DNA of 64,000 nt, taken from positions 1-64,000 of the forward strand of contig JAMCPM010000016.1 of NCBI GenBank assembly GCA_023382335.1, in the 5' to 3' direction. How positions within the stretch are numbered: position 1 is the first letter of the stretch; every line of letters begins with the position of its first letter. The stretch comes from Actinomycetota bacterium. GTDB taxonomy: Bacteria; Actinomycetota; Thermoleophilia; BMS3ABIN01. The position numbers were made by a program, and so were the translations under genes. The notes under the pieces are model-generated. The model did no database searches, was not told the DNA's origin, and was given only the letters and a program-made list of their open reading frames with translations. Below, piece by piece: positions 1 to 64,000 of the stretch.

Positions 1-52
1 CGGGCCGCCCCCTTTAACTGCCTGTGCTGTATCCTGCCTGTACCGGCCGACC

Positions 53-190
53 CTACTGCTGCGGCTGCGGCGGAACAATCACGCTACACTGCCAGCTCTG
101 GCATTCAAACGTGATCGTTCGGATATTTCCTTTTTTGGCGAGCTCGGGCGCGCAATACGTCTTCCGATCCCGCGACTTGTCAGGATTCAT
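53..190 (-). CDS. Orphan RiPP precursor peptide with lasso-type leader (45 aa)
   Basis: Encodes 45 residues and starts at an ATG preceded by AAAAAAGGAGCAGGAAT, a strong ribosome binding site. The leader has Y12, P15, L17, G21 and T27, exactly the Y-x2-P-x-L-x3-G-x5-T spacing that RRE (B1) proteins of lasso-peptide systems recognise. The tail reads TFEC, QS, WQCSVIVPP and then Q/P residues. It aligns with the 42-residue peptide at 51580-51708 (FEC-xx-WQCSV-x-VPP shared). If T27 is position -2, the core starts at E29 and has no Asp/Glu at core positions 7-9, so a normal lasso ring is not predicted; two Cys separated by four residues and a Trp are the obvious modification sites. It lies 47 bp downstream of the multicopper oxidase on the same strand, with a GCGCCATGGCGC palindrome between, so co-transcription is possible. 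Function is inferred; no maturase is nearby. Confidence 0.72.
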   Translation of the reverse strand: MNPDKSRDRKTYCAPELAKKGNIRTITFECQSWQCSVIVPPQPQQ

Positions 191-237
191 ATTCCTGCTC
201 CTTTTTTCTTTACGCAGATAAGCGCCATGGCGCGAAT

Positions 238-2436
238 CTACGGATATGTATAGGAATTGCCGGCGGTGTCCGCTGCGACGGCCGTGATCCCAGTGGAAAA
301 ATGAGCCGTTCCCGGCGGAATGCTGTACACCAGCGTGATGTCAGAGGAGCCGCCTGACGCCAGGTCTCCCATGTTCAGGGGCAGGGTGGTGATGCTGGTC
401 ACTCCCATGTTGCCGCTGGCTCCGGTGATCTGGACGTTTTTGGCAGTGCCGCCGGTACCGTTGATCACCGACAGGGTCGCCGTCAGATGTCCGCTGGTGT
501 AGTCGGCGTAACTCGCCCAGAATATGGCCTTCTTCTGCAGGCTAAGCGCCGGTTTTCCCGTCTGGATGATACCCATGGGCCGCATCATCTCGTTGTCCTC
601 ATGATCCACGATATGGCAATGCCACACATATCCCGGTCCGTAGGTCGGATCGAACGGGAAGCTATTTACGTTGGGAGTGGTCCCCGTGGCATCCTGAGGT
701 GCGAACCTTACCCTGATCCGCGTAATCTCTCCCGGGTTCATCCTGACCGTATCCTTCCAACCGGTTTCATTCGCGTCCGGACCGGCAGGAGCCCCGGTCA
801 GATAGGGCGCAACCGGCAGTGTCGAGGTCGGATGGTTGAACGGTGGCGGCCCTCCGTTGAGAGTCTGCCAGTCCGTATCGTAAGTCGCTGCATCGAACGG
901 TGTCCTGCTGACCACCTGAAACTGAACCAGATGCAGATGTATGGGATGAGTGTCCCCGGTCAGGTTGACTATGTCCCAGTCCTCCGTTGCGCCCACCGCC
1001 GGCGTTTCCGAAATCGATCCGCTGTAGGGTTGACCGTTGAGCAGAAGCTGCAACGGTCCGCCGCTTGCGGACAGGTTCTCATTGAGAGTCAGGGTCCTGC
1101 CGGGCGAGTCCGGCGTCAGCGCCGGGATCGTATTCAGTGTGGCCGGCAACGGGGCCGGGGTCACGACCGGGCCGCCGGTGACCGTGAAGCGCATGATCTG
1201 GCCGGTTGTGGCCGGATCGGCTGGCGGTCCGCTCGGATAAGGCGCGGCGGCGTCGTTGGTCAAGGTGACCTGGGCGCCCGGCGCCAGCGCCGAGAAGTCG
1301 ATCAGGATATCGGCGCGTTCTCCGGGAGCGATCAACAGCGAGGTCGCGGTCACAGGGACCGGCAGATAACCGCCGTCCGAACCGATCTGCGTGAACGACT
1401 GTCCGTTGGAGAGCGCCAGGTTATAGAACCGGGCGTTCGATCCGTTCAGGATGCGGAAACGGTATTGATGCTGCTCGACGTTGAAGTTCGGCCACAGCTT
1501 GCCGTTAACCATGATCGTGTCGCCGAAGTATTCCGGATCCCAGTCCGGATGCACATCCGGGTTAACGCCCGTGCTGGTCAGGGCGATCGAACCGTCATCG
1601 TAGAAGGAGCGGTCCTGGATCGCGATCGGCACCTCATACTGCCCGCTGGGAAGGCTGGCCGCAACCGTGTCAGCCGGATCCCTGAGCAGATAGAAACCGG
1701 CCAGGCCCGAAAGTACATTGATCCGCGTCAGGCCAAGAGCATGATCGTGATACCAGAGTGTCGTAGGCTGCTGTCCATTGGGATAATCGAAGGTAGCCGT
1801 ATTTGGCGCGGTATGGTTGGCAGCAGTCAGGGTGGGTCCGGCACTGCCGGTTGACGTTACCCAGGACTCCGGACCACCGTCGGAATCGGACCTGTCCTCG
1901 CCTCCATGAAGATGGGTCACGGTCGGAACCGGACTCTGGGCATCAGGGTAACCTGGCGGGTAAGAAGAAAACGGCGCCGTCGGCGTCGCCATGTTGTTGG
2001 GATTGGCCCACATGATAGTGGGATCCACCGGCAATATCTGGCTGACCAGATTATTGACCCAGTGCACTTTCACGGGAATTCCCCGGACGGCTTCGAATGT
2101 AGCGCTCGGCGTGTTCTGGAACATGACCGGTCCACCTGGGCTCTGGACCGGTCCCTTGTAGCCGAAAACGGTCGTCATCGGGTACCCCGCGGGCAAAATC
2201 TGCTGCGTGAACTGCTCTTCGCTTACCGTATACTCGTGTATCGTATTGCCGTTGCCGTCAGTGGTCACCGTCGGCTGATAAACCGGTGGGATGACCAGCT
2301 GGTCAGTGTACTTGGGCACCGTCGTCGGGTCCAGCGGCACCGGTGGCGGCGCCAGCGCTGAAGAAACGGCTGCCAGACCCAAAGTGAGCAAAACCGCCAC
2401 GCAAGTGAAAATCAGGATCTTGTATCTAAGCTTCAT
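238..2436 (-). CDS. Secreted multicopper oxidase (CotA/bilirubin-oxidase-like)
   Basis: A 732-residue protein starting at ATG 2436 behind GGGAGGAAG; the longer open frame upstream lacks a ribosome site. Residues 1-28 form a signal peptide. All four copper-binding clusters are present: HLHGG (about 175), WYHDH (228-232), HPIHLH (about 497-502) and HCHIVDH (about 606-612) with a downstream Met as T1 ligand. Family members oxidise phenolics, bilirubin, metal ions or similar donors with O2. After the last cupredoxin domain is an extra module of about 100 residues (630-732) with motifs WASYADY and SIPPGT..FST that is clearly related to the C-terminus of the beta-helix protein at 22477-24777; this may be a surface-association domain. 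It is divergent from an ArsR-type regulator and precedes a RiPP-precursor-like gene. Substrate unknown. Confidence 0.93.
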   Translation of the reverse strand: MKLRYKILIFTCVAVLLTLGLAAVSSALAPPPVPLDPTTVPKYTDQLVIPPVYQPTVTTDGNGNTIHEYTVSEEQFTQQILPAGYPMTTVFGYKGPVQSPGGPVMFQNTPSATFEAVRGIPVKVHWVNNLVSQILPVDPTIMWANPNNMATPTAPFSSYPPGYPDAQSPVPTVTHLHGGEDRSDSDGGPESWVTSTGSAGPTLTAANHTAPNTATFDYPNGQQPTTLWYHDHALGLTRINVLSGLAGFYLLRDPADTVAASLPSGQYEVPIAIQDRSFYDDGSIALTSTGVNPDVHPDWDPEYFGDTIMVNGKLWPNFNVEQHQYRFRILNGSNARFYNLALSNGQSFTQIGSDGGYLPVPVTATSLLIAPGERADILIDFSALAPGAQVTLTNDAAAPYPSGPPADPATTGQIMRFTVTGGPVVTPAPLPATLNTIPALTPDSPGRTLTLNENLSASGGPLQLLLNGQPYSGSISETPAVGATEDWDIVNLTGDTHPIHLHLVQFQVVSRTPFDAATYDTDWQTLNGGPPPFNHPTSTLPVAPYLTGAPAGPDANETGWKDTVRMNPGEITRIRVRFAPQDATGTTPNVNSFPFDPTYGPGYVWHCHIVDHEDNEMMRPMGIIQTGKPALSLQKKAIFWASYADYTSGHLTATLSVINGTGGTAKNVQITGASGNMGVTSITTLPLNMGDLASGGSSDITLVYSIPPGTAHFSTGITAVAADTAGNSYTYP

Positions 2437-2610
2437 CTTCCTCCCCTTCCCGTTCGAGAATTTAAAGACCGTAATTCTTCCATAAAACCTCCCTTTGTTA
2501 CCCTTAAATGCGAAAAAACCCCGAAAAAACAAAACCCAAAAGTCCTGAAATACCGAGGTCAGCATCTTTCACCTACCCTGTCAAAACCAGGATAAACCTG
2601 AAAGAAATGA

Positions 2611-2639
2611 TTGAAGATAATCCATGCCTGTAATATTAT
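2611..2639 (+). promoter_or_regulatory. Candidate promoter of the ArsR-type regulator
   Basis: TTGAAG (2611-2616) and TATTAT (2634-2639) are separated by 17 nt, giving 4/6 and 5/6 matches to the vegetative consensus. The position fits transcription of the regulator starting at 2697. Prediction by eye only. Confidence 0.45.
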
Positions 2640-2640
2640 G

Positions 2641-2654
2641 TATGAGTATTCATA
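2641..2654. promoter_or_regulatory. Candidate ArsR-family operator palindrome
   Basis: TATGAGTATTCATA contains the inverted arms TATGA and TCATA around a 4-nt centre. It lies at the expected transcription start of the regulator gene and inside the divergent region shared with the multicopper oxidase. ArsR/SmtB proteins typically bind AT-rich palindromes of this form, so autoregulation and control of the oxidase are plausible. Confidence 0.4.
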
Positions 2655-2696
2655 TTGACTTATGGACGTTTGAGTAACCTGCATGACGGAGGGATC

Positions 2697-3050
2697 ATGG
2701 ATCCGCAAGTAAAAGAAGATATATACAGACTGCATGCCCAGATCTGCAAAGCCCTGGCAGATCCCAAGCGGCTTCTCATCCTCAACGAGCTCCGCGAAGG
2801 CGAGAGGACCGTCGGCGATCTGGCCTCGGCGCTGGAACTTCCCCAGGCAACCGTCTCTCAACATCTGGCGATATTGCGTCAGCGCGCGCTGGTTTATTCC
2901 CGGCGTCACGGCGTCAACGTCTTCTACACCATCGCCAACCAGAAGGTGATCCGCGCTTTCGATCTGCTGCGCGAGGTCATGGCCGAGCAGCTGGCCAAGG
3001 AGCAGGAGCTCCACCAGGCTTACAAGAAAGCCGCTACCGGCACCGAGTAG
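2697..3050 (+). CDS. ArsR/SmtB-family transcriptional regulator
   Basis: The 117-residue protein starts at ATG 2697, four bases after GGAGG; an upstream in-frame start at 2655 would overlap the putative operator. It has a winged helix-turn-helix with the family signature LADPKRLLILNEL near the N-terminus and the recognition helix QATVSQHLAILRQ, followed by the wing SRRHGVNVFYTI. The classical alpha3 cysteine metal box (CVCD) is missing and there is no His/Asp-rich alpha5 metal site; the only Cys is in the first helices. It therefore probably senses something other than the usual ArsR/SmtB metals, or acts through partner binding. It is divergent from the multicopper oxidase, which is its most likely target besides itself. 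Confidence 0.88.
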   Translation: MDPQVKEDIYRLHAQICKALADPKRLLILNELREGERTVGDLASALELPQATVSQHLAILRQRALVYSRRHGVNVFYTIANQKVIRAFDLLREVMAEQLAKEQELHQAYKKAATGTE

Positions 3051-3114
3051 CTCCTGGCGCCGCGGGCGCGGCGACCGCTTGCTTCACGCCGCCATCGGCG
3101 CTCATCCCGAGAGC

Positions 3115-3918
3115 CTAGAATTCCACGCCTTCGCCGTCCTCGAGTATGCGCGTGCCCGCGAAGATCTTTTGGGCTGATACAAGCATCCCCTGATGGTAAG
3201 CGTCCCCCCGCATCGGATTGAGGTGACACAGGACCAGCCCCTCCACTCCGGCTTCCGCGGCCCTCGCGGCTGCCTGGCGCGCCGAAGTGTGTGCCGTGTA
3301 GGCCTCACGGGCTATGCGCTCGCTAGCCGGATCATCTTCCTCGGCTCCATCGATCCAGGCCTCATGCACCAGCAGGCGCGCTCCGCGCGCGAATGCCGCC
3401 GTTCCCTCATCGTCTGCGGTATCGGTGGCAAACACGACCCAATCGTTGACGCGGTAGGCTACGGAAGGATCGGCGTGGATCTGTTTACGCACGCTCACGG
3501 AAGCGCCGCCAACGTCGTGGGTCCCCTCACAGATCGGCACGATGCGAAGCTCGAGCGGCAGATCGGCCATCGCCTGCGGATTATAGGGCTTGCGGATGAG
3601 GCCGCCGATGACCTCCTCGGGATCGTCGCCGGTGATATGGGAAACCGGTGGATGCAGATAGACGGTCCGTTCCTTGAACATCGCCGGCAGGTAGACAAGC
3701 CCGGCGATATGGTCGAGATGATAGTGGCTGAGGAACATGTGTACCTCGCGCCCGGGATCGAGCTCGGGGCGGAAGCGTTCCTCCAGAAGCCGCGACAGGC
3801 CGGTGCCGGCGTCAAAGATGAAGAGAGACTGAGGCATGCTCAGGATGGCGCAGGTGGTTTCGCGGCGGGCGGTCGGAATCCAGCCGCCGGTGCCCAGCAT
3901 CGTGAATTTTGGTTTCAT
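3115..3918 (-). CDS. MBL-fold metallohydrolase (RNase Z-like)
   Basis: A 267-residue protein starting at ATG 3918 behind GGGGAGGAAAGAC. The metallo-beta-lactamase signature SHYHLDHIAGL supplies the first metal ligands, an aspartate occurs in FATDTAD, and later histidines in VHEAW and LCHLNP complete the usual two-zinc site. The N-terminal TMLGTGG strand and length match RNase Z/phosphodiesterase-type MBL hydrolases. The flexible arm of true tRNase Z is not evident, so a cyclic nucleotide or other phosphodiester substrate is equally possible. It is transcribed away from the OB/HD gene, with a palindromic repeat in the gap. Confidence 0.85.
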   Translation of the reverse strand: MKPKFTMLGTGGWIPTARRETTCAILSMPQSLFIFDAGTGLSRLLEERFRPELDPGREVHMFLSHYHLDHIAGLVYLPAMFKERTVYLHPPVSHITGDDPEEVIGGLIRKPYNPQAMADLPLELRIVPICEGTHDVGGASVSVRKQIHADPSVAYRVNDWVVFATDTADDEGTAAFARGARLLVHEAWIDGAEEDDPASERIAREAYTAHTSARQAAARAAEAGVEGLVLCHLNPMRGDAYHQGMLVSAQKIFAGTRILEDGEGVEF

Positions 3919-3947
3919 GTCTTTCCTCCCCTTTCGTACGTGATTCA

Positions 3948-4017
3948 CGGAATGGGATTCCTCTACCTCCGCTAAAGCGTCTTCGACAAGACGCTGCGGT
4001 AGAGGAACCCCGTTCCG
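3948..4017. repeat. REP-like palindromic element, copy 1
   Basis: A near-perfect stem: arms at 3948-3972 and 3996-4017 (CGGAATGGGATTCCTCTACC against its complement with a few G-T or single mismatches) enclose GCTAAAGCGTCTTCGACAAG. The core recurs at 8094-8116 and, inverted, at 8651-8685, and the outer CGGAATGGGATT is also shared with the copy near 8700. It lies between two divergently transcribed genes, so it is not a terminator for either. Confidence 0.75.
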
Positions 4018-4139
4018 GCTATCCCGCCCGGGCGTTCTCCCGAAACCTTCGTCTGGTGCATATTCTATGATATAGAATAGACAGCGGTCTTATGGAGGGC
4101 CCAGCGCCCGCGACCGTCACTATAATTATGGAGCCTCCC

Positions 4140-5087
4140 ATGAAAACCATGGTCAAACAAATGGAGCCGGGCCAGAAGGTAACCGGCTTTTTCGTCTGCG
4201 GCGGCAAGATCGTCAAGGTCGACCGCAACAACAACCGTTACATCGATCTCCGGCTTTCCGACGCGAGCGGCGTCATCAGCGGCAAGATGTGGGACGTCAA
4301 TGACTCCGACATCGAGCGTTTCTGCGCCCAGGATGTGGTCAAGGTCCAGGCGGTCGTGACCAGCGGTTTCCGCGGCGCCCCCGAGCTCAAGGTGGAGCGC
4401 ATCCGTTCGGCGGCGCCCGAGGACGAGTTCGACCTCGGGGACCTGCTGCCTTCGAGCCCTCGTGACCTGGCCGAGATGGAAGCCGAGCTGGCCGCCATCC
4501 GCGAAAGCATCGCCAACCCCTACCTGGCGGGGCTGCTCGACGAGATCTTCAACGAAGACATGTACCGCGATTTCTGCCAGGCCCCCGCGGCCAAGGGATT
4601 CCATCACAATTACATCCACGGGCTGCTCGAGCATACGGTCTCGGTCTGCCGCGTCGCTGACGCCATCGCCGGCCAGTACCCGGAGGTAAACCGCGACCTG
4701 CTGGTGACAGCGGCGATACTGCACGACATTGGCAAGACGGTCGAGTTCGACTATTCCACCGCTATCGATTATTCCGATTCGGGACGGCTACTGGGCCACA
4801 TCGTCCTCGGTGAGAAGATGGTCGCCGACGCCATCGCCCGGCTGACGGATTTTCCCGGCGAGCTGATGCTGCAGCTGCTGCACCTGATCCTCTCACACCA
4901 CGGCGAGAAGGAATACGGCTCGCCGATACGGCCGAAAACGCCCGAGGCTTTCCTGCTCAACCACGCCGACGACATCGACGCCAAGGCCAACGTCTTCCAG
5001 CGCAAGCGCGCCGACAGCAACGAGCCCTGGAGCGAATTCAACCGGCCGCTCGACCGCTTCCTGTATCTGAGGAAAGCGGAGGACTAG
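4140..5087 (+). CDS. OB-fold/HD-domain 3'-5' exoribonuclease, YhaM/CbfA-like
   Basis: A 315-residue protein. The N-terminal third (about 10-105) is an OB-type nucleic-acid-binding fold with GKIVKVDRNNNRYIDLRLSD. The C-terminal part is an HD phosphohydrolase: HHNYIHGLLEHT supplies the first histidines, AAILHDIGKT the HD pair, and later LSHHGEKEYG and NHADDIDAK complete the metal site. This order is that of YhaM, a 3'-to-5' exonuclease of Firmicutes. The start at 4140 (MKTMV) follows TATGGAGCC; 4128 and 4092 are alternatives. The stop codon is 3 nt before the GTG of the next gene, so the two are translationally coupled. Confidence 0.88.
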   Translation: MKTMVKQMEPGQKVTGFFVCGGKIVKVDRNNNRYIDLRLSDASGVISGKMWDVNDSDIERFCAQDVVKVQAVVTSGFRGAPELKVERIRSAAPEDEFDLGDLLPSSPRDLAEMEAELAAIRESIANPYLAGLLDEIFNEDMYRDFCQAPAAKGFHHNYIHGLLEHTVSVCRVADAIAGQYPEVNRDLLVTAAILHDIGKTVEFDYSTAIDYSDSGRLLGHIVLGEKMVADAIARLTDFPGELMLQLLHLILSHHGEKEYGSPIRPKTPEAFLLNHADDIDAKANVFQRKRADSNEPWSEFNRPLDRFLYLRKAED

Positions 5088-5090
5088 AAA

Positions 5091-6338
5091 GTGCGAAGGC
5101 GCCTGCCGGAGCAGCTGCGCGAAGCGGGTTTGATATTCCTTATCACCCGTGGTGCATTATTCCTGATGGCGCCGCTGGCGTACCTGACGCTGCCGAAGAT
5201 CGACCCCACGACACAGATGGAGCCGCCCTACGTCGATCACAGGCTCACCGATACCTTCACCGGCATCCCTCACTACCTTTTTGATATCTGGGCAAAGTGG
5301 GACTCGGTCTGGTTCCTGCGGATCGCCGAACACGGATACTCGGCGGTCGACGGCTCCGCCGCCTACTTCCCTCTCTATCCCATGCTTATCGCCGTCATCC
5401 GGCCGCTGTTTTTTGGCAACGCGGTGCTGGCGGGGCTCTTCATCTCTCTGGCCTGCTGCCTGGGCGCCTTCTATCTCTTCTATCTACTGGTGGAGATCGA
5501 TTTCGGCAAGGACATGGCGCGCAGGTCGGTCTTCTACCTGGCGATCTTCCCCACCGCCTTCTTCTTCCAGACGATCTACAGCGAGTCGCTGTTCCTGCTG
5601 CTGACCATCGGCTCGATCTACGCGGCAAGGCGCAATGAATATGTGCTGGCCGGGATCGCCGGCGCGCTGGCGGTGCTGACACGAAGCGCGGGTATGCTGC
5701 TGCTGGTGCCGCTGGCGATCATGTATGTGGAAGCCCGCGGCTGGAACTGGCTACCTTCGAGCTGGAGCCTGCGCAGGTTCCGCTGGGATATTGTCGGGCT
5801 GCTGCTGTTGCCGCTGGGCCTGGCGGTCTGGATGCTCTACCTCTGGCTGCGATTCGGCGACCCGCTGCTATTTTCTGCCGCACAATCGAACTGGCTGAGG
5901 TCCTTCGCCTTCCCGCTGGTCGGCCTGTGGCACGGCACGGTCGAGGCCTGGAACGGGATGAGGACCATACTCGACACCAAAGACGTGACCTATTTCCCTG
6001 TCATCGATAGCGACCCCAGGCTGTGGGCGACTTATAACGTCATGAATTTCGTCTTCACGGCAGGCTTCATAGGCCTCGGCATCGCCGCCATCAAAAAGCT
6101 GCCGGTCCATTACACGGCCTACATCTTCGCCGTACTGCTGCTGCCGCTCAGCACCCCGTCGCTTTACGTGCCGCTCTTCTCGATGCCGCGTTTCGTGCTT
6201 ACGGCCTTCCCCGCTTTCATTCTGCTGGCGCTCTGGGGTGAGAAGAACCGCTGGGTCGACATGCTGATAACGGTCACCTCTCTGGCGTTCCTGGGATTGT
6301 TCGTGGCGAAATTCGTGGTGTTCACCTGGGTCTCATGA
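5091..6338 (+). CDS. PIG-V-type integral membrane mannosyltransferase
   Basis: A 415-residue polytopic membrane protein starting at GTG 5091 behind GGAGGACTAGAAA. The first luminal loop has the family signature WAKWDSVWFLRIAEHGY, and FPLYPM follows, as in GPI mannosyltransferase II relatives and bacterial mannosyltransferases that use polyprenyl-phosphate sugars. About nine or ten hydrophobic segments are visible. In bacteria such enzymes decorate lipids or exported proteins. It is coupled to the exonuclease-like gene upstream and is followed by another GT-C glycosyltransferase. Confidence 0.85.
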   Translation: MRRRLPEQLREAGLIFLITRGALFLMAPLAYLTLPKIDPTTQMEPPYVDHRLTDTFTGIPHYLFDIWAKWDSVWFLRIAEHGYSAVDGSAAYFPLYPMLIAVIRPLFFGNAVLAGLFISLACCLGAFYLFYLLVEIDFGKDMARRSVFYLAIFPTAFFFQTIYSESLFLLLTIGSIYAARRNEYVLAGIAGALAVLTRSAGMLLLVPLAIMYVEARGWNWLPSSWSLRRFRWDIVGLLLLPLGLAVWMLYLWLRFGDPLLFSAAQSNWLRSFAFPLVGLWHGTVEAWNGMRTILDTKDVTYFPVIDSDPRLWATYNVMNFVFTAGFIGLGIAAIKKLPVHYTAYIFAVLLLPLSTPSLYVPLFSMPRFVLTAFPAFILLALWGEKNRWVDMLITVTSLAFLGLFVAKFVVFTWVS

Positions 6339-6389
6339 TTTTGGGGACACATTACTTAATTCATGGTTTTAGGGACACATAACTTAATT
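6339..6389. repeat. Direct repeat of a 23-nt GGGGACACATTACTTAATT unit
   Basis: Two copies, 6339-6361 and 6367-6389, differ at 2 of 23 positions with a 28-nt period, and a partial third GGGGACA follows at 6398. The unit fills the gap between the two glycosyltransferases. From memory, similar sequences sit next to REP-associated Y1 transposases in other bacteria; no transposase is seen here. Confidence 0.7.
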
Positions 6390-6396
6390 GGCGATT

Positions 6397-8073
6397 ATGG
6401 GGACAGGTAAGAAAACAGGCAAGAAGGAAGTAGCCGTCCCCAGTGCGGCCGGCAACAGACTGCCACTGGCGCTGCTGATCTTCGCCGTCCTCTGCATCAC
6501 CATCCCTTTCCTCACCAAGGCCTTCCATCTGGATGACACCTTCTTCGTGCGGCTGGCGCAGTGGAAGCTGGCGCATCCGCTGGCGCTGGGGCTGCCCGAT
6601 CACGGTTACGAGGGTAACTTCTTCTCGCTCTACCTGGATACGCATCCGCCGCTGCTGACCAGCTACATGTCGCTGCTGATCCGCGTTTTCGGCGGCGCCA
6701 GCGAGATAGGACTGCATCTCGGCTTTCTTGTTTTCCCGGCCGTCGCCGCGGTTTCGATGTTCTTCCTCGCCAGAAGGTTCACGCACAGCCCGCTGCTGTC
6801 AGCCCTGCTGCTGGTGGTGACGCCGGGCTTCATGGTCATGGCTCAGAGCGTGATGACCGACGTCCCCGCTGTGGCGCTCTGGCTGGCCGCCATTGCAGCT
6901 TACGTCTTCGCCGTCGACCGGAAAGACAACCGCCTACTGATAATCTCCGGGGTCTTTATCTCCCTGGCTATTTTGACTACATATCAGTCATTTAGTCTGG
7001 TAACGCTGCTTTTTCTCTACGCCTGGCTGCAGCGGCGCCACACCCTCAGGAACATGATGCCGCTGGTCGCCGGGCTGGCGATCTTTGGAGCGATCGTCGT
7101 CTACTACCTGGCGGCAACCGGCGGCCCGCCCAAACTCTCCTACAGCATCGGCCTGAACCTGGCGCCCGCGTTTCTTGCCAACAAGATCCTGGCGACGGTC
7201 TCGGTCATCGGCGGCGCCACCGTCTTCCCACTGGTGCTCGCCGCGGGGATGCTCAAGGGGAAGAAAGAGTACCTGGCCTTCGGCGCGCTGCTGGCGGCGC
7301 TCCTGATCTTCTTTCTTACCAAGGTCTCCTCAGGCGAGTACACGGCCGCGGCAGCATTCCTTCAGGCGATTTTTTGCGCCGCCGGCCTGCTGGCGATATA
7401 CCGCTTTGCAAACAAAGCCATGGACGAAGCCGTTGATAATGAGAAACCCGCGAACGGACGCGACAGCATTTTTCTGGTGCTGTGGATCGGCGGCGTGCTG
7501 TTATATAACGTGATACTTCTCCCCTACGCATCGACCCGCTATCTTCTGCCCCTTTTCCCGCCCGTCATCCTTATGTTCGTGAGATATTCCGGTGGCGTCA
7601 TCAGCAGTGGCAGGAACTGGACCATTTTCGCGGCGGCGGCGGTGGCCCTGACCGCTGGCGCCGGCTTCGCCGTCTCCGCGGCCGACTATCAGCTGGCGAA
7701 TGTTTACCGCAGCTTCTCCTCTGACTATTCCCGGCAGTTGCAAACGGGCAATCACAAGCTCTGGTTCGCCGGGGAATTCGGACTGCGTTACTACCTCGAG
7801 GAAAACGGCGGCCGGTATCTGACCAGGGATGACGGCTCGCCGGCTGCCGGCGACCACGTCGTGCTCAGCCACGGGCTGATCGCCTATTTCATTTCCGATG
7901 ATCTAAAGAGGCGCCTGCAACTGGAGCAAAGTGTCAACTACCCCGGCTCCTGGCCGGTCCGCGTAGAGGATCCGGGCAGCCAGGCGGGATTCTATGATCA
8001 GTTCCACGGGAATCTGCCTTACTCGCTGGCCAGGCAGCCGATCGAGACGATCGACGTTTATGTTGTCAAGTAG
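6397..8073 (+). CDS. GT39/ArnT-like membrane glycosyltransferase
   Basis: A protein of about 558 residues with a first hydrophobic helix followed by the luminal loop FHLDDTFFVRLAQWKLAHP and DTHPPLLTSYMSLLIRVFG, the acidic pair and HPP element typical of GT-C enzymes of the PMT/ArnT type. Roughly eleven more membrane segments and a C-terminal soluble region follow. Substrate is not predictable. The start is uncertain: ATG 6397 and TTG 6388 both lack a good ribosome site, and the region just upstream is occupied by the 23-nt repeats, which may have displaced the original start signals. Confidence 0.82.
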   Translation: MGTGKKTGKKEVAVPSAAGNRLPLALLIFAVLCITIPFLTKAFHLDDTFFVRLAQWKLAHPLALGLPDHGYEGNFFSLYLDTHPPLLTSYMSLLIRVFGGASEIGLHLGFLVFPAVAAVSMFFLARRFTHSPLLSALLLVVTPGFMVMAQSVMTDVPAVALWLAAIAAYVFAVDRKDNRLLIISGVFISLAILTTYQSFSLVTLLFLYAWLQRRHTLRNMMPLVAGLAIFGAIVVYYLAATGGPPKLSYSIGLNLAPAFLANKILATVSVIGGATVFPLVLAAGMLKGKKEYLAFGALLAALLIFFLTKVSSGEYTAAAAFLQAIFCAAGLLAIYRFANKAMDEAVDNEKPANGRDSIFLVLWIGGVLLYNVILLPYASTRYLLPLFPPVILMFVRYSGGVISSGRNWTIFAAAAVALTAGAGFAVSAADYQLANVYRSFSSDYSRQLQTGNHKLWFAGEFGLRYYLEENGGRYLTRDDGSPAAGDHVVLSHGLIAYFISDDLKRRLQLEQSVNYPGSWPVRVEDPGSQAGFYDQFHGNLPYSLARQPIETIDVYVVK

Positions 8074-8191
8074 GGCGGAGCAAAAATTGTCCGTCTCCGC
8101 TAAAGCGTCTTCGACAGGGCGGAGCGGAATTTGTCCGTCTCCGCTGACTGCGTCTGCGGCAAACGCTGCGACGGACAAATTCCGCTCCGCC
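8074..8191. repeat. REP-like palindromic element, copy 2 (a half copy plus a full copy)
   Basis: A half copy (8074-8117) contains one arm and the core CCGCTAAAGCGTCTTCGACA. It is followed by a complete hairpin with perfect 22-bp arms, 8118-8139 and 8170-8191 (GGCGGAGCGGAATTTGTCCG and its complement), around a diverged core. It lies directly after the glycosyltransferase stop codon and could act as a transcript-stabilising or terminating hairpin. Confidence 0.8.
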
Positions 8192-8221
8192 ACGCCTAAC
8201 CCGGTTAAGACGGCTTAAAAA

Positions 8222-8534
8222 AATGTCCCGGCCGGTGAGGACGCTCTCCATCGGGTCGGATAGCTCAGCGATGGCGAGCACCGAGGCGATCAGCTCTTTC
8301 GCCGTCGAGTTTCTCGCCCGAGCGCAACTTCATCGAAGCCGAACTTATGGTGACGATGGAGTTCCCGCGCCTGTCGGATCCCAGATAGCGGATCCAGACC
8401 GACTGCTTCCTGCCCTGCCCCATGTCAAACCCGACGACAGCCGTCGCCTCACCCTTTTTCTGAACATCAAAATCCGCTAAGCCGGCAAGGCTTTCAATGA
8501 GATTTGAATAAGCTTTGACGCCGGAAGCTTCCAT
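8222..8534 (-). pseudogene. Small frameshifted alpha/beta protein gene
   Basis: From 8534 leftward an 89-residue frame begins MEASGVKAYSNLIESL and contains SVWIRYLGSDRRGNSIVTIS, then loses sense and stops at 8265. A different frame continues with ELIASVLAIAELSDPMESV before running into the palindromic element. Joined by a frameshift near 8300-8340 the pieces give a plausible protein of 100-105 residues, perhaps of the YbjN/chaperone-like fold, but I cannot name the family with confidence. No good ribosome site precedes it. It could also be an intact short gene with an eroded end. Confidence 0.45.
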
Positions 8535-8640
8535 CGCTGACCGTCTCCAGTTGTTGTCAACTAATACACAAGGTGACGGTGTTATTCCCGGAGCGGCGGT
8601 GGTTAAACGGATGTTCGGAATTCGCGGGTTGGCAAAGGGC

Positions 8641-8699
8641 GGGATTTTTCCGCCGCAGCGCCTTGTCGAAGACGCTTAAGCGAAGGCGGAAAAAATCCC
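8641..8699. repeat. REP-like palindromic element, copy 3 (inverted)
   Basis: Arms GGGATTTTTCCGCC (8641-8654) and GGCGGAAAAAATCCC (8685-8699) enclose CGCCTTGTCGAAGACGCTTA, the reverse of the core in copies 1 and 2. It begins 14 bp beyond the trpB2 stop codon and, read on the minus strand, could serve as that gene's terminator. Confidence 0.75.
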
Positions 8700-8712
8700 A
8701 TTCCGCAAACTT

Positions 8713-10071
8713 CTATCCCATCTTCGGAATCTTGGCCATCGATTCCCTGATCTTCTCTTCCGGATACGCATAGTCGGTCAACTTGCCGCTGAGGTACGCG
8801 TCATATGCGCTCATATCGAAGTGGCCGTGTCCGCTCAGGTTGAAGAGAATGACTTTCTCTTCGCCGGTTTCCTTGCACTCAAGCGCCTTGTCGATGGCCG
8901 CCTTGATGGCGTGGCTCGACTCCGGCGCCGGGATGATCGCCTCGGCGCGCGCGAACTGGATGGCGGCGTCGAATATCTCCGTCTGGCCGTAAGCGACGGC
9001 GCTCATGTGGCCGGCATCGACCAGGGCGCTGATCAACGGCGCCATGGCGTGGTAGCGCAGGCCGCCGGCGTGGATCCCCGGCGGGATAAAGTCGTGTCCC
9101 AGCGTGTGCATCATGAACAGCGGCGTCGAGGCCAGCGCGTCGCCGAAGTCATAGGTGTAGGCTCCTTTTGTGACCGTCGGACAGGAGCTGGGCTCGGCGG
9201 CCAGGAACTCCACGTTCTTCTTCCCTTCCAGCCTGTCCTTCATGAAGGGGAAGGCAAGCCCGGCGTAGTTGCTGCCGCCGCCGATGCAGCCGATGACGAT
9301 GTCCGGATAGACGCCGGCCATCTCCATCTGCTGTTTACATTCAAGACCGACGACCGTTTGATGCATGAGCACATGGTTCAAAACACTGCCGAGCGAGTAG
9401 TTGCAGTCGTCGTGCGTGGCCGCATCCTCGCTGGCCTCGCTGATGGCGATGCCAAGGCTGCCGAGCGAATCGGCGTCGCCCTCGAGGATGGCGCGTCCGG
9501 AATTGGTGCGGTCGGTCGGGCTGGCGAATACTTCCGCGCCCCAGACCTGCATCATGCTGCGCCGGTATGGCTTCTGGTCGTAACTGATCTTGACCATGTA
9601 GACGGTGCACTCAAGGCCGAACATCTGCGTCGCCAGGGCCATCGAGCAGCCCCACTGGCCGGCGCCGGTCTCGGTGGCGATGCGCTTGATGCCGGCTTCC
9701 TTGTTGTAATAAGCCTGTGGCACCGAGGTGTTGGGCTTGTGCGAGCCGGCCGGGCTTGCGCCTTCGTACTTGAAATAGATCCTGGCCGGCGTATCGAGCG
9801 CCTTTTCCAGCCGCATGGCGCGGATGAGCGGCGTCGGGCGCCAGAGCTTGTAGATCTCCCGGACCTCTTCCGGGATATCAATATCGCGCTCGGTGCTGAC
9901 TTCCTGCATGATAAGTGACATGGGAAACAGCGGCGTCAGCGCCTCGGGGCCGACGGGTTCTCCGGTGGCGGGGTTAAGCGGCGGCTTCAGGCTCCCCTCC
10001 GGCATGTCCGGGGCGATGTTGTACCACTGCTTGGGAAGATTTTCTTCAGACAAGAGATATTTGACAGTCAT
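8713..10071 (-). CDS. trpB: Tryptophan synthase beta chain, TrpB2 type
   Basis: A 452-residue PLP enzyme; the start ATG 10071 follows CTGGAGGGTCC. The PLP lysine is K112 in AGSHKPNTS, and the phosphate-binding loop is IGGGSNYAG. The length, the N-terminal extension with [16 protein letters not shown] and the [12 protein letters not shown] region identify the TrpB2 subfamily, which converts indole and serine to tryptophan and often works without TrpA. No trpA or other trp gene is in the window, consistent with a stand-alone indole-salvage role, though free TrpB2 could have another amine-lyase or synthase role. Confidence 0.93.
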
Positions 10072-10192
10072 GGACCCTCCAGACCCAGGTGGAAAAAGAG
10101 CAATGGAAGAAATTTAGCTTTTTACAGCGGAATTGGCAAGAGCGAAGATGCGGCGGACGGCCCCGGGTAACAGGAGCCCGGGCGGGAGGGAG

Positions 10193-10603
10193 TTAATCGA
10201 CGCCGGAAGAGGTCCTGGTCTCCTGTTGATGGATCAGTTCCTTGAGGATGGGAATGTGCTTGAAGGCGTAGGTCTTGGCGTCCTTGGCGCAGGTGACGTC
10301 GAACGTGTGCCCCTGGAACCTGTTGACCCGGAAGTCGACGAACTGCAGGTCTTTTTCCTCGCAGTGAGCGGCTGCGATGTTTTCAGCGTGGGCATCGTTT
10401 CGGTACATCTGATAATCGTCGAAGGCGAGGTTGGCGGCTTCCTGGGTGACGTCGTCCGCGGCGTTCTTGGCATAGAGGCAGGAAGTGCCGTCGATCACGG
10501 CAACGGCGATGATGGCAACCACTATCGCAAGAAAAACGAAAGTGCTGACGAAACTGCCCTCTTCGCCATGAATGAGTTCGCGGATGGCCGATGCCGGTCG
10601 CAA
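10193..10603 (-). CDS. Pilin-like membrane-anchored protein (TadE-like)
   Basis: A 136-residue protein read from TTG 10603, which is supported by GGAGG seven bases upstream. A short basic/polar leader ending GEEGSF is followed by one hydrophobic helix (about 18-40) and an extracytoplasmic alpha/beta domain with two Cys (in AHCEEK and VTCAKD) that could pair. The arrangement resembles TadE/TadG-type minor pilins. No tad secretion genes are nearby. It follows the large membrane-anchored protein on the same strand. Confidence 0.6.
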   Translation of the reverse strand: MRPASAIRELIHGEEGSFVSTFVFLAIVVAIIAVAVIDGTSCLYAKNAADDVTQEAANLAFDDYQMYRNDAHAENIAAAHCEEKDLQFVDFRVNRFQGHTFDVTCAKDAKTYAFKHIPILKELIHQQETRTSSGVD

Positions 10604-10719
10604 TTCGAATCCTCCGGGAAAGTGTCGCGGCCGCGATGTTGCGGACCGCCCTATATTCTTCGGCAGGATTGCCCTTGGGCCTTCAATTTCAGGCCGCCCG
10701 CCGCCGGTTTTAGGGTTGC

Positions 10720-12780
10720 TTACCCTGCCCGCCGCCGGCTGCGGGTCACGATATAGGTGTAGACGATCCCCGCCGCCAGAGCGCCGAGGGCGAAAATGAT
10801 CACGATCCAGCCGCGAGACGTGATCAGGTGGATTCCAGCGGAGTCCTCCACCAGGGTATCCCCGCGCGACGACAGCCGCGCGGTCAGGTTCGACCAGCCG
10901 CCCGAGCTGAAGGGCACCTTGATCTGGACGCTGCCGGGCTCGAGCCTGAGCCGCTGGTCCGATCCTTCCGGGAAGTCAACCCCGTTCCCCGAAAGGGAGA
11001 GATCCATGGTCAGGGCGTAGGGGTTGCGGTTGACCATGGTCACGGTGGCCTCGCCGTTGGCGTCGCGTTGAAGCAGCGGCGTGCTGACATCGATGCTGAG
11101 GTTTTCAAACTGGCCGGCTGTGAAGCTGTTGATCGCGTCCAGATAAGCCAGCCCCTGGTTGGCGGCGTCGGGGGTCACGTTCTCGTTGACGAAATAAGTG
11201 CTCTCGGCCGCGTACATCTGTTTCTCCAGATTCATGTACTCGGGCACGTCGCTGTCGACGGCGGCGCGAAAGTCCTCAAAGCCCTCGTGGGCGGCATCCA
11301 GCTTGGTGTAATAAGTCCCGGTGACATAGCTGGTAGTGGGATCGATGTACCTCATCAGCGTCACCGGCTGCGTGCTGGGACGGTATTTCTGCCTCGCCTC
11401 GCCCAGGGTCAGGCTCTGCAGCCACGGCTCCTGTTCGACCGTCGAGTAGATGCGGCGGCGGAGATCTTCTGTCATCACCGGGTTGGGAGAAGGGGAAGCG
11501 GCGATCGTCAACCGGGCCCCGGAAGTGTAGGCATTGGCCAGGGCGGCGAAGAAGGCGGGCCCGTCCGGCGTGTCGGAGAACAGGGCCGCGGAAGCGTCGT
11601 CGTTGGCGAACAGGGCGGTGATGCGCTCGCCGCTCAGATCGCGGACGCGGTAGCTGGGTTCGCCGGCGGGAAGCCGCCCCTGGATGGACGCGCGGATGCT
11701 TCCCGAAAATACCGAGTACTCGCCGCCGGTTGCGGCCAGGTACCTCATCGAATCGGTAGTCACGTCAAGTCCGGGCGTATAGATTCCCTGGGGAACGGAC
11801 GGCAGCTGCAGGGCATCGGCGAGGATGTCATGCCCCCGGCTGTACTGTCCGTTGCCGTCGCTCCAGCCCTGCTTGGCAAGCAGAGGCAAGCTGGCAAAGT
11901 AATAGGGCGCGGCGATGAATTCGGTATTGGCGCTCGCCGCCAGGGTTCGAAATCCATCAAGGCAGGCTGAGGCCGATTTCGATTCGGCCGAGTCCGGCGC
12001 GAAGCTGGCGATGTTGCCCCCCTGGACCAGATCGAAACCGCCGGCCAGGCTCTGCAGCTGATCGAACACGGAAGCCTCGATGGCGTACGTCGTCTTCACT
12101 TTGGGATAGAGCCGGGACAGGTCGAGATGCTGCAGCAGCGTATCCGGCCGGCGAGGCTGGGCGCGGCAGCGGTCGATGAGCCCGGTGTCGATGAATCGTC
12201 CCTGGGAATCGCGCTCGGGCGCCGAACCGGAGGTCCAAAGCAGTACCAGGTCGAGCGGCGCCTGCGCCGCCGGGTCGACTACGGCCAGCCAGCCGGTGCC
12301 GGAAAGCGCTTCCTGGCCGCCGCTCATCAGGCTGATCTTGACAGGATAGCCACCGGGTCCGACCTTGAGTTCGCTGAGTGGGGCCTCGGCTGATGCGGTG
12401 GCCGCCCCCGAGAGCTTAAAGTCTTTTATCAGCGTAGTTTCTGAAAGTGGCTGCCCACTGGTGCGGTCAGCGTTCATCAGGGACGCGGCGGGGTAGATAC
12501 GTATGACGATATCGCCTGACAGGCTGGCGGCGCCAGAATCAAGAGCGAGGTTGAAAACGGCGTTGTCGCCGGTGTGATAGACCAGCTTGTCGGTATCGAT
12601 GGAGAGGCTGCCCGAGGCTGCCCGCGCGGCGCCGCCGGACAAGATCGCCGCCGCGATCAGCAGCGCCGCCAGCGCCGCCGCGGCTGCCAGAAGTGCCGGC
12701 GCGATAGACGGCCGCGAGCCATGCGCCGGGAACGGTGCGCGTGCTTTCATCGGGAGAAGCTTGTCACGTGAACTTGTCAT
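10720..12780 (-). CDS. Large extracytoplasmic membrane-anchored protein, DUF6049-like
   Basis: A 686-residue protein with an N-terminal signal anchor (about 26-50, Ala-rich), a beta-sandwich region (55-160), a central domain beginning LDLVLLWTSGSAPERD with PDTLLQHLDLSRLYPKV, a C-terminal beta region, and a single C-terminal membrane helix followed by RSRRRAG. The layout recalls the actinobacterial DUF6049 proteins and glycoside-hydrolase-57-like sensors of the outer face, but I see no certain catalytic residues. ATG 12780 is taken as the start; ATG 12750 is possible and neither has a strong ribosome site. It is divergent from otsB. Confidence 0.72.
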   Translation of the reverse strand: MTSSRDKLLPMKARAPFPAHGSRPSIAPALLAAAAALAALLIAAAILSGGAARAASGSLSIDTDKLVYHTGDNAVFNLALDSGAASLSGDIVIRIYPAASLMNADRTSGQPLSETTLIKDFKLSGAATASAEAPLSELKVGPGGYPVKISLMSGGQEALSGTGWLAVVDPAAQAPLDLVLLWTSGSAPERDSQGRFIDTGLIDRCRAQPRRPDTLLQHLDLSRLYPKVKTTYAIEASVFDQLQSLAGGFDLVQGGNIASFAPDSAESKSASACLDGFRTLAASANTEFIAAPYYFASLPLLAKQGWSDGNGQYSRGHDILADALQLPSVPQGIYTPGLDVTTDSMRYLAATGGEYSVFSGSIRASIQGRLPAGEPSYRVRDLSGERITALFANDDASAALFSDTPDGPAFFAALANAYTSGARLTIAASPSPNPVMTEDLRRRIYSTVEQEPWLQSLTLGEARQKYRPSTQPVTLMRYIDPTTSYVTGTYYTKLDAAHEGFEDFRAAVDSDVPEYMNLEKQMYAAESTYFVNENVTPDAANQGLAYLDAINSFTAGQFENLSIDVSTPLLQRDANGEATVTMVNRNPYALTMDLSLSGNGVDFPEGSDQRLRLEPGSVQIKVPFSSGGWSNLTARLSSRGDTLVEDSAGIHLITSRGWIVIIFALGALAAGIVYTYIVTRSRRRAG

Positions 12781-12945
12781 TGGTGTAGACTTCTGGGATT
12801 CGCTTTCGTGGATCTGCTAAAGCGCCATCACGTCGCGACAATTACCGCTCACTCGCGCTACTCCCCGATGACGGCAGGCGTATGATACCATAGCGCCTGT
12901 CGGGTTGGACCGTGAGCGCCAGGCCCGCAGAATACTTTCTACCAT

Positions 12946-13794
12946 ATGACCGGCAAATCCTTGCACAACAACAAACTCAAGCCGACTTCGCTGGAGGAAA
13001 CCCAGGAAGCGCTGGCGCCGCTTTTGACGGACACATCCGCCGCGGCGATCTTCCTCGACCTCGATGGCACCCTGGCGCCGATCATGCCTCGTCCGGACGA
13101 CGTCGCCATCCAGCCGGACATAGCCCGCCTGATACGGCATCTGGCTCACCGCTACAAGGCCGTCACCATCGTCAGCGGCAGGCCGGCCACCGGCGCCAAA
13201 CGCATAGTCGGCAATTCCGAGCTGGCTTACATCGGCAACCACGGTTTCGAGACCCTGCTCCCCGGCCACGCCGTCGTCGTCCATGACGAAGCCCAGCCCT
13301 ACATCCCGCGCATAAAAGAGTTGATCGAATATTGCCGCAAGTTCGAAGAGCTGCCCGAGCAGGGCATCTGGCTGGAAGACAAGACCGCCACCATGTCGTT
13401 CCATTTTCGCCGCGCCGCGGACCCGCAGCAGGCGATCGACTTCATACACAAGAATTTCTTTCCCCGCATCGAGGAGCTGGAGCTGGCGGTGACCGAGGGC
13501 CGCAAGGTCATAGAAGTGCGCCCGCCGGTGCCGGTCAACAAGGGCGTGGCCGTCGGCCGGCTGCTGGACCGGCTCGATTGCCGCAGGGCCATCTACATCG
13601 GCGACGACACCACTGACGTCGATGCGCTCAAGGAGTTGCGCAAACGTAAACGGCGCAAGGACAGCTTCATGGTCGGCGTCGGCGTCATCTCCGACGAGAT
13701 GCCGGCGGAGCTGCCTCGCTACGCCGACCTGATGGTCGAGCGCATGAGCGGCGTCGAGCAGGTGCTGCAGATACTCTCCGGCGAGGAACTCTAG
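12946..13794 (+). CDS. otsB: Trehalose-6-phosphate phosphatase
   Basis: A 282-residue HAD-superfamily phosphatase that removes phosphate from trehalose 6-phosphate. Motif I is FLDLDGTL with the nucleophile D38 and acid D40, motif II is TIVSGRP, the lysine of motif III is in VNKGVAVGRLL, and motif IV is IYIGDDTTDVDAL. The length fits OtsB. No trehalose-phosphate synthase gene is present in the window, so OtsA must be elsewhere or the substrate may come from another route. The start codon ATG 12946 lacks an obvious ribosome site. Confidence 0.93.
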   Translation: MTGKSLHNNKLKPTSLEETQEALAPLLTDTSAAAIFLDLDGTLAPIMPRPDDVAIQPDIARLIRHLAHRYKAVTIVSGRPATGAKRIVGNSELAYIGNHGFETLLPGHAVVVHDEAQPYIPRIKELIEYCRKFEELPEQGIWLEDKTATMSFHFRRAADPQQAIDFIHKNFFPRIEELELAVTEGRKVIEVRPPVPVNKGVAVGRLLDRLDCRRAIYIGDDTTDVDALKELRKRKRRKDSFMVGVGVISDEMPAELPRYADLMVERMSGVEQVLQILSGEEL

Positions 13795-13851
13795 AGCCGG
13801 CGGCGTCAACCGCGTGCTATCATTACAGCAGTACAGTAACCGGAGTCAGGC

Positions 13852-14112
13852 ATGGAAGAAAACGGCATCAACCAGAAAGACTGGGCCAGCAAATATCATT
13901 ACCGTGAAGCCGGCGCCGTCGACAGCTGTGACCTCTGTTCCTACGCCATCCGCATCGACACCGATCACGACAAGCGCGTGGAGGCGCTCACCTGCTCAGC
14001 CGGCTCCGAAGACACCGGCGGCGCTTTCCCGGTTGACTTCGGTTCGATATGTGATCTTTTCCTTCCGGAGATGATGGAGGAAGGCGACGATGACGAAGAG
14101 ATCGTCGATTAG
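13852..14112 (+). CDS. Small acidic hypothetical protein with CxxC
   Basis: An 86-residue protein starting at ATG 13852 behind CCGGAGTCAGGC. It has a CDLC pair (positions 27-30), a third Cys in LTCSAG and a fourth in ICDLF, and ends in an acidic run EEGDDDEEIVD. The cysteines may bind a metal. It follows otsB by 57 bp on the same strand. I do not recognise a family. Confidence 0.65.
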   Translation: MEENGINQKDWASKYHYREAGAVDSCDLCSYAIRIDTDHDKRVEALTCSAGSEDTGGAFPVDFGSICDLFLPEMMEEGDDDEEIVD

Positions 14113-14129
14113 CTGATTCAGAAGGACCG

Positions 14130-14144
14130 GCTGATAAGATCAGC
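14130..14144. terminator. Short hairpin between convergent genes
   Basis: GCTGAT-AAG-ATCAGC forms a 6-bp stem. It lies between the convergent small acidic gene (ends 14112) and the PIG-L gene (ends 14140), overlapping the latter's stop codon. There is no U-run, so terminator function is uncertain. Confidence 0.35.
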
Positions 14145-14907
14145 TTCCGGTAATCCTCGCGGCGACTTCCGCAAAATCCCCGAACCGCCACGCCGTATAA
14201 AACTCGTACGCCAGCCGCCCGGGATGAGGCCTGATCGCGTAGTCGCGGCCGCGCGGCACCCGGCGGTAAGGCTCACCTTGCACGTGGACCATCATCGGCC
14301 CACCCCTGATACCGGTAAGCGGCCAAAGCAGGCTCCTCTGGCTTCGAAAGCAACCCACCACCAGTTTGCGCTTGAGCAGGCGGTCGCTGAGCTTCATCGG
14401 CGTCCGCTCGACCGGCGTCGTCGCCGGAATGAACTGCCCCACTTTGAGTATCCTGGCCCCGGCGCGGCTGTAGAGTGGAAATTCAAAGAGGGCCGGAGCG
14501 GCGTCAGCTCCGGCGCCGCTGCTTTGATGCGACAGCGATAAAACCATCGCCAGCTGAGCGGCGTCATGATCGGGATGCCCGCCCTCGAAAGCGGGGACAA
14601 AAACCGATGCCGGCCGCAGTTCCGAGACAAGACGCCCGAGCCGCGCGACAATCTCATCCATGAAGTCAAGTACCTTGCCGTCGGGCAGGCGGAAGAAGAA
14701 CTGGTTGCGGGGTTCGACGCCGATCAGCCTCATCGCGCAGCGGGATTCGGCTTCACGCCTATCGCCGTGAAGGCCGCCCCTTGTCAGCCAGGCGGCGGCT
14801 AACGGCAGATGCGCGGCGGCCATGCGGCGCATGGTCGCGGCGATGAAGAATTCGTCATCGTGGTGGGCGAAGAGGAAGAGAGCTGATGTCTTCGGGATTT
14901 CTGACAG
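14140..14907 (-). CDS. PIG-L/LmbE family deacetylase
   Basis: A protein of about 255 residues with the zinc motifs ALFLFAHHDDEFF near the N-terminus and EGGHPDHDAAQ in the middle, characteristic of N-acetylglucosaminyl-lipid or -inositol deacetylases. The reading frame overlaps the end of the upstream PHP-GT4 gene by 53 nt. The only start that fits both the domain boundary and a ribosome site is a CTG at 14905-14907 following AAAGGGAGCGCC; this would be a rare start codon coupled to translation of the glycosyltransferase. The pairing suggests that the glycosyltransferase product is the deacetylase substrate. Confidence 0.85.
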   Translation of the reverse strand: MSEIPKTSALFLFAHHDDEFFIAATMRRMAAAHLPLAAAWLTRGGLHGDRREAESRCAMRLIGVEPRNQFFFRLPDGKVLDFMDEIVARLGRLVSELRPASVFVPAFEGGHPDHDAAQLAMVLSLSHQSSGAGADAAPALFEFPLYSRAGARILKVGQFIPATTPVERTPMKLSDRLLKRKLVVGCFRSQRSLLWPLTGIRGGPMMVHVQGEPYRRVPRGRDYAIRPHPGRLAYEFYTAWRFGDFAEVAARITGS

Positions 14908-17458
14908 GGCGCTCCCTTTCGATGTTGGCGAAGGCCTCGAAGAGCGAGCCGGCCGGACCGGCGCTGGTCTCGACCCCGCCCGAGGAACGGTTGTCGGTGT
15001 CGTGCTGCCACCAGGTGACCAGGTCGGCGTAAGACTCGAACTGGCGGGCAAAGATCTGGTTCCAGGAACGGGCCGCGGCCAGTTCCCGCGCCGCCTGCGA
15101 CATGTCGCTGCGCATTACCCCGTCATCGAGCAGCAGCTCGACCTGGGCAATGAATCCGGAGCGGCTGCGGCTGGCAAAGGTCACGCCGGTCACTCCCGGA
15201 GTGATGTTCTCGGAGGCGCCGCCTTCGGAACATACGACTACCGGCAGGGCCGAAGCCTGGGCTTCGAGGATGACCTGGCCGGCGGTGTCGACCGAGCTGG
15301 GGAAGACAAATATGTCCGCCGAAGCATAAGCAGCCGCCAGCTCCTCTCCCTTGAGCCAGCCGGTGAAGGTGGCGCTGTCGCCCAGCAGGTCCTCGAGTTC
15401 AGCTCGCATGGGGCCGTCGCCGACCATGGCCAGATGCACATCCGGGCGCATCGCCGCCAGATCCCGGTGGCTTTCGGCCAGGAAGCGCAGGTCCTTCTCC
15501 GCCGACATGCGGCCGACGAACAGCAAAATCTTTTTCTCGGGGGCATCGCCGCTCAACACGCGGCGCCACTCATCAGAGTGAAACGCCGGCGAGAAACGGT
15601 CGGCGTCGATGCCCTGATAAAGAACACCCATCTTGCGCTGGTCGAGCCCGTGGCAGGCCAGGTCGCGGCTGCTCCAGGCTGAAGGCACAAAGGTCAGGTC
15701 GCAGCGCTGGTAGAACCAGCGGATGTAGGTCCAGGCGACTTCCTCGTTGAGCTTGTCGTCGGTAAGACGGCCGATGCAACGGGGAACGTCGGTATGATAG
15801 CTGGCCACGAAGGGCACCTGCAGTATTCGCGATACCAGGAATGCGACCAGCCCCAGCGGACCCGGGGTCGCCGCATGGATGAGGTCGAATCCCTTTTCCT
15901 CACAGTAGCGGACGACATCATGGATCGGCGGCACATGCATGTCGAGGCTGCCGAAATCGGGAAGGTTCATGGAAGACACGGCCGGGAAGCGGGTGATACG
16001 GCTGCCGTCGATGGTGTTGCCGCCATTTCCGCCGTTGCCGTTCCCGCCATTGCCCTTGCCGCTGCCCTCGCCGTCGCCGTCGCAGGTGATTATCTCCAGA
16101 GGCAGATCCTTGGCCTCGCAATGCTCGTCGAGACGGTGAAGGATGCTGGTGATGCCGTTGACCTGGTCCATGGTATCGGTAAAAAGGGCGACTTTGGGCC
16201 AGGGAGCCTCGGCGGTCGGCAGATCGGGGAGCATCTGCGCGCTCAGTCGCCGCAGGAAATGTCGTTGCCGGCTGTGATAATTCGCCGCCAGTGAATGCGG
16301 CAATAGCAGCACCTGCAGGGCGACCAGGCGCCCGATGGTATCAAGATTCTGGACGAAATTGAAAAGGGTGAGTTCGGACATGCCCGACAGGGTCGTGCGC
16401 ATGCCGGCGGTCCAGGAAGTCTTCACCAGCGAGAAGAGCTGCTCGTGGTACTCGTCTCCCCCGCCGGAGCCGCCTCCGGAAGACATCAGCGGCTTGATCG
16501 CCCGGCGCAGATCGCGGTCGGCCATGACCTTGGCGAGGATGCCGCGGGTGCTGTCGGTGCCGACCGCCAGTGACAGCAGTCCCAGCCACTTGCGGCTGGC
16601 GCGGGCCTGACCCAGAAGGCTGAGCCCCTTGACCCGTTTGTCCTTGGCGCCCTGCTCCAGCAGCCCAAGCATCGTATGCGCCAGCTTGAGCGTGCTGCCA
16701 TGGGCGCCGCCGATGCGGCTGCGTCCAGCCTTGACCTCGCTGAGGAATCCAGCGATGCCGCGCCCGCCCTCGGTGATGGTGTAAGCGCTTCCCATGTCGA
16801 AGCCGCCATGGTCGTCAGAGCCGGCGGTAAAGGTTATGTGGCCCGCGTGCCTGGGCTCGAGATGATATTTTTTGGCAAGCCCGGCAAGCCTCTCCGGCGT
16901 GCATGACTCCGCCAGGCGGCGTGACAGGGTGTTTTCCCGCTCCAGAGTCGAGCCGTTGTGAATCTCCCAGATGGGGAAAAGCAGCATCAGCCGCTCGACG
17001 TGATGCGGCGCCAGCTCGCCCCCGAGCCGCGTCAGCGGATGCGCCAGCACATAGAGGATGTCTTCCCGCTTGAGATAATCGACCAGGTCGTAGAGGTTGC
17101 GCCTTATCTTCTGTATCTCGCCGTGCTGAGCCTCGGTGATGCCCAGGGCCAGGACGTGCAGTTTGACGTCTTCCCCGGGGAAATAGGTGGTCACCTCTTC
17201 GCTGATGAAGAAATCCGGATGATGGGTGAGCGTCAGCGCGCCTTCGATGGTGTTGTGATCGGTGAGGGTGAAGTAGGTCATTCCCCGCTTCCTGGCGTTG
17301 CGGTAAGCGGTTTCAGGATCGGTATTGCTTTCCCTGATCCCGGCCTGCTTCAGAATCCAGAGGTCTGATTCCTTGGAATAGCGGGAATGAAGATGCAGAT
17401 CTACCCGGCATTCGCCGGAGTAGTTGGAAACGCCAGCCCCCGATAACTTTTTACTCAT
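14855..17458 (-). CDS. PHP-domain/GT4 glycosyltransferase fusion
   Basis: An 867-residue protein starting at ATG 17458 (AGGAAG upstream). The N-terminal 250-odd residues are a PHP metal-dependent phosphoesterase: DLHLHSRYSKESD, YFTLTDHNTIEGAL, VLAHPLTRLG and GSDDHGGFD carry the metal ligands. A linker region with an unusual Gly/Asn run (GNGGNGNGGNGGN) precedes a GT4 retaining glycosyltransferase with AATPGPLGLVAF, LYQGIDADRFSP, LLFVGRMSAEKDL and the donor-binding ADIFVFPSSVDTAGQVILEAQA. The fusion suggests phosphate release coupled to sugar transfer. It overlaps the PIG-L deacetylase gene, and together they probably make a deacetylated aminosugar lipid or thiol precursor. Confidence 0.88.
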   Translation of the reverse strand: MSKKLSGAGVSNYSGECRVDLHLHSRYSKESDLWILKQAGIRESNTDPETAYRNARKRGMTYFTLTDHNTIEGALTLTHHPDFFISEEVTTYFPGEDVKLHVLALGITEAQHGEIQKIRRNLYDLVDYLKREDILYVLAHPLTRLGGELAPHHVERLMLLFPIWEIHNGSTLERENTLSRRLAESCTPERLAGLAKKYHLEPRHAGHITFTAGSDDHGGFDMGSAYTITEGGRGIAGFLSEVKAGRSRIGGAHGSTLKLAHTMLGLLEQGAKDKRVKGLSLLGQARASRKWLGLLSLAVGTDSTRGILAKVMADRDLRRAIKPLMSSGGGSGGGDEYHEQLFSLVKTSWTAGMRTTLSGMSELTLFNFVQNLDTIGRLVALQVLLLPHSLAANYHSRQRHFLRRLSAQMLPDLPTAEAPWPKVALFTDTMDQVNGITSILHRLDEHCEAKDLPLEIITCDGDGEGSGKGNGGNGNGGNGGNTIDGSRITRFPAVSSMNLPDFGSLDMHVPPIHDVVRYCEEKGFDLIHAATPGPLGLVAFLVSRILQVPFVASYHTDVPRCIGRLTDDKLNEEVAWTYIRWFYQRCDLTFVPSAWSSRDLACHGLDQRKMGVLYQGIDADRFSPAFHSDEWRRVLSGDAPEKKILLFVGRMSAEKDLRFLAESHRDLAAMRPDVHLAMVGDGPMRAELEDLLGDSATFTGWLKGEELAAAYASADIFVFPSSVDTAGQVILEAQASALPVVVCSEGGASENITPGVTGVTFASRSRSGFIAQVELLLDDGVMRSDMSQAARELAAARSWNQIFARQFESYADLVTWWQHDTDNRSSGGVETSAGPAGSLFEAFANIERERPVRNPEDISSLPLRPPR

Positions 17459-17741
17459 GGGCGGCTTCCTATTTGGCCTGTTGGTATTGCGTGAGATGGC
17501 TTTTTCATCATATACACAGCGATGATATCGGACAGCCCTCGCACTGCTGGCCGGTACTCTTATACATCCTACGGCCATTCAATTGTAAGAGCAAGGTAAA
17601 ATTTATTAATTTCAGCCCGTCAGATTGGCTTTCTAACCCGGGCCGGGCCGCTTTACAGCCGGACTGGCGCCGATTAGAGTTAGATTCCATATTGGCGTCA
17701 TGATCGGAAAAAGCCCACACGACAAGGAAACGGAGCCGTGC

Positions 17742-17948
17742 ATGTGTAACGAAGACCTGATCGATTCGATGAAGGAAGTCATCGCCAAGTTCATCACCCA
17801 CACCAGCGATCTGCGCAACCGGTTCAACAGCATAGAGGTGGAATACCGGGAGGGTAATCTCGACGGCCAGTCGCTGGCGCAACTTAACCAGGTAGTCCAC
17901 CTTCTTGAAACCGATTCCGCGGCCATCGAAAAGGTCTTGGGGGGCTAA
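17742..17948 (+). CDS. Small coiled-coil hypothetical protein
   Basis: A 68-residue protein, MCNEDLIDSMKEVIAK and onward, mostly helical with heptad-like leucine and isoleucine spacing. The start at 17742 has GGAG eight bases upstream; the 82-residue version from 17700 lacks a ribosome site. It ends 2 nt before selA and is probably co-transcribed with it. No family recognised. The 283-bp gap before it (17459-17741) shows no other gene. Confidence 0.6.
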   Translation: MCNEDLIDSMKEVIAKFITHTSDLRNRFNSIEVEYREGNLDGQSLAQLNQVVHLLETDSAAIEKVLGG

Positions 17949-17950
17949 GC

Positions 17951-19432
17951 ATGCCGGGCAAGAACGCACCTGGCAGGAACGGGCCGGGCAGGAAACAGCA
18001 GGAGCTCCTGAGGGCGCTGCCCTCCGTCGAGGAACTGGCCGAGGCGCCCGAGCTGGTTGACATCATCGAACAGTTCGGACGCGGCTTCGTGGTTGAATCG
18101 GCGCGCTCGGTGATCGAGGCGCTGCGCCGCGGCATCCTCGACGGCAAGCAGATCGACCCGGACGACCTCGGTCCGGCGGCGCTCGGAGACGCCGTCGCCG
18201 AGACAGCGGCGAGGATCTTCGAGCCCAGCCTGAAGCCGTTGATAAATGCCACAGGCGTGGTAGTCCATACCAACCTGGGGCGCTCGGTGCTGGCGCCGGA
18301 AGCTATCGAGGCGGTGGTCGAGGCGGCGGCTTCCTATTCCAATCTGGAATACAACCTCGAGGCGGGGAAGCGCGGCTCGCGGCACGACCATATCACCCGC
18401 ATCATCGTGGCGCTCACCGGCGCCGAGAACGCGCTGGTGGTCAACAACAACGCCGCCGCGGTGCTGCTGGCGCTGAGCGTCTTCGGCAGCGGCCGCGACG
18501 TCATCGTCTCCCGGGGCGAGCTGATCGAGATCGGCGGCTCCTTCCGCATTCCCGACATCATGGCCTCGAGCTCGGCGCGGCTGGTCGAAGTGGGAACCAC
18601 AAACAAGACCAAGCTGGCCGATTACGAGAAGGCGATCGGACCCGAGACCGCCATGCTGCTGCACGTTCACACGAGCAACTACAAGGTCGTCGGCTTCACG
18701 GCCGAGGTCGGTATCAGGGAGCTGGCCGGGCTGGGGCACGAGCGCGGAGTGGTCGTCGTCGACGACCTCGGCAGCGGCGTGCTGGCGGAGCTGCCGGCGC
18801 TGGGCGGCGAGCCCTCGGTCCATGACAGCCTCGCCGCCGGGGCCGACGTCATCACCTTCAGCGGCGACAAGCTGCTGGGCGGCCCCCAGGCGGGCATCAT
18901 CGTCGGCAAGAGCGAATACATCGAGAAGATGAAGGCGCACCCGATGGCGCGCGCCATGCGCGTCGACAAGATGACGCTGGCGGCGCTGCAGGCGACGCTG
19001 TCCATATATCTGAAGCCCGGGGAAGCGCTGACGCGGATTCCGACGCTGCGCATGCTGAGCGAACCGGACGAGGCTTTGAGGGCGCGGGCCGAGGAGATGG
19101 CCGGGAGGCTGAGAAAAGTTTTGGAAAACGGCGTCAACATCGGAGAAGCGGCGGGCGCGGAAGGTTCGACGGGCGCCGCCGCAATCGGCGTCGAGCAGGC
19201 CACATCCAAGGTGGGCGGCGGCGCCCTGCCCCTGCTGGAACTCGATTCCTGGGTCTGTTCCGTGATTCCCGCATCGATCACCGTCGACGACCTCGCCGCC
19301 CGGCTGCGCGAGACCGATCCGCCCGTGATCGGGCGCATCCACAAGGAGAAGTTGTTACTCGACGCGCGCACGGTTCTGCCCGGACAGGTCGGCGCCGTCA
19401 TAGGCGCCCTCTCGCAGGCACTGGAGATTTGA
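17951..19432 (+). CDS. selA: L-seryl-tRNA(Sec) selenium transferase
   Basis: A 493-residue PLP enzyme that converts seryl-tRNA(Sec) to selenocysteinyl-tRNA(Sec) with selenophosphate. Recognisable elements are the N-terminal LLRALPSVEELAE, INATGVVVHTNLGRSVL, NNNAAAVLLAL, SRGELIEIGGSFRIPDIM, VDDLGSGVL and the PLP-lysine segment TFSGDKLLGGPQAG. Length is slightly above the usual 460-470. It is the first of the selA-selB pair, with tRNA-Sec 0.9 kb beyond selB. No selD is seen in the window. Confidence 0.97.
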   Translation: MPGKNAPGRNGPGRKQQELLRALPSVEELAEAPELVDIIEQFGRGFVVESARSVIEALRRGILDGKQIDPDDLGPAALGDAVAETAARIFEPSLKPLINATGVVVHTNLGRSVLAPEAIEAVVEAAASYSNLEYNLEAGKRGSRHDHITRIIVALTGAENALVVNNNAAAVLLALSVFGSGRDVIVSRGELIEIGGSFRIPDIMASSSARLVEVGTTNKTKLADYEKAIGPETAMLLHVHTSNYKVVGFTAEVGIRELAGLGHERGVVVVDDLGSGVLAELPALGGEPSVHDSLAAGADVITFSGDKLLGGPQAGIIVGKSEYIEKMKAHPMARAMRVDKMTLAALQATLSIYLKPGEALTRIPTLRMLSEPDEALRARAEEMAGRLRKVLENGVNIGEAAGAEGSTGAAAIGVEQATSKVGGGALPLLELDSWVCSVIPASITVDDLAARLRETDPPVIGRIHKEKLLLDARTVLPGQVGAVIGALSQALEI

Positions 19433-19448
19433 ACCCCGGGCGACAGAT

Positions 19449-21380
19449 TTGAACGCCGGACGACACCTCGTCCTCGGCACCGCCGGCCATATCGACCACG
19501 GCAAGACGGCGCTGATCAAGGCCATCACCGGCACCGACACCGACCGCCTGGCTGAGGAGAAGGAGCGCGGCATCTCCATCGAGCTCGGCTACGCCGAGCT
19601 CGAGCTTCCCTCCGGAACAACTTTGAGCGTGGTCGATGTCCCCGGGCACGAGCGCTTCGTGCGCAACATGGTCGCCGGCGCTTCCGGCATCGACATCTTC
19701 CTGCTGGTGGTCGCCGCCGACGACGGCGTCATGCCCCAGACCCGCGAGCACATGGCCATCATCGAGATGCTCGGCATCCCCCAGGGCGTGGCCGCCATCA
19801 CCAAGACCGACCTCGCCGACGCCGAGATGATCGAGCTGGTCGAAGCCGACATCGAGGATTTCCTGTCAACCACTCCCTACAGGGACGCGCCCGTCGTCGG
19901 CGTCAGCTCCAAGACCGGCGACGGCCTGCCGCTGCTGCTGGGTGTGCTGGAGGAAGCGGCCAGCCGCGCCCAGGAAGCACATGGGGCCGGCGAGGGCGTC
20001 GCGCGCCTTCCGGTTGACAGGGTGTTTACTTTGAAGGGTATCGGCACTGTGGTCACCGGCACGCTCTGGTCCGGGCGCATCTGCGCCGAGGACAGCCTGC
20101 GGCTGATGCCCGACGACCTGCCCTCGCGGGCACGAACCGTCCAGGTTCACGATCACAGCGTCGAGTGCGCCGAGGCCGGTTATCGAGTAGCCATTAATCT
20201 TTCCGGCATCGACAAGGACCGGCTGCGCCGCGGCCAGATGGTAGTGAAGGGCGAAGGTCTGACGCCGACTTACATGGTTGACGCGAAGGTGACTTTGTTA
20301 CAGAGTTCGCCCCAGACGCTCAAGTACGGCGCCCAGGTGCGCTTCCATCACGGCACGGCCGACGCCACCGCCAAACTTATGTTCGCCGACCGCGACCGCC
20401 TGGCGCCGGGCGAGAGCTGCTACGCGCAGGTCCGCCTGAAGACCAAGATCCTGCCGGCGCGCGGCGATCGCTTCATCATCCGCTCGCTCAGCCCCGTGAC
20501 CACGATCGGCGGCGGCCTGGTCATAGATCCCCATCCCCACAAACACGGCAAGGGCGAGGGCCAGCTACGGCGGCTGGAGATCCTCGAGAAGGGAAGCGCG
20601 CGCGAGATCGTTTCACTGCTGCTGGAGGAAGCGATCCCGTCCGGGCTCACCCGGCAGGACCTTGCCGCCACCGGCATTCTTTCCGACAGCGATCTGGACT
20701 CGGCCCTGGCCGATCCCGATGTCGCGCTCACGGCGCGCGCGACCGGAGGCGACGTCTTCTTCGCGTCGCACTCGATCAACGATTTCAGCCTGAGGCTGCA
20801 GTCGACTCTCGAGGCGCGGCAGCGGTCCAATCCCGCCGATCCCAGCCTCAGCGCCGACGAGATCGCCAGAAGCGCCGGCATGCCGGCCGCGGACAGCTCC
20901 TTCCAGGCGTTGCTGGCCGGCGTGGTGCAGAGCGGGAAGGTGACGGTAAAGGACCAGCGCTATTCGCTGGCATCGGCGGTGGCGAGGCTCTCCGAATCCC
21001 AGCAGGGGATGATGGAAGATATCGCCGCGCGGCTGGAAGCCGCCGGCATGGCGCCGCCTTCGCTGTCAGACCTGGCAGCGGCCGTCGGCGCCCGCACCGG
21101 CGACCAGGATTTCAAGCTGGTGCTCAAGCTGCTGGTGGAGGAGGAGCGCGCCGTCAAGGTGAAGCCGGACCTGTATTACGCCACCGAACCGGTGGCGATC
21201 GCGCGCGAAGCCGTCGTCGCCCGCTGCCAGGACCAGGGCCAGATCACCCTGGCGGAGTTCCGCGACATGCTCGACATCAGCCGCAAGTTCGCCCAGGCGC
21301 TGCTGGAATATTTCGACCGCTCCGGACTGACCCGCCGCGAGGGCGATTACCGCGTCCTCAGAAAGAAGGCGGGCGGGTAG
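19449..21380 (+). CDS. selB: Selenocysteine-specific elongation factor
   Basis: A 643-residue translation factor that delivers Sec-tRNA to UGA codons. The GTPase motifs are GTAGHIDHGKT (G1), ERGISIELGYAEL (G2), DVPGHE (G3) and TKTDLAD (G4). EF-Tu-like beta domains follow, then a C-terminal array of winged helices that bind SECIS RNA. It starts at TTG 19449, 16 nt after the selA stop. The stop codon lies inside a 9-bp hairpin. Confidence 0.97.
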   Translation: MNAGRHLVLGTAGHIDHGKTALIKAITGTDTDRLAEEKERGISIELGYAELELPSGTTLSVVDVPGHERFVRNMVAGASGIDIFLLVVAADDGVMPQTREHMAIIEMLGIPQGVAAITKTDLADAEMIELVEADIEDFLSTTPYRDAPVVGVSSKTGDGLPLLLGVLEEAASRAQEAHGAGEGVARLPVDRVFTLKGIGTVVTGTLWSGRICAEDSLRLMPDDLPSRARTVQVHDHSVECAEAGYRVAINLSGIDKDRLRRGQMVVKGEGLTPTYMVDAKVTLLQSSPQTLKYGAQVRFHHGTADATAKLMFADRDRLAPGESCYAQVRLKTKILPARGDRFIIRSLSPVTTIGGGLVIDPHPHKHGKGEGQLRRLEILEKGSAREIVSLLLEEAIPSGLTRQDLAATGILSDSDLDSALADPDVALTARATGGDVFFASHSINDFSLRLQSTLEARQRSNPADPSLSADEIARSAGMPAADSSFQALLAGVVQSGKVTVKDQRYSLASAVARLSESQQGMMEDIAARLEAAGMAPPSLSDLAAAVGARTGDQDFKLVLKLLVEEERAVKVKPDLYYATEPVAIAREAVVARCQDQGQITLAEFRDMLDISRKFAQALLEYFDRSGLTRREGDYRVLRKKAGG

Positions 21381-21391
21381 AAACCCGCCCG
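21370..21391. terminator. Hairpin at the end of selB
   Basis: CGGGCGGGT-AGAA-ACCCGCCCG is a perfect 9-bp stem with a 4-nt loop spanning the selB stop codon. It lies between the convergent selB and lipoprotein genes. No U-run follows, as is common for hairpins acting as terminators in high-GC bacteria. Confidence 0.6.
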
Positions 21392-21442
21392 GCCTGCAGA
21401 ACCACTTCACTTCGCGCGGCAAACTATGCCGCGGACATCTTC

Positions 21443-22093
21443 CTAATAGCCATAGCCTCCTGATGGTGGCGTGCTGGTCGGTCCGGGGACCGTCGTGCCG
21501 CCGCCCGTCGAGGTTCCGCCCGCGGCCGATGAGGGCGCGGTGATGACCCAGGCGACCGTCGTGCCTGACTCCGGATGATCCAGCTCTCCCGCCTTCGCCG
21601 TGCCGCCGGGGTTGAGCACAACCGTGCCATCGGTAGAGACGTTGCAATAAAGGCTCTCGGCCGTGATGCTCTTGTCGCTGGCGATCACGGTGATGGGATT
21701 CTGGAACTTGGCGATCAGCTGGTTCGTGTTCTTGTCAGTCACCCTCAGCGCAAAAGCCAGAACCGACGTTTGACCGGACGGCAGCTTTGAGTTATACGCT
21801 GCCGGATCGCCGCCGAGCACTTCGAACTTGACCGGGCCGGCGAAGGCATTGGCAGGGATCTGGAATACATACGGCCCCGCCACGACGGTGTCATCCCGAC
21901 CGGGAGTCAGATCCTTGCTGCCGAGAATGGTCGGAAACCCCAGCTTGGAAAAATCGGGGACGCTGGATACGCTGGCTGAAGGCGCAGCCGTCGTCGCGGG
22001 AGTGCTGGTCGTGCTGGTTTCTCCACATGCGGACACAGCCAGCAGAAATGCCGAGGCGAGAACATATCCAAAGAACGCTGGTTGCTTCCTCAT
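21443..22093 (-). CDS. Lipoprotein of unknown function
   Basis: A 216-residue protein starting at ATG 22093 behind AAGAGGGG. It has a lipoprotein signal with lipobox LAVSAC, a Ser/Thr/Ala spacer, a beta-rich domain and a Gly/Thr/Pro-rich tail ending PPSGGYGY. It is convergent with selB and upstream of tRNA-Sec. No family recognised. Confidence 0.8.
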   Translation of the reverse strand: MRKQPAFFGYVLASAFLLAVSACGETSTTSTPATTAAPSASVSSVPDFSKLGFPTILGSKDLTPGRDDTVVAGPYVFQIPANAFAGPVKFEVLGGDPAAYNSKLPSGQTSVLAFALRVTDKNTNQLIAKFQNPITVIASDKSITAESLYCNVSTDGTVVLNPGGTAKAGELDHPESGTTVAWVITAPSSAAGGTSTGGGTTVPGPTSTPPSGGYGY

Positions 22094-22223
22094 CTGTAAC
22101 ACCCCTCTTCTCGGAAAGTAAATCTGCTGCTTTCCTTCCCGGCAATTTCTTAAATAAACATGGCGACAGCGGTGCTACAGGGCTCGGGCTGGTTTTCGCA
22201 TGCTCTTGCCGACGTGGGCGCCC

Positions 22224-22253
22224 TTGGTTGTGATTCCTCGATTGGGGTAAAAT
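22224..22253 (+). promoter_or_regulatory. Candidate tRNA-Sec promoter
   Basis: TTGGTT (22224-22229) and TAAAAT (22248-22253) are separated by 18 nt and end 14 nt before the tRNA 5' end. The -10 matches 5/6; the -35 is weak. Confidence 0.4.
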
Positions 22254-22267
22254 CTTCATCTCACCTC

Positions 22268-22363
22268 GGGAGGGCAGGGGTCTGGTGGCCCAGCTGGTCT
22301 TCAAAACCGGTAGGCGGCGGTAACCCCGTCGTTGGTAGGTTCGATTCCTACGCCTTCCCGCCA
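22268..22363 (+). tRNA. selC: Selenocysteine tRNA (anticodon TCA)
   Basis: A 96-nt gene with encoded CCA. The acceptor stem has 8 bp (GGGAGGGC with GCCTTCCC, one G-U pair), as in bacterial tRNA-Sec. The D-stem is GGGTC/GGCCC. The anticodon loop CTTCAAA carries TCA at 22301-22303 between CTGGT and ACCGG. A long variable arm and the T-arm GTAGG-TTCGATT-CCTAC follow. It reads UGA and pairs functionally with selA and selB just upstream. Its 3' 65 nt are repeated downstream at 25669-25733 (64/65 identical) and its last 32 nt, diverged, at 24838-24869, marking it as an integration target. Confidence 0.95.
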
Positions 22364-22476
22364 ATAATTTCTGTTGCAGGAACGCTCTTGACATTCTGGT
22401 ATACCCATGAGCACTATATCGCCACGTTGAGTATTACCTCTTTTGACAAAGTCATACGGGAGTTGGGGAGACCTGC

Positions 22477-24777
22477 ATGAGTTCGGCAACAATTGCGCGT
22501 AATGGTCATGCTCGCTTGGCGAAGCTTCTACTGGTCGCCATATTTTTTGCGATCCTCAGCCTTTTTTCATCATCGCCGGTTTTTTCGGCTACGTCATATT
22601 TCCTTCGTGATGACGCGACCGGAGGCAGTTGCAGCCAGATCGGAGTCTGGGATCCCGGCACAAAAACCTGCACTCTCAGTAACGATATGAACAACGGGAT
22701 TGAAATAGCGGATAACGGTTTGACGCTGGATGGCAACGGACACACCATTTATGGTCCCGGGTCCTCTTACTGGCCGAATTATTACGGCGTCTATCTGAGC
22801 GGCAAAAGCGGCGTCACTGTCAGAAACGTAACGCTGCGTAACTTCTATACAGGAATCAAGCTCGTGTCCTCATCCCAGAACGTAATTACCACTAACATCT
22901 GCTCGAACAACAGCGAGGGCCTTCTTGTCGACCAGGGCTCGAATGACAACCAGATATCCGCCAACAGCCTGACTAACAACTGGAACGGTCTGGACGTGAA
23001 CCTCTCCAATGGAAACCAGCTGACCGGCAACAGCGTCTCTGGCAGCAACAGTTTAGGGATTTATCTTCACTCCGCCGGCGGCAATCACCTGACCGACAAT
23101 CATTCCTGGAACAATGCCAGCGGCATGGTCCTCAACGCCGCGGGGCCTGACAACAGTCTTTCGGGGAACAATATGGAGGGCAATACCAGCAACTTTTCTG
23201 TCGAAGGCGCGGTAGACGCCGACTTTGCCAACGACATAGATACCAGCAATCTAACGGCGGGCAGACCTATTCTTTACGTTCGCGACGCCATCGATCAGGT
23301 TTACGATGCCTCGACCAACGCCGGAACGTTCTTCTGCATCCATTGCGACGGGGTCACCATCAGGGATCTCACGCCAGCGGGCAACCATTCCGGGATATAC
23401 CTTTGGAATACCACCAACTCCCGGATAGAGAACATCAATTCGACTGCCAATAGTAACGGGATTCTACTCAATTATTCTCAGGGCAACATCATCAGCGGCG
23501 GCGCTTCAGGCCGGGACGGAATGGGAATCGGGCTTTATAACTCGGATGGCAACCAGATCTCTTCACGGACATTTAACGGAAGTTACAATGCCATATGGGT
23601 GGAAAATTCCGGGAACAACAACATCTCAGCCAATACCATTTCGGACAGCCGTCAGAACGGCATCTCCCTCCGCTACCTCAAAAGCGGCGCCAATAACATA
23701 AGTGGCAACCATATCAACGGCAGCACGCTCTACGGAATCTGGATGGCTGGCGGCTCCGGCAATACACTTCGGGATAATCTCATGACCGGCAGCAAGTATA
23801 ACTTCTGGCTGGATGGTTCCAATGCCACGGACTTCGATCAGGACATAGATGTCAGCAACCTCGTCGACGGTAAGCCTGTTTATTACGTCAGAGATGCAAG
23901 TGGTTTGTCGTATGGCGCTGAGACAAATGCCGGTGTCTTTTATTGCATAAGTTGCAACGGAGTGACCATCTCGGATCTGACACTTCAACATAACGGCAAC
24001 GGCGTCAGGCTGGTCAACAGCAACAATATGCAGATCAAGAACATCGAGGCGAATTACACCATCGCGGGGATAGAGCTTCAAGGTTCAAGCGGGAATATCA
24101 TCACAGGCTCATCGATGGAAAACAACGAGTCCGGCATCTGGATGCTATACAGCAGCGATAACAATACCGCTACCGGAAACATGGTAAGGAACAATCAGAC
24201 CGGCATCTATATTTACTATTACAGCACCGGCAACCTGTTCTACCGCAACAATATAATCAGCAACTCGGCGCAAACAAATATCATCTACCATTCGGACGGG
24301 AATTCTTTCAGTCAGCCATCGCCGGCGGGCGGGAATTATTGGAGCAACTGGAAATCACCCGATGCCAATAACGACGGTTTTGTCGACACCCCGCTGAGCT
24401 TCACTGGCGGACAGGACAATCTGCCCTGGGCAAGGCCGTACGGCTGGTGGTGCGGGAAGCCGGGACTCAATCTCTACGTGGGTTCGGTCTACTGGAGTTC
24501 TTTTTATGACTACATTTATGACCGTTTGTCAGTCGCATTCATAATCACTAATGATGGTCCGCCGGCATCTTCGCTCAAAATCGAACAGATCGTGGTATCG
24601 AACGGCGTGGTTGCCGACGCAGCTTTTCCTGTCAGCCTGGCGGATATTCCGGCGTCGGGCCGCGTGTACGCTACCGTCACTTATGTAATTCCTCAAGGCG
24701 TGAATTCTTTCAGCACCAGGGTCTACGCGTCCGCTGTTGATCCATGTAATGAGCGATTCGAGTATCCAGGCCAATAG
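22477..24777 (+). CDS. Secreted right-handed beta-helix protein (NosD-like repeats)
   Basis: A 766-residue protein starting at ATG 22477 after TTGGGGAGACCTGC. An N-terminal signal peptide (hydrophobic about 16-34) is followed by many turns of roughly 22-24 residues rich in Asn, Ser and Gly (GNGHTIYG, VTVRNVTLRNF, NVITTNICSNNS types), typical of right-handed parallel beta-helices. Two related insertion blocks (DADFANDIDTSNLTAGRP and DFDQDIDVSNLVDGKP) separate three helix sections, so the protein is an internal duplication. The C-terminal 100 residues (VYWSSFYDYI; VIPQGVNSFST) match the C-terminal module of the multicopper oxidase at 238-2436. It sits directly after tRNA-Sec within the inserted segment. 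Probably a surface adhesin or carbohydrate-active protein. Confidence 0.85.
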   Translation: MSSATIARNGHARLAKLLLVAIFFAILSLFSSSPVFSATSYFLRDDATGGSCSQIGVWDPGTKTCTLSNDMNNGIEIADNGLTLDGNGHTIYGPGSSYWPNYYGVYLSGKSGVTVRNVTLRNFYTGIKLVSSSQNVITTNICSNNSEGLLVDQGSNDNQISANSLTNNWNGLDVNLSNGNQLTGNSVSGSNSLGIYLHSAGGNHLTDNHSWNNASGMVLNAAGPDNSLSGNNMEGNTSNFSVEGAVDADFANDIDTSNLTAGRPILYVRDAIDQVYDASTNAGTFFCIHCDGVTIRDLTPAGNHSGIYLWNTTNSRIENINSTANSNGILLNYSQGNIISGGASGRDGMGIGLYNSDGNQISSRTFNGSYNAIWVENSGNNNISANTISDSRQNGISLRYLKSGANNISGNHINGSTLYGIWMAGGSGNTLRDNLMTGSKYNFWLDGSNATDFDQDIDVSNLVDGKPVYYVRDASGLSYGAETNAGVFYCISCNGVTISDLTLQHNGNGVRLVNSNNMQIKNIEANYTIAGIELQGSSGNIITGSSMENNESGIWMLYSSDNNTATGNMVRNNQTGIYIYYYSTGNLFYRNNIISNSAQTNIIYHSDGNSFSQPSPAGGNYWSNWKSPDANNDGFVDTPLSFTGGQDNLPWARPYGWWCGKPGLNLYVGSVYWSSFYDYIYDRLSVAFIITNDGPPASSLKIEQIVVSNGVVADAAFPVSLADIPASGRVYATVTYVIPQGVNSFSTRVYASAVDPCNERFEYPGQ

Positions 24778-24792
24778 CGGATAAATGAACTG

Positions 24793-24819
24793 GAAGGGAA
24801 CGAAGACCTCCTTCCCTTC
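24793..24819 (+). terminator. Hairpin after the beta-helix gene
   Basis: GAAGGGAA and TTCCCTTC pair over an 11-nt loop, followed by GAATACTTTTA. The stem starts 15 bp after the stop codon. Confidence 0.6.
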
Positions 24820-24837
24820 GAATACTTTTAGATCGCA

Positions 24838-24869
24838 TTGGCAGGTTCGATTCCTCCGCCTTCCCGCCA
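24838..24869 (+). repeat. Diverged copy of the tRNA-Sec 3' end (att-like)
   Basis: TTGGCAGGTTCGATTCCTCC plus GCCTTCCCGCCA corresponds to the T-arm and acceptor 3' strand of tRNA-Sec, with two substitutions that break the T-stem once. It separates the beta-helix gene from the sortase-like gene and looks like an attachment-site remnant of an older insertion. Confidence 0.8.
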
Positions 24870-24935
24870 GTATCTTGGGGATGCCGATGGAAAAAGCGCC
24901 AATGGGTATAATAAGAAAAAGGTAAGGATGCTCTT

Positions 24936-25607
24936 GTGAACGGACATATTGGAAGCGATAAAAAACTCACCATCCTCATTGTTCTATTATCAAATTTCGT
25001 GTTTTTTCTCTCAGTCATTCTTCTATTCGCTCTTGTCCCTGGTTCAAGATTCTGGAATCAGCAATCTCATGATGAAGTTGAATACAAATTTGACCAGGGC
25101 GTTGAAGCTGCCGCCGAACCAAACAGAAATATGGTTTCTTCTCTTAAGAACATGTCAACTACACAAATCCTTCGGACATTGGCAGTTAATCAAAAGGAGC
25201 CGAGCAATGGATCACCAATTGCAAGATTGGAGATTCCAGCAATTGATTGCGAAGTAATTATCGTTGAAGGTTCGGGGAATGATTCTATGGATTTGGGTGC
25301 TGGCCATTTAGAGGGAACGCCTTTACCAGGCAATGGTGGAAACTTCGCTGTCGCGGCTGATCGTTACGTCGGTGCAGCACCGTTTAAGAATCTGGAAAAA
25401 ATCAAATCAGGTGACAATTTGGACTTGATGACCACATACGGAAGATTCGAGTATGAAGTCAACAATATTTTCACGGTTAAACCTGAAGATGTTCAAGTTT
25501 TGGAACCCGTCGGTTTCGAAACAATTACTCTTATCACTACGGATCCTTCAGGCCGCCTCATTGTTAGGGGCAGGTTAGTGCAGGCCAATCTGTTAGATAA
25601 TACGTAG
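24936..25607 (+). CDS. Degenerate sortase-fold protein lacking catalytic His and Cys
   Basis: A 223-residue protein read from GTG 24936 (AAGGA upstream), with one N-terminal membrane helix (11-34) and a sortase domain: LEIPAIDCEVIIVEG, GAGHLEGTPLPGNGGNFAVA, FKNLEKIKSGDNLDL and RLIVRGRL follow the family pattern closely. However, the catalytic His expected in the GHR motif is D142 (AADRY) and the Cys of TLxTC is T202 (TLITTDP), so it should not be a transpeptidase; the equivalent of the conserved Arg (R207) remains. Composition is much more AT-rich than the surroundings. It lies between two copies of the tRNA-Sec 3' end, indicating acquisition by integration. It could be a scaffold or regulator, or a decaying gene under weak constraint. 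Confidence 0.8.
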   Translation: MNGHIGSDKKLTILIVLLSNFVFFLSVILLFALVPGSRFWNQQSHDEVEYKFDQGVEAAAEPNRNMVSSLKNMSTTQILRTLAVNQKEPSNGSPIARLEIPAIDCEVIIVEGSGNDSMDLGAGHLEGTPLPGNGGNFAVAADRYVGAAPFKNLEKIKSGDNLDLMTTYGRFEYEVNNIFTVKPEDVQVLEPVGFETITLITTDPSGRLIVRGRLVQANLLDNT

Positions 25608-25668
25608 ATTTAGCATTTGCACGAATTCCTCCGAATTCTTGAGCCAACATAGATCGACCCGCACGCAA

Positions 25669-25733
25669 CTTCAAAACCGGTAGGCGGCGGTAATCCCGTC
25701 GTTGGTAGGTTCGATTCCTACGCCTTCCCGCCA
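25669..25733 (+). repeat. Near-perfect copy of the tRNA-Sec 3' 65 nt (attR-like)
   Basis: From the anticodon loop to CCA this is identical to 22299-22363 except one base (TAATCCC instead of TAACCCC). The 5' half of the tRNA is absent, so it is not a second tRNA gene but the distal attachment site of an element that integrated into tRNA-Sec. No integrase lies between the copies. Confidence 0.88.
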
Positions 25734-25858
25734 AGGTTTCTTCTGCCTGATAATTGATAGATTTTTTCGATGACTCTCTTTCAGTGGAAATAATAAAGCC
25801 CCTTGGCGAGAGGGTATTTCATGATTTTTCGGCGTTTTGCAAACCATTTGCAAACATT

Positions 25859-26206
25859 TCATCGCACCCTTCTTTCATTTCGCTTAATCAGAAATCCAAA
25901 AATATATCCAAATACTGTTAGCCCAAGTAATCCATGAATAATTAAAAAGATTGAGAAGATGCCCCAAGAAGATAAGGAGGTAGACTGAGAAAGAATAGCT
26001 ATACCTGCAAGGTCACATATCAAAATAGATAAATAGGACACTTCATAAACTGCAAAAGCTATTCTTCTATTCTTTCTTGGTTCTCCCTGCAGATTTAAAG
26101 CTCTGGCAATTCTTTTTTTCATGATTTTCCAGAAAGGAATTGATGAAATTAAAACTCCAATGAGAAGGAAAAAATAAACAAAATATATTAAGAACCAAGT
26201 ATCCAT
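25859..26206 (-). CDS. Small membrane protein, unknown
   Basis: A 115-residue protein with three to four hydrophobic helices (about 5-25, 50-70, 78-105) and a basic tail. AT-rich composition. The start ATG 26206 has no clear ribosome site. It lies outside the distal tRNA-Sec repeat. The 204 bp between it and the next gene hold nothing recognisable. Confidence 0.5.
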   Translation of the reverse strand: MDTWFLIYFVYFFLLIGVLISSIPFWKIMKKRIARALNLQGEPRKNRRIAFAVYEVSYLSILICDLAGIAILSQSTSLSSWGIFSIFLIIHGLLGLTVFGYIFGFLIKRNERRVR

Positions 26207-26410
26207 GTCGAAATTTCTACCCGCAGTGTAGCTTCGTTACCTTTCTAAGGAATACCCAAATATCGTTTGTAAGAAAGTGATGCCAACCATCTCCATAATG
26301 AAATGGAGTATTCCAATACGGGTATTATTCATTAAAGCTCAACCCCTTCGCGCAACATCATCATCTCCTCGTTATGACAATCCATTCTTCTTTAGCGTTG
26401 GCCATTATTT

Positions 26411-29400
26411 TCAAAAGCCTTTGCCTACCAACTCGTTGAAATAACCATTCCAAAGGACGCGCTGCGACGCAAATATTTCGGTGGGCGTCGTATGGCCGGG
26501 ATCGTCCCATGCCTTCACTTCAACCGGGCCCGCCATGATACCGGGGAATGTTGGAGTCACGTTACCAAAGGCCGGAATCGCGCCAGACCACCGCGTTATT
26601 CCCGCAATCTTTATCTCTGCATAGATGCTTCGATCGCTATTCAGATTTGAGAGCAGGACCCAGTTTGTCGTTCCGGGGTTGGCATTGTCATACCAGGTCC
26701 AGTTGGCGTTACTTCTGAAATCGCCATATCCTGAAATTTCGCTGAAGGAAGGTCCCCAGATGACCCGTTGGGTCGCGTATATGTTCGGGCCCAGATTACT
26801 GCATGATGGATCTGAACAGCTTATCGCGGCGACGGGCCCTCCCATTCCAGCGGGATCTCCACGCGGAACCTGCACCGATTGAGTCTCATTCGCGGGTATA
26901 TATCCTTGAAAAACAATGTCTTTTCCTACCAGCACCACTACATAAGTGGTCTGAGGGTTGGGATTACCTATGCAGATCCAGTCCGAAGCGCCCGGACTGT
27001 TATTGTCGTACCACGTCCAGAACCAGCCGGAAGACAACTGCCAATCAGGTATCCCCGGCATCTCATTGAAGGCACCGTTGTTCAACACGCGCTGTGATGC
27101 GATCAACTTGCGGGGGTCTGTGTCTTCATTCCCACCTTGCTTCCAAGCTTTGACCTCGACCGGCCCGCCGGATCTGCCCGCATAGATCGGAGTCCAAGAC
27201 TGGCCGGGAGCCAGGTCCCTGGTCTCAGAGATGTCTGGGTTAGCATTCCTTACTGTCACGCGCACCCTGATGTTCTCGCCATTCTCGGTAGGATTGGCAA
27301 CGAGTATCCAGTTCCTCATACTTGCACCGTCATACACCGGCCAGAAATAGTGAGAATCCAGATGTTCGAAAGACACCCCCCAGACCTCCTCAAAGGAATT
27401 TCCAAATAACGACCTCTCACTGATTAAGGCCTGCCCGTTGTTTGTGTTAACTCGAATGGGACCGCCCATGATGCCGGCAAAAAACATGGGCACCGTGCTG
27501 CCGCCGTGGACAACAACTCCTTTGGCTAGCGGGCTGACGCCCATTAATGAGTCGATTGAGTTATCCGCGGCTCCTGTCGGGTTGGCCCCCAAAATCCAGG
27601 TGCGGCCTCCCTGATTGTCGTACCAGGGAAAGTAATAACTGTAGAAATCTGGAGCTGTGTAAGTCCAGTCCGCTGTCTGGACATTGCCGACATTGTCGCT
27701 GATCTCCAGGTGAATATTTTGACCTTTTCTCCCGGAATATTTAAAGGAAATGTGGTCTGCCGCAATGGTGGCATAGGGAGTCGCATCGTGCCCGTTCACA
27801 GTTAATTTTGCTGAAACAGGATTTATTCCAGAATCAGCATCTGAATAATAAGCACTGACTGTGGAGGTCCGAGTCGTGACTGTCCCGGTCGGAATCATGT
27901 TACTAATTGTGGGCGCCGCGGAATCGACGCTAAAATTATTGGAGACAGATGAAGAGTTCCCCGATTCGTCCTGCGCATTGACTGTCACCGAATGAAGACC
28001 TGACGCAAGACCCGTTACGGGGCAGCCGATGCTGGATGAGCCGACCGAGCATCCGGCAAGCTGTTCGCTTGAACCATCGAGGTACATGGATGCTGTTGCT
28101 GTGTTAATGCCTGAACCGGTATCGCTCAGGTTGGCGGTTATGTTGGTGCTTGCTTTCGTCCATCCAGTAGGAGATATTCCTGAAATGGAAGGAGCTGTCA
28201 GATCGACATCAAAAGAACCCGCACCGTATCCATTCGTGCCCGCATTGGTGATGTAGTTGATCACTAGATTATGATGGCCTTCCGCCAGGCCGGAAACGGG
28301 ACAGTCAACGTGCGCTGAGGTAAGCGAGCAACTTGAAAGAGCGCTGCCATCCAGGTAGACGCTTATGGAGGCAGCATTGATACCAGAACCATCGTCACCC
28401 AGATCGGCGGCGATGTGGGTATCTGGTGTGGTAATCCAGCCTGAAGGGGTTACGTTGCTTAGCACTGCTTCAACGCCAAAACCGCCAGTAGCTGAGCCCC
28501 GGTTCCCGGCGTTATCCGTCGCAGAGATACTGACCGTATGTTGGCCCGCGCTCAGACCCGTTACGGGGCAGCCGATGCTGGATGAGCCGACCGAGCATCC
28601 GGCAAGCTGTTCGCTTGAACCATCGAGGTACATGGATGCTGTTGCTGTGTTAATGCCTGAACCGGTATCGCTCAGGTTGGCGGTTATGTTGGTGCTTGCT
28701 TTCGTCCATCCAGTAGGAGATATTCCTGAAATGGAAGGAGCTGTCAGATCGACATCAAAAGAACCCGCACCGTATCCATTCGTGCCCGCATTGGTGATGT
28801 AGTTGATCACTAGATTATGATGGCCTTCCGCCAGGCCGGAAACGGGACAGTCAACGTGCGCTGAGGTAAGCGAGCAACTTGAAAGAGCGCTGCCATCCAG
28901 GTAGACGCTTATGGAGGCAGCATTGATACCAGAACCATCGTCACCCAGATCGGCGGCGATGTGGGTATCTGGTGTGGTAATCCAGCCTGAAGGGGTTACG
29001 TTGCTTGCTGGGATCGTCTTTGCGTAGGACCAGACTCCGTTGTCAGCACCTGCAAACACCATACCGTCACTGGCAAAGCCCGGCGAGATGGCAATGGAGG
29101 CAATGTTCGTACTGGGAATTCCTGTTAATTCCTTCCATGTCGCGCCCGCGTCAGCCGACATATAAACGCCGTATTGGCCGCGAACAATAACAGTTTGATC
29201 CGTTGCAAAGCTCGGCGAGAGAGCAACAGATTTAGCCATCGAACTGAACCGCCGATTCCAGCTGGCGCCACCATCTGTTGATCTATAGAGACCGTAAAAC
29301 AAAGAAGCCGCATAAAGAGTATGGTCATTGGTAAAGTCGGGCGAAACGGCAACAGACAAGATAATATTTGGAGCCAGGCTGAGTCCGTTGCTAACCTGGT

Positions 29401-30073
29401 TCCAGCTTGAGCCCGCATCAGTCGATTTAAAGACACCGCCGCTCTCAGTTCCGGCAAAGAGGGTATGGTCGGTGGCAAAGCCTGGGGACAGGGCGACAGC
29501 CAGAACTTGAATACTGGTCAGTCCGCTGGAAACGTTTCCAGCCGCGTTCCAGCTTGAGCCCGCATCAGTCGATTTAAAGACACCGCCGCTCCCAGTTCCG
29601 GCAAAGAGAGTGTTGTCTGTGGCAAAGTTTGGTGATAAGGCGACAGCCAGAACTTGCGTATCGGTCAGTCCGCTGGAGACGTTTCCAGCCGCGTTCCAGC
29701 TTGAGCCCGCATCAGTCGATTTAAAGACACCGCCGCTCCCAGTTCCGGCAAAGAGAGTGTTGTCTGTGGCAAAGTTTGGTGAGATCACCAAACTCATAAC
29801 CTGCGTATCCGTCAGTCCGCTGTAAACGTTCCCGGCCGCGCTCCAGCTTGAACCGGCATTGATCGTTTTGAAAACACCGCCGTTCAGAGCTCCAGCAAAG
29901 ATGGTATGGTCTGTGGCAAAACAGGGCGAGGGGGCAACTGAGTCAACAACACCACCATTGGGGCCATTGGATGTCCACGTCCAATTATCCCCTCCCGCCA
30001 AACCGGTCGCAAACAGGACAAAGTACAAAAGAATCAAACCAAATAACACGCTAATTTGCTGTCGCAGTCGCAA
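26411..30073 (-). CDS. Giant secreted repeat protein: BNR-type propeller, Ig-like repeats and four YDN-repeat modules
   Basis: About 1,220 residues. TTG 30073 is chosen because GAGGGG lies six bases upstream and it begins directly before a signal peptide (MRLRQQISVLFGLILL); the longer frame to 30106 has no ribosome site. Order: six or seven BNR/VPS10-like repeats (GGVFKSTDAGSSWN; SPNFATDNTLFAGT) up to about residue 375; five beta-sandwich repeats with DDGSGINAASISVYLDG and DTGSGINTATASMYLDG; then four modules with the pattern W-x-YD-x-W-I-x-NP and GGPVEVKAW, ending SQRVLWNGYFNE. Two of the beta-sandwich repeats are duplicated perfectly at DNA level. Likely displayed outside the cell; no anchor or sorting signal is visible at the C-terminus. 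Confidence 0.85.
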   Translation of the reverse strand: MRLRQQISVLFGLILLYFVLFATGLAGGDNWTWTSNGPNGGVVDSVAPSPCFATDHTIFAGALNGGVFKTINAGSSWSAAGNVYSGLTDTQVMSLVISPNFATDNTLFAGTGSGGVFKSTDAGSSWNAAGNVSSGLTDTQVLAVALSPNFATDNTLFAGTGSGGVFKSTDAGSSWNAAGNVSSGLTSIQVLAVALSPGFATDHTLFAGTESGGVFKSTDAGSSWNQVSNGLSLAPNIILSVAVSPDFTNDHTLYAASLFYGLYRSTDGGASWNRRFSSMAKSVALSPSFATDQTVIVRGQYGVYMSADAGATWKELTGIPSTNIASIAISPGFASDGMVFAGADNGVWSYAKTIPASNVTPSGWITTPDTHIAADLGDDGSGINAASISVYLDGSALSSCSLTSAHVDCPVSGLAEGHHNLVINYITNAGTNGYGAGSFDVDLTAPSISGISPTGWTKASTNITANLSDTGSGINTATASMYLDGSSEQLAGCSVGSSSIGCPVTGLSAGQHTVSISATDNAGNRGSATGGFGVEAVLSNVTPSGWITTPDTHIAADLGDDGSGINAASISVYLDGSALSSCSLTSAHVDCPVSGLAEGHHNLVINYITNAGTNGYGAGSFDVDLTAPSISGISPTGWTKASTNITANLSDTGSGINTATASMYLDGSSEQLAGCSVGSSSIGCPVTGLASGLHSVTVNAQDESGNSSSVSNNFSVDSAAPTISNMIPTGTVTTRTSTVSAYYSDADSGINPVSAKLTVNGHDATPYATIAADHISFKYSGRKGQNIHLEISDNVGNVQTADWTYTAPDFYSYYFPWYDNQGGRTWILGANPTGAADNSIDSLMGVSPLAKGVVVHGGSTVPMFFAGIMGGPIRVNTNNGQALISERSLFGNSFEEVWGVSFEHLDSHYFWPVYDGASMRNWILVANPTENGENIRVRVTVRNANPDISETRDLAPGQSWTPIYAGRSGGPVEVKAWKQGGNEDTDPRKLIASQRVLNNGAFNEMPGIPDWQLSSGWFWTWYDNNSPGASDWICIGNPNPQTTYVVVLVGKDIVFQGYIPANETQSVQVPRGDPAGMGGPVAAISCSDPSCSNLGPNIYATQRVIWGPSFSEISGYGDFRSNANWTWYDNANPGTTNWVLLSNLNSDRSIYAEIKIAGITRWSGAIPAFGNVTPTFPGIMAGPVEVKAWDDPGHTTPTEIFASQRVLWNGYFNELVGKGF
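28008..29006. repeat. 453-bp direct duplication within the giant repeat gene
   Basis: 28008-28460 and 28554-29006 appear identical base for base with a 546-bp period. The copies encode two beta-sandwich repeats each. Further upstream in the gene (29390-29800) the BNR repeat is triplicated at near identity. The lack of synonymous divergence implies recent duplication or gene conversion. Confidence 0.9.
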
Positions 30074-30326
30074 CCTTAACCCCTCAATAGCATAGATTTC
30101 TAACAAAAAGGAACTATTTTATAAACGTGATTGGATTAGTAATGTTCCACCGAAATGACAGTTTTGTCAACCAGTTATCAATATTGAAAGACCTGTCATA
30201 TTTGAAATTTGTGGTGATGGATAACCTTACACAGGAAGTCAAACGCTAACAATTTGCCCAAACAGAAGGAACCCATTTTTGATCACATCAGCCAACATCA
30301 AAACCGGCTGCCCCATCACAGGATTT

Positions 30327-30644
30327 CTACATAGCCTCGACTAAAAAATTATTCTTGCTGTTGGCCGAAACCAGTATCTGAGTGACATCGACAAACAACC
30401 TGCCGCCAGTTTTGAACCTAGGCTTTAGGAGCGCTAGCTGATCGAGTAGTTCGTCAAGCAGCGGCGCTTCCCCGATGATCCTTCTAAAGGCTTCGGTAGA
30501 AATGCAAAAGCCGTCCGGCACGCGTATTCCTTCAGTCCTGGAAAGTTCCCCCAGGTTCGCGCCTTTACCCCCGGCAAGCATCTGTTTGGTTTTGTCGATC
30601 TCCTGAAAATCGAGTACATAGGAACTCACAAGTTTTCTCTCCAT
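30327..30644 (-). pseudogene. PEP-synthase-like gene remnant with internal deletion
   Basis: About 105 residues from ATG 30644. The first part (SYVLDFQEIDKTKQ, MLAGGKGANLGELS, GIRVPDGFCISTEAFRR) is the N-terminal ATP-grasp start of PEP synthase or rifampicin-phosphotransferase-like proteins, normally 750-870 residues. It then jumps to GGRLFVDVTQILVSA, which resembles a segment several hundred residues further on, and stops. An in-frame internal deletion plus loss of the rest explains this. No ribosome site precedes it, and a transposase remnant abuts it. Confidence 0.7.
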
Positions 30645-30704
30645 GTCGCACAGGGAGCTGTGCCCCCTCTCTTTGTTGTAGTAATCGAAGAACATCCTGA
30701 AGCC
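30645..30704 (-). mobile_element. Transposase (integrase core) C-terminal remnant
   Basis: In the same frame just upstream of the PEP-synthase remnant are the residues CGFRMFFDYYNKERGHSSL, typical of the end of rve-type transposases of the IS3/IS481 kind (F-x2-YN-x2-R-x-H-x-SL). Only about 20 codons remain. It marks an insertion that probably truncated its neighbour. Confidence 0.6.
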
Positions 30705-30748
30705 GCATTGGACTGCAGCAGCAATAGTATCAGATGAGTTTTGCCTGC

Positions 30749-32149
30749 TCAGTGCCGGAAGCTGTGCCCCGACTTTTTTGGCTTGTGCTCGGGGTGCGCC
30801 TTGAACCATTCCATGTGCCGCTCGAAGTCGCCCAGCAGCAGGTCCGCCAGGTCGCGGTTGAACCCTTCCTTGACCACAATGCGCAGGGCCGCTATGTGTT
30901 CACAGTTTTTAGGGAAGGTGTACGCCGGCAACTGCCAGCCCCGGTCTCGAAGCCGCTCCGACATGTCGAAGACCGTATAATTCGTTGATCGTTCCGCTTC
31001 TTTTGTCATCCTGAATGCAAACACGGGAATGTCGCCGCCGTCAGTGATCAGCTCGATCTCCTTGTATCTGGCGAGCCTGCCGGAAAGATATAGCGCCACG
31101 TCCTGGCTGGCCTGGTGGATGCGCCGGTATCCTTCTTTCCCCAACCTGAGGAAGTTATAGTACTGCGCTACTATCTGGCTGCCGGGCCGGGAGAAATTCA
31201 GGGAAAAGGTGGGCATCTCACCACCGAGGTAGTTCACTTTGAATATAAGTTCCTCGGGAAGGGCGTCCTGGTTGCGCCAGATGATCCAGCCGACTCCGGG
31301 ATAGACCAGACCATATTTATGACCTGAGGCATTGATCGACTGCACCCGTGGCACGCGAAAATCCCACTCCAGCTTCGGCTGCAGGAAGGGGGCAATGAAA
31401 CCGCCGCTGGCGCCATCCACGTGGATCGGTATGTCCAGACCCTTCTCCTCATGCAGCCGGTCGAGCGCGGCGCCGATCTCGCTGACCGGCTCATAGCTGC
31501 CGTCAAATGTGCTGCCCATGATGGCGAGTACGGCGATGGTGTTCTCATCGCAAAGACCGGCAGCCTCCCCGGCGCCCAGGTGGTAGCGGCCCTCTTCCAT
31601 GGGTACATAGCGCGGCTCGATGTCCCAGTAGACACAGAATTTCTCCCAACAAACCTGCACGTTAATTCCCATTACCATGTTGGGCCTGTTCGCGGTCTTA
31701 CCCTCGGCCTCGCGCCGCTGGCGCCACCGCTTCAAGAGCGCCATGCCGCCTAGCATGGCCGCCTCGCTGGAGCCGATTGTGGATGTGCCGACCGCCTCTT
31801 CGTCTTCAGGCGAGTTCCAGAGCCGGGCGATCATGTTGACGCAGCGCGCTTCTATTTCCGCCGTCTGGGGATACTCATCCTTGTCGGCCAGGTTCTTGCT
31901 GAAAGTCTCCTCCATCAGCCGGTCGGCTTCAGGCTCCATCCAGGTGCCGACGAAGGTGGCCAGGTTCAACCGGGCGTTACCATCGAGCATCAACTCGTCG
32001 TGGACCAGGTAATAGGCGGTTTCGGGCAGCATCTCAGCCTCAGGCATCTCATATTTGGAAACACGGGCTTCCATAGCCCCGCGGGCAAAGGCGGGAGTTA
32101 GCATTTCGCTGCCTGATCCAAGTTCACTTATTTTTTTCTTTTTGTGCAC
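30749..32149 (-). CDS. gadB: Glutamate decarboxylase
   Basis: A 466-residue PLP decarboxylase converting glutamate to GABA with consumption of a proton. It has VGTSTIGSSEAAMLGG, IHVDGASGGFIAPF, the PLP-lysine box NASGHKYGLVYPGVGW and a His near the C-terminus as in GadB. Length is normal. The start ATG 32149 is followed by KKKK, and a good Shine-Dalgarno is not obvious (AAAGGTGATTCGTGC precedes). No GABA antiporter (gadC) is in the window, so the physiological role may be GABA supply rather than acid resistance. Confidence 0.95.
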   Translation of the reverse strand: MHKKKKISELGSGSEMLTPAFARGAMEARVSKYEMPEAEMLPETAYYLVHDELMLDGNARLNLATFVGTWMEPEADRLMEETFSKNLADKDEYPQTAEIEARCVNMIARLWNSPEDEEAVGTSTIGSSEAAMLGGMALLKRWRQRREAEGKTANRPNMVMGINVQVCWEKFCVYWDIEPRYVPMEEGRYHLGAGEAAGLCDENTIAVLAIMGSTFDGSYEPVSEIGAALDRLHEEKGLDIPIHVDGASGGFIAPFLQPKLEWDFRVPRVQSINASGHKYGLVYPGVGWIIWRNQDALPEELIFKVNYLGGEMPTFSLNFSRPGSQIVAQYYNFLRLGKEGYRRIHQASQDVALYLSGRLARYKEIELITDGGDIPVFAFRMTKEAERSTNYTVFDMSERLRDRGWQLPAYTFPKNCEHIAALRIVVKEGFNRDLADLLLGDFERHMEWFKAHPEHKPKKSGHSFRH

Positions 32150-32366
32150 GAATCACCTTTTCTCCGATTGATTGAGTCCAATGGCGTTATATATCCCCTG
32201 TAAAATAATTGTGTAACCCAAGGAATAGCCGGAATATGTCTCTCTCCAGTTGGGCTCTTTTCATACTTTTGGCAGTGTAGCATCCGCCAAACTGATAGTA
32301 TGGTCCATGACATGCGCAGTATGCCTCGTGGCAAGAGAACTATTTTCATGGTGACTGGGTCAACTC

Positions 32367-32385
32367 CGGGTATGAAAAATACCCG
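32367..32385. promoter_or_regulatory. Palindrome before the SET gene
   Basis: CGGGTAT-GAAAA-ATACCCG has 7-bp perfect arms and ends 24 bp before the SET-domain start codon. It could be an operator or a 5' hairpin. The 260-bp gap between gadB and the SET gene otherwise shows nothing. Confidence 0.4.
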
Positions 32386-32409
32386 CTCCACGTATTAAGG
32401 AAGTTCCAC

Positions 32410-32904
32410 ATGAAAGCTGGATTTGAGCTAAGAATTACTGAGGGAAGAGGAGAGGGCATTTTCTCGACGCAATCATTTACTACTGGCGAAATTGTCATGG
32501 TCGGAGTGATTGAAAGAGCACTTGATGGGAACCACTCTCACGCTTCGCAGATAGGCAAAAACGATTACGTGCTTCACGCCGGCTCGATAAGCAAGGTTAA
32601 TCATTCCTGTGATCCAAATTGCGGTATCAGCGTGAATGAAACCGGCGCCCATGACTTTGTGGCCTTCAGGAAAATCATTGCCGGAGAAGAAATAACCTTC
32701 GACTATGCCATGAGAAATTATGGCGTGGGATATTTTCCTAAGCAGTGCGGGTGTGGCTCGAAGGGATGTCGCGGCGAGATTACCGGCTGGAAAGATTTAC
32801 CGGAAGAAAGAAAAGAGTTTTACCAAGGGTTCGTTGCTCCCTACCTGCTTGACCTGGATGCCGAGGCAGAATCTCAAAACGCTGACATCCTGGTGACAAC
32901 ATAG
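32410..32904 (+). CDS. SET-domain protein methyltransferase-like
   Basis: A 164-residue protein starting at ATG 32410 (TAAGGAAGTTCCAC upstream). It has a compact SET domain with GRGEGIFSTQSF at the start, the SAM/active-site motif KVNHSCDPNCGI and EEITFDYAMRN, and a post-SET zinc cluster CGCGSKGC. SET proteins methylate lysines of proteins. Bacterial copies are scattered and often acquired horizontally; composition here is lower in GC than the neighbours. It is followed 10 bp later by the CarD-like gene, suggesting an operon. Confidence 0.88.
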   Translation: MKAGFELRITEGRGEGIFSTQSFTTGEIVMVGVIERALDGNHSHASQIGKNDYVLHAGSISKVNHSCDPNCGISVNETGAHDFVAFRKIIAGEEITFDYAMRNYGVGYFPKQCGCGSKGCRGEITGWKDLPEERKEFYQGFVAPYLLDLDAEAESQNADILVTT

Positions 32905-32914
32905 CCAGGACCAA

Positions 32915-33496
32915 GTGGAACTGTCAAGTTCTTCTATGAAGGGAGATGCTACCGAATTGGTGTACCAAGTGGGCGACAAAGTGGTCTACCCTCATCACGG
33001 CGCAGGCGCGGTCATTAAGAAGGAGAAGCGCGAGGTTTTAGGGCTTAGGCGCGAGTACCTCACAATTCAGATATTGCATAACGGCATGACCGTGATGGTT
33101 CCAGTGGACGGCGCCAACGGGGCCGGCCTGAGGAAAGCCATCGGCAAGAGTGATGTAAGCGACGTTATCGCGGTGCTCCGGCGGGAGGAAACCCGGATGC
33201 CCAAAAACTGGAACCAGCGGTTGAGACATAATGGTGGCAAGCTTAAGGATGGTGCTATTTTTGAGGTTGCGGAGGTAGTACGCAACCTTTCCCTGCGTGA
33301 GCAGGAGCTGCACGAGCAGGAGAAGAGGCTTTCCGTCGGAGACAAGCAAATGTTCAACCGGGCCAAGAAGATCCTGGCCAGCGAACTCATGTATGCGCGC
33401 GGCCTGGATGAAATAGAGGCTGACGTGTTTCTTGAAGGCGTGCTTGAAGAGATGGAACCTGTCGCCGTCGGCAGAAAAATGGACGACGCGTCTTAG
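32915..33496 (+). CDS. CarD-family transcription factor
   Basis: A 193-residue protein starting at GTG 32915 (CCAGGACC upstream). The N-terminal RNA-polymerase-interacting domain reads YQVGDKVVYPHHGAGAVI with MVPVDGANGAGLR, and the helical C-terminal domain contains the aromatic/hydrophobic DNA-minor-groove region (NQRLRHNGGKLKDGAIFEV; VRNLSLREQ). CarD stabilises open complexes at promoters in Actinobacteria and others. Unlike the usual essential carD, it sits in an accessory region after a SET-domain gene, so it may be a second, specialised copy. Confidence 0.92.
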   Translation: MELSSSSMKGDATELVYQVGDKVVYPHHGAGAVIKKEKREVLGLRREYLTIQILHNGMTVMVPVDGANGAGLRKAIGKSDVSDVIAVLRREETRMPKNWNQRLRHNGGKLKDGAIFEVAEVVRNLSLREQELHEQEKRLSVGDKQMFNRAKKILASELMYARGLDEIEADVFLEGVLEEMEPVAVGRKMDDAS

Positions 33497-33536
33497 GGCT
33501 CACCCGGCATTGACCTGACCGGCGGAGGTACTGGCG

Positions 33537-33816
33537 TTGCCTGATACAGAAAGACTTCATGAACTTGGTTACTCGCCGCGCTGGGAGAAGTTGTTTGGAC
33601 CCTACCACGAGGCGGGCATGACCCCCGCTCGAGCTATTCGCGGCGACCGTGGCAGTACACTCGTTGTCACATCAGCGGGGATAACTCGCGCGTAACCATC
33701 TCGCCGCCTCCTCAAGTCTGCTGCCAGTGCTGCTGACCTGCCGGCTGTCGGCGACTGGGTGGCGGTGCTGGCGTCCGACGATCCCGATGTTCCCTTGATC
33801 GAAGCTGTGCTCGAGC
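33537..33816 (+). pseudogene. rsgA: rsgA 5' remnant (30S-dependent GTPase)
   Basis: From TTG 33537, with GGAGG upstream, the frame gives RLHELGYSPRWEKLFGPYHE and GMTPARAIRGDRGSTLVVTS, then a TAA at 33693. After a frameshift it continues as ADLPAVGDWVAVLASDDP and PLIEAVLERAG. These are the N-terminal OB-fold motifs of RsgA (DLPAVGDWV is diagnostic). The GTPase and zinc domains are missing, so the gene is dead. Confidence 0.75.
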
Positions 33817-33984
33817 GGGCTGGAGCCCGATCTCCTCGAGGCTCATTACAATCCGGGGATCTGCTACCAGGTCTCCGGACAGACAGGCCAGGCTATCGCG
33901 GAGTTTGAAGAGGTGTTGAGAATCAATCCGGATTTCGTCCAGGCGCGCAAGAAGCTGGCGGACCTCTCCAAGCCGCAGGCCTGA
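33817..33984 (+). pseudogene. TPR-protein 3' remnant
   Basis: Joined directly to the rsgA remnant, a frame ending at TGA 33982-33984 reads LEPDLLEAHYNPGICYQVSG and QAIAEFEEVLRINPDFVQAR, two tetratricopeptide helices and part of a third. No start codon is available; it is the tail of a lost TPR gene, indicating a deletion junction near 33816. Confidence 0.7.
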
Positions 33985-34036
33985 CCCGCGAACAGCCTCA
34001 GAGAGCTGCGCTCAAAATCCGTTTGTGCTAACAAGA

Positions 34037-34813
34037 TTAGAGCAGACCATCAATGGCGTTCTTGAATACGGTGTAATCGAAAGATGGTGTGGTGATATTC
34101 GTTGGGGCGGCGCCGGTCTTGCCTATCTGGAAGAAGGGTACGCCGGAAAAACCAGTTGCAGAAAATGCCTTTCCCTGGTCCTTCAATTCCAGAGTGACTG
34201 CATCGCTGCCTGATTCAGAGAAGGCCCGCTGAACATCCAGTCCCGAGATACTGTTTCCCAGATTGGTGAGGAACTCGTCCGTCACGTACCGCTGACTCTC
34301 AGGTTGCTGGTTGTAGTAAAAAAGCTCGGTAAAGTTCCACAACCTGTTCTGGTTCCCGGCGGCAAGCGCGAAACGGGCGGCCTTTTCGCTGTCGCCAGGC
34401 GAGGTCTTCTCCCCGACAAAGGTCAGGTACTGAAAGATGATGCGAACCTTGCCGGTGCGAACATAGTCAGTGATTATCCGGGGCAGGGTCGTCATCGAGA
34501 ACTTCCGGCAGCCGGGACATTTGAGGTCCGAAAATTCAATGATGGTCACCGGCGCATCCGGCTGCCCCAAAATCAGATTTTGCTGGGGGATGCCCTGAAG
34601 CATGACCGCCACATCTGCTGCTCCGTCAATTGCTACAGGTTCCGTGGAACTATTGTTCCTGACCAGAGCCACGACGATGATGGCGACCATGGCCAGCACA
34701 GCCAGGGCAGCGATCAGCGACGGCACGATTACACGCTTTGTTCCCGGTTCATTATCAGCCGGCTTCCGGACCGATTTCCGTGCTGACTGTTTTTTGCCTG
34801 CAGTTTTATTCAT
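34037..34813 (-). CDS. DsbA-like membrane-anchored thioredoxin-fold protein
   Basis: A 258-residue protein starting at ATG 34813 (GTG 34819 possible). A basic cytoplasmic N-terminus is followed by one membrane helix (about 28-52) and a DsbA/BdbD-type thioredoxin domain with the active site KCPGC and cis-Pro loop GVPFF, plus the helical insert. It should oxidise or isomerise disulfides of exported proteins; a VKOR or DsbB partner is not in the window. Confidence 0.88.
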   Translation of the reverse strand: MNKTAGKKQSARKSVRKPADNEPGTKRVIVPSLIAALAVLAMVAIIVVALVRNNSSTEPVAIDGAADVAVMLQGIPQQNLILGQPDAPVTIIEFSDLKCPGCRKFSMTTLPRIITDYVRTGKVRIIFQYLTFVGEKTSPGDSEKAARFALAAGNQNRLWNFTELFYYNQQPESQRYVTDEFLTNLGNSISGLDVQRAFSESGSDAVTLELKDQGKAFSATGFSGVPFFQIGKTGAAPTNITTPSFDYTVFKNAIDGLL

Positions 34814-34965
34814 CACCACAGATTATAGTGATAATCGCCGCCGATATGCGAAACCAGCGACTTCGCTCCCGCCGATTACAAGGAATTTGAACCGCTTTCG
34901 CGGTATTATCAGGATGATGAGCCAGAACGCAGCCGACGGGGTTACCGGCTTACCGGAGAAAAAGC

Positions 34966-36876
34966 ATGAATCCGAAAAAGAAAAAAAATACCCAACGGCT
35001 TCAGCCGGACGATCTCATGAAAGAGGCACGGGCTTTGGCAAAGGCCGGCGTGTGGGAGTATGACGTTGAGCTCGGCGAGATGATATGGACGGAAGAGATC
35101 TACGGCATGCTAGGCCTTTCAGCCGATTCCTACGATCCCAATGACATCCAAAAAAGCTTCGAGTTTTGTATTCCGGAGGAAAGGCCTGCCATCAAAGAGG
35201 CGTTTGAAAAAGCGGTCAATGAGGGTCTCCCCTATGACAAGGAAATGCAGCTGATTACCGCCCAGGGCGGTCTGATCTGGACCCGCACGGTCTGCAGGCC
35301 GCAGATTCGCGACGGAAAGGTGGTCAAAGTCGTCGGCAACATAATCGACATTTCCGAGCTGAAGCAGATGGAAGCGGAACTGCGAGTCAGCGAGGAGAAG
35401 TACCGAAGCCTCTTTGAGAACAGCATCGTCGGCATGTACCGCTCAATGCTGGACGGATCAGCCATAATCGATTGCAATGACACGTTTGCTGAGATGTATG
35501 GATACAAGAAAGAAGAGATCATCGGCAAGCCTTCTACAATCGTGTGGGCCAACCCGGACGACCGTAAAGAAGTAGTCAGGCTGCTGAATGAGAACGGTAA
35601 GATCGTGAATTTCGAGGCGGAATTCATTACCAAAAACGGCGAACGTAAAAATATCCTGCTCTCATCGAGGCTCTTCCCTGAATCAGGAATCATCGAGGGC
35701 GTGAATAGTGATATCACCGAGCGCGCTCAGGCCATCATGGCGCTGCGTGAGAGCCAGAGCCGCCTGGCCTCCATTTACGACACAGTCGCGGATATCGTCT
35801 TTCATGCGGCTGTCGAACCCGGGAATCAATTCCGTCTTGTTTCTGTCAACCCGGCATTCGGTAAAAAAACCGGGATACCGTCCGAGGCTATCATCGGCAA
35901 GACCTTGAGCGAGATCGGCACCCAGCCTTCTGCAAACATGTTGCGAAAGTTCCAGCAGGCGATCGCGGAGCACGATATCGTGCGCTGGGAAGAGGAGGCA
36001 GATTTCCCCGCCGGACGGCTGGTCGGCGAGGTCAGCGTGGCTCCGGTCTTCAATGACAGGGGCAAGTGTACGCATCTGGTTGGAATAGTCCACGATGTCG
36101 CCGAATACAAGCGCCTCCAGAAGCAGCTCTTTGAATCACAAAAAATTGACAACATGGGCAGGCTGGCGTCCGGCGTCGCCCACGATTTCAAAAACGACCT
36201 CATCACAATCAAGGGCAACATCGACAAGGCCATGATCGATTTGCCGGAAGGCAGCGCCGCGAGAGCCGGGCTTCAGGCAGCCAGGGATGCATCAGACCGT
36301 GCTGCCAAGCTAGTAGGTCATCTGCTTCTCGCCGGAAGGGACAAGCACTCGGAGTTCACCCCAATCGATCTGAATAAGATTGCTGACGATCTGCTGCAGA
36401 ATTTGGGCCTTTTGATCGGTGAAGGCTACCGGCTCGTCACCGTGTTCGCGGATGATCTGGGCGAAATAGGGGGAGATGCCTCTCATCTCGAACAGGTGAT
36501 CATGAATCTCGTGGTCAACGCCAGAGACGCCATGCCGGGCGGCGGCGACATCACCATAAGCACCTCGAATGAGCCTGTGGACGACAAATTTGTTCTGGGC
36601 AAGGCGAAGTCACACGCTCTGAATTATGTGCGTCTTGCCGTTGCGGATAACGGCGACGGCATGGATGAAGAAACCAGGTCTCATATTTTTGAGCCATTCT
36701 TCACCACAAAGGCAAAAGGAAAAGGAACGGGTCTCGGCCTGTCTGTCGTCTATGGAATCGTTTCAGATCACGGCGGTTGGATAGATGTGGAGAGTGCGCC
36801 CGGGAAGGGATCGATTTTCAACGTCTACCTGCCGGCGGTTGACGGCAAGTCTGAAACGCCTGGCGAGAAACGCTAG
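34966..36876 (+). CDS. PAS-domain sensor histidine kinase
   Basis: A 636-residue soluble kinase without membrane helices. Three PAS domains occupy about 20-135, 140-250 and 258-380 (GVWEYDVELGEMIW; DCNDTFAEMYGYKKEEI; SVNPAFGKKTGIPSEAI). The H-box is GVAHDFKNDLITI (near 400), and the ATPase domain has NLVVNARDAMPGGG, ADNGDGMDEET and GKGTGLGLSVVYGIV. It has no fused receiver domain and no response regulator next to it, so the partner is elsewhere. Confidence 0.93.
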   Translation: MNPKKKKNTQRLQPDDLMKEARALAKAGVWEYDVELGEMIWTEEIYGMLGLSADSYDPNDIQKSFEFCIPEERPAIKEAFEKAVNEGLPYDKEMQLITAQGGLIWTRTVCRPQIRDGKVVKVVGNIIDISELKQMEAELRVSEEKYRSLFENSIVGMYRSMLDGSAIIDCNDTFAEMYGYKKEEIIGKPSTIVWANPDDRKEVVRLLNENGKIVNFEAEFITKNGERKNILLSSRLFPESGIIEGVNSDITERAQAIMALRESQSRLASIYDTVADIVFHAAVEPGNQFRLVSVNPAFGKKTGIPSEAIIGKTLSEIGTQPSANMLRKFQQAIAEHDIVRWEEEADFPAGRLVGEVSVAPVFNDRGKCTHLVGIVHDVAEYKRLQKQLFESQKIDNMGRLASGVAHDFKNDLITIKGNIDKAMIDLPEGSAARAGLQAARDASDRAAKLVGHLLLAGRDKHSEFTPIDLNKIADDLLQNLGLLIGEGYRLVTVFADDLGEIGGDASHLEQVIMNLVVNARDAMPGGGDITISTSNEPVDDKFVLGKAKSHALNYVRLAVADNGDGMDEETRSHIFEPFFTTKAKGKGTGLGLSVVYGIVSDHGGWIDVESAPGKGSIFNVYLPAVDGKSETPGEKR

Positions 36877-36916
36877 AGCCGCCATGGGCGGAAGCGAAAT
36901 TCAAGCGCCTTCTATG

Positions 36917-37489
36917 TCACCTGGGCACGCTGCGACGTTCCCTGAGCGGTGAGACATGGTCTTTGTGAGTTGCCCAGCTCCGTGGCAGTCTCCCTGTCTT
37001 AAGCGCCTCCACGATGCGATCGACGTCTTCAATCGGGAACAATACCTCTTTTTTACTTTTAATGTAGGCCGCGTAACCGCCGTCTAGAACATTGTCCGGC
37101 ATCGGCGTCTTGAATGTGCTGTTCCCCCAGAACATCACAACGGAATGAAACTTGTCGTGATCGATGTGAAGGAATTCAGACAGGCATTTGATGTGCCTGT
37201 AATTCTGGCGTAGCGGATTCTGAAACCTGAATTCCTTGCCGCCGGGAAACGCCTGCGTCCACTCCGCGTCTTTTTCCTTGCCGAAAATCCAGCCGCCCAT
37301 GTTCTTCGATTCGGTCACGAAGATGCCGTAGCACGAAACGATAACATGGTCAATCTGCGTGGTTCCGGTGGGAGCCAGGATTGTGATGTTGTTGAGCTCA
37401 CGATACACATGCTTGTCAAGCATTAACTTTTGAGCGATAGAGCTCAGAGCTTCACCGTAGAATCCTTTGAAAAAGGATCTCAGACCCAT
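36917..37489 (-). CDS. NERD-domain (nuclease-related) protein
   Basis: A 190-residue protein starting at ATG 37489. The NERD core is visible: TTQIDHVIVSCYGIFVTESK followed by GGWIFGKEKDAEW and FQNPLRQNYRH, matching the D...(E/Q)xK arrangement of restriction-endonuclease-like folds. Such proteins are small soluble suspected nucleases of unknown role. It is convergent with the histidine kinase. Confidence 0.85.
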   Translation of the reverse strand: MGLRSFFKGFYGEALSSIAQKLMLDKHVYRELNNITILAPTGTTQIDHVIVSCYGIFVTESKNMGGWIFGKEKDAEWTQAFPGGKEFRFQNPLRQNYRHIKCLSEFLHIDHDKFHSVVMFWGNSTFKTPMPDNVLDGGYAAYIKSKKEVLFPIEDVDRIVEALKTGRLPRSWATHKDHVSPLRERRSVPR

Positions 37490-37686
37490 GCCGCCAATGC
37501 CCCCTTAGGTGTATCGCGGTGCGCGATACCAATGCTTTGTAACCGCCGCTTGCCTGGTTCTCTTGCATCGGAACTCCGGGTTGAAAATATGAATCTTCAC
37601 GAAAACGTCACACATTCGTCACCTCCCCTTCACGCCTGCTGGCGATAATGGATGTGTAAGCCAAAGAACAAAAGGAACGGGGGCGC

Positions 37687-37748
37687 TAACAGCCCGGCCC
37701 TAATCCTTCTTAATAATCAATTCATCATTTCTTCACACTGGGCTGTTA
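37687..37748. promoter_or_regulatory. Long-range inverted repeat before the Met-rich secreted gene
   Basis: TAACAGCCC (37687-37695) and GGGCTGTTA (37740-37748) are perfect 9-bp inverted copies 44 nt apart, ending shortly before the GGAGG of the gene at 37782. It may be a double operator or a hairpin in the 5' leader. Confidence 0.35.
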
Positions 37749-37781
37749 AATTGCAGATGCAACGATAGAGGAGGTGAGAGA

Positions 37782-38279
37782 ATGTTCAAAATCGCACTAA
37801 TAGGCACGGTTTCAGTGATATTACTACTGGCGGCGGGCACAATCGCTTCCGCCAAGGGAATCGGCCCCACCAGCGGCGGCAACGGCCACACAGTTAATGA
37901 CGCCGCTATCGTCGCGAGAATGACTACCGGTCAGACGGCCACAAGCGGAACGGCCATGCCCACCACGAGCGGAACCATGGCAGGCTACGTAGCAAATGCT
38001 GCCAACCAGATGAGTAGCGCTCGCGCAGCGCAGATGGCGGCCGCCGCTCAGACGCACATGCAACAGGCGACCGGGACTGACCCGGGTTATGGCATGCAGT
38101 CCGGAAGCACCGGACCCAGCTATATGGGAACCGGCACCAGTGGCACGGCTTCCGGCGGGTCCATGATGGGACCGTCGACTACAGGCACGACTACAGGCAA
38201 TACGGGTAGCACCACTCACATGGGAACAACCGGCGGCAGCACGACTCGTGCTGGCAGCGGCTCCATGATGACGAGGTAA
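37782..38279 (+). CDS. Secreted low-complexity Met/Thr/Gly-rich protein
   Basis: A 165-residue protein starting at ATG 37782 behind GAGGAGGTGAGAGA. It has a signal peptide cleaved around ASA-KG (about 24) and then low-complexity sequence rich in Gly, Thr, Ser and Met with scattered His (GTAMPTTSGTMAGYV; QTHMQQ; SGSMMTR). There are about 17 methionines and no cysteine. Met/His-rich exported chains can bind Cu(I)/Ag(I), but that is only an inference from composition. Confidence 0.65.
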   Translation: MFKIALIGTVSVILLLAAGTIASAKGIGPTSGGNGHTVNDAAIVARMTTGQTATSGTAMPTTSGTMAGYVANAANQMSSARAAQMAAAAQTHMQQATGTDPGYGMQSGSTGPSYMGTGTSGTASGGSMMGPSTTGTTTGNTGSTTHMGTTGGSTTRAGSGSMMTR

Positions 38280-38563
38280 AGAATCGTATCGGGTCCGGCG
38301 GAGTCGCAGTTGGCGGCTCCGCTGCCTCCTCCAGCGGCGTGCCTATCTCACGCCAGAAATCTTCAAATCCGGCCGCGGCAAATCACTTCGCAGAAAATCT
38401 GATTGCAAAATTACCCGGTTGCCGTTTTTTCATTCCGGTCCCGTTCGTCAATACCATTGTGTCCGCGAGCGCTCGCCGTTGACGCCTCCATCCCGCCAGA
38501 GTAGTATCAAGACCCGGGCCGATCGGCACCATTTTGGTCTTGAATTATGGTGGATGGCGTCAG

Positions 38564-38866
38564 ATGAGATTATTTGAAGAGATATCGATTCTTCTCTTGA
38601 TGGCGTTGACGTTCCTGGTGATGCCATCTATCTGTGCGATCGTCGCCAAGAAAAGAAACAGGAGCCCGTCAGGCTGGTTTTTGCTGGGCTTTATTGGAGC
38701 CTACACGCTGATAGTCCTGCTTCTCCTGCCGCCTGCTGGCGGAGCTGCGGCAAGCTATAAGCAGTTGATAAAAAGCCGGGCGGTGATAGTGATCACCTCG
38801 ATTTACGCCTTCTCCATTGCCGGCCTCTTAACTTTCTTCGCAGTGGAATTGCTAACCGCGAAATAA
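38564..38866 (+). CDS. Small membrane protein, unknown
   Basis: A protein of about 100 residues with three hydrophobic helices; between the first two is AKKRNRSPSGWFLLGFIGAY, a loop common to small PLDc_N-like or superinfection-like membrane proteins. ATG 38564 is preferred over TTG 38534; neither has a strong ribosome site. The 284-bp gap upstream of it shows nothing recognisable. Confidence 0.55.
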   Translation: MRLFEEISILLLMALTFLVMPSICAIVAKKRNRSPSGWFLLGFIGAYTLIVLLLLPPAGGAAASYKQLIKSRAVIVITSIYAFSIAGLLTFFAVELLTAK

Positions 38867-38964
38867 TTTCCTTTTGCACCATGGGGAACAAACCCGGGTA
38901 GTTTTCTTCAACCTGCCGGCGGGAACCACCTGGCAACACGGCTAACTCCTCCAGGTCGATCCTG

Positions 38965-39399
38965 TCAGCTGACTTTTCTCATCAGCCCTCGGCTCAGAAA
39001 AGCGGCCCAGGCGACTCCCGCAAGCGACACCACGATCAGGATGACATCGAGGCCGGTGCGCAGCCCCTCGGAAAGATTCCTGACGGCGACATATATGGTC
39101 AGAATGGCGGCGAAGACCAGGACTATCGCCGCCACCGCGGTCAGGATGGATTCCAGCAAAGACGGTTTTGACACTGTCTTTCTGATGCCGCTTGAAATCA
39201 GGTAAGCAGCCACGGCCAGGGGCAGGACAACGAGCGTGACTACGGCGAAGAAATTGGAGAAGGCGGTATAGTCGGCATTGGAAGTAGAAGAGCCGGCGAA
39301 GAATTCCAGCAGCAACAAAAAGCCGAACAGGGCCAGCACCACGCCCAGGATTATCGAGCCGATCCGAAGCCACGCCGGTCTTTTATTGTCATCTGCCAT
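38965..39399 (-). CDS. Four-helix membrane protein, unknown
   Basis: A 144-residue protein with four predicted membrane helices (about 13-35, 45-65, 83-105, 115-137) and no recognised motif. The ATG 39399 follows AAAGGAAGTCACAA. It is 56 bp beyond the end of ligD on the same strand and could be the last gene of that unit. Confidence 0.6.
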   Translation of the reverse strand: MADDNKRPAWLRIGSIILGVVLALFGFLLLLEFFAGSSTSNADYTAFSNFFAVVTLVVLPLAVAAYLISSGIRKTVSKPSLLESILTAVAAIVLVFAAILTIYVAVRNLSEGLRTGLDVILIVVSLAGVAWAAFLSRGLMRKVS

Positions 39400-39454
39400 T
39401 TGTGACTTCCTTTGATTGAAGTTCAGGCGCCGGCCGGAACAGCCCGATCGGGGC

Positions 39455-42034
39455 CTAAGTCCCGGTCAAAAGCTTCTCTCCCCGCTGAAGCGCCAGCATC
39501 AGGTCCTGCTTTTCCGTCAGCACAGGTGCGAACAGGTCCCCTTTTTCCTCGAGCCGGCCGGGAAGGTTCATGATATCGAAATTCCCGGGCCGCAGCTTTC
39601 CTGGCACGAGCTCATCCCAGTCCAGCGGCGTCGAGACCGGCGCTCCCGGCTGCGCCCTCACCGAATAGACCGAGGCCACGGTCTTGCCCTTGACGTTCTG
39701 CAGGAAGTCCAGATACACATTTCCCTGGCGGCGCGCCGTCGAGGATTCGAGGGTGATCAGGTCGGGCTTTTCCTCCCGGCAGAGCCAGGCGATGATCTGC
39801 GCGAACTGCCTCGCCTGCTCGTATGAATATACAGGACGGACCGGAACATAGATATGGATGCCCGTGGCTCCCGAGGTTTTGGGATAGCCCTTGAGGCCGA
39901 ATTCGGCCAGATGCTTCCTCACCAGCAGCGCTATCTCGATACACTGATCGAAGGCCTCGGGGCCGGGCGGATCGATGTCGAGCACGATGAAATCGGGATT
40001 ATCGGGATGGGGAAGCGCCGAGAGCCAGGGATTCTGTGAGATGCAGGCGATGTTGACTATGAAGTACAGAGCTGGCAGGTCGTCACAGATGACGTAGCGG
40101 ATCTTGCCGCGCTCGCTGTCCGGAGAGAGTATCGTCTCGGTCCTCACCCATGAGGGCGTCTCCGCCGGCGCCTCCTTCTGGAAGAAAGGCTGCGAGCCAA
40201 AACCGTCCGGGTAGCGCTTGAGCGTCAGCGGCCTGCCGCGCAGGTGGGGAATGATGAATGACGACACCCGGTGGTAGTAGTTGATCAGGTCATATTTCCG
40301 GTAGCCCTGCTCGGGCCAGAATATCTTGTCCAGGTGGCTCAGTATCAGGCGCCTGCCGCCGATGGAAACCTCCTGTTTCGCCCCGCGTGGCGGCGGCATG
40401 CCCGGATATACAAAGGGGCGGCCCCCGGGCGCTTCGGCCGGCGGCGCTTCGGCCGTTGCCTCCCCAGCCGGCGGCGCTTCGGCCGCCACCCCTTTCTCCA
40501 CCGCAGTTTTTTCCGCCGGCGCGGCCTCCGTTGAGGTTTCCTTGATCACGTCTCCGGGATTGACGTCGGTCCTGAGCCCAAGGAAGACCGGCTGCCTGAG
40601 GCTGCCCTCGCGGGTCCATTCCGCGAACTTGATCTCGGCGACCAGCTCCGGCCGGAGCCAGCGGGCGGGCATGTTCGTGACCGGCTTCTCGGCGAATGGC
40701 GGCTGCTGCTGGATCAGCGGTTCCATGCGGGCGTAGAGGTCCGCCAGCGACTGCTCGGTGAAACCGGTGCCGACGTGGCCGGCGTAGACCAACTCGCCGC
40801 CGCGGTAATAGCCGAGCAGCAGGGCGCCGAAACCGGAGCGCCGGCCGCGGGGCCCGGTAAAACCGGCGATGACGAATTCCTGTTGATTCACGGTTTTGAG
40901 TTTGATCCAGTTCCTTGACCTTTTATGCAGATAAGGGCTCGTGCGTTTCTTGGCCATGATGCCTTCCAGACCCCGCTCACGGGCGGCGTTGAAGAATGCT
41001 TCGCCGCTGGTTTCGATCCATTCGCTCAAGCGAATGTGGCGGCTCGGTATCATTATCCGCGCCAGGATCTGCTTGCGGCGCTCCAGGGGCAGGCCGGTCA
41101 GGTCCCGGCCGTTTAAGAAGAGCAGGTCGAAGATGTAATAGTAGGCGGGCGTCTCTTTGGCCACCCGGTCGATGGCCTGGGCTCCTGTCAGGTTGATGCG
41201 TCCCTGCAACAGCTGGAAGCGCGAGACCCCCGCCTCGTCCATTGCGACTATCTCACCGTCGACGACAGCCTCTTCCGCCAGAAAACTCGAGCCGATGTCG
41301 GCCAGCTCAGGGAACCGCTGCCCCAGCTCCTTGCGGTTGCGCGACATGATCTTATGGCTGCCGTCAGCGCCCAGGAACGTGACCGCGCGGATGCCGTCGA
41401 ACTTGATCTCATAGATGAAGTCTTTGGAACTGAAAGGCTCTCTGCCCAGCACCGCCTTCATCGGCGTCACGCCCGCGGGCATCTTTGCAGCCTCGCCCTC
41501 GATGCGCAGGTCCGGATTCAGGCGGCCCTTCTTGTGCAGCAGCACCAGCCAGTTCTCTTCCTTCATCCTCACCAGGCTGAACTCGCCGTCAACTTTTGTC
41601 CCCTGGAGATGGATGGTGAGCTTGCCCTCTTCCATCGATCTGGTGATATCTTCCAGCGGCTCGTAGACGCCGCTGTCCCAGATCTCGACCATGCCGGCGC
41701 CATACTCGCCCGCCGGGATCCCGCCGGCGAAATCGATGTACTCAAGGGGATGGTCTTCGACATGGACGGCCAGCTTGCGGGTATCGTGCGGAGTCGCCAG
41801 CCCCTTGGGGATGGCCCAGGACAGAAGCACTCCCTCATGCTCGAGGCGCAGGTCGTAATGAAGCCTGCGGGCGTCGTGCTTGTGGATGACGAACCGTGGC
41901 TGGGCGCCGGGTTCGGCCGCGGGCTTGCGTCCGCCGGCGGCCTTCGATTCCGGACCGGCCGCCGGGGCCTCCCCGGGTATGGGTTCCGGAGTCGCTCCCT
42001 TCGTGCGCTTGCGCCGGTATTCCTCGAGACTCAC
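39455..42034 (-). CDS. ligD: Multifunctional NHEJ DNA ligase D (PE-LIG-POL)
   Basis: An 859-residue protein starting at GTG 42034. Domain order: 3'-phosphoesterase (RFVIHKHDARRLHYDLRLEH; GEYGAGMVEIWDSG, about 45-170), ATP-dependent ligase with adenylation lysine in FIYEIKFDGIRAV (about 190-490), an Ala/Pro/Glu-rich linker, and an archaeo-eukaryotic primase-type polymerase (LDKIFWPEQGYRKYDLINYY; FIVLDIDPP; SGATGIHIYVPV). This is the Pseudomonas-type order, not the mycobacterial POL-PE-LIG. It joins broken ends with Ku, whose gene ends 10 bp upstream. Confidence 0.96.
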   Translation of the reverse strand: MSLEEYRRKRTKGATPEPIPGEAPAAGPESKAAGGRKPAAEPGAQPRFVIHKHDARRLHYDLRLEHEGVLLSWAIPKGLATPHDTRKLAVHVEDHPLEYIDFAGGIPAGEYGAGMVEIWDSGVYEPLEDITRSMEEGKLTIHLQGTKVDGEFSLVRMKEENWLVLLHKKGRLNPDLRIEGEAAKMPAGVTPMKAVLGREPFSSKDFIYEIKFDGIRAVTFLGADGSHKIMSRNRKELGQRFPELADIGSSFLAEEAVVDGEIVAMDEAGVSRFQLLQGRINLTGAQAIDRVAKETPAYYYIFDLLFLNGRDLTGLPLERRKQILARIMIPSRHIRLSEWIETSGEAFFNAARERGLEGIMAKKRTSPYLHKRSRNWIKLKTVNQQEFVIAGFTGPRGRRSGFGALLLGYYRGGELVYAGHVGTGFTEQSLADLYARMEPLIQQQPPFAEKPVTNMPARWLRPELVAEIKFAEWTREGSLRQPVFLGLRTDVNPGDVIKETSTEAAPAEKTAVEKGVAAEAPPAGEATAEAPPAEAPGGRPFVYPGMPPPRGAKQEVSIGGRRLILSHLDKIFWPEQGYRKYDLINYYHRVSSFIIPHLRGRPLTLKRYPDGFGSQPFFQKEAPAETPSWVRTETILSPDSERGKIRYVICDDLPALYFIVNIACISQNPWLSALPHPDNPDFIVLDIDPPGPEAFDQCIEIALLVRKHLAEFGLKGYPKTSGATGIHIYVPVRPVYSYEQARQFAQIIAWLCREEKPDLITLESSTARRQGNVYLDFLQNVKGKTVASVYSVRAQPGAPVSTPLDWDELVPGKLRPGNFDIMNLPGRLEEKGDLFAPVLTEKQDLMLALQRGEKLLTGT

Positions 42035-42044
42035 GGCCCCGGAC

Positions 42045-42860
42045 TCATGACGCCCGTTTTCTCTTCCGCGCGGGCGCCTCCCCCTTCTCCTGGCGGGCGA
42101 TGCTCTCCTTGAGCGCCCCCATGATGTCGATCACCGGCGCCAGCGGCTCCAGCTCGGGTACGGTGATCTCCTTGCCCTCGATCTTCTGGTTGATGATCCT
42201 CAGCAGCTCGTCGCGGTACTCGTCGCGCTGGGCCTCCAGGTCGAGTTCGCCGGACATCCTGTCGATCAGGCCCTCGGCCAGCTCCAGCTCGTCACCGGCG
42301 AGCTCTATCTCCTCATCCATCCCCGGAAGGTCGGCTGCGGCCCTTACCTCGTCGTGATAGTAGAGGGTCTCCAGGACGAAGGCGCTGTCGACGTTGCGCA
42401 ATAGCGCCAGGTGCTGTTTTTCCCGCAGCACGAATCGCACCAGCGCCGCCTTCTTCTGGTTCGCCATCGCTTTCAGCAGCAGCCGGTAGGCCTTGATGCT
42501 GCTCTCTTCCGGCGCCAGGTAGTAAGACTTCTGGAAGTAGATGGGATCGACCTGGTCCGCCTCCACGAAGCGGACGATCTCGATCGCCCGGCCCTTCCTT
42601 ATCGATGCCCTCGCCGCCTCGAAGTCCTTGTCTTCCATGATCACGAAGCGTCCTTTTTCGAACTCGTAACCCTTGACGATCTCGTCCTGGGACAGGGCCT
42701 TGTTGTCCTTGGGGCAGGTCTTGACCAGGTTGACGGGGGTGTTGTCAGCCTCGTGCAGCATGCGGAACGAGACGCTCTTGCTCCTGATGGCCGGGAAGAG
42801 CTGTATGGGAATGTTGACGAGCCCGAAGCTGATGGGGCCCGACCAGATTGCGCGCGGCAT
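42045..42860 (-). CDS. ku: Non-homologous end-joining protein Ku
   Basis: A 271-residue bacterial Ku: PRAIWSGPISFGLVNIPIQL at the N-terminus, the Ku core with YYLAPEESSIKAYRLLLKAM and LLRNVDSAFVLETLYY, and a C-terminal basic tail ARKRKRAS. ATG 42860 follows GCAGGAGGAAGGCC. It binds broken DNA ends and recruits LigD; the two genes are adjacent and co-directional. Confidence 0.96.
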   Translation of the reverse strand: MPRAIWSGPISFGLVNIPIQLFPAIRSKSVSFRMLHEADNTPVNLVKTCPKDNKALSQDEIVKGYEFEKGRFVIMEDKDFEAARASIRKGRAIEIVRFVEADQVDPIYFQKSYYLAPEESSIKAYRLLLKAMANQKKAALVRFVLREKQHLALLRNVDSAFVLETLYYHDEVRAAADLPGMDEEIELAGDELELAEGLIDRMSGELDLEAQRDEYRDELLRIINQKIEGKEITVPELEPLAPVIDIMGALKESIARQEKGEAPARKRKRAS

Positions 42861-43004
42861 GGCCTTCCTCCTGCGGATATATTAGGGAAATTAAATATTC
42901 CCACGGAGGATGGCTATAAAACCAGCGGCGGCCGGCATCCTGCCCGAAAGTCGCCGGGATGGCGCCGCTTTCAGGGAGTCAATGTTTCCGGAATTCCGCC
43001 GCTT

Positions 43005-44495
43005 TCAGGGAGTTACGGTGGCGGTTCCAGTGTTTCCCATTGTGTCCTGGGGCTGGCCGTCGGCGCCCGGGGCGCCGGCCTCGAGATCGGCGGTACTGGT
43101 GGAGACGCGCGTGATGACACCCTTCCTGGTGTCCTTTAGGAATACGTCAGACTTGTTGTTCGTGTCGCCCGCGACCAGGTTGGCGGCCTCGGAATCAAAG
43201 GCGGCGAAGAGGGCGTCGCCCGAGATCGAGACCATATGGCTCCTGCCCAGGGCCTGGACGCCGCTCGAGCTGGAGGAGATCAACTGGATGGCGCCGGTCT
43301 GGGTGTCCTTGAGAAAGATATCGGTCTTGCCGCTGGCCTGGTTGGCGTCGCCGGCGACCAGGTTGGAGGCGTCAGAGCTGAATCCCACGAAGCGGCCGTC
43401 GGCGGAGACAGATATGGATTCGTAGCTGTCCTCGTCACCCTCGACTCCGGCGGCGCTCGCGGACACCAGGGCGATGGCGCCGGACTGGGTGTCCTTGATG
43501 AAGACATCGCGCTTGCCGTTGCTGTCGTCGGGCACCAGGTTGCTAGCACCCGACTCGAAAGCGACGAAGCGGCCGTTGGCGGATATTGCCAGGGAAGTGT
43601 AGCCGCTGGCGGCATCGCCCTGGGCGCCGGAGGCATCGGTGGAGACCCGCGTCAGTGCGCCGGTCTGGGTGTCCTTGAGAAAGACGTCGGTCTTGCCGTT
43701 GGTGTCGCCGGGAGCCAGTGAGCTCGCCAGCGAACGGAAAGCCACAAAGCGGCCGTCGGCCGAGAGTGAGGGAGCGTCGCTGTCGTCGTCGCCCTGCGAA
43801 CCGTCGGCGCCGGCCGAGACCAGCGAGACCGCTCCGGTCTGCATATCCTTGAGGAAGACATCGGTCTTCGCGTTGGTGTCGCCCGGCACGAGATTGGTGG
43901 CCGCCGAACTGAAGGCGACAAAGCGGCCGTCGGCCGAGATGGCGCCATGCTGGCTGGAATTGTTGCCCTGCACGCCGGCGGCTGAAGCTGAAACCAGCCT
44001 GGTCGTTCCCGCATCGAGATCCTTGATGAAGACATCGGGACAGTTGATATTGGTGCCGCTGGCGGAGACGCACTGGCTGTTGTTGTCGCCCTGGACGATA
44101 TTCGTCGAGGCCGAGTCGAAGACCACGAAGCGGCCGTTTCCGGAGATGGAGGGATTATCGCTGTCACGGTTGCCGTTGACGCCCTCGGAGCTGGTAGAAA
44201 CGCGGGTGGTGACGCCGGTGCGGGCATCCTTGATGTAGATGCTGCGTGCGCCGTTGGTGCTTCCCACGACAAGGTTGGTGGCTTCGGACTTGAAGGCGAT
44301 TAAGCGGCCGTCTGCGGAGATCGAGGGGCTGGAGCTGGCGGCGTCGCCCTGAACCTCGGGAGGGATGGTCGTGCGCACCTGGGTCTCGACAGTCATGGCC
44401 GTCTCACTGCATCCGCTCGAGGCCAGAGCCAGAATCGCCAATAAAAAGGCCGCCGCCAGAGCGGTGACCGCTGCCGCAGACTTATTCCTCTTCAA
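43005..44495 (-). CDS. TolB-like beta-propeller lipoprotein
   Basis: A 496-residue protein starting at TTG 44495 behind AAGGAGGAAGCG; the longer open frame upstream is not supported. The lipobox is LASSGC. Seven to eight repeats of about 55-60 residues carry SISADGRFVAF, ATNLVPGDTN and DVFLKDTQTGA, the PD40/TolB blade signature, giving a closed propeller. The tail is Ala/Gly/Thr-rich. It probably binds a partner or polymer at the cell surface. Two copies of CCGCTTTCAGGGAGT, at its 3' end and 33 bp further, form a short direct repeat. Confidence 0.88.
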   Translation of the reverse strand: MKRNKSAAAVTALAAAFLLAILALASSGCSETAMTVETQVRTTIPPEVQGDAASSSPSISADGRLIAFKSEATNLVVGSTNGARSIYIKDARTGVTTRVSTSSEGVNGNRDSDNPSISGNGRFVVFDSASTNIVQGDNNSQCVSASGTNINCPDVFIKDLDAGTTRLVSASAAGVQGNNSSQHGAISADGRFVAFSSAATNLVPGDTNAKTDVFLKDMQTGAVSLVSAGADGSQGDDDSDAPSLSADGRFVAFRSLASSLAPGDTNGKTDVFLKDTQTGALTRVSTDASGAQGDAASGYTSLAISANGRFVAFESGASNLVPDDSNGKRDVFIKDTQSGAIALVSASAAGVEGDEDSYESISVSADGRFVGFSSDASNLVAGDANQASGKTDIFLKDTQTGAIQLISSSSSGVQALGRSHMVSISGDALFAAFDSEAANLVAGDTNNKSDVFLKDTRKGVITRVSTSTADLEAGAPGADGQPQDTMGNTGTATVTP

Positions 44496-44652
44496 CGCTT
44501 CCTCCTTGACGCCACTGTTCCTGGGGAATTTGGAACCCCGGTCATGGTTATCCGAAGCGGAATTCCAGGAGCTACCGTATAGCGAAAGGGTGCTAATCGT
44601 CAATAAAGATGATATTTTTCCTCGTGTCCCCCCAAATACGGAGGTAGAAAAA

Positions 44653-45078
44653 TTGAAAAAAGCATTCCTGGCCCTGGCGCTCCTGACCGCGATAGCCCTG
44701 TCCACATTCCTGGCAGGCTGCAGCGCCACCACCGCAAATCTTTCCGATATCAAAATATGCGACAAGCTCGAAGGCGATTCCTGTGCGGCGGACAATCCAT
44801 CGCTGGCCCCCGACGCCGAGACTTTCTATGTGACCGCGAGCCTGAATAGCGCGCCTTCAGGCACCCGGATCGATGTGAGCTGGAAGTACCTGGGTGGCGA
44901 GCTGGGAAAGGCCCAGGATATCGACGCGGTCTCGATGGTCTCCGACGAGAACTCCAACGTCATCGAGTCGTCTCTGCAGCGCTCCGCGTCGGCCTGGCCG
45001 CGTGGCGATTATCAGGTCACGCTCAAGATCAACGCCGACAACGTGGACCCGGTCAGCAAGCAGTTCAGCGTGAAGTAA
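44653..45078 (+). CDS. Small lipoprotein, unknown
   Basis: A 141-residue protein starting at TTG 44653 after GGAGGTAGAAAAA, with lipobox LAGC and a beta-sandwich-like domain (TFYVTASLNSAPSGTRIDV; WPRGDYQVTLKINAD). It is divergent from the beta-propeller lipoprotein, 157 bp apart, and both may share a regulator. No family recognised. Confidence 0.75.
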   Translation: MKKAFLALALLTAIALSTFLAGCSATTANLSDIKICDKLEGDSCAADNPSLAPDAETFYVTASLNSAPSGTRIDVSWKYLGGELGKAQDIDAVSMVSDENSNVIESSLQRSASAWPRGDYQVTLKINADNVDPVSKQFSVK

Positions 45079-45224
45079 GCCTCCCGGAGAAAAACCGGCC
45101 GTCTCAAGACGTCATTCCCGGGCGATGCTCTCAGGGCAAGCACTGATAAAATCCTCCTCTATTCCCAAGCCTGCCGGCAGGTGTTACACTTAGTTGTGGC
45201 TAAACCACTTCGCGGGGGTGCGAA

Positions 45225-45590
45225 ATGACTAGCAAAGCCAAGGGGGGGCGACGACCTGTCGTCTACTGGGCGGTTTGTCCGGAATGCCTGACCTATATCT
45301 GGGTCGACGAATCACAGGTAACAGCTGAAGAAACGCCCTCCTGTCCCTATTGTGACAGGCCCATATCCCTGTTGGGCGGCAAAGAGCTTGCCGACAACTG
45401 CCGCCGGCTGCAGGCGCTGATCGAGAACATCGAGCAGCAGATCGCCATGATCCCTGCTGCCGTCGACGTCCATCGTTTCTTCCACGAACAGGTGGAGTAC
45501 ATCGCCTCAGCCTTCAACGACCGCCTCGACGAGATCCAGGAAAAGAAGGATACCGAGCCGCTCGACATGGAAGCCCACCCGGCGGGATAG
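45225..45590 (+). CDS. Zinc-ribbon/coiled-coil protein
   Basis: A 121-residue protein starting at ATG 45225 after GCGGGGGTGCGAA. CPEC and CPYC form a zinc ribbon (18-43), followed by a long helix (DNCRRLQALIENIEQQIA and on). Unknown function; it precedes the P-type ATPase by 65 bp on the same strand. Confidence 0.7.
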   Translation: MTSKAKGGRRPVVYWAVCPECLTYIWVDESQVTAEETPSCPYCDRPISLLGGKELADNCRRLQALIENIEQQIAMIPAAVDVHRFFHEQVEYIASAFNDRLDEIQEKKDTEPLDMEAHPAG

Positions 45591-45654
45591 GCCGCTTCAC
45601 CGGTCCGCATCGCGGATCGGGGCAGGATAGAATCATTCCCACAGGGTATAATCC

Positions 45655-48522
45655 GTGGCAATGGACGCAAGCTCCGCCACAGACTCTTCCCAAAGCCAAT
45701 CCTCGGGGAAAGACCTTCCTCTGCAATTCCACGGCGTGACCGCGGCCGCGGCCCTGTCGCGGCTTGATTCCGGCGTCAGGGGGCTCGATCCCGAAGAAGC
45801 GGAGGCGAGAGTCGGGCGGTTCGGGCCCAACGAGCTTCCCGCCGGCGCCAGGATCAGCCCGCTCAGGCTCCTGGGCGAACAGTTCCGCAGCATCTTCATC
45901 ATCGTCCTGCTGGCCGCAGCTTCACTCAACCTCCTCATCTGGCTGAACGACCGCGAGGAGCGCATTCCCTATGACACTCTGGTCATCCTGGCGATCGTTC
46001 TGGCCAACGCTGCACTGGGTTTCTTCCAGGAATACCGGGCCGAGAAAAGCCTCGAGAAGCTCAAGGAGCTCAGCGGGCCGGCTGCGACCGTCCTTCGCGG
46101 CGGCGTCCACCAGCGGATCGCCGCGGCGGCGCTGGTTCCCGGGGACGTGCTCACGTTTGCCACCGGCAACAGGATCTCCGCCGATGCCCGAGTGATCGAA
46201 TCAAGTTCGCTGGAGACCGATGAGAGCGCCCTTACCGGGGAAAGCCACACAGTTTTGAAGACGGTTCCGCCGCTGGCGGACGATACTCCGCTCGCCGACC
46301 GCACCAACATGGTCTACGCCGGCACGACCGTCACCGCCGGCCGCGGTCTGGGTGTAGTCGCGGCTACCGGGGCCCAGACCGAAGTCGGCAGGATCGCGGC
46401 CCTGATCCAGGCGGTTCCTTCCCGCGAGACCCCGCTGAAGAAAAACCTCGATCAGTTGGCCAAGCGGCTGGCGATCATCATCCTCGTTGTCTGCGCGGGC
46501 GTATCGGTGACGGGGCTGATCGTTTCCAACCGCAATGATTTAAACAGCATTCTCAACCTGTTGCTGTTCGGAGTGGCGCTGGCGGTGGCGGCCATCCCCG
46601 AAGGCATGCCGGCGGTGATAACCGGCTCTCTGGCGCTGGGCACCCAGCGGATGGCCCGGCGCAAGGCCGTCATTCGCAAGCTTCCGGCCGTCGAGACCCT
46701 TGGCGGCACCTCAGCGATCTGCTCTGACAAGACCGGCACGCTGACCATGGGCGAGATGACGGTTCACGAGCTTCTTCTGCCGTCGGGCACCCTGAGGCTG
46801 ACCGGCGCCGGTTATGCTCCTGAAGGAGATGTCGAGGGGCCTGATGAGGCGGTCGGCGACGCCATGGCGCCGGCCATGAGCGCGGTGCTGTGCAGCGATG
46901 CCTCGATCCGGCAGAACCGCCAGGAACGCTGGCTGGCGCTCGGCTCACCGACAGAAGCCGCCCTGGTCACGATGGCCGCCAAGATCGGCGCCGACGCCGC
47001 CCTGCTCAGGCAGCAGAACCGGCGCCTGGCCGAACAGCCTTTTTCCTCCAGCCTCAAGCGCATGGCCGTGATCGTCTCCGCTGGCGGCGGCGGCGCCATC
47101 CTCCATGCCAAGGGAGCGCCTGAACGGATCATCCCGCTCTGTACCGGCGCCCTGACCGGCGGCAAGACCGTTGCTCTAAGCGAGGAGGAACGCCGGAGCC
47201 TGCTGGCCGCGGCCGGAGACATGGCGGCCAGGGCTTTAAGGCCGCTGGCGCTGGCCATGCGGCCGGTCAGCGCTGAAGCGGGCGGCGATCCGGCTGCTGG
47301 ATATTCCGAAGGCTTCGCCGGCGGCATCGAGGACAACATCAGGGACCTGACCTTCCTGGGGCTGGCCGGCATCTACGACCCGCCCCGCCCCGAGGTCCCC
47401 GCCGCCATCCGGCAATGCCGGAAAGCCGGCATCGACGTCTATATGATAACCGGCGACCACCGGGCGACCGCCGAGGCCATCGCCGCCGAAGCGGGAATAC
47501 CCGGCGGGTCGATGGAGGGGCCCGAAATCGACCGGGCATCCGACGCCGACCTGGAGCGGCAGGTGACCGATGTGCGCGTCTTCGCCCGGGTCTCCCCGGG
47601 GCACAAGGTGAGAATCGTCTCCGCCCTGCAGCGGCGGGGCCACACCGTCGCCGCCACCGGAGACGGTGTCAACGATGCGCCGGCCCTGAAGCAGGCCGAC
47701 ATCGGCATCGCCATGGGCCGGTCTGGAACCGACGTCGCCAGGGAGGCCGCCGACATGGTGCTGCTAGACGACAACTTCGCCACCATCGTGGCGGCGATCG
47801 AGGAAGGCCGGGGCATCTTCCTCAATATCCGCAAGTTCCTGGGCTTCCTGCTGTCATGCAATGCCGGCCTGGTCGTGACCCTCTTTCTCAGCGTCGTGCT
47901 GGCGGCCCCCCTGGGGTTGATGGAAGACGGCAAGCTGATCCTGCCGCTGCTGGCGGTGCAGATCCTCTGGATCAACCTTGTGACCAACGGTCCCCCGGCG
48001 CTGGCGCTGGGCGTCGACCCCCGGGAGCCCGACGCCATGCTGGCGCCGCCGCGTCCGCGGGATGAGCCGGTTGTGAACCGCTCTTTGCTCAAGATGATTA
48101 TTTTCGTCGGTGTGATCGCCGGCATCGGCGGCCTGCTGATCCTCAGCCTTTACTTCCCCGGCGGCCTGATCACCGTCAGGAGCGGGATCGATACCGCCTA
48201 CGCCCGGACGATGACTTTCGCCGTTCTGACCCTGTTCCAGCTTTTTGACAGTCTGAATTTCCGCAGCCTCAACCGAAGCGTCCTCGGCCGCAGGCTGGTG
48301 GAGAACCCGTGGCTGCTGGGCGCTCTGGCGCTCTCGGCGCTGATGATGGCCGCGGTCATCTACTGGAGCCCGATGCAGCGTGCATTCCACACCGAAGCGC
48401 TCCTGCCGCTGGACTGGGTCATAGCGGTTGCCAGCGCCAGCGTCGTTGTCTGGGCTATGGAACTCTACAAACTGCTGTCGCGGTCCGGCGATCGGGCGCC
48501 GGCCATGATGCCTCAGCCGTAG
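45655..48522 (+). CDS. P-type cation-transporting ATPase (P2A, Ca2+-type)
   Basis: A 955-residue membrane pump. Cation-ATPase N-terminal domain, LTGESHTVLKT (actuator TGES), AAIPEGMPAV in M4, phosphorylation motif CSDKTGTLTMGEM (Asp near 358), nucleotide domain with KGAPERI, hinge MITGDHRATAEAIA and TGDGVNDAPALKQADIGIAMG, then six C-terminal helices with QILWINLVTNGPPALALG. PEGMP and the M6 N-x2-T-x2-P type residues indicate the SERCA/PacL group. GTG 45655 has AGGG eight bases upstream; a TATAAT at 45647-45652 would also allow a leaderless start at ATG 45661. Confidence 0.93.
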   Translation: MAMDASSATDSSQSQSSGKDLPLQFHGVTAAAALSRLDSGVRGLDPEEAEARVGRFGPNELPAGARISPLRLLGEQFRSIFIIVLLAAASLNLLIWLNDREERIPYDTLVILAIVLANAALGFFQEYRAEKSLEKLKELSGPAATVLRGGVHQRIAAAALVPGDVLTFATGNRISADARVIESSSLETDESALTGESHTVLKTVPPLADDTPLADRTNMVYAGTTVTAGRGLGVVAATGAQTEVGRIAALIQAVPSRETPLKKNLDQLAKRLAIIILVVCAGVSVTGLIVSNRNDLNSILNLLLFGVALAVAAIPEGMPAVITGSLALGTQRMARRKAVIRKLPAVETLGGTSAICSDKTGTLTMGEMTVHELLLPSGTLRLTGAGYAPEGDVEGPDEAVGDAMAPAMSAVLCSDASIRQNRQERWLALGSPTEAALVTMAAKIGADAALLRQQNRRLAEQPFSSSLKRMAVIVSAGGGGAILHAKGAPERIIPLCTGALTGGKTVALSEEERRSLLAAAGDMAARALRPLALAMRPVSAEAGGDPAAGYSEGFAGGIEDNIRDLTFLGLAGIYDPPRPEVPAAIRQCRKAGIDVYMITGDHRATAEAIAAEAGIPGGSMEGPEIDRASDADLERQVTDVRVFARVSPGHKVRIVSALQRRGHTVAATGDGVNDAPALKQADIGIAMGRSGTDVAREAADMVLLDDNFATIVAAIEEGRGIFLNIRKFLGFLLSCNAGLVVTLFLSVVLAAPLGLMEDGKLILPLLAVQILWINLVTNGPPALALGVDPREPDAMLAPPRPRDEPVVNRSLLKMIIFVGVIAGIGGLLILSLYFPGGLITVRSGIDTAYARTMTFAVLTLFQLFDSLNFRSLNRSVLGRRLVENPWLLGALALSALMMAAVIYWSPMQRAFHTEALLPLDWVIAVASASVVVWAMELYKLLSRSGDRAPAMMPQP

Positions 48523-48592
48523 GCGCCGCGACTGGCATGCGAGTGCGGCAGGCGCCGCGACTGACATCTGCCCGCTGCGGTAAGATAGTTCC

Positions 48593-50830
48593 ATGATCCG
48601 CTTGTCTCCAGAGCAATATCCGCAGATCGCCGCCGTCAGCCACCAGGCGCGGCGCAACGGCGAGTTCGCGCCCATCCCGGACAGCATAGCTCCGGCCGTC
48701 AGGGAAGCGCTCGAGCGCACCGGCGTCGACAGTCTCTACAGCCACCAGGCGCGCGCCTTCGAGCTCTCCGAATCCGGCAGCAACGTTGTTGTCACGACCG
48801 CGAGCGCTTCCGGCAAGTCGCTTTGCTTCAACCTGCCGGTGCTCAATCAACTGGCCGCCGACGACAAATCCCGGGCGCTCTATCTCTACCCGACCAAGGC
48901 GCTGACACAGGACCAGGTTCGCAAACTGCAGAACCTGAAACTGCCGTTCGTGCGCCCGGGCGTGTACGACGGCGACACGCCTTCGGACCACCGCCCACAG
49001 ATAAGGCGTCGTAGCAACATACTGCTGACCAATCCGGACATGCTGCACGTCGGCATCATGCCCCACCGCGATTCCTGGCAGGATTTCTTCTTCAACCTCA
49101 AGTACGTGGTCATCGACGAAGCCCATACCTACCGCGGCGTCTTCGGCTCGCACATGGCCAACGTCATGAGGCGGCTGCGCCGGATCTGCGCCATCTACGG
49201 CAGCGAACCCCGCTTCCTGCTGACGACGGCGACCATCGCCAATCCCGGCGAGCTGGCCGAGTCGCTCACGGGACTCGATTTCGAACTGATCGACCGCGAC
49301 GGCTCGCCGCGGGGAGAGCGGCAGGTCGTCTTCTGGAACCCACCCTTCATCGACGAGGCGCTGGGGATCCGCAAGAGCGTTTTTACCGAGGCGGCCAACC
49401 TCTTTGCCGACCTGCTGGCTCGGAAGGTTCGCACCATCGTCTTCACCCGTACCCGCAAGGGCACCGAGCTGGTCTACAAGTACGCGACCCAAAGACTCGA
49501 GGAGACAGAGCCCGCTCTGATAGGAGCGATCTCTCCTTATCGCGGCGGCTACACTCCCGGACAGCGCCGCGAGATCGAATCGGGGCTGTTCGGCGGTGAC
49601 CTGGTCGGCGTTGTTTCCACCAGCGCGCTCGAGCTCGGCATCGACGTCGGCGGCATCGATGCTGTCATCTCGGCCACCTTCCCCGGAACGGTCGCGAGCC
49701 TCTGGCAGCAGTGGGGCCGCGCCGGCCGCGGCGCCGGCTCGAGCCTGGCGGTCTACATCGCCGGGCAGGACGCGCTCGACCAGTTCTTCATGACCCATCC
49801 CGACGAGCTGCTCGAGCGAGACGTCGAATCGGCCATCCTAGATTTTCAGAACGAACAGATCTTCGCCGGACACCTGGGAGCCGCCGCCTTCGAGGCTCCG
49901 ATCACCGCCGCGGACGAAAAATTTTTCGGGCCGGCAATGGCGCCTGCGGTCGAGGCGCTTGCCGCTGAAGGCAAGTTGCGGCGCCGCAACGAAAGCCACA
50001 TCTGGGCCCGGCCGGATTTTCCGGCCGCCTCGGTGCATCTGCGTTCCAGCTCGGCGGATTCATTCACCATCGTGGTCGAGGATACCGGCGCCGTCCTCGG
50101 GCAGGTGGAAGCCGAGCGCGCCTTCGTCTTCGTCCATCCCGGCGCCATCTACATGCACCTGGGTGAGACCTGGCAGGTTCGCAAGCTGGACCTCGAGGGG
50201 CGCGTCGCCCTGGTTCGGCCCGTGCTTGCCGACTATTACACGCAGCCCAAGAAAGAGACGATGGTCGAGATCGAGGAGCGGCTGATGGTGCGCACAGCCG
50301 CCGGCGTCGAGCTCTCCTTCGGCAAGGTGCTGGCCACCGAGCAAGTAATCGCCTACCAGAAGAAGCAGCTTTCGGATAACCAGGTTCTGGAGATCGTCGA
50401 GCTGGAGCTTCCCGAGCAGAGTTTTTACACCGAAGGCCTGTGGTTCCCCGTTCCCGATGCCCTTACTGAAGGGGTGCAGCCGCAGGACTTTCTGGGCGCG
50501 CTCCACGCTACCGAGCACGGACTGATCGCGCTGCTGCCTTTATTCGCCATGTGCGACCGCTGGGACATCGGCGGCCTCTCCACTGAGATGCACTGGCAGA
50601 CCGGCGGCCCTTCGATCTTCGTCTATGACGGTCATCCTGGCGGCATCGGCATCACCCGCAAGGGGTTCGCCACTTTCGAGGAGCTTGTCGCCAGCACCCA
50701 CTCGCTGATCGGCGCCTGCCCCTGCGAATCGGGTTGCCCGTCCTGCATACAATCGCCGAAATGCGGGAATCTGAACGAGCCGCTGTCAAAAGCAGGAGCT
50801 CTGGAGATCCTGGGGAAGATGGATGGATGA
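48593..50830 (+). CDS. DEAD/DEAH-box helicase with C-terminal Cys cluster, MrfA/YprA-like
   Basis: A 745-residue SF2 helicase. Walker A is TTASASGKSLCF, followed by YLYPTKALTQDQ, Walker B VIDEAHTYRG, LLTTATI (motif III) and the C-terminal helicase motifs VVSTSALELGIDVGG and QQWGRAGRG. The last part is a DUF1998-type metal-binding domain with four cysteines in CPCESGCPSC plus CG further on. MrfA homologues act in repair of mitomycin-C-type DNA damage. Start ATG 48593; the end overlaps the next gene's possible start at 50823. Confidence 0.92.
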   Translation: MIRLSPEQYPQIAAVSHQARRNGEFAPIPDSIAPAVREALERTGVDSLYSHQARAFELSESGSNVVVTTASASGKSLCFNLPVLNQLAADDKSRALYLYPTKALTQDQVRKLQNLKLPFVRPGVYDGDTPSDHRPQIRRRSNILLTNPDMLHVGIMPHRDSWQDFFFNLKYVVIDEAHTYRGVFGSHMANVMRRLRRICAIYGSEPRFLLTTATIANPGELAESLTGLDFELIDRDGSPRGERQVVFWNPPFIDEALGIRKSVFTEAANLFADLLARKVRTIVFTRTRKGTELVYKYATQRLEETEPALIGAISPYRGGYTPGQRREIESGLFGGDLVGVVSTSALELGIDVGGIDAVISATFPGTVASLWQQWGRAGRGAGSSLAVYIAGQDALDQFFMTHPDELLERDVESAILDFQNEQIFAGHLGAAAFEAPITAADEKFFGPAMAPAVEALAAEGKLRRRNESHIWARPDFPAASVHLRSSSADSFTIVVEDTGAVLGQVEAERAFVFVHPGAIYMHLGETWQVRKLDLEGRVALVRPVLADYYTQPKKETMVEIEERLMVRTAAGVELSFGKVLATEQVIAYQKKQLSDNQVLEIVELELPEQSFYTEGLWFPVPDALTEGVQPQDFLGALHATEHGLIALLPLFAMCDRWDIGGLSTEMHWQTGGPSIFVYDGHPGGIGITRKGFATFEELVASTHSLIGACPCESGCPSCIQSPKCGNLNEPLSKAGALEILGKMDG

Positions 50831-50876
50831 TGAAGATTCACTTAACGGCAACGAAAACCCAAGGATTATTTTCGTG

Positions 50877-51344
50877 ATGGAAGATGCCAGATACATTTCC
50901 GTGATCGGCGCCGGTGAGAGCGGCGTGGCGACAGATGCCGCAGCCGAGGAGGTCGGCCGGCTGATCGCCACCGCCGGCGCTGTGCTCGTCTGCGGCGGAT
51001 TGGGCGGCGTCATGGAAGCCGCCTGCCGCGGAGCCCGCGCCGGCAAAGGGGTAACCATCGGCATCTTGCCGGGGCTCGATCGCGGCGCCGGCAATCCTTA
51101 TCTCGATTACTCGATCTGCACGGGAATCGGCCACGCGCGCAATCTCGCGGTCGCCGCCAGCGGTGACGCGGTCATCGCCATCGGCGGCAGCTTCGGGACC
51201 CTGTCAGAAATCGGCCTGGCTGCCAAGTCCGGCCGGCGCGTGGTGCTGCTGGGCAGTTGGGAGATCGGCAAGGACGGCCGGCTTCCCCGCAATCTTGTCG
51301 TCGCATCAACTCCCGAAGAAGCGGTCGCCCTGGCGATGGAATGA
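50877..51344 (+). CDS. TIGR00725-like Rossmann protein (LOG/lysine-decarboxylase-like fold)
   Basis: A 155-residue protein with the Rossmann start YISVIGAGESG, CGGLGGVMEAACRGAR and IAIGGSFGTLSEIGLA, matching the TIGR00725 group related to cytokinin-activating LOG proteins and DprA. The catalytic PGGxGT of LOG is replaced by IGGSFGT. The start ATG 50877 fits the family; a longer frame from ATG 50823 overlaps the helicase stop and would add 18 residues. Biochemical role is not known. Confidence 0.8.
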   Translation: MEDARYISVIGAGESGVATDAAAEEVGRLIATAGAVLVCGGLGGVMEAACRGARAGKGVTIGILPGLDRGAGNPYLDYSICTGIGHARNLAVAASGDAVIAIGGSFGTLSEIGLAAKSGRRVVLLGSWEIGKDGRLPRNLVVASTPEEAVALAME

Positions 51345-51462
51345 TGGCAATAAGCCGCGAAGTTCCCCCGGCAAAAAAGGCACGATTCGTGGGCGCCGCG
51401 CCCCAAAATCAAACCTTTTAATTCTGACTAAGTTCGTCAGGATTATGGCAAACATTTTGGTA

Positions 51463-51491
51463 TTGTCAAATGAATTAAGGCGTGATAAACT
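51463..51491 (+). promoter_or_regulatory. Promoter of the second RiPP-precursor-like gene
   Basis: TTGTCA (51463-51468), a 17-nt spacer and TAAACT (51486-51491), 5/6 and 4/6 consensus matches, give a transcript start near 51498 and an 80-nt leader before the precursor ORF. The rest of the 235-bp gap after 51344 contains only a GC-rich hairpin near 51390-51404. Confidence 0.55.
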
Positions 51492-51579
51492 TCGGCACCC
51501 AGGTCGGGATTCGGGTGGGGTACAGGTTTTTATTCCGGTCTGGGGGAACAGGCAATGATTGCAGGAGGGAGGAGTGGGG

Positions 51580-51708
51580 ATGAAGCAGGCAAACAGGGCG
51601 TCCTATGAGAAACCAGTTCTCACCAGGCACGAGAACATCAAGGACGTAACATTCGAGTGCCCCGCGTGGCAGTGCAGCGTTACAGTGCCGCCGCCGCCAA
51701 CGCCGTAG
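51580..51708 (+). CDS. Orphan RiPP precursor peptide with lasso-type leader (42 aa)
   Basis: Forty-two residues from ATG 51580, preceded by GGAGGGAGGAGTGGGG. The leader has Y9, P12, L14 and T24 in the Y-x2-P-x-L-x9-T spacing; E18 replaces the usual Gly. The tail is TFEC, PA, WQCSVTVPPPPTP. It matches the peptide at 53-190 in leader spacing (NI-x3-T before the core) and in the core FEC-xx-WQCSV-x-VPP. With T24 at -2 the core would be E26 onward, with C27 and C32 flanking PAWQ and a Pro-rich end; there is no Asp/Glu at the lasso ring position. It is monocistronic with its own promoter and terminator. Being too short for routine gene callers, it is easily missed. Product chemistry is unknown. 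Confidence 0.75.
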   Translation: MKQANRASYEKPVLTRHENIKDVTFECPAWQCSVTVPPPPTP

Positions 51709-51733
51709 GGTAACTTCGACAAGAATTGAAAAG

Positions 51734-51754
51734 GACGGCTTCGGTCGTCTTTTT
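51734..51754. terminator. Rho-independent terminator with UUCG tetraloop
   Basis: GACGGC-TTCG-GTCGTC followed by TTTTT, with AAAAG on the other side, so it can act in both directions. It lies between the RiPP-precursor-like gene and the convergent hemC. Confidence 0.85.
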
Positions 51755-51820
51755 CGTGGAAAGATTTATTCAGGCGCCAGCCAATCACACGCGCTTCTCA
51801 CAGCTCGAGCCCGGAAACGC

Positions 51821-52795
51821 TCAGGGATGATTGACGGGGGGCGCCCCATTCTCTTCGGCCGCCCGAACCTCGGCGAGGATCTCTCTGCCGCCGGCGGCGT
51901 ACATGCGCCTGGCGAGCTCAAGTCCCAATGATCCGGCTTCCGCCTTGGGCCCGGCGATACGGTCGCGGACGAATTCGCTGCCGTCGAGAGAGCCAAGGAA
52001 AGCGTTCAGCACCAGCTCCCCGTCCATGATGATGGCGTGTCCGCCGATGGGTACCTGGCAACCCCCTTCAAGCTCTCTCATCAGAGCCCTCTCCGCAACA
52101 ACCGCGGCTTCCGAGTTGGCATCATTGAGGCAGGTGATCGCCTTCCTGACCGCCGGATCGTCGATGCGGGACTCCACCGCGATCACGCCCTGCCCCACCG
52201 CCGGCACCATCTGTTCGGTGGCAAAGAAAAAAGCGGCCTCGCCGTCGCGCTTCAGCCTGCGGATGCCGGCGGCGGCGAGAATGGTTCCATCCAGCTCCAG
52301 CTCCTTGATCTTGCGGATGCGTGTATCAACATTTCCCCTGATGTCAACAATATCGAGATCGGGCCGCAGGGCCTTGAGCTGCGAGCGGCGCCTGAGACTG
52401 CTGGTACCGATGCGCGCGCCTTTGCGGATCGCATCGATGTTGCGTGCGGGGCCGCTGCTGATAAAAGCGTCGCGGGCATCTTCCCTTTTCCCGTAAGCGG
52501 AGATCATCAACCCGACGGGTATCTCCGTGGGAAGATCCTTGCAGCTGTGTACGGCGATATCGATCTCTCCGGAGATCAGCTCGTTCTCGATCTCCTTGAC
52601 GAAAAGCCCCTTGTCACCGATCTTGGCCAGAGGGGCGTCGAGTATCTTGTCACCGGAGGTGGTTATGGTCTTGATCTTCACCGAGATCTCGACATGCTGC
52701 CTTTGCAATAGCCAGGCGATGTGCCGCGCCTGAAACAGAGCCAGCTCACTTCCCCGAGTGCCGAGTGTTATGGAATCAATCTTCGAAGCGTTCAA
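51821..52795 (-). CDS. hemC: Porphobilinogen deaminase (hydroxymethylbilane synthase)
   Basis: A 324-residue enzyme joining four porphobilinogens to hydroxymethylbilane. It has LGTRGSELALFQ, DKGLFVKEIENEL, the family RGNVDTRIRKI region, and the dipyrromethane-cofactor cysteine C246 in ELEGGCQVPIGG. The usual HSLKDLP motif is HSCKDLP. The start overlaps the end of hemA by 20 nt. It is the last gene of the cytochrome/haem unit; hemB and hemD are not in the window. Confidence 0.96.
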   Translation of the reverse strand: MNASKIDSITLGTRGSELALFQARHIAWLLQRQHVEISVKIKTITTSGDKILDAPLAKIGDKGLFVKEIENELISGEIDIAVHSCKDLPTEIPVGLMISAYGKREDARDAFISSGPARNIDAIRKGARIGTSSLRRRSQLKALRPDLDIVDIRGNVDTRIRKIKELELDGTILAAAGIRRLKRDGEAAFFFATEQMVPAVGQGVIAVESRIDDPAVRKAITCLNDANSEAAVVAERALMRELEGGCQVPIGGHAIIMDGELVLNAFLGSLDGSEFVRDRIAGPKAEAGSLGLELARRMYAAGGREILAEVRAAEENGAPPVNHP

Positions 52796-54101
52796 CCTTT
52801 TGGTGCTCTTTTCTCTTGCTGTTTGCTTTCTTGGTGCCGTTCAGTTTAAACAGCCTGCGCATTGATTCGACGTAGAGGTAGCCTCCCCTTTCATTGGCCG
52901 CCGCCTTCAGCTCGACCGTGGGTCCGTGGAGCATCTTGTTGACGATGCCGGAGGCCAGCGCCTCGATGCGGTTGCGGTCTTTTTCGGTCAGATCGCCGTC
53001 GAATTTCGCCAGCGTCTTCTTCAGTTCGCCGTCCATGATCTCCTCGGCCATCTCGCGCAGCGCCGTGATCGTCGGCACCACCTCCAGGCTCGACAGCCAG
53101 TTGATGAAATTCTCGACTTCCTCGTCGATGATCCCCTCGGCCTTGCGGGCTTCTTTCGCCCGCTGCGCGGCATTGGTGCCGGCGACGTCGTTGAGGTCGT
53201 CGATATCATAGAGGAAGGCGTTGTATACGTCGTTGACGCCGGGATCGATGTCACGGGGAACAGCGATGTCGATAAAAAAGATCGGCCGGTTGTGCCGTTT
53301 GCGAAGCGCCCTCTCGACCTCGCCCTTGCGCAACACATAGTGCGGCGCGCCGGTCGAGCTGATGACTATGTCAGCCATGTGCAGATAATCGTTGAGATCC
53401 TCGAAGGGCACGGCGCGGCCGTCGAACTTCTCAGCCATCTCTTCGGCGCGGCCGTAGGTGCGGTTCGATACCAGGAAGCTGGTGACGCCCTGCGAGGCCA
53501 GGTGAGTCGCGGTGAGCTCGCCCATCTTGCCGGCGCCCAGCAGCAGCGCCGTACGGCCTTCCAGCTCCTCAAAAACCTTGCGCGCCATCTCAACCGCCAC
53601 GGACGAGACCGATACCGGATTCTCGCCGATCCGCGTCTCGGTGCGCACCCGCTTGCCGACCTCGAGCGCATGGCGGAAGAGCCGGTTCAGCAAAACGCTG
53701 GTGCTTTCCCGCTCGTGAGCGGCATGGTAGGCGTCCTTGATCTGGCCCATGATCTGGGCTTCGCCGATCACCAGCGAATCGAGGCTGCCGGCCACGCGGT
53801 AAAGATGATTGACCGCGGTCTCGCCTTCGTGGTAATAAACGCATTCCTCGAGATCGTGCATATCGATTGCAGCCGTGCCCGCCAGCGCCGCCATGGCCTC
53901 GCGGCGTCCGATCTCGGGGCGTGAGGCGACCATGTAGACTTCGGTGCGGTTGCAGGTCGAAAGGGGGACTACTTCAGAGATGCTGTCATCATCGAGGATG
54001 TGCTGGGACAGGTTCCCGCACATCTCCTCGGTCAGCGAGGCTTTTTCGCGCAGCTCGACGGGGGCTGTCTTGTGATTTATGCCAAGTACCGCGAGATGCA
54101 T
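52776..54101 (-). CDS. hemA: Glutamyl-tRNA reductase
   Basis: A 441-residue NADPH enzyme producing glutamate-1-semialdehyde, the first step of C5 tetrapyrrole synthesis. Catalytic C50 is in PLSTCNRTEVY, followed by SLVIGEAQIMGQIK and the NADP fold LLLGAGKMGELTA, and a C-terminal dimerisation helix. It overlaps the upstream precorrin-2 dehydrogenase-like gene by 25 nt and the downstream hemC by 20 nt, so the three are translated in coupled fashion. Confidence 0.97.
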   Translation of the reverse strand: MHLAVLGINHKTAPVELREKASLTEEMCGNLSQHILDDDSISEVVPLSTCNRTEVYMVASRPEIGRREAMAALAGTAAIDMHDLEECVYYHEGETAVNHLYRVAGSLDSLVIGEAQIMGQIKDAYHAAHERESTSVLLNRLFRHALEVGKRVRTETRIGENPVSVSSVAVEMARKVFEELEGRTALLLGAGKMGELTATHLASQGVTSFLVSNRTYGRAEEMAEKFDGRAVPFEDLNDYLHMADIVISSTGAPHYVLRKGEVERALRKRHNRPIFFIDIAVPRDIDPGVNDVYNAFLYDIDDLNDVAGTNAAQRAKEARKAEGIIDEEVENFINWLSSLEVVPTITALREMAEEIMDGELKKTLAKFDGDLTEKDRNRIEALASGIVNKMLHGPTVELKAAANERGGYLYVESMRRLFKLNGTKKANSKRKEHQKVERFED

Positions 54102-54745
54102 TTCTCGATCTCCGACCGTGCGGCAGGCTCGCCGGCATCCCGCAGAAGCGGGACCAGGTCGAGCGCCGCCAGTTCAGTAAGGCACTCTTTTTTTCTGCTC
54201 TCGTCCTTCAACCGGGAGATGACCTGCACACCCGCCTCCCCCAGGAGCTCCAGCGCCATGGCCCACTCGGCCGGAAACTCCTCCTCAAACCGCCGCCGCA
54301 GGCGCTTGGAAAGCGCCGGCAGCTGTCCTCCTGTCGAGACCGTGAGCATAAGCTCTCCACGCCTCACGCTGGAGGGAACATAAAAATTGCACTGCTCGGG
54401 CTTGTCGACTACGTTCAGCAGCAGCCCGCGTTCCTGGGCTTCTGCCTCCACGGCCCGGTTCACAGCCTCGTCGTCGGTGGCCGCTATGACCAGGAAAGAA
54501 CCCTCCAGGTCGCCTGCCTGATAAGGCCTGGCGACATGAGTGAACTCACCCGCTCTCCCATCAGCCACGCCTTGAGCCTGCCCTCCGGCAAGCTCGTCGA
54601 AACCGTTGTCGAGCTCGGGCGAAACAACCCTGACCCGGGCGCCGCACTCAAGCAGCGACGCCGCCTTGCGGGCAGCCACCCTGCCGCCGCCTATGATGAC
54701 GCAGAGACGGCCTTCGATCTTGATATTGGCGGGATAGAGAACCAC
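54077..54745 (-). CDS. Precorrin-2 dehydrogenase/sirohydrochlorin ferrochelatase-type protein
   Basis: A 222-residue CysG-N/Met8-like protein starting at GTG 54745 behind AGGATAAG. The NAD-binding fold is LCVIIGGGRVAARKAA, with FLVIAATDDEAVNRAV and LLNVVDKPEQCNFYVPS as in precorrin-2 dehydrogenases. The uroporphyrinogen methyltransferase half of CysG is absent. It supplies sirohaem or an intermediate of the alternative haem route. Gap to ccsB is 3 nt. Confidence 0.93.
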   Translation of the reverse strand: MVLYPANIKIEGRLCVIIGGGRVAARKAASLLECGARVRVVSPELDNGFDELAGGQAQGVADGRAGEFTHVARPYQAGDLEGSFLVIAATDDEAVNRAVEAEAQERGLLLNVVDKPEQCNFYVPSSVRRGELMLTVSTGGQLPALSKRLRRRFEEEFPAEWAMALELLGEAGVQVISRLKDESRKKECLTELAALDLVPLLRDAGEPAARSEIEKCISRYLA

Positions 54746-54748
54746 ACC

Positions 54749-55813
54749 TTATCCTGCCGGCGTGTAACTGTGCAGACCGGTCAGGAACAGGTTCACACCG
54801 AGGTACGTGATCAGCACCATGACCAGGCCGATGACGGCGATGACGGCGGAATGCCGTCCGCGCCAGCCCATGGTCAGGCGGGTGTGCAGGTAGCCTCCGT
54901 AGAAAAGCCAGGTGATCAAAGACCAGGTCTCCTTGGGGTCCCAGCTCCACCAGGTGCCCCAGGCCTGATCGGCCCAGATGGCGCCGGTGATGATGCCGAT
55001 AGTCAGTAGCGGAAAGCCGAAAGCGACGCCTCGATAGCTGACCTCATCCAGAACGTCAAGTGAGGGCAGCCGCTTGGCGAAACCCGGCTTGGAGGCGCCC
55101 TTGCCGGCGAGGATGCCCAGCGCCAGACCGATCACCAGGCCGGCGATGCCGCCGCCGGCAATCATCAGATAGTCACTGGCCGCATAGACATTGCTGGCGA
55201 TCTGTGTTACCGGATCCATAACCTTGGCGGGATTGGCCAGCTTGGAGCCGCCCCAGAGTCCCAGCACCAGGCCCAGCACCGTCAGCAGGATCACAAAGGC
55301 ATAGAGCACGTTGCGGTAGTTCTTTTTGAGCAGATATTCCTGGATCACATAGAAGAAGCCGGAACCGAAAGCAAGCGCGAACAGTCCATAGGAGAGCATG
55401 GCGATAGTCACATGGATCCAGAGCCAGTAGCTCTGCAGCGCCGGCACCAGCGGCTCGGGACCTTCGTAAAAGACTAAGGCGACACCCGTCACCAGGAAGG
55501 CGGTCGGCACGACCAGCGCCCCCGCCGCCTGCACCGGATAGAATCGCTGGGCGATCAGGAAGAACAGCACGATGCCCCAACTGAACACGGACAGTGATTC
55601 ATATAGGTTGGCCATAGGGGCGTGCCCGGATGAGACCCAGCGCAAACCCAGGGCGAGCGTATGCGCCAGCAAGCCCATGAACAAAAGCATGATCGCTACT
55701 CGCATCGAGTCTTCACTGCGTGTGATCAGGTACCAGATATAAATCGCGCCAGAAACGAGGTACGAGATTAACGTAGTAATAAATAGAATGTGTTCGAGTG
55801 TAGCTAGGTCCAT
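54749..55813 (-). CDS. ccsB: Cytochrome c synthase subunit CcsB/CcsA (System II)
   Basis: A 354-residue membrane protein with about eight helices and the haem-handling WWD motif WGTWWSWDPKETW, plus conserved histidines before and after. It transports and presents haem for attachment to apocytochromes with ResB. It starts 1 nt after the resB stop codon. Its presence fits the multihaem cytochromes in the same unit. Confidence 0.95.
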   Translation of the reverse strand: MDLATLEHILFITTLISYLVSGAIYIWYLITRSEDSMRVAIMLLFMGLLAHTLALGLRWVSSGHAPMANLYESLSVFSWGIVLFFLIAQRFYPVQAAGALVVPTAFLVTGVALVFYEGPEPLVPALQSYWLWIHVTIAMLSYGLFALAFGSGFFYVIQEYLLKKNYRNVLYAFVILLTVLGLVLGLWGGSKLANPAKVMDPVTQIASNVYAASDYLMIAGGGIAGLVIGLALGILAGKGASKPGFAKRLPSLDVLDEVSYRGVAFGFPLLTIGIITGAIWADQAWGTWWSWDPKETWSLITWLFYGGYLHTRLTMGWRGRHSAVIAVIGLVMVLITYLGVNLFLTGLHSYTPAG

Positions 55814-55814
55814 G

Positions 55815-57152
55815 CTACTTGGCCTCCTGTTTGCCCAATTTCAGTCTTAGCTCGGCGACGATGCGTTCGAATTCGTTCTGGAATGTCACTTTCGACCTGT
55901 GGCTGCGGCCGCCCATGATCAGCTCTCCCGATTCGCCCATCTTCAGCCAGATACGCCGGTGTGGGAAATAGATCCCGCAGATGCCTGCCATCATCAGCCC
56001 GAAACCCACATACACCAGCGATTTGCCTGGTTTGTAAGTGGCCTCCAGAACGCTGACGTAACCGCCGCTGGGAGACTGGTAATAACTGCTCTGGTGAAGG
56101 ATCACCTTATTCGAGATTAACAGTGTTACGAGCCAGTTGGAAGAGGAATAGCCCATGGGACTGTTAACCGTGATCGTCTTGGAATCCAGCGACTGGCCGT
56201 TCTGGAACAGCTCCAGGTCGCTCGAATAGAGCGAGGGCCGGTAACCGATGACCCGGTCTCCGTCCTTGACCGGCTCGGTATCCATGGTGAACTTGTGGTT
56301 GGTGACCCTCAGATCGGTGTGCGGAATCGGCGCGGTCATGGTGTCCGGCACTTCCAGGCGCTCGCTGAATCCCAGAGTGCCGGCGATGATGGCGCCCAGC
56401 CCGATGAACAGAAAACTCAGATGGAAGGCGATCGAAGCCAGGCCGCTCCAGCGGCCCTTTTCCGCCATCGCCATGCCGGGCGGGCCCTTGCGCAGATGGT
56501 AGCGATGATTCGAAAGGATCTGCTTGGAAGCCTCGAAACCTTTTTCCCCGGCGCCGTCGAGGACCGCCGCAGCCGGACACTTCCGGATGAAGAGCTCCTT
56601 GACGTCGGTGCGGGGCCTGAGCGCGCGCCGCATCGCGGTCGGCAGGCGGTCGAAGATGCAGAAGCTGAGGTTGAACCCAAGCAGGTAAAGCAGCGCCAGG
56701 AACCAGCGTGACCGGTACATGTCGAACAGGCCGATGTGAGTATAAAGACCATAGAGCGGATTCTTGGGCCAGTCAGACGTAAGCACCGTCTCCCCCTGCG
56801 GGATGATCGTGCCCAGCACTGCCAGGATCAGGATCACAAACAGGAGCGTCAGCGCCAGTTTCATCGAAAGCAGCATGCGGTTGACGCGGCCGCCGAAAGC
56901 GCCATAAGCAGTAAGGGCGACTATGATGTCGATCAGCGCCAGCAGCCAGCGAAGGTCGGGAGCCGTGGCGCTGCGGTAATATGCGATCGACAGCACGACG
57001 TCGAGGACCAGCATCGTCACCGCCGTGATCGCCAGGATCAGGAAGTCGGACGTAGTCTTTCCGAAGATGTTCTTGTCCGGATCCGTGTCTGCTATCACTG
57101 CTGCCTTTTCAGTACTCAATTCGCTTCCAGGCCTTTCATCTTCATACCGCAT
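55815..57152 (-). CDS. resB: ResB (Ccs1) cytochrome c biogenesis protein
   Basis: A 445-residue membrane protein with four helices and a large extracytoplasmic domain; recognisable ResB features are SMKLALTLLFVILILAVLGT and IIPQGE, the FLALLYLLGFNLSFC helix region and the terminal VYVGFGLMMAGICGIY helix. It pairs with CcsB to form the System II haem lyase. ATG 57152 has no Shine-Dalgarno sequence; a tandem palindrome sits directly upstream. Confidence 0.93.
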   Translation of the reverse strand: MRYEDERPGSELSTEKAAVIADTDPDKNIFGKTTSDFLILAITAVTMLVLDVVLSIAYYRSATAPDLRWLLALIDIIVALTAYGAFGGRVNRMLLSMKLALTLLFVILILAVLGTIIPQGETVLTSDWPKNPLYGLYTHIGLFDMYRSRWFLALLYLLGFNLSFCIFDRLPTAMRRALRPRTDVKELFIRKCPAAAVLDGAGEKGFEASKQILSNHRYHLRKGPPGMAMAEKGRWSGLASIAFHLSFLFIGLGAIIAGTLGFSERLEVPDTMTAPIPHTDLRVTNHKFTMDTEPVKDGDRVIGYRPSLYSSDLELFQNGQSLDSKTITVNSPMGYSSSNWLVTLLISNKVILHQSSYYQSPSGGYVSVLEATYKPGKSLVYVGFGLMMAGICGIYFPHRRIWLKMGESGELIMGGRSHRSKVTFQNEFERIVAELRLKLGKQEAK

Positions 57153-57156
57153 TTTT

Positions 57157-57178
57157 CACGCGTGTTTTTTCACGCGTG
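57157..57178. promoter_or_regulatory. Twin CACGCGTG palindromes upstream of resB
   Basis: Two identical 8-bp palindromes at 57157-57164 and 57171-57178 (14 nt apart, inside a 14-nt tandem unit TTTTCACGCGTGTT) occupy the 50-bp gap between the NHL gene and resB. They replace the expected ribosome site region and could be a transcription-factor site for internal regulation of resB-ccsB. Confidence 0.5.
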
Positions 57179-57202
57179 TTTTGTTCGATCATTCGTTTAT
57201 TG

Positions 57203-58288
57203 TTATTGACCCGCGGCCGGCGCCGCGGTCGTGCTGGTGTTTTTTATCTGCTTGCCCGCGGCGTCAAAACTGCGTTTGGCTTTGGCGAACTTGTCCACTT
57301 CGGGGGTTCCCGGCACCGGCAGATTGTCGGTCAGCTGCCAGATCTGCACCCGGCCGTTCTCCCGGTCGTCGAGATAAAGCTTGTTAGTGGGGCTCACAGC
57401 CAATCCTTCCGGGAAGTTAAGCTGGGCATCCTGGTCACCGCGCTCGCCGATGATGGATTTGAGGTTGCCGTCCAGATCGAATACCAGGATACGATCCGGG
57501 ACGTCGCTCACGTACAGGAGGCCGTTGGGGCCGACGGTGACAGACCGCGGCAGATGGAAGGGACTGCTGATGTTGGCGTCAGTCCAGTTGCCGATGGCCC
57601 AGCGCGTCTTGCCGTCCGGTGTCAGCGAAGTCAGCCGCCAGTTGTTGGTGTCGACCACGAAGAGGTTGCCGGTCGCCGGATCCACGGTTATGCCGTTGGG
57701 GAAATCAAACTGTCCCACGGCGGCGCCCCTGGTTCCCCAGTGAGTGATGTATTTACCCTTGTCATCGAATACATAGATGCCGTCCCGGCTGGTCACATAG
57801 ACCCTGTCCTTGTAGACAGCAACCTCGTTGGGACGGGCCGCGCCTTCGCCGGGCGCGTTGACGATCGCTTCGGGGGGTGGCGTCAGGTTGTAGAGAAAAT
57901 TGCCGGCCTTGTCGAGCACCCTCACCGAGTAGTCACAGACGTAAAGTTTGTTGTTGGCGTCATCCACGGCCAGGCCGTAAGGAGAATAGAACTTGAGCTC
58001 CTGCCCCTTGTCGTCGGTGACGCTGCCGAGCTGGAATTGCAAGATACCGTCGCGGTCGTAGAGAGCGATGCGGCTGTTGCCGGTATCGCTGACGTAGATG
58101 TTCTCATCGCCGTCGATAGCTATTCCCAGCGGGGTCTTGAGATCGTAGATAGTGGTCATCAGGCTGAATGAAGTGCCCGCGATCGGTTTGCCTTTCTCAC
58201 TGGATTTCCGGGAGATCAGAAGCCCCGTGAAACCAAGGGCGATGACCAGAACGCCCAGTACGATCAGTTTGCCTTTGTTCTGTTGCAT
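57203..58288 (-). CDS. Membrane-anchored NHL-repeat protein
   Basis: A 361-residue protein with an N-terminal signal anchor (8-25) and a six-bladed NHL propeller; blades end with patterns such as GIAIDGDENIYVSDTGNSRI, FPNGITVDPATGNLFVVD and FPEGLAVSPTNKLYLDDREN. The tail has Ser/Thr/Ala/Pro. Located between the cytochrome/TPR genes and resB, it may be an extracytoplasmic scaffold in the cytochrome system. ATG 58288 follows TTGAGGTATTAA. Confidence 0.85.
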   Translation of the reverse strand: MQQNKGKLIVLGVLVIALGFTGLLISRKSSEKGKPIAGTSFSLMTTIYDLKTPLGIAIDGDENIYVSDTGNSRIALYDRDGILQFQLGSVTDDKGQELKFYSPYGLAVDDANNKLYVCDYSVRVLDKAGNFLYNLTPPPEAIVNAPGEGAARPNEVAVYKDRVYVTSRDGIYVFDDKGKYITHWGTRGAAVGQFDFPNGITVDPATGNLFVVDTNNWRLTSLTPDGKTRWAIGNWTDANISSPFHLPRSVTVGPNGLLYVSDVPDRILVFDLDGNLKSIIGERGDQDAQLNFPEGLAVSPTNKLYLDDRENGRVQIWQLTDNLPVPGTPEVDKFAKAKRSFDAAGKQIKNTSTTAAPAAGQ

Positions 58289-58366
58289 TTAATACCTCAA
58301 TTCAGCCTTGAATGGATTGCAGGGAAGATCGAACCCCCCACCACAGACAGGATGCTGTCGTCGACG

Positions 58367-59038
58367 CTAGCCGGATACTCTCTGCAGCGCCTCCCGCAGC
58401 GAAGATTCATCGGGGTTGAACTTGATGGCGGTCTCGTACTGGGTCTTGGCGCCCTCGTTGTCGCCATCCTTTTCCAGCAGCTGCCCCATCAGATAATGCG
58501 AATTCCAGATCATGCCGTTGTCTTCGATGCTCTGCTGGCAGAAATCCTTCGCCTGCCCCAGGTCGCCTTTCATCATGTATGTGTTGGCGACCTCAAACAG
58601 CGACGCATATTTCTCGGTCTTGGGGTTGCTGTCAGCCGAACCCTGGAACATGGTGACGGCGTCATCCATATTTCCCGCCTGCCGGTAGGCCATGCCCAGC
58701 TTGAACATGTAGGTAAAGCTGTCAGGTTGCTGGTCCAGGGCCAGGCGAAGCTCCTTGATGGCGTTGTCGGTGTCGCCCATGTCCAGATAGGTGGCGCCAA
58801 GATTGGCCCTCAGCAGCGAATTGCCGGGGTCGGCGTCTACCGCCTGTTGCCATTTCTGCAACGTCCTCTCCAAAGAACTGGGGTTGTCGGCGGGACGGAA
58901 ATGAAGATAAGCCAGAACGCCTCCGGTCACGAGAAGAGCCACGGCCGCGATGCCGATGGCGATATTTAAAATTTTTGATGTCATTGCTGAATTCTTGCCT
59001 TCGGTGCTTTGAAACTGGATCGCAGCCTCTTCCTCCAT
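58367..59038 (-). CDS. Membrane-anchored TPR protein (CcmH/NrfG-like role)
   Basis: A 223-residue protein starting at ATG 59038 after GGTAAGGAC. One membrane helix (about 25-47) is followed by five tetratricopeptide repeats (NSLLRANLGATYLDMGDTDN; YMFKLGMAYRQAGNMDDAV; SHYLMGQLLEKDGDNEGA). In cytochrome systems such proteins (NrfG, CycH) chaperone apocytochromes. It is 17 bp from the cytochrome gene. Confidence 0.82.
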   Translation of the reverse strand: MEEEAAIQFQSTEGKNSAMTSKILNIAIGIAAVALLVTGGVLAYLHFRPADNPSSLERTLQKWQQAVDADPGNSLLRANLGATYLDMGDTDNAIKELRLALDQQPDSFTYMFKLGMAYRQAGNMDDAVTMFQGSADSNPKTEKYASLFEVANTYMMKGDLGQAKDFCQQSIEDNGMIWNSHYLMGQLLEKDGDNEGAKTQYETAIKFNPDESSLREALQRVSG

Positions 59039-59055
59039 GTCCTTACCTTCTTTCC

Positions 59056-59877
59056 TCAGTAGGTGACATTGTTGTGGTCTGCTCCATGGCATGAAAGCGT
59101 GCAGGTGCCGGTGTGGTTGCCGCCGTCGGTGAAACTCGGTCCCGCGTTCGCCGCCAGCGAGGGCGTCACGAACGAGGGGTTGAAACGGACCAGCTCGGTC
59201 GACGGGACTCCATGGGGACTGTAGTGGCAGGCGGTGCAGGGCGCCTGATGGGTGACGATGTGCGAATTGTGCCGGTTGAAGTTAACCGTGTCATTGACGA
59301 CAGCCGTAGCGCTGTGGCAGGACCAGCAGGCCTGATATGGATCCGGGGTGGTCGTGTAGCTCACATAGGCGCTGGTGTTGTAGGTGTTGCGCAGCAGCCG
59401 GCCGTAGCCGTTGTCGCCGTGCGGATTGTGGCACTGGGTGCATGCATAGGGACCCAGGGGCGCGATGCCGGCGGTGGTGTTGGGTGTGTAATTATAGAGG
59501 GAATTGTTGTTGGGCAGATTGACCATAATCGGATGCATGGCGGTTGTTGCCGGATTCTGGTTCAATTCGGTTTCGATGTTGTAGTTTGACCCGGTGCCGT
59601 TATGGCAGGTGAAGCAGAGCGCGGACTCCGGAGTGCCTCTGATGAGTTTGTCACCGGGAGCCTCATGCTGGGCGTGACAGAGTTGACATAATTGGGTTGA
59701 ACTGGAAAAACCACCATGCGGATTTACGTACGTCTGCGCCGCCGCGGAGCCGGTAAGGGGCGCCGCGTACAGGGACAGGGCTATTAATAATAAAATTGGC
59801 GCTAGTAGAATCCGGGTCAGAATCGCCCGCGGGCGAGACCAACTGTCCGTTCTCTGGCCAACAAAACTCACTACCAT
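59056..59877 (-). CDS. Exported multihaem cytochrome c (six haem motifs, one atypical)
   Basis: About 273 residues from ATG 59877 (TTG 59904 possible). A signal segment (about 20-46) precedes haem sites CQLCH, CFTCH, CTQCH, CWSCH, CTACH and a final CTLSCH, which has three residues between the cysteines (CxxxCH). The doubled-CxxCH arrangement with many His (NPHGG, NRHNSHIV, YSPHG) suggests bis-His ligation in an electron-transfer protein. It belongs to the cytochrome operon that includes its own maturation genes. Confidence 0.9.
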   Translation of the reverse strand: MVVSFVGQRTDSWSRPRAILTRILLAPILLLIALSLYAAPLTGSAAAQTYVNPHGGFSSSTQLCQLCHAQHEAPGDKLIRGTPESALCFTCHNGTGSNYNIETELNQNPATTAMHPIMVNLPNNNSLYNYTPNTTAGIAPLGPYACTQCHNPHGDNGYGRLLRNTYNTSAYVSYTTTPDPYQACWSCHSATAVVNDTVNFNRHNSHIVTHQAPCTACHYSPHGVPSTELVRFNPSFVTPSLAANAGPSFTDGGNHTGTCTLSCHGADHNNVTY

Positions 59878-60058
59878 AAGGATTTCCGTTACAATGCCGG
59901 TCAACTACCGACGTCAACAAGGAACGTAAAGCTCCTCCCCCGCGTCCTGCTTGCCCTGAACCGTAAGTCGATCCCCGGCCAAGAGGGGGCCGGCAATCGG
60001 TGCGACTTAAATAATTATGTATTAATTTGACCGGTAAATCCAGCACAATTGCGGACGA

Positions 60059-60610
60059 TCACTGGTTCGTTTGACTTGAGTTACCGGTGGTGCTGGTAGC
60101 ACTGGGAGAAAGGATCAGGCTGATCTTCCAGCGGCCCCCCTCTTCCACTGCGGCCAGCGCGTAGTTCTTGTGTTCGTTGGTGGGCTGATCCAGAGCCTCG
60201 CCGGTATTGGCGTCGACGTAATAGCCGTTGTCATCGAATTCAGCCGCGACTTCGACGACGGGGAGTGAATACGAACTGGTCCTCACCTTGATGTTCTGAT
60301 AATCGCGCTTGCGGTACTTCCCCTGCGAGAGATCCTTGCCGATCATGGCCTTGGTCTCACTGAGCGCCTTGCCGGTCATGGCATCCGCAAGCGGAGCCGT
60401 GTCGGCGCCGGCGTTCGAGATGATCTGCAGATCCTGCGTGACGTCGGCGAGGATCTTTGCGTCCACTTCAGGTGGGACCTCGTGCGCCGATGTGCGCACC
60501 GCCGTCACTGCCTGATCCGTGGATGCCTGGTCCCCGCCGCAGGAAGCCAGAAATACGGCAGCGAGCATGACAAGTCCGATAAATACTGGGGTGATAAGTA
60601 ACCTGCGCAA
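60059..60610 (-). CDS. Lipoprotein in the cytochrome operon
   Basis: A 183-residue protein read from TTG 60610, with a lipoprotein signal and lipobox FLASC. The domain (LIITPV..; SYSLPVVEVAAEFDDNGYYV; EEGGRWKISLIL) looks like a small SnoaL/NTF2- or PepSY-type alpha/beta fold. It lies between the two multihaem cytochromes; a strong hairpin separates it from the first. Confidence 0.75.
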   Translation of the reverse strand: MRRLLITPVFIGLVMLAAVFLASCGGDQASTDQAVTAVRTSAHEVPPEVDAKILADVTQDLQIISNAGADTAPLADAMTGKALSETKAMIGKDLSQGKYRKRDYQNIKVRTSSYSLPVVEVAAEFDDNGYYVDANTGEALDQPTNEHKNYALAAVEEGGRWKISLILSPSATSTTGNSSQTNQ

Positions 60611-60636
60611 AATGGGTCCAGCTCCGTTTCATTTGT

Positions 60637-60668
60637 ATGGGAGAGGCGCCGGCAGGCGCCCCTCCCAT
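60637..60668. terminator. Strong hairpin between first cytochrome and lipoprotein
   Basis: Arms 60637-60650 and 60655-60668 (ATGGGAGAGGCGCC against its complement, one mismatch) with a GGCA loop. In the transcribed direction no U-run follows, so it may be a partial terminator or an mRNA-stabilising hairpin allowing more of the first cytochrome than of downstream genes. Confidence 0.55.
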
Positions 60669-60698
60669 TTACTTCTACCTTCTACCAACCGGCCCGGA

Positions 60699-61547
60699 TT
60701 AGGGCAGGGTTCCTGCAACGTGACACAGGAGGCAAAGAGCATCCGGCTCCTCATAGAGGATCCTGGTGTTGGTGCTCGAATGCGGGAAGTCTGGAGTTCC
60801 GCCAGCCGCCTGGTTGGCGTGGCAGGTCAGACAGTAAGCCTGTGCGGGGTGGTTCTTCTCCACTCCGACGTTATCCCGTTTGTCGTGACAGCTGACACAG
60901 AAGCTGTACTCGTCTGTGGCAGGAGTCGCGAGGCTGTGATTCGGCTTTGCCGACAGCAGTTTGGTGCCAGGAATCATCTGTCCGGCATCAGCGTGCGGTG
61001 TGTGGCAGGAAGCGCAGTACAGACCCTTGGTGCCGTTATAAGTGGTCACTGTGGTGCCACCATAAAGGCCCTCGGTCGGACCGCCGTACTGGCCGGAGGT
61101 CATGACCTTCAGAGTCGCGCTGCTACCTGGAATCGTGTCCGAAGAACGGACGACCGTGCCTCCCATCATGACACCGAGGGAATGGCCCGGCACCGCATCC
61201 TGCTGAGCACCGGTCATACCAGCGCTAAAACCATTGGTATAAGCGAGCTTGGTGGAAGCGGTCGGATCGGCACCGGCGAAGTTCGCCGGAGGATTGCTCC
61301 AGCTGACACCGGCGGGAGCCGCAGCACCGAAGACGCCGTGGCAAGTACCGCAAACGGCCGTCACGGTCGACTCACGAGTCAACACATAATCGCCGTTGGC
61401 TTCGTGGATATCGTGGCAGCTGATACAGAAATCAGTTGTCGAGCCATACCCGCCGTGCGGAGCTGTGACAGCAAACGCAGAGGCCGTAAAAGCCAGGATG
61501 AAGACGACAGACAGCACAAAGGCAGCCATAATCGCTATTTTTCGCAT
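60699..61547 (-). CDS. Exported hexahaem cytochrome c
   Basis: A 282-residue protein starting at ATG 61547 behind GGGAGGTGACAAT. A signal peptide (1-26) is followed by six CxxCH sites: CISCH, CGTCH, CASCH, CVSCH, CLTCH and CLLCH, with further His such as TPHGGYG, HTPHADAG and NHPAQAY as likely axial ligands. A loop of about 90 residues with no haem site separates the second and third. Its closest functional analogy is multihaem electron carriers at the cell surface or periplasm. First gene of the operon. Confidence 0.92.
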   Translation of the reverse strand: MRKIAIMAAFVLSVVFILAFTASAFAVTAPHGGYGSTTDFCISCHDIHEANGDYVLTRESTVTAVCGTCHGVFGAAAPAGVSWSNPPANFAGADPTASTKLAYTNGFSAGMTGAQQDAVPGHSLGVMMGGTVVRSSDTIPGSSATLKVMTSGQYGGPTEGLYGGTTVTTYNGTKGLYCASCHTPHADAGQMIPGTKLLSAKPNHSLATPATDEYSFCVSCHDKRDNVGVEKNHPAQAYCLTCHANQAAGGTPDFPHSSTNTRILYEEPDALCLLCHVAGTLP

Positions 61548-61836
61548 ATTGTCACCTCCCTTCGCCTTTAATTTCGCTGGTTGCTGTGAATCAAGTCACA
61601 ATAACCGGCGTACTACTACACGCTGCCGTTTTAATGACGTTCTGGGGTCGCCAAAAAACAGGCAGGCGCAGTGGCCAAATGGAGGTTGCAGCTATACCGC
61701 CCTGCGGGGGCTATGAGGTGCTATTAAAGAGGTTTAAGTGTTCAGATCCCGAGTTGAACTGTATCAACGTCCGCTTCCGCGCGAGTGTCCGCTATTGAGC
61801 CCGCAATTACTGCAACGCATACTACCCTGGGTATGA
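61548..61836 (-). promoter_or_regulatory. Long 5' leader of the cytochrome operon with terminator-like hairpin
   Basis: The predicted start near 61830 leaves about 283 nt before the first cytochrome. Within it (minus strand) a GC-rich region, including GCAGGGCG pairing imperfectly with CGCCTGC, is followed by six U at 61653-61658. This resembles an attenuator. I could not match a known riboswitch. The rest of the 464-bp gap up to 62011 contains only the promoter and AT-rich sequence. Confidence 0.4.
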
Positions 61837-61865
61837 AGGATAAGGCTAAATAGTGATTATGTCAA
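61837..61865 (-). promoter_or_regulatory. Promoter of the cytochrome operon
   Basis: On the minus strand, perfect TTGACA (61860-61865), 17-nt spacer, TATCCT (61837-61842, 4/6). Surroundings are AT-rich. It points to the hexahaem cytochrome. Confidence 0.6.
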
Positions 61866-62011
61866 TATCTAGCCGATTACTTAATACCACATTATTATGG
61901 ATATAACCTTAACCCAAGAGGGCGATTTTTTATATCAGGGAATTCCCCTATAAATCGGTGGCGAAATATTTCACAAACAAGACATTTTGCCTGCAAATAG
62001 GTGTTTTTTCT

Positions 62012-62707
62012 TCAGACGGTTTCTGTCTGGATCTTCCCAGGTGAGCGCCTCTCAGGAAATACCTGAGGGGGGTTTTTGCGGCCGAGGTAGAGAACGTCGG
62101 TATAAGGCCGCCAGCTTCGCATTTCGACGATCCTGACCTCAAAACCCGATTTTTGCATCGCGGCCGCAGCTTCCTCACGGCTCATGAATGTCAGCCGGCT
62201 CCGTCTGCCCTTGGTCAAACCCGAAGAAGTGGCGATCAGCTCCTGAATGTAGGTAAAAGCGTACTTCCATCGCGGCCGCCTGTCCTGGGCCTTCCATACC
62301 AGCACGCCGCCATCCGCCAGCCTGCGGAAGCATTCTCCCAGCAGCCTGACCTGATCGGCATGGGGCAGCAGGTAGAGCACGTCGGCGATAGTGATGGCGG
62401 CGCAGCCGGATTCATCGAGTTGCTCGAGGCCGGAACAGATGAATTCGATGTTGCCGCGGCTGCCGATCGTGCGGCGAGCCTCGTCGATCCGGGCGCAGTC
62501 GATGTCGATTCCCCTAACCTGACGTCCCGGCCCGCGCACTGCCAGAAGGTTGGAAAACAGGCCGTAGCCGCAGCCGAGGTCGACGACCGTGCCCCCTTTG
62601 GGGACAAAGCTTTCAACGAACTCCAGGTCGCTGAGGAACACCCTTCCCCGGAGAAAGGCGCGAGTCATCCGGGGAGCGTGCGCATACAGGGACAGCACGT
62701 CATTCAT
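62012..62707 (-). CDS. Class I SAM-dependent methyltransferase
   Basis: A 231-residue protein starting at ATG 62707, which overlaps the stop of the upstream glycosyltransferase by 8 nt and has GAGG upstream. Motif I is TVVDLGCGYGLFSNLL, post-I is GIDIDCARIDEA, and IADVLYLLPH with LADGGVLVWK follow. The C-terminal segment RWKYAFTYIQEL and FMSREEAAAAM resemble methyltransferases of lipid or polyketide type. Substrate unknown; coupled to a membrane glycosyltransferase, so perhaps a glycolipid. Confidence 0.87.
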   Translation of the reverse strand: MNDVLSLYAHAPRMTRAFLRGRVFLSDLEFVESFVPKGGTVVDLGCGYGLFSNLLAVRGPGRQVRGIDIDCARIDEARRTIGSRGNIEFICSGLEQLDESGCAAITIADVLYLLPHADQVRLLGECFRRLADGGVLVWKAQDRRPRWKYAFTYIQELIATSSGLTKGRRSRLTFMSREEAAAAMQKSGFEVRIVEMRSWRPYTDVLYLGRKNPPQVFPERRSPGKIQTETV

Positions 62708-64000
62708 CCTCAAGATATACCTTCCTGTTGTCCCAATCGATCCTGAGCGTGGCGCTTCCGCCGCTGCTGAGATAAAAGAGGGTCTGATCGCGGTCAAGCG
62801 GCAGCTTCATGGCGCCGGGAACCCCAGGCGAGAGATACTCCTCGAAGATGACAACGTTCCGGACAGCCGGCGGCAGGGCCGCAGCCGGGTGTTTTTCGAC
62901 CGAAGGGTCGAAGGTCCAGTTGCGGTATCCGGGCAGGTAAAAACGGGCCTGCTGGTAATCAAAAACGGAGACGATCAGGGTCGTGTCCGGATCGAAGTTC
63001 TGTTCGATGGTGGCGATCTTCGAGCGCAGGATGTCATCTCGCGCCGCCAGGCGGTTGGCCGAGAGCGGCGGCGACAGCACCAGGAACAGCAGCAGGTTCA
63101 CAAGCAGCAGAGGCACGGCGACCATCCAGGTGAGCCTCGAGGAGCCCGCCCAGACCTGCAGCGTCCAGGCCAGCAGCAGCAGCAGCGCCGGCAGGAACGA
63201 GAAGACGTAACCATATTCACCGACATGGATGAGGGCATAGAAAAGAACGCTGGGCGCCATCCAGACCAGCAGGAAGGCAAGCCTGCGATCGCGCAGCAAC
63301 CGTCGCGTCTCATGCCTGGACAGAACCACGATCAACAGCAGCAGCAGCGCCGCCGCGGCCGCACTCCCGAAGAGCAGGAACCTCCCCAGGGCGGAGGTGT
63401 TGGTCCAGAGCCCCGCGGCGCCGCGGCCGAAGATGGAAAAATAGGTCAGCAGATATTCGCTCTGCCGGGACGAGGCGTCCTGATAGGGCCCGAATCCGCC
63501 GGACAGGAGAGCCGAGGGAATGTACCAGGCGGCGATGCCGCCAACCAGCAGCAGGGCGGATCCGGCCTGGCGCCACCATCCCTTGTTCCAGGCTCCCAAG
63601 ATCAGCAGCGGCAGCATGAAGGGCAGCAGATCCTGGCGGAAACCCGAGGCCAGGCCCAGCAGCAGTCCGGCGGGTATCAGCCAGTTCGCCGAGCCCTGCC
63701 AGAGCCGCCAGCCGGCGCCCGCAAGGGAGATACTCAGGAAAGCCAGCAGCGTATAGGGATAGGCCGCCTCGCCGTAAGCCCAGAAGCTGAGGCTGGTGGC
63801 CAGAAGCAGCGCCGCGATCAGGCCGGCGTCGCGGTTGAAGATGGCCTTCCCCAGCCAGAACAGCGCCGCCACCGCGGCCGCGGAGAAGAAGATGCTGATC
63901 CAGACCATGGCGGAGTTGGCGTCGCCGGTGGCGTGGTTGACGAGCCAGACGAGTCCTACATAAAAGACGTGGCCGGGCGGTTGCGGCTGATCGATGGTGA
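62700..64000 (-). CDS. GT39/PMT-like membrane glycosyltransferase (partial, N-terminus beyond window)
   Basis: The open frame runs from the stop at 62700 to the right edge with no stop, so the true start lies outside; ATG 63908 is internal. The first visible residues include QPQPPGHVFYVGLVWLVN, a luminal motif of GT-C dolichyl/polyprenyl-phosphate-mannose protein mannosyltransferase relatives. About nine membrane helices and a C-terminal soluble domain ending RKVYLEDE follow. It overlaps the methyltransferase gene by 8 nt. Confidence 0.85.
   Translation of the reverse strand, partial: TIDQPQPPGHVFYVGLVWLVNHATGDANSAMVWISIFFSAAAVAALFWLGKAIFNRDAGLIAALLLATSLSFWAYGEAAYPYTLLAFLSISLAGAGWRLWQGSANWLIPAGLLLGLASGFRQDLLPFMLPLLILGAWNKGWWRQAGSALLLVGGIAAWYIPSALLSGGFGPYQDASSRQSEYLLTYFSIFGRGAAGLWTNTSALGRFLLFGSAAAAALLLLLIVVLSRHETRRLLRDRRLAFLLVWMAPSVLFYALIHVGEYGYVFSFLPALLLLLAWTLQVWAGSSRLTWMVAVPLLLVNLLLFLVLSPPLSANRLAARDDILRSKIATIEQNFDPDTTLIVSVFDYQQARFYLPGYRNWTFDPSVEKHPAAALPPAVRNVVIFEEYLSPGVPGAMKLPLDRDQTLFYLSSGGSATLRIDWDNRKVYLEDE

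Follow-up and report, generated by a model that had tools for sequence, protein, structure and literature searches.

A cysteine-less sortase-fold protein in a tRNA-Sec cassette, and a Thermoleophilia lineage of sortases with aspartate at the histidine position

The window analysed here, which is the whole stretch of 64,000 nucleotides from contig JAMCPM010000016.1 of an Actinomycetota bacterium (assembly GCA_023382335.1), carries two cassettes directly downstream of an intact tRNA-Sec gene, and the main gene of the second cassette codes for a sortase-fold protein without the catalytic cysteine. This gene is called the window copy in the following, and sortases that have an aspartate in place of the catalytic histidine are called Asp-type. 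The features of the locus, all on the + strand, are these:

22268 to 22363, +: intact tRNA-Sec gene (anticodon tca), the presumed integration target, with selA and selB upstream
22364 to 24869, +: first cassette, coding for a 766-aa secreted NosD-type beta-helix protein (ORF 22477-24777)
24838 to 24869, +: short copy (32 nt, 94%) of the tRNA-Sec 3' end, which bounds the sortase cassette on the left
24870 to 25733, +: second cassette, with the candidate pseudo-sortase gene as its main gene
24936 to 25607, +: candidate pseudo-sortase gene, GTG start, 223 aa, N-terminal membrane helix and sortase beta-barrel domain
25305 to 25307, +: His124 of the GxGH motif, invariant in 30 of 30 Asp-type sortases and also kept in the window copy
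25359 to 25361, +: codon 142, GAT, Asp, at the catalytic His position of other sortases by alignment with relatives
25365 to 25370, +: codons 144-145, Tyr-Val, which are Val-Leu in every Asp-type relative
25539 to 25541, +: codon 202, ACG, Thr, at the catalytic Cys position, found in the window copy only
25554 to 25556, +: codon 207, CGC, Arg, at the catalytic Arg position on beta8, kept
25669 to 25733, +: copy of the tRNA-Sec 3' half (65 nt, 98%), right boundary of the sortase cassette

Partial copies of tRNA-Sec thus flank the sortase gene on both sides, and the number of such matches expected by chance downstream of the intact gene is 0. The region of the sortase cassette has a G+C content of 43% as compared to 59% for the window. 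Several copies of the 65-nt core with shared flanking arms are found in four genomes of the same genus (G001, G003, G005 and G006), and more diverged copies in two further genomes (G009, G011); the left arm of the copy at 25669-25733, GACCCGCACGCAA, is similar to the left arm of the array copies in these relatives. The cargo of the arrays in the relatives comprises NosD-type, ice-binding LPxTG, glycosyltransferase and signalling genes, and in G005 the stretch that follows the last copy is matched by the window starting at position 32214, a sign of a shared right flank. A Pfam phage-integrase search found no phage-type integrase on the array contigs, and the arrays thus carry no integrase of their own that this search detects. 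The earlier note on this DNA had suggested a pseudo-enzyme, or a new chemistry, on a mobile segment beside a surface-protein gene, and the mobile segment and the neighbour are now well supported by the flanking partial tRNA-Sec copies and by the adjoining cassette with its secreted NosD-type beta-helix protein, while the pseudo-enzyme itself is a matter of probability that is weighed below.

Cassettes in tandem, with 65-nt copies of the tRNA-Sec 3' half between them, occur at 22268-25733 of the window and at six loci of relatives (L122, L123, L124, L127, L128, L132). They share a left arm (AACAGAAGGCAAGACCCGCACCGAA) and, in part, a right arm (TTTGCCTGCTAATTGGCATATTCTGC), and in this organization they resemble an integron-like array that is built on a tRNA site. 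Further downstream, on the minus strand, the window codes at 26411-30106 for a secreted protein of 1231 aa that has Sortilin/BNR and Ig-like repeats and whose gene has nearly identical duplications within it (300 nt at 92%, and 241 nt in three copies). Also on the minus strand, the match of a 160-aa ORF at 30327-30809 to the PPDK N-terminal domain is limited to positions 3-50, and this ORF, where the variable region ends, is likely a fragment of a gene.

The reading frame of the window copy is uninterrupted, with no stop and no frameshift. Pfam Sortase (PF04203) matches residues 98-215 with an E-value of 9.6e-23 and 80.7 bits (cut-off 26.6), covering the full 125-position profile, and an AlphaFold2 model made with a 42-row alignment has a mean pLDDT of 91.9. 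Its best PDB match in Foldseek is sortase E of S. avermitilis (5go5), with a TM-score of 0.79 by target length, and the helix that the model predicts at residues 8-69 is consistent with membrane anchoring. Pfam, AlphaFold2/Foldseek and the alignment with relatives hence all bear out the earlier reading of a sortase fold with Asp for the catalytic His and Thr for the catalytic Cys. The motif around the former is FAVAADR, and AADR is found also in L035, a relative that has kept its Cys; the beta7/beta8 loop that connects residues 202 and 207 is shortened in comparison to the relatives and is devoid of their invariant Trp. The protein therefore belongs to the sortase superfamily by sequence and fold and has the catalytic Arg, but as the catalytic Cys at the end of beta7 and the catalytic His after beta4 are both missing, two of the three catalytic residues fail and it should not be named a sortase enzyme.

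The two replacements have very different histories. Among 19 genomes of the same bacterial family, a lineage of the Thermoleophilia, there are 30 sortase-like proteins besides the window copy, and each of these 30 combines Asp in place of His with the usual Cys and Arg. Outside of the family, His-Cys-Arg was found in 33 of 33 homologues that belong to other families within the class Thermoleophilia and in 62 of 62 sequences examined from a phylum-wide search, and thus His is present in 95 of 95 sequences when the two samples are pooled, with a few genomes counted in both. Cys is present in all 125 other sequences that were compared, and Thr at this position is found in the window copy alone. 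Since the Pfam Sortase search in the 19 family genomes gives exactly 31 matches, which coincide with the places of the 30 Asp-type proteins and the window copy, there is no His-type sortase in these genomes that this search detects. In the maximum-likelihood tree, all Asp proteins form one clade (support 100/98) that comprises three paralogue clades, and a single state change suffices to explain the Asp. The Asp lineage has seven fixed columns that are uncommon among the His-type sequences, namely F137, D142, V144, L145, L151, D203 and, within the beta7/beta8 loop, a Trp; its only invariant His is that of GxGH. When 84,980 species genomes were scanned with the lineage motif, which detects motif-carrying sequences only, 24 loci were found, and the records in which they lie were named Thermoleophilia, Gaiellales or Actinomycetes bacterium plus one uncultured and one unclassified bacterium. 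To judge from these sequences, the exchange of His for Asp is an old lineage-wide change and no decay of the window gene. A joint loss of both catalytic residues, as proposed in the earlier note, is ruled out by the residue census and the tree: the exchange of His is ancestral to every sortase of the family, which, the window copy aside, all keep Cys and Arg, and the two losses are separate events, so that one of the two odd residues is simply normal for the Asp lineage.

Are the Asp-type sortases working enzymes? From conservation and context we infer that they probably are, with a Cys-Asp-Arg triad, because Cys and Arg are invariant and the genomes have no His-type sortase, yet most of them have LPxTG genes. 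LPxTG signals above the TIGR01167 cut-off were found in 17 of the 19 family genomes, although this short model also matched archaeal controls and single matches are weak. The genome of the window itself encodes a 165-aa secreted protein with a C-terminal LPNTG, a hydrophobic stretch and basic residues. In clade 3, a gene with LPNTG or LPKTG lies just downstream of the sortase gene in four loci (L014, L017, L034, L035), and an ECF sigma/anti-sigma fusion gene adjoins in the loci that were read (L083, L208, L209, L080, L091), its domains being assigned by Pfam for L083 and by similar sequence for the other four. A PGTG-tailed protein is encoded near the sortase in L080, and no LPxTG-type neighbour gene was seen in L091. 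The same five loci can be described as a conserved locus in its own right, in which a fusion of an ECF sigma factor with a zf-HC2 anti-sigma domain is encoded beside an Asp-type sortase and, in most cases, a small LPxTG protein.

In the genome of the window, the clade 1 gene adjoins capsule-type genes (Bac_transf, CpsB_CapC). The clade 2 members that were examined, in this genome and in G001, lie upstream of a large ORF, which in the former is an O-antigen ligase gene that adjoins the sortase gene. The N-termini of clade 2 proteins (L003, L036-L042) look like lipoprotein signals (e.g. AGCG), in place of a plain membrane anchor. As to the substrate, a Tyr in the beta3/beta4 loop of SrtE1, a class E sortase, has been proposed to recognise LAXTG (PMC5148588); this position is Ile, Leu or Met in the Asp lineage and Leu125 in the window copy, which, as read from the alignment, is consistent with LPxTG substrates of the Asp lineage. 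The ordinary Asp-type members would most likely still anchor LPxTG proteins, with Asp replacing the usual His and possibly aided by the invariant GxGH histidine; since 85 of 95 His-type sortases have GxGH too, its recruitment as a general base is no more than a possibility. The searched open-access literature contained nothing relevant on sortases with Asp for His or on dead sortases, and as far as this literature shows, the lineage with a Cys-Asp-Arg triad is an undescribed sortase variant.

The window copy lies inside the Asp clade as sister to clade 1 (95/76), and its end branch is as long as 0.85 changes per column in the maximum-likelihood tree. It has kept 22 of the 27 lineage-invariant columns, and the five that it lost are V144, L145, L151, C202 and the loop Trp. 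All of these except C202 are among the seven lineage-specific columns, of which F137, D142 and D203 are kept, and the four may well lie near the active site, judging by where they stand: next to D142, elsewhere in that segment, or in the loop that follows C202. The closest relatives have TGC or TGT as Cys codon and the window copy has ACG, which differs at all three bases and rules out a sequencing error at this codon. In a neutral simulation in which a comparable gene drifted to 50-60% identity, with all divergence taken as neutral and indels ignored, only about 1-2% of the runs stayed free of stops. Most of the divergence of the window copy could nevertheless predate the loss of the Cys. The frameshifts and relaxed selection that had been named beforehand as signs of a decaying gene are, as far as this is testable, not seen, as there is no stop or frameshift and the invariant residues that were lost are active-site residues only. 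Homologues sharing D142 and T202, for which the earlier note had suggested a search, were found in no genome or collection searched, and nor was a second copy of the gene; viral contigs contained no relatives. Plasmid records gave only matches below 60% identity, of which those listed with names are ordinary sortases. As a singleton in a variable hot spot, the window copy may be transient.

Among known sortases, those of class E (S. coelicolor SrtE1, 5cuw; S. avermitilis SrtE, 5go5; T. fusca SrtE, 9iok) are among the best folds for the window protein, and class E also gives the top NCBIfam score of the named sortase classes. Shared features are the membrane-anchored barrel and the Arg on beta8, but the window protein lacks the catalytic Cys, has Asp for His and the above-mentioned Leu125 for the Tyr of SrtE1, and with 82.2 bits it misses the class E (NF033747) cut-off of 160 bits, for which the Cys-containing relative L002 scores 118.7. 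Sortases of classes C and D (S. pneumoniae SrtC, 3g66; C. perfringens SrtD, 4d70) have the same fold, and 4d70 is the best PDB sequence match of the window protein (E 2e-20) and also the structure whose fold L004, a Cys-containing relative, matches best, but the window protein scores below the cut-offs of both classes. The Asp-type relatives (L002, L003, L004, L014 and others) share with it GxGH, the Arg, the Asp in place of His and the D-P that follows the Cys position, but they keep the Cys, the Val-Leu after D-R and the loop Trp, all of which the window copy has lost.

It is probable, though far from certain, that the window gene encodes a pseudo-sortase that acts by binding and that comes from an Asp lineage whose ordinary members most likely still anchor LPxTG proteins. 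In such a history, the window copy would have branched beside the housekeeping clade and moved into the tRNA-Sec cassette, and it would have lost the nucleophilic Cys together with most of the residues that had been fixed along with the Asp, while the fold and the Arg were kept. Because the nucleophilic Cys is lost, a thioacyl intermediate would be impossible for this protein, and from this we infer inactivity and a role in binding: it would, for instance, hold or compete for sorting signals, or pair with the cell's own Asp-type sortases. A motif scan found no LPxTG tail on the neighbouring NosD-type protein or on the 1231-aa protein. An unlikely account, though one of some weight, is that of a recently inactivated passenger, an Asp-type sortase that was caught in the cassette, lost its Cys and now drifts without function. 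A single copy in one genome, a G+C content and codon use unlike those of the adjoining selA and selB, the long end branch and the location in a hot spot whose contents differ between species all fit such a passenger, but its 223-codon frame is intact, not one base of the Cys codon remains, and among the invariant residues only those of the active-site set were lost and all others kept, even if most of the divergence could still predate the loss. Taken together, the open frame, the selective losses of invariant residues and the simulation favour retention for the fold after catalysis had been given up over decay.

It is improbable that the whole Asp lineage, and not the window copy alone, has a sortase fold that is catalytically dead. 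Every family member is without the His that has been stated as required in S. aureus SrtA (PMC5148588), but Cys and Arg are invariant in 30 of 30 proteins across three paralogue clades, new residues have been fixed around the active site, and LPxTG genes adjoin several of the Asp-type sortase genes in genomes that have no other sortase. Highly improbable is an active enzyme with a new chemistry, with Thr202 or another residue as nucleophile or with a different reaction in the sortase groove: Arg207, Asp142, His124 and the fold are kept and Thr offers a hydroxyl at the position of the nucleophile, but the window copy has lost residues that its Cys-containing Asp-type relatives hold fixed around the site, by general enzymology a Thr that is internal and sits where a strand ends makes a poor nucleophile, and the change to Thr is found in no other copy.

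A pseudo-sortase that acts by binding would not be the first dead fold in sortase biology, as SipA of Streptococcus pyogenes, which has a dead peptidase fold, is essential for a sortase pathway (PMC4049620). SipA is a precedent of an unrelated fold and its role is experimental, whereas that of the window protein is proposed; the window copy is nevertheless a comparable candidate for a dead member of the sortase fold, residing in a mobile cassette. The His-Cys-Arg triad of sortases is treated as required, and the Asp lineage is a direct test of the role of the histidine and of whether a carboxylate can stand in for it. Tentatively, this Thermoleophilia lineage may anchor its LPxTG proteins with Cys-Asp-Arg sortases, and may in addition have evolved a mobile Cys-less pseudo-sortase that would bind sorting signals or the active sortases.
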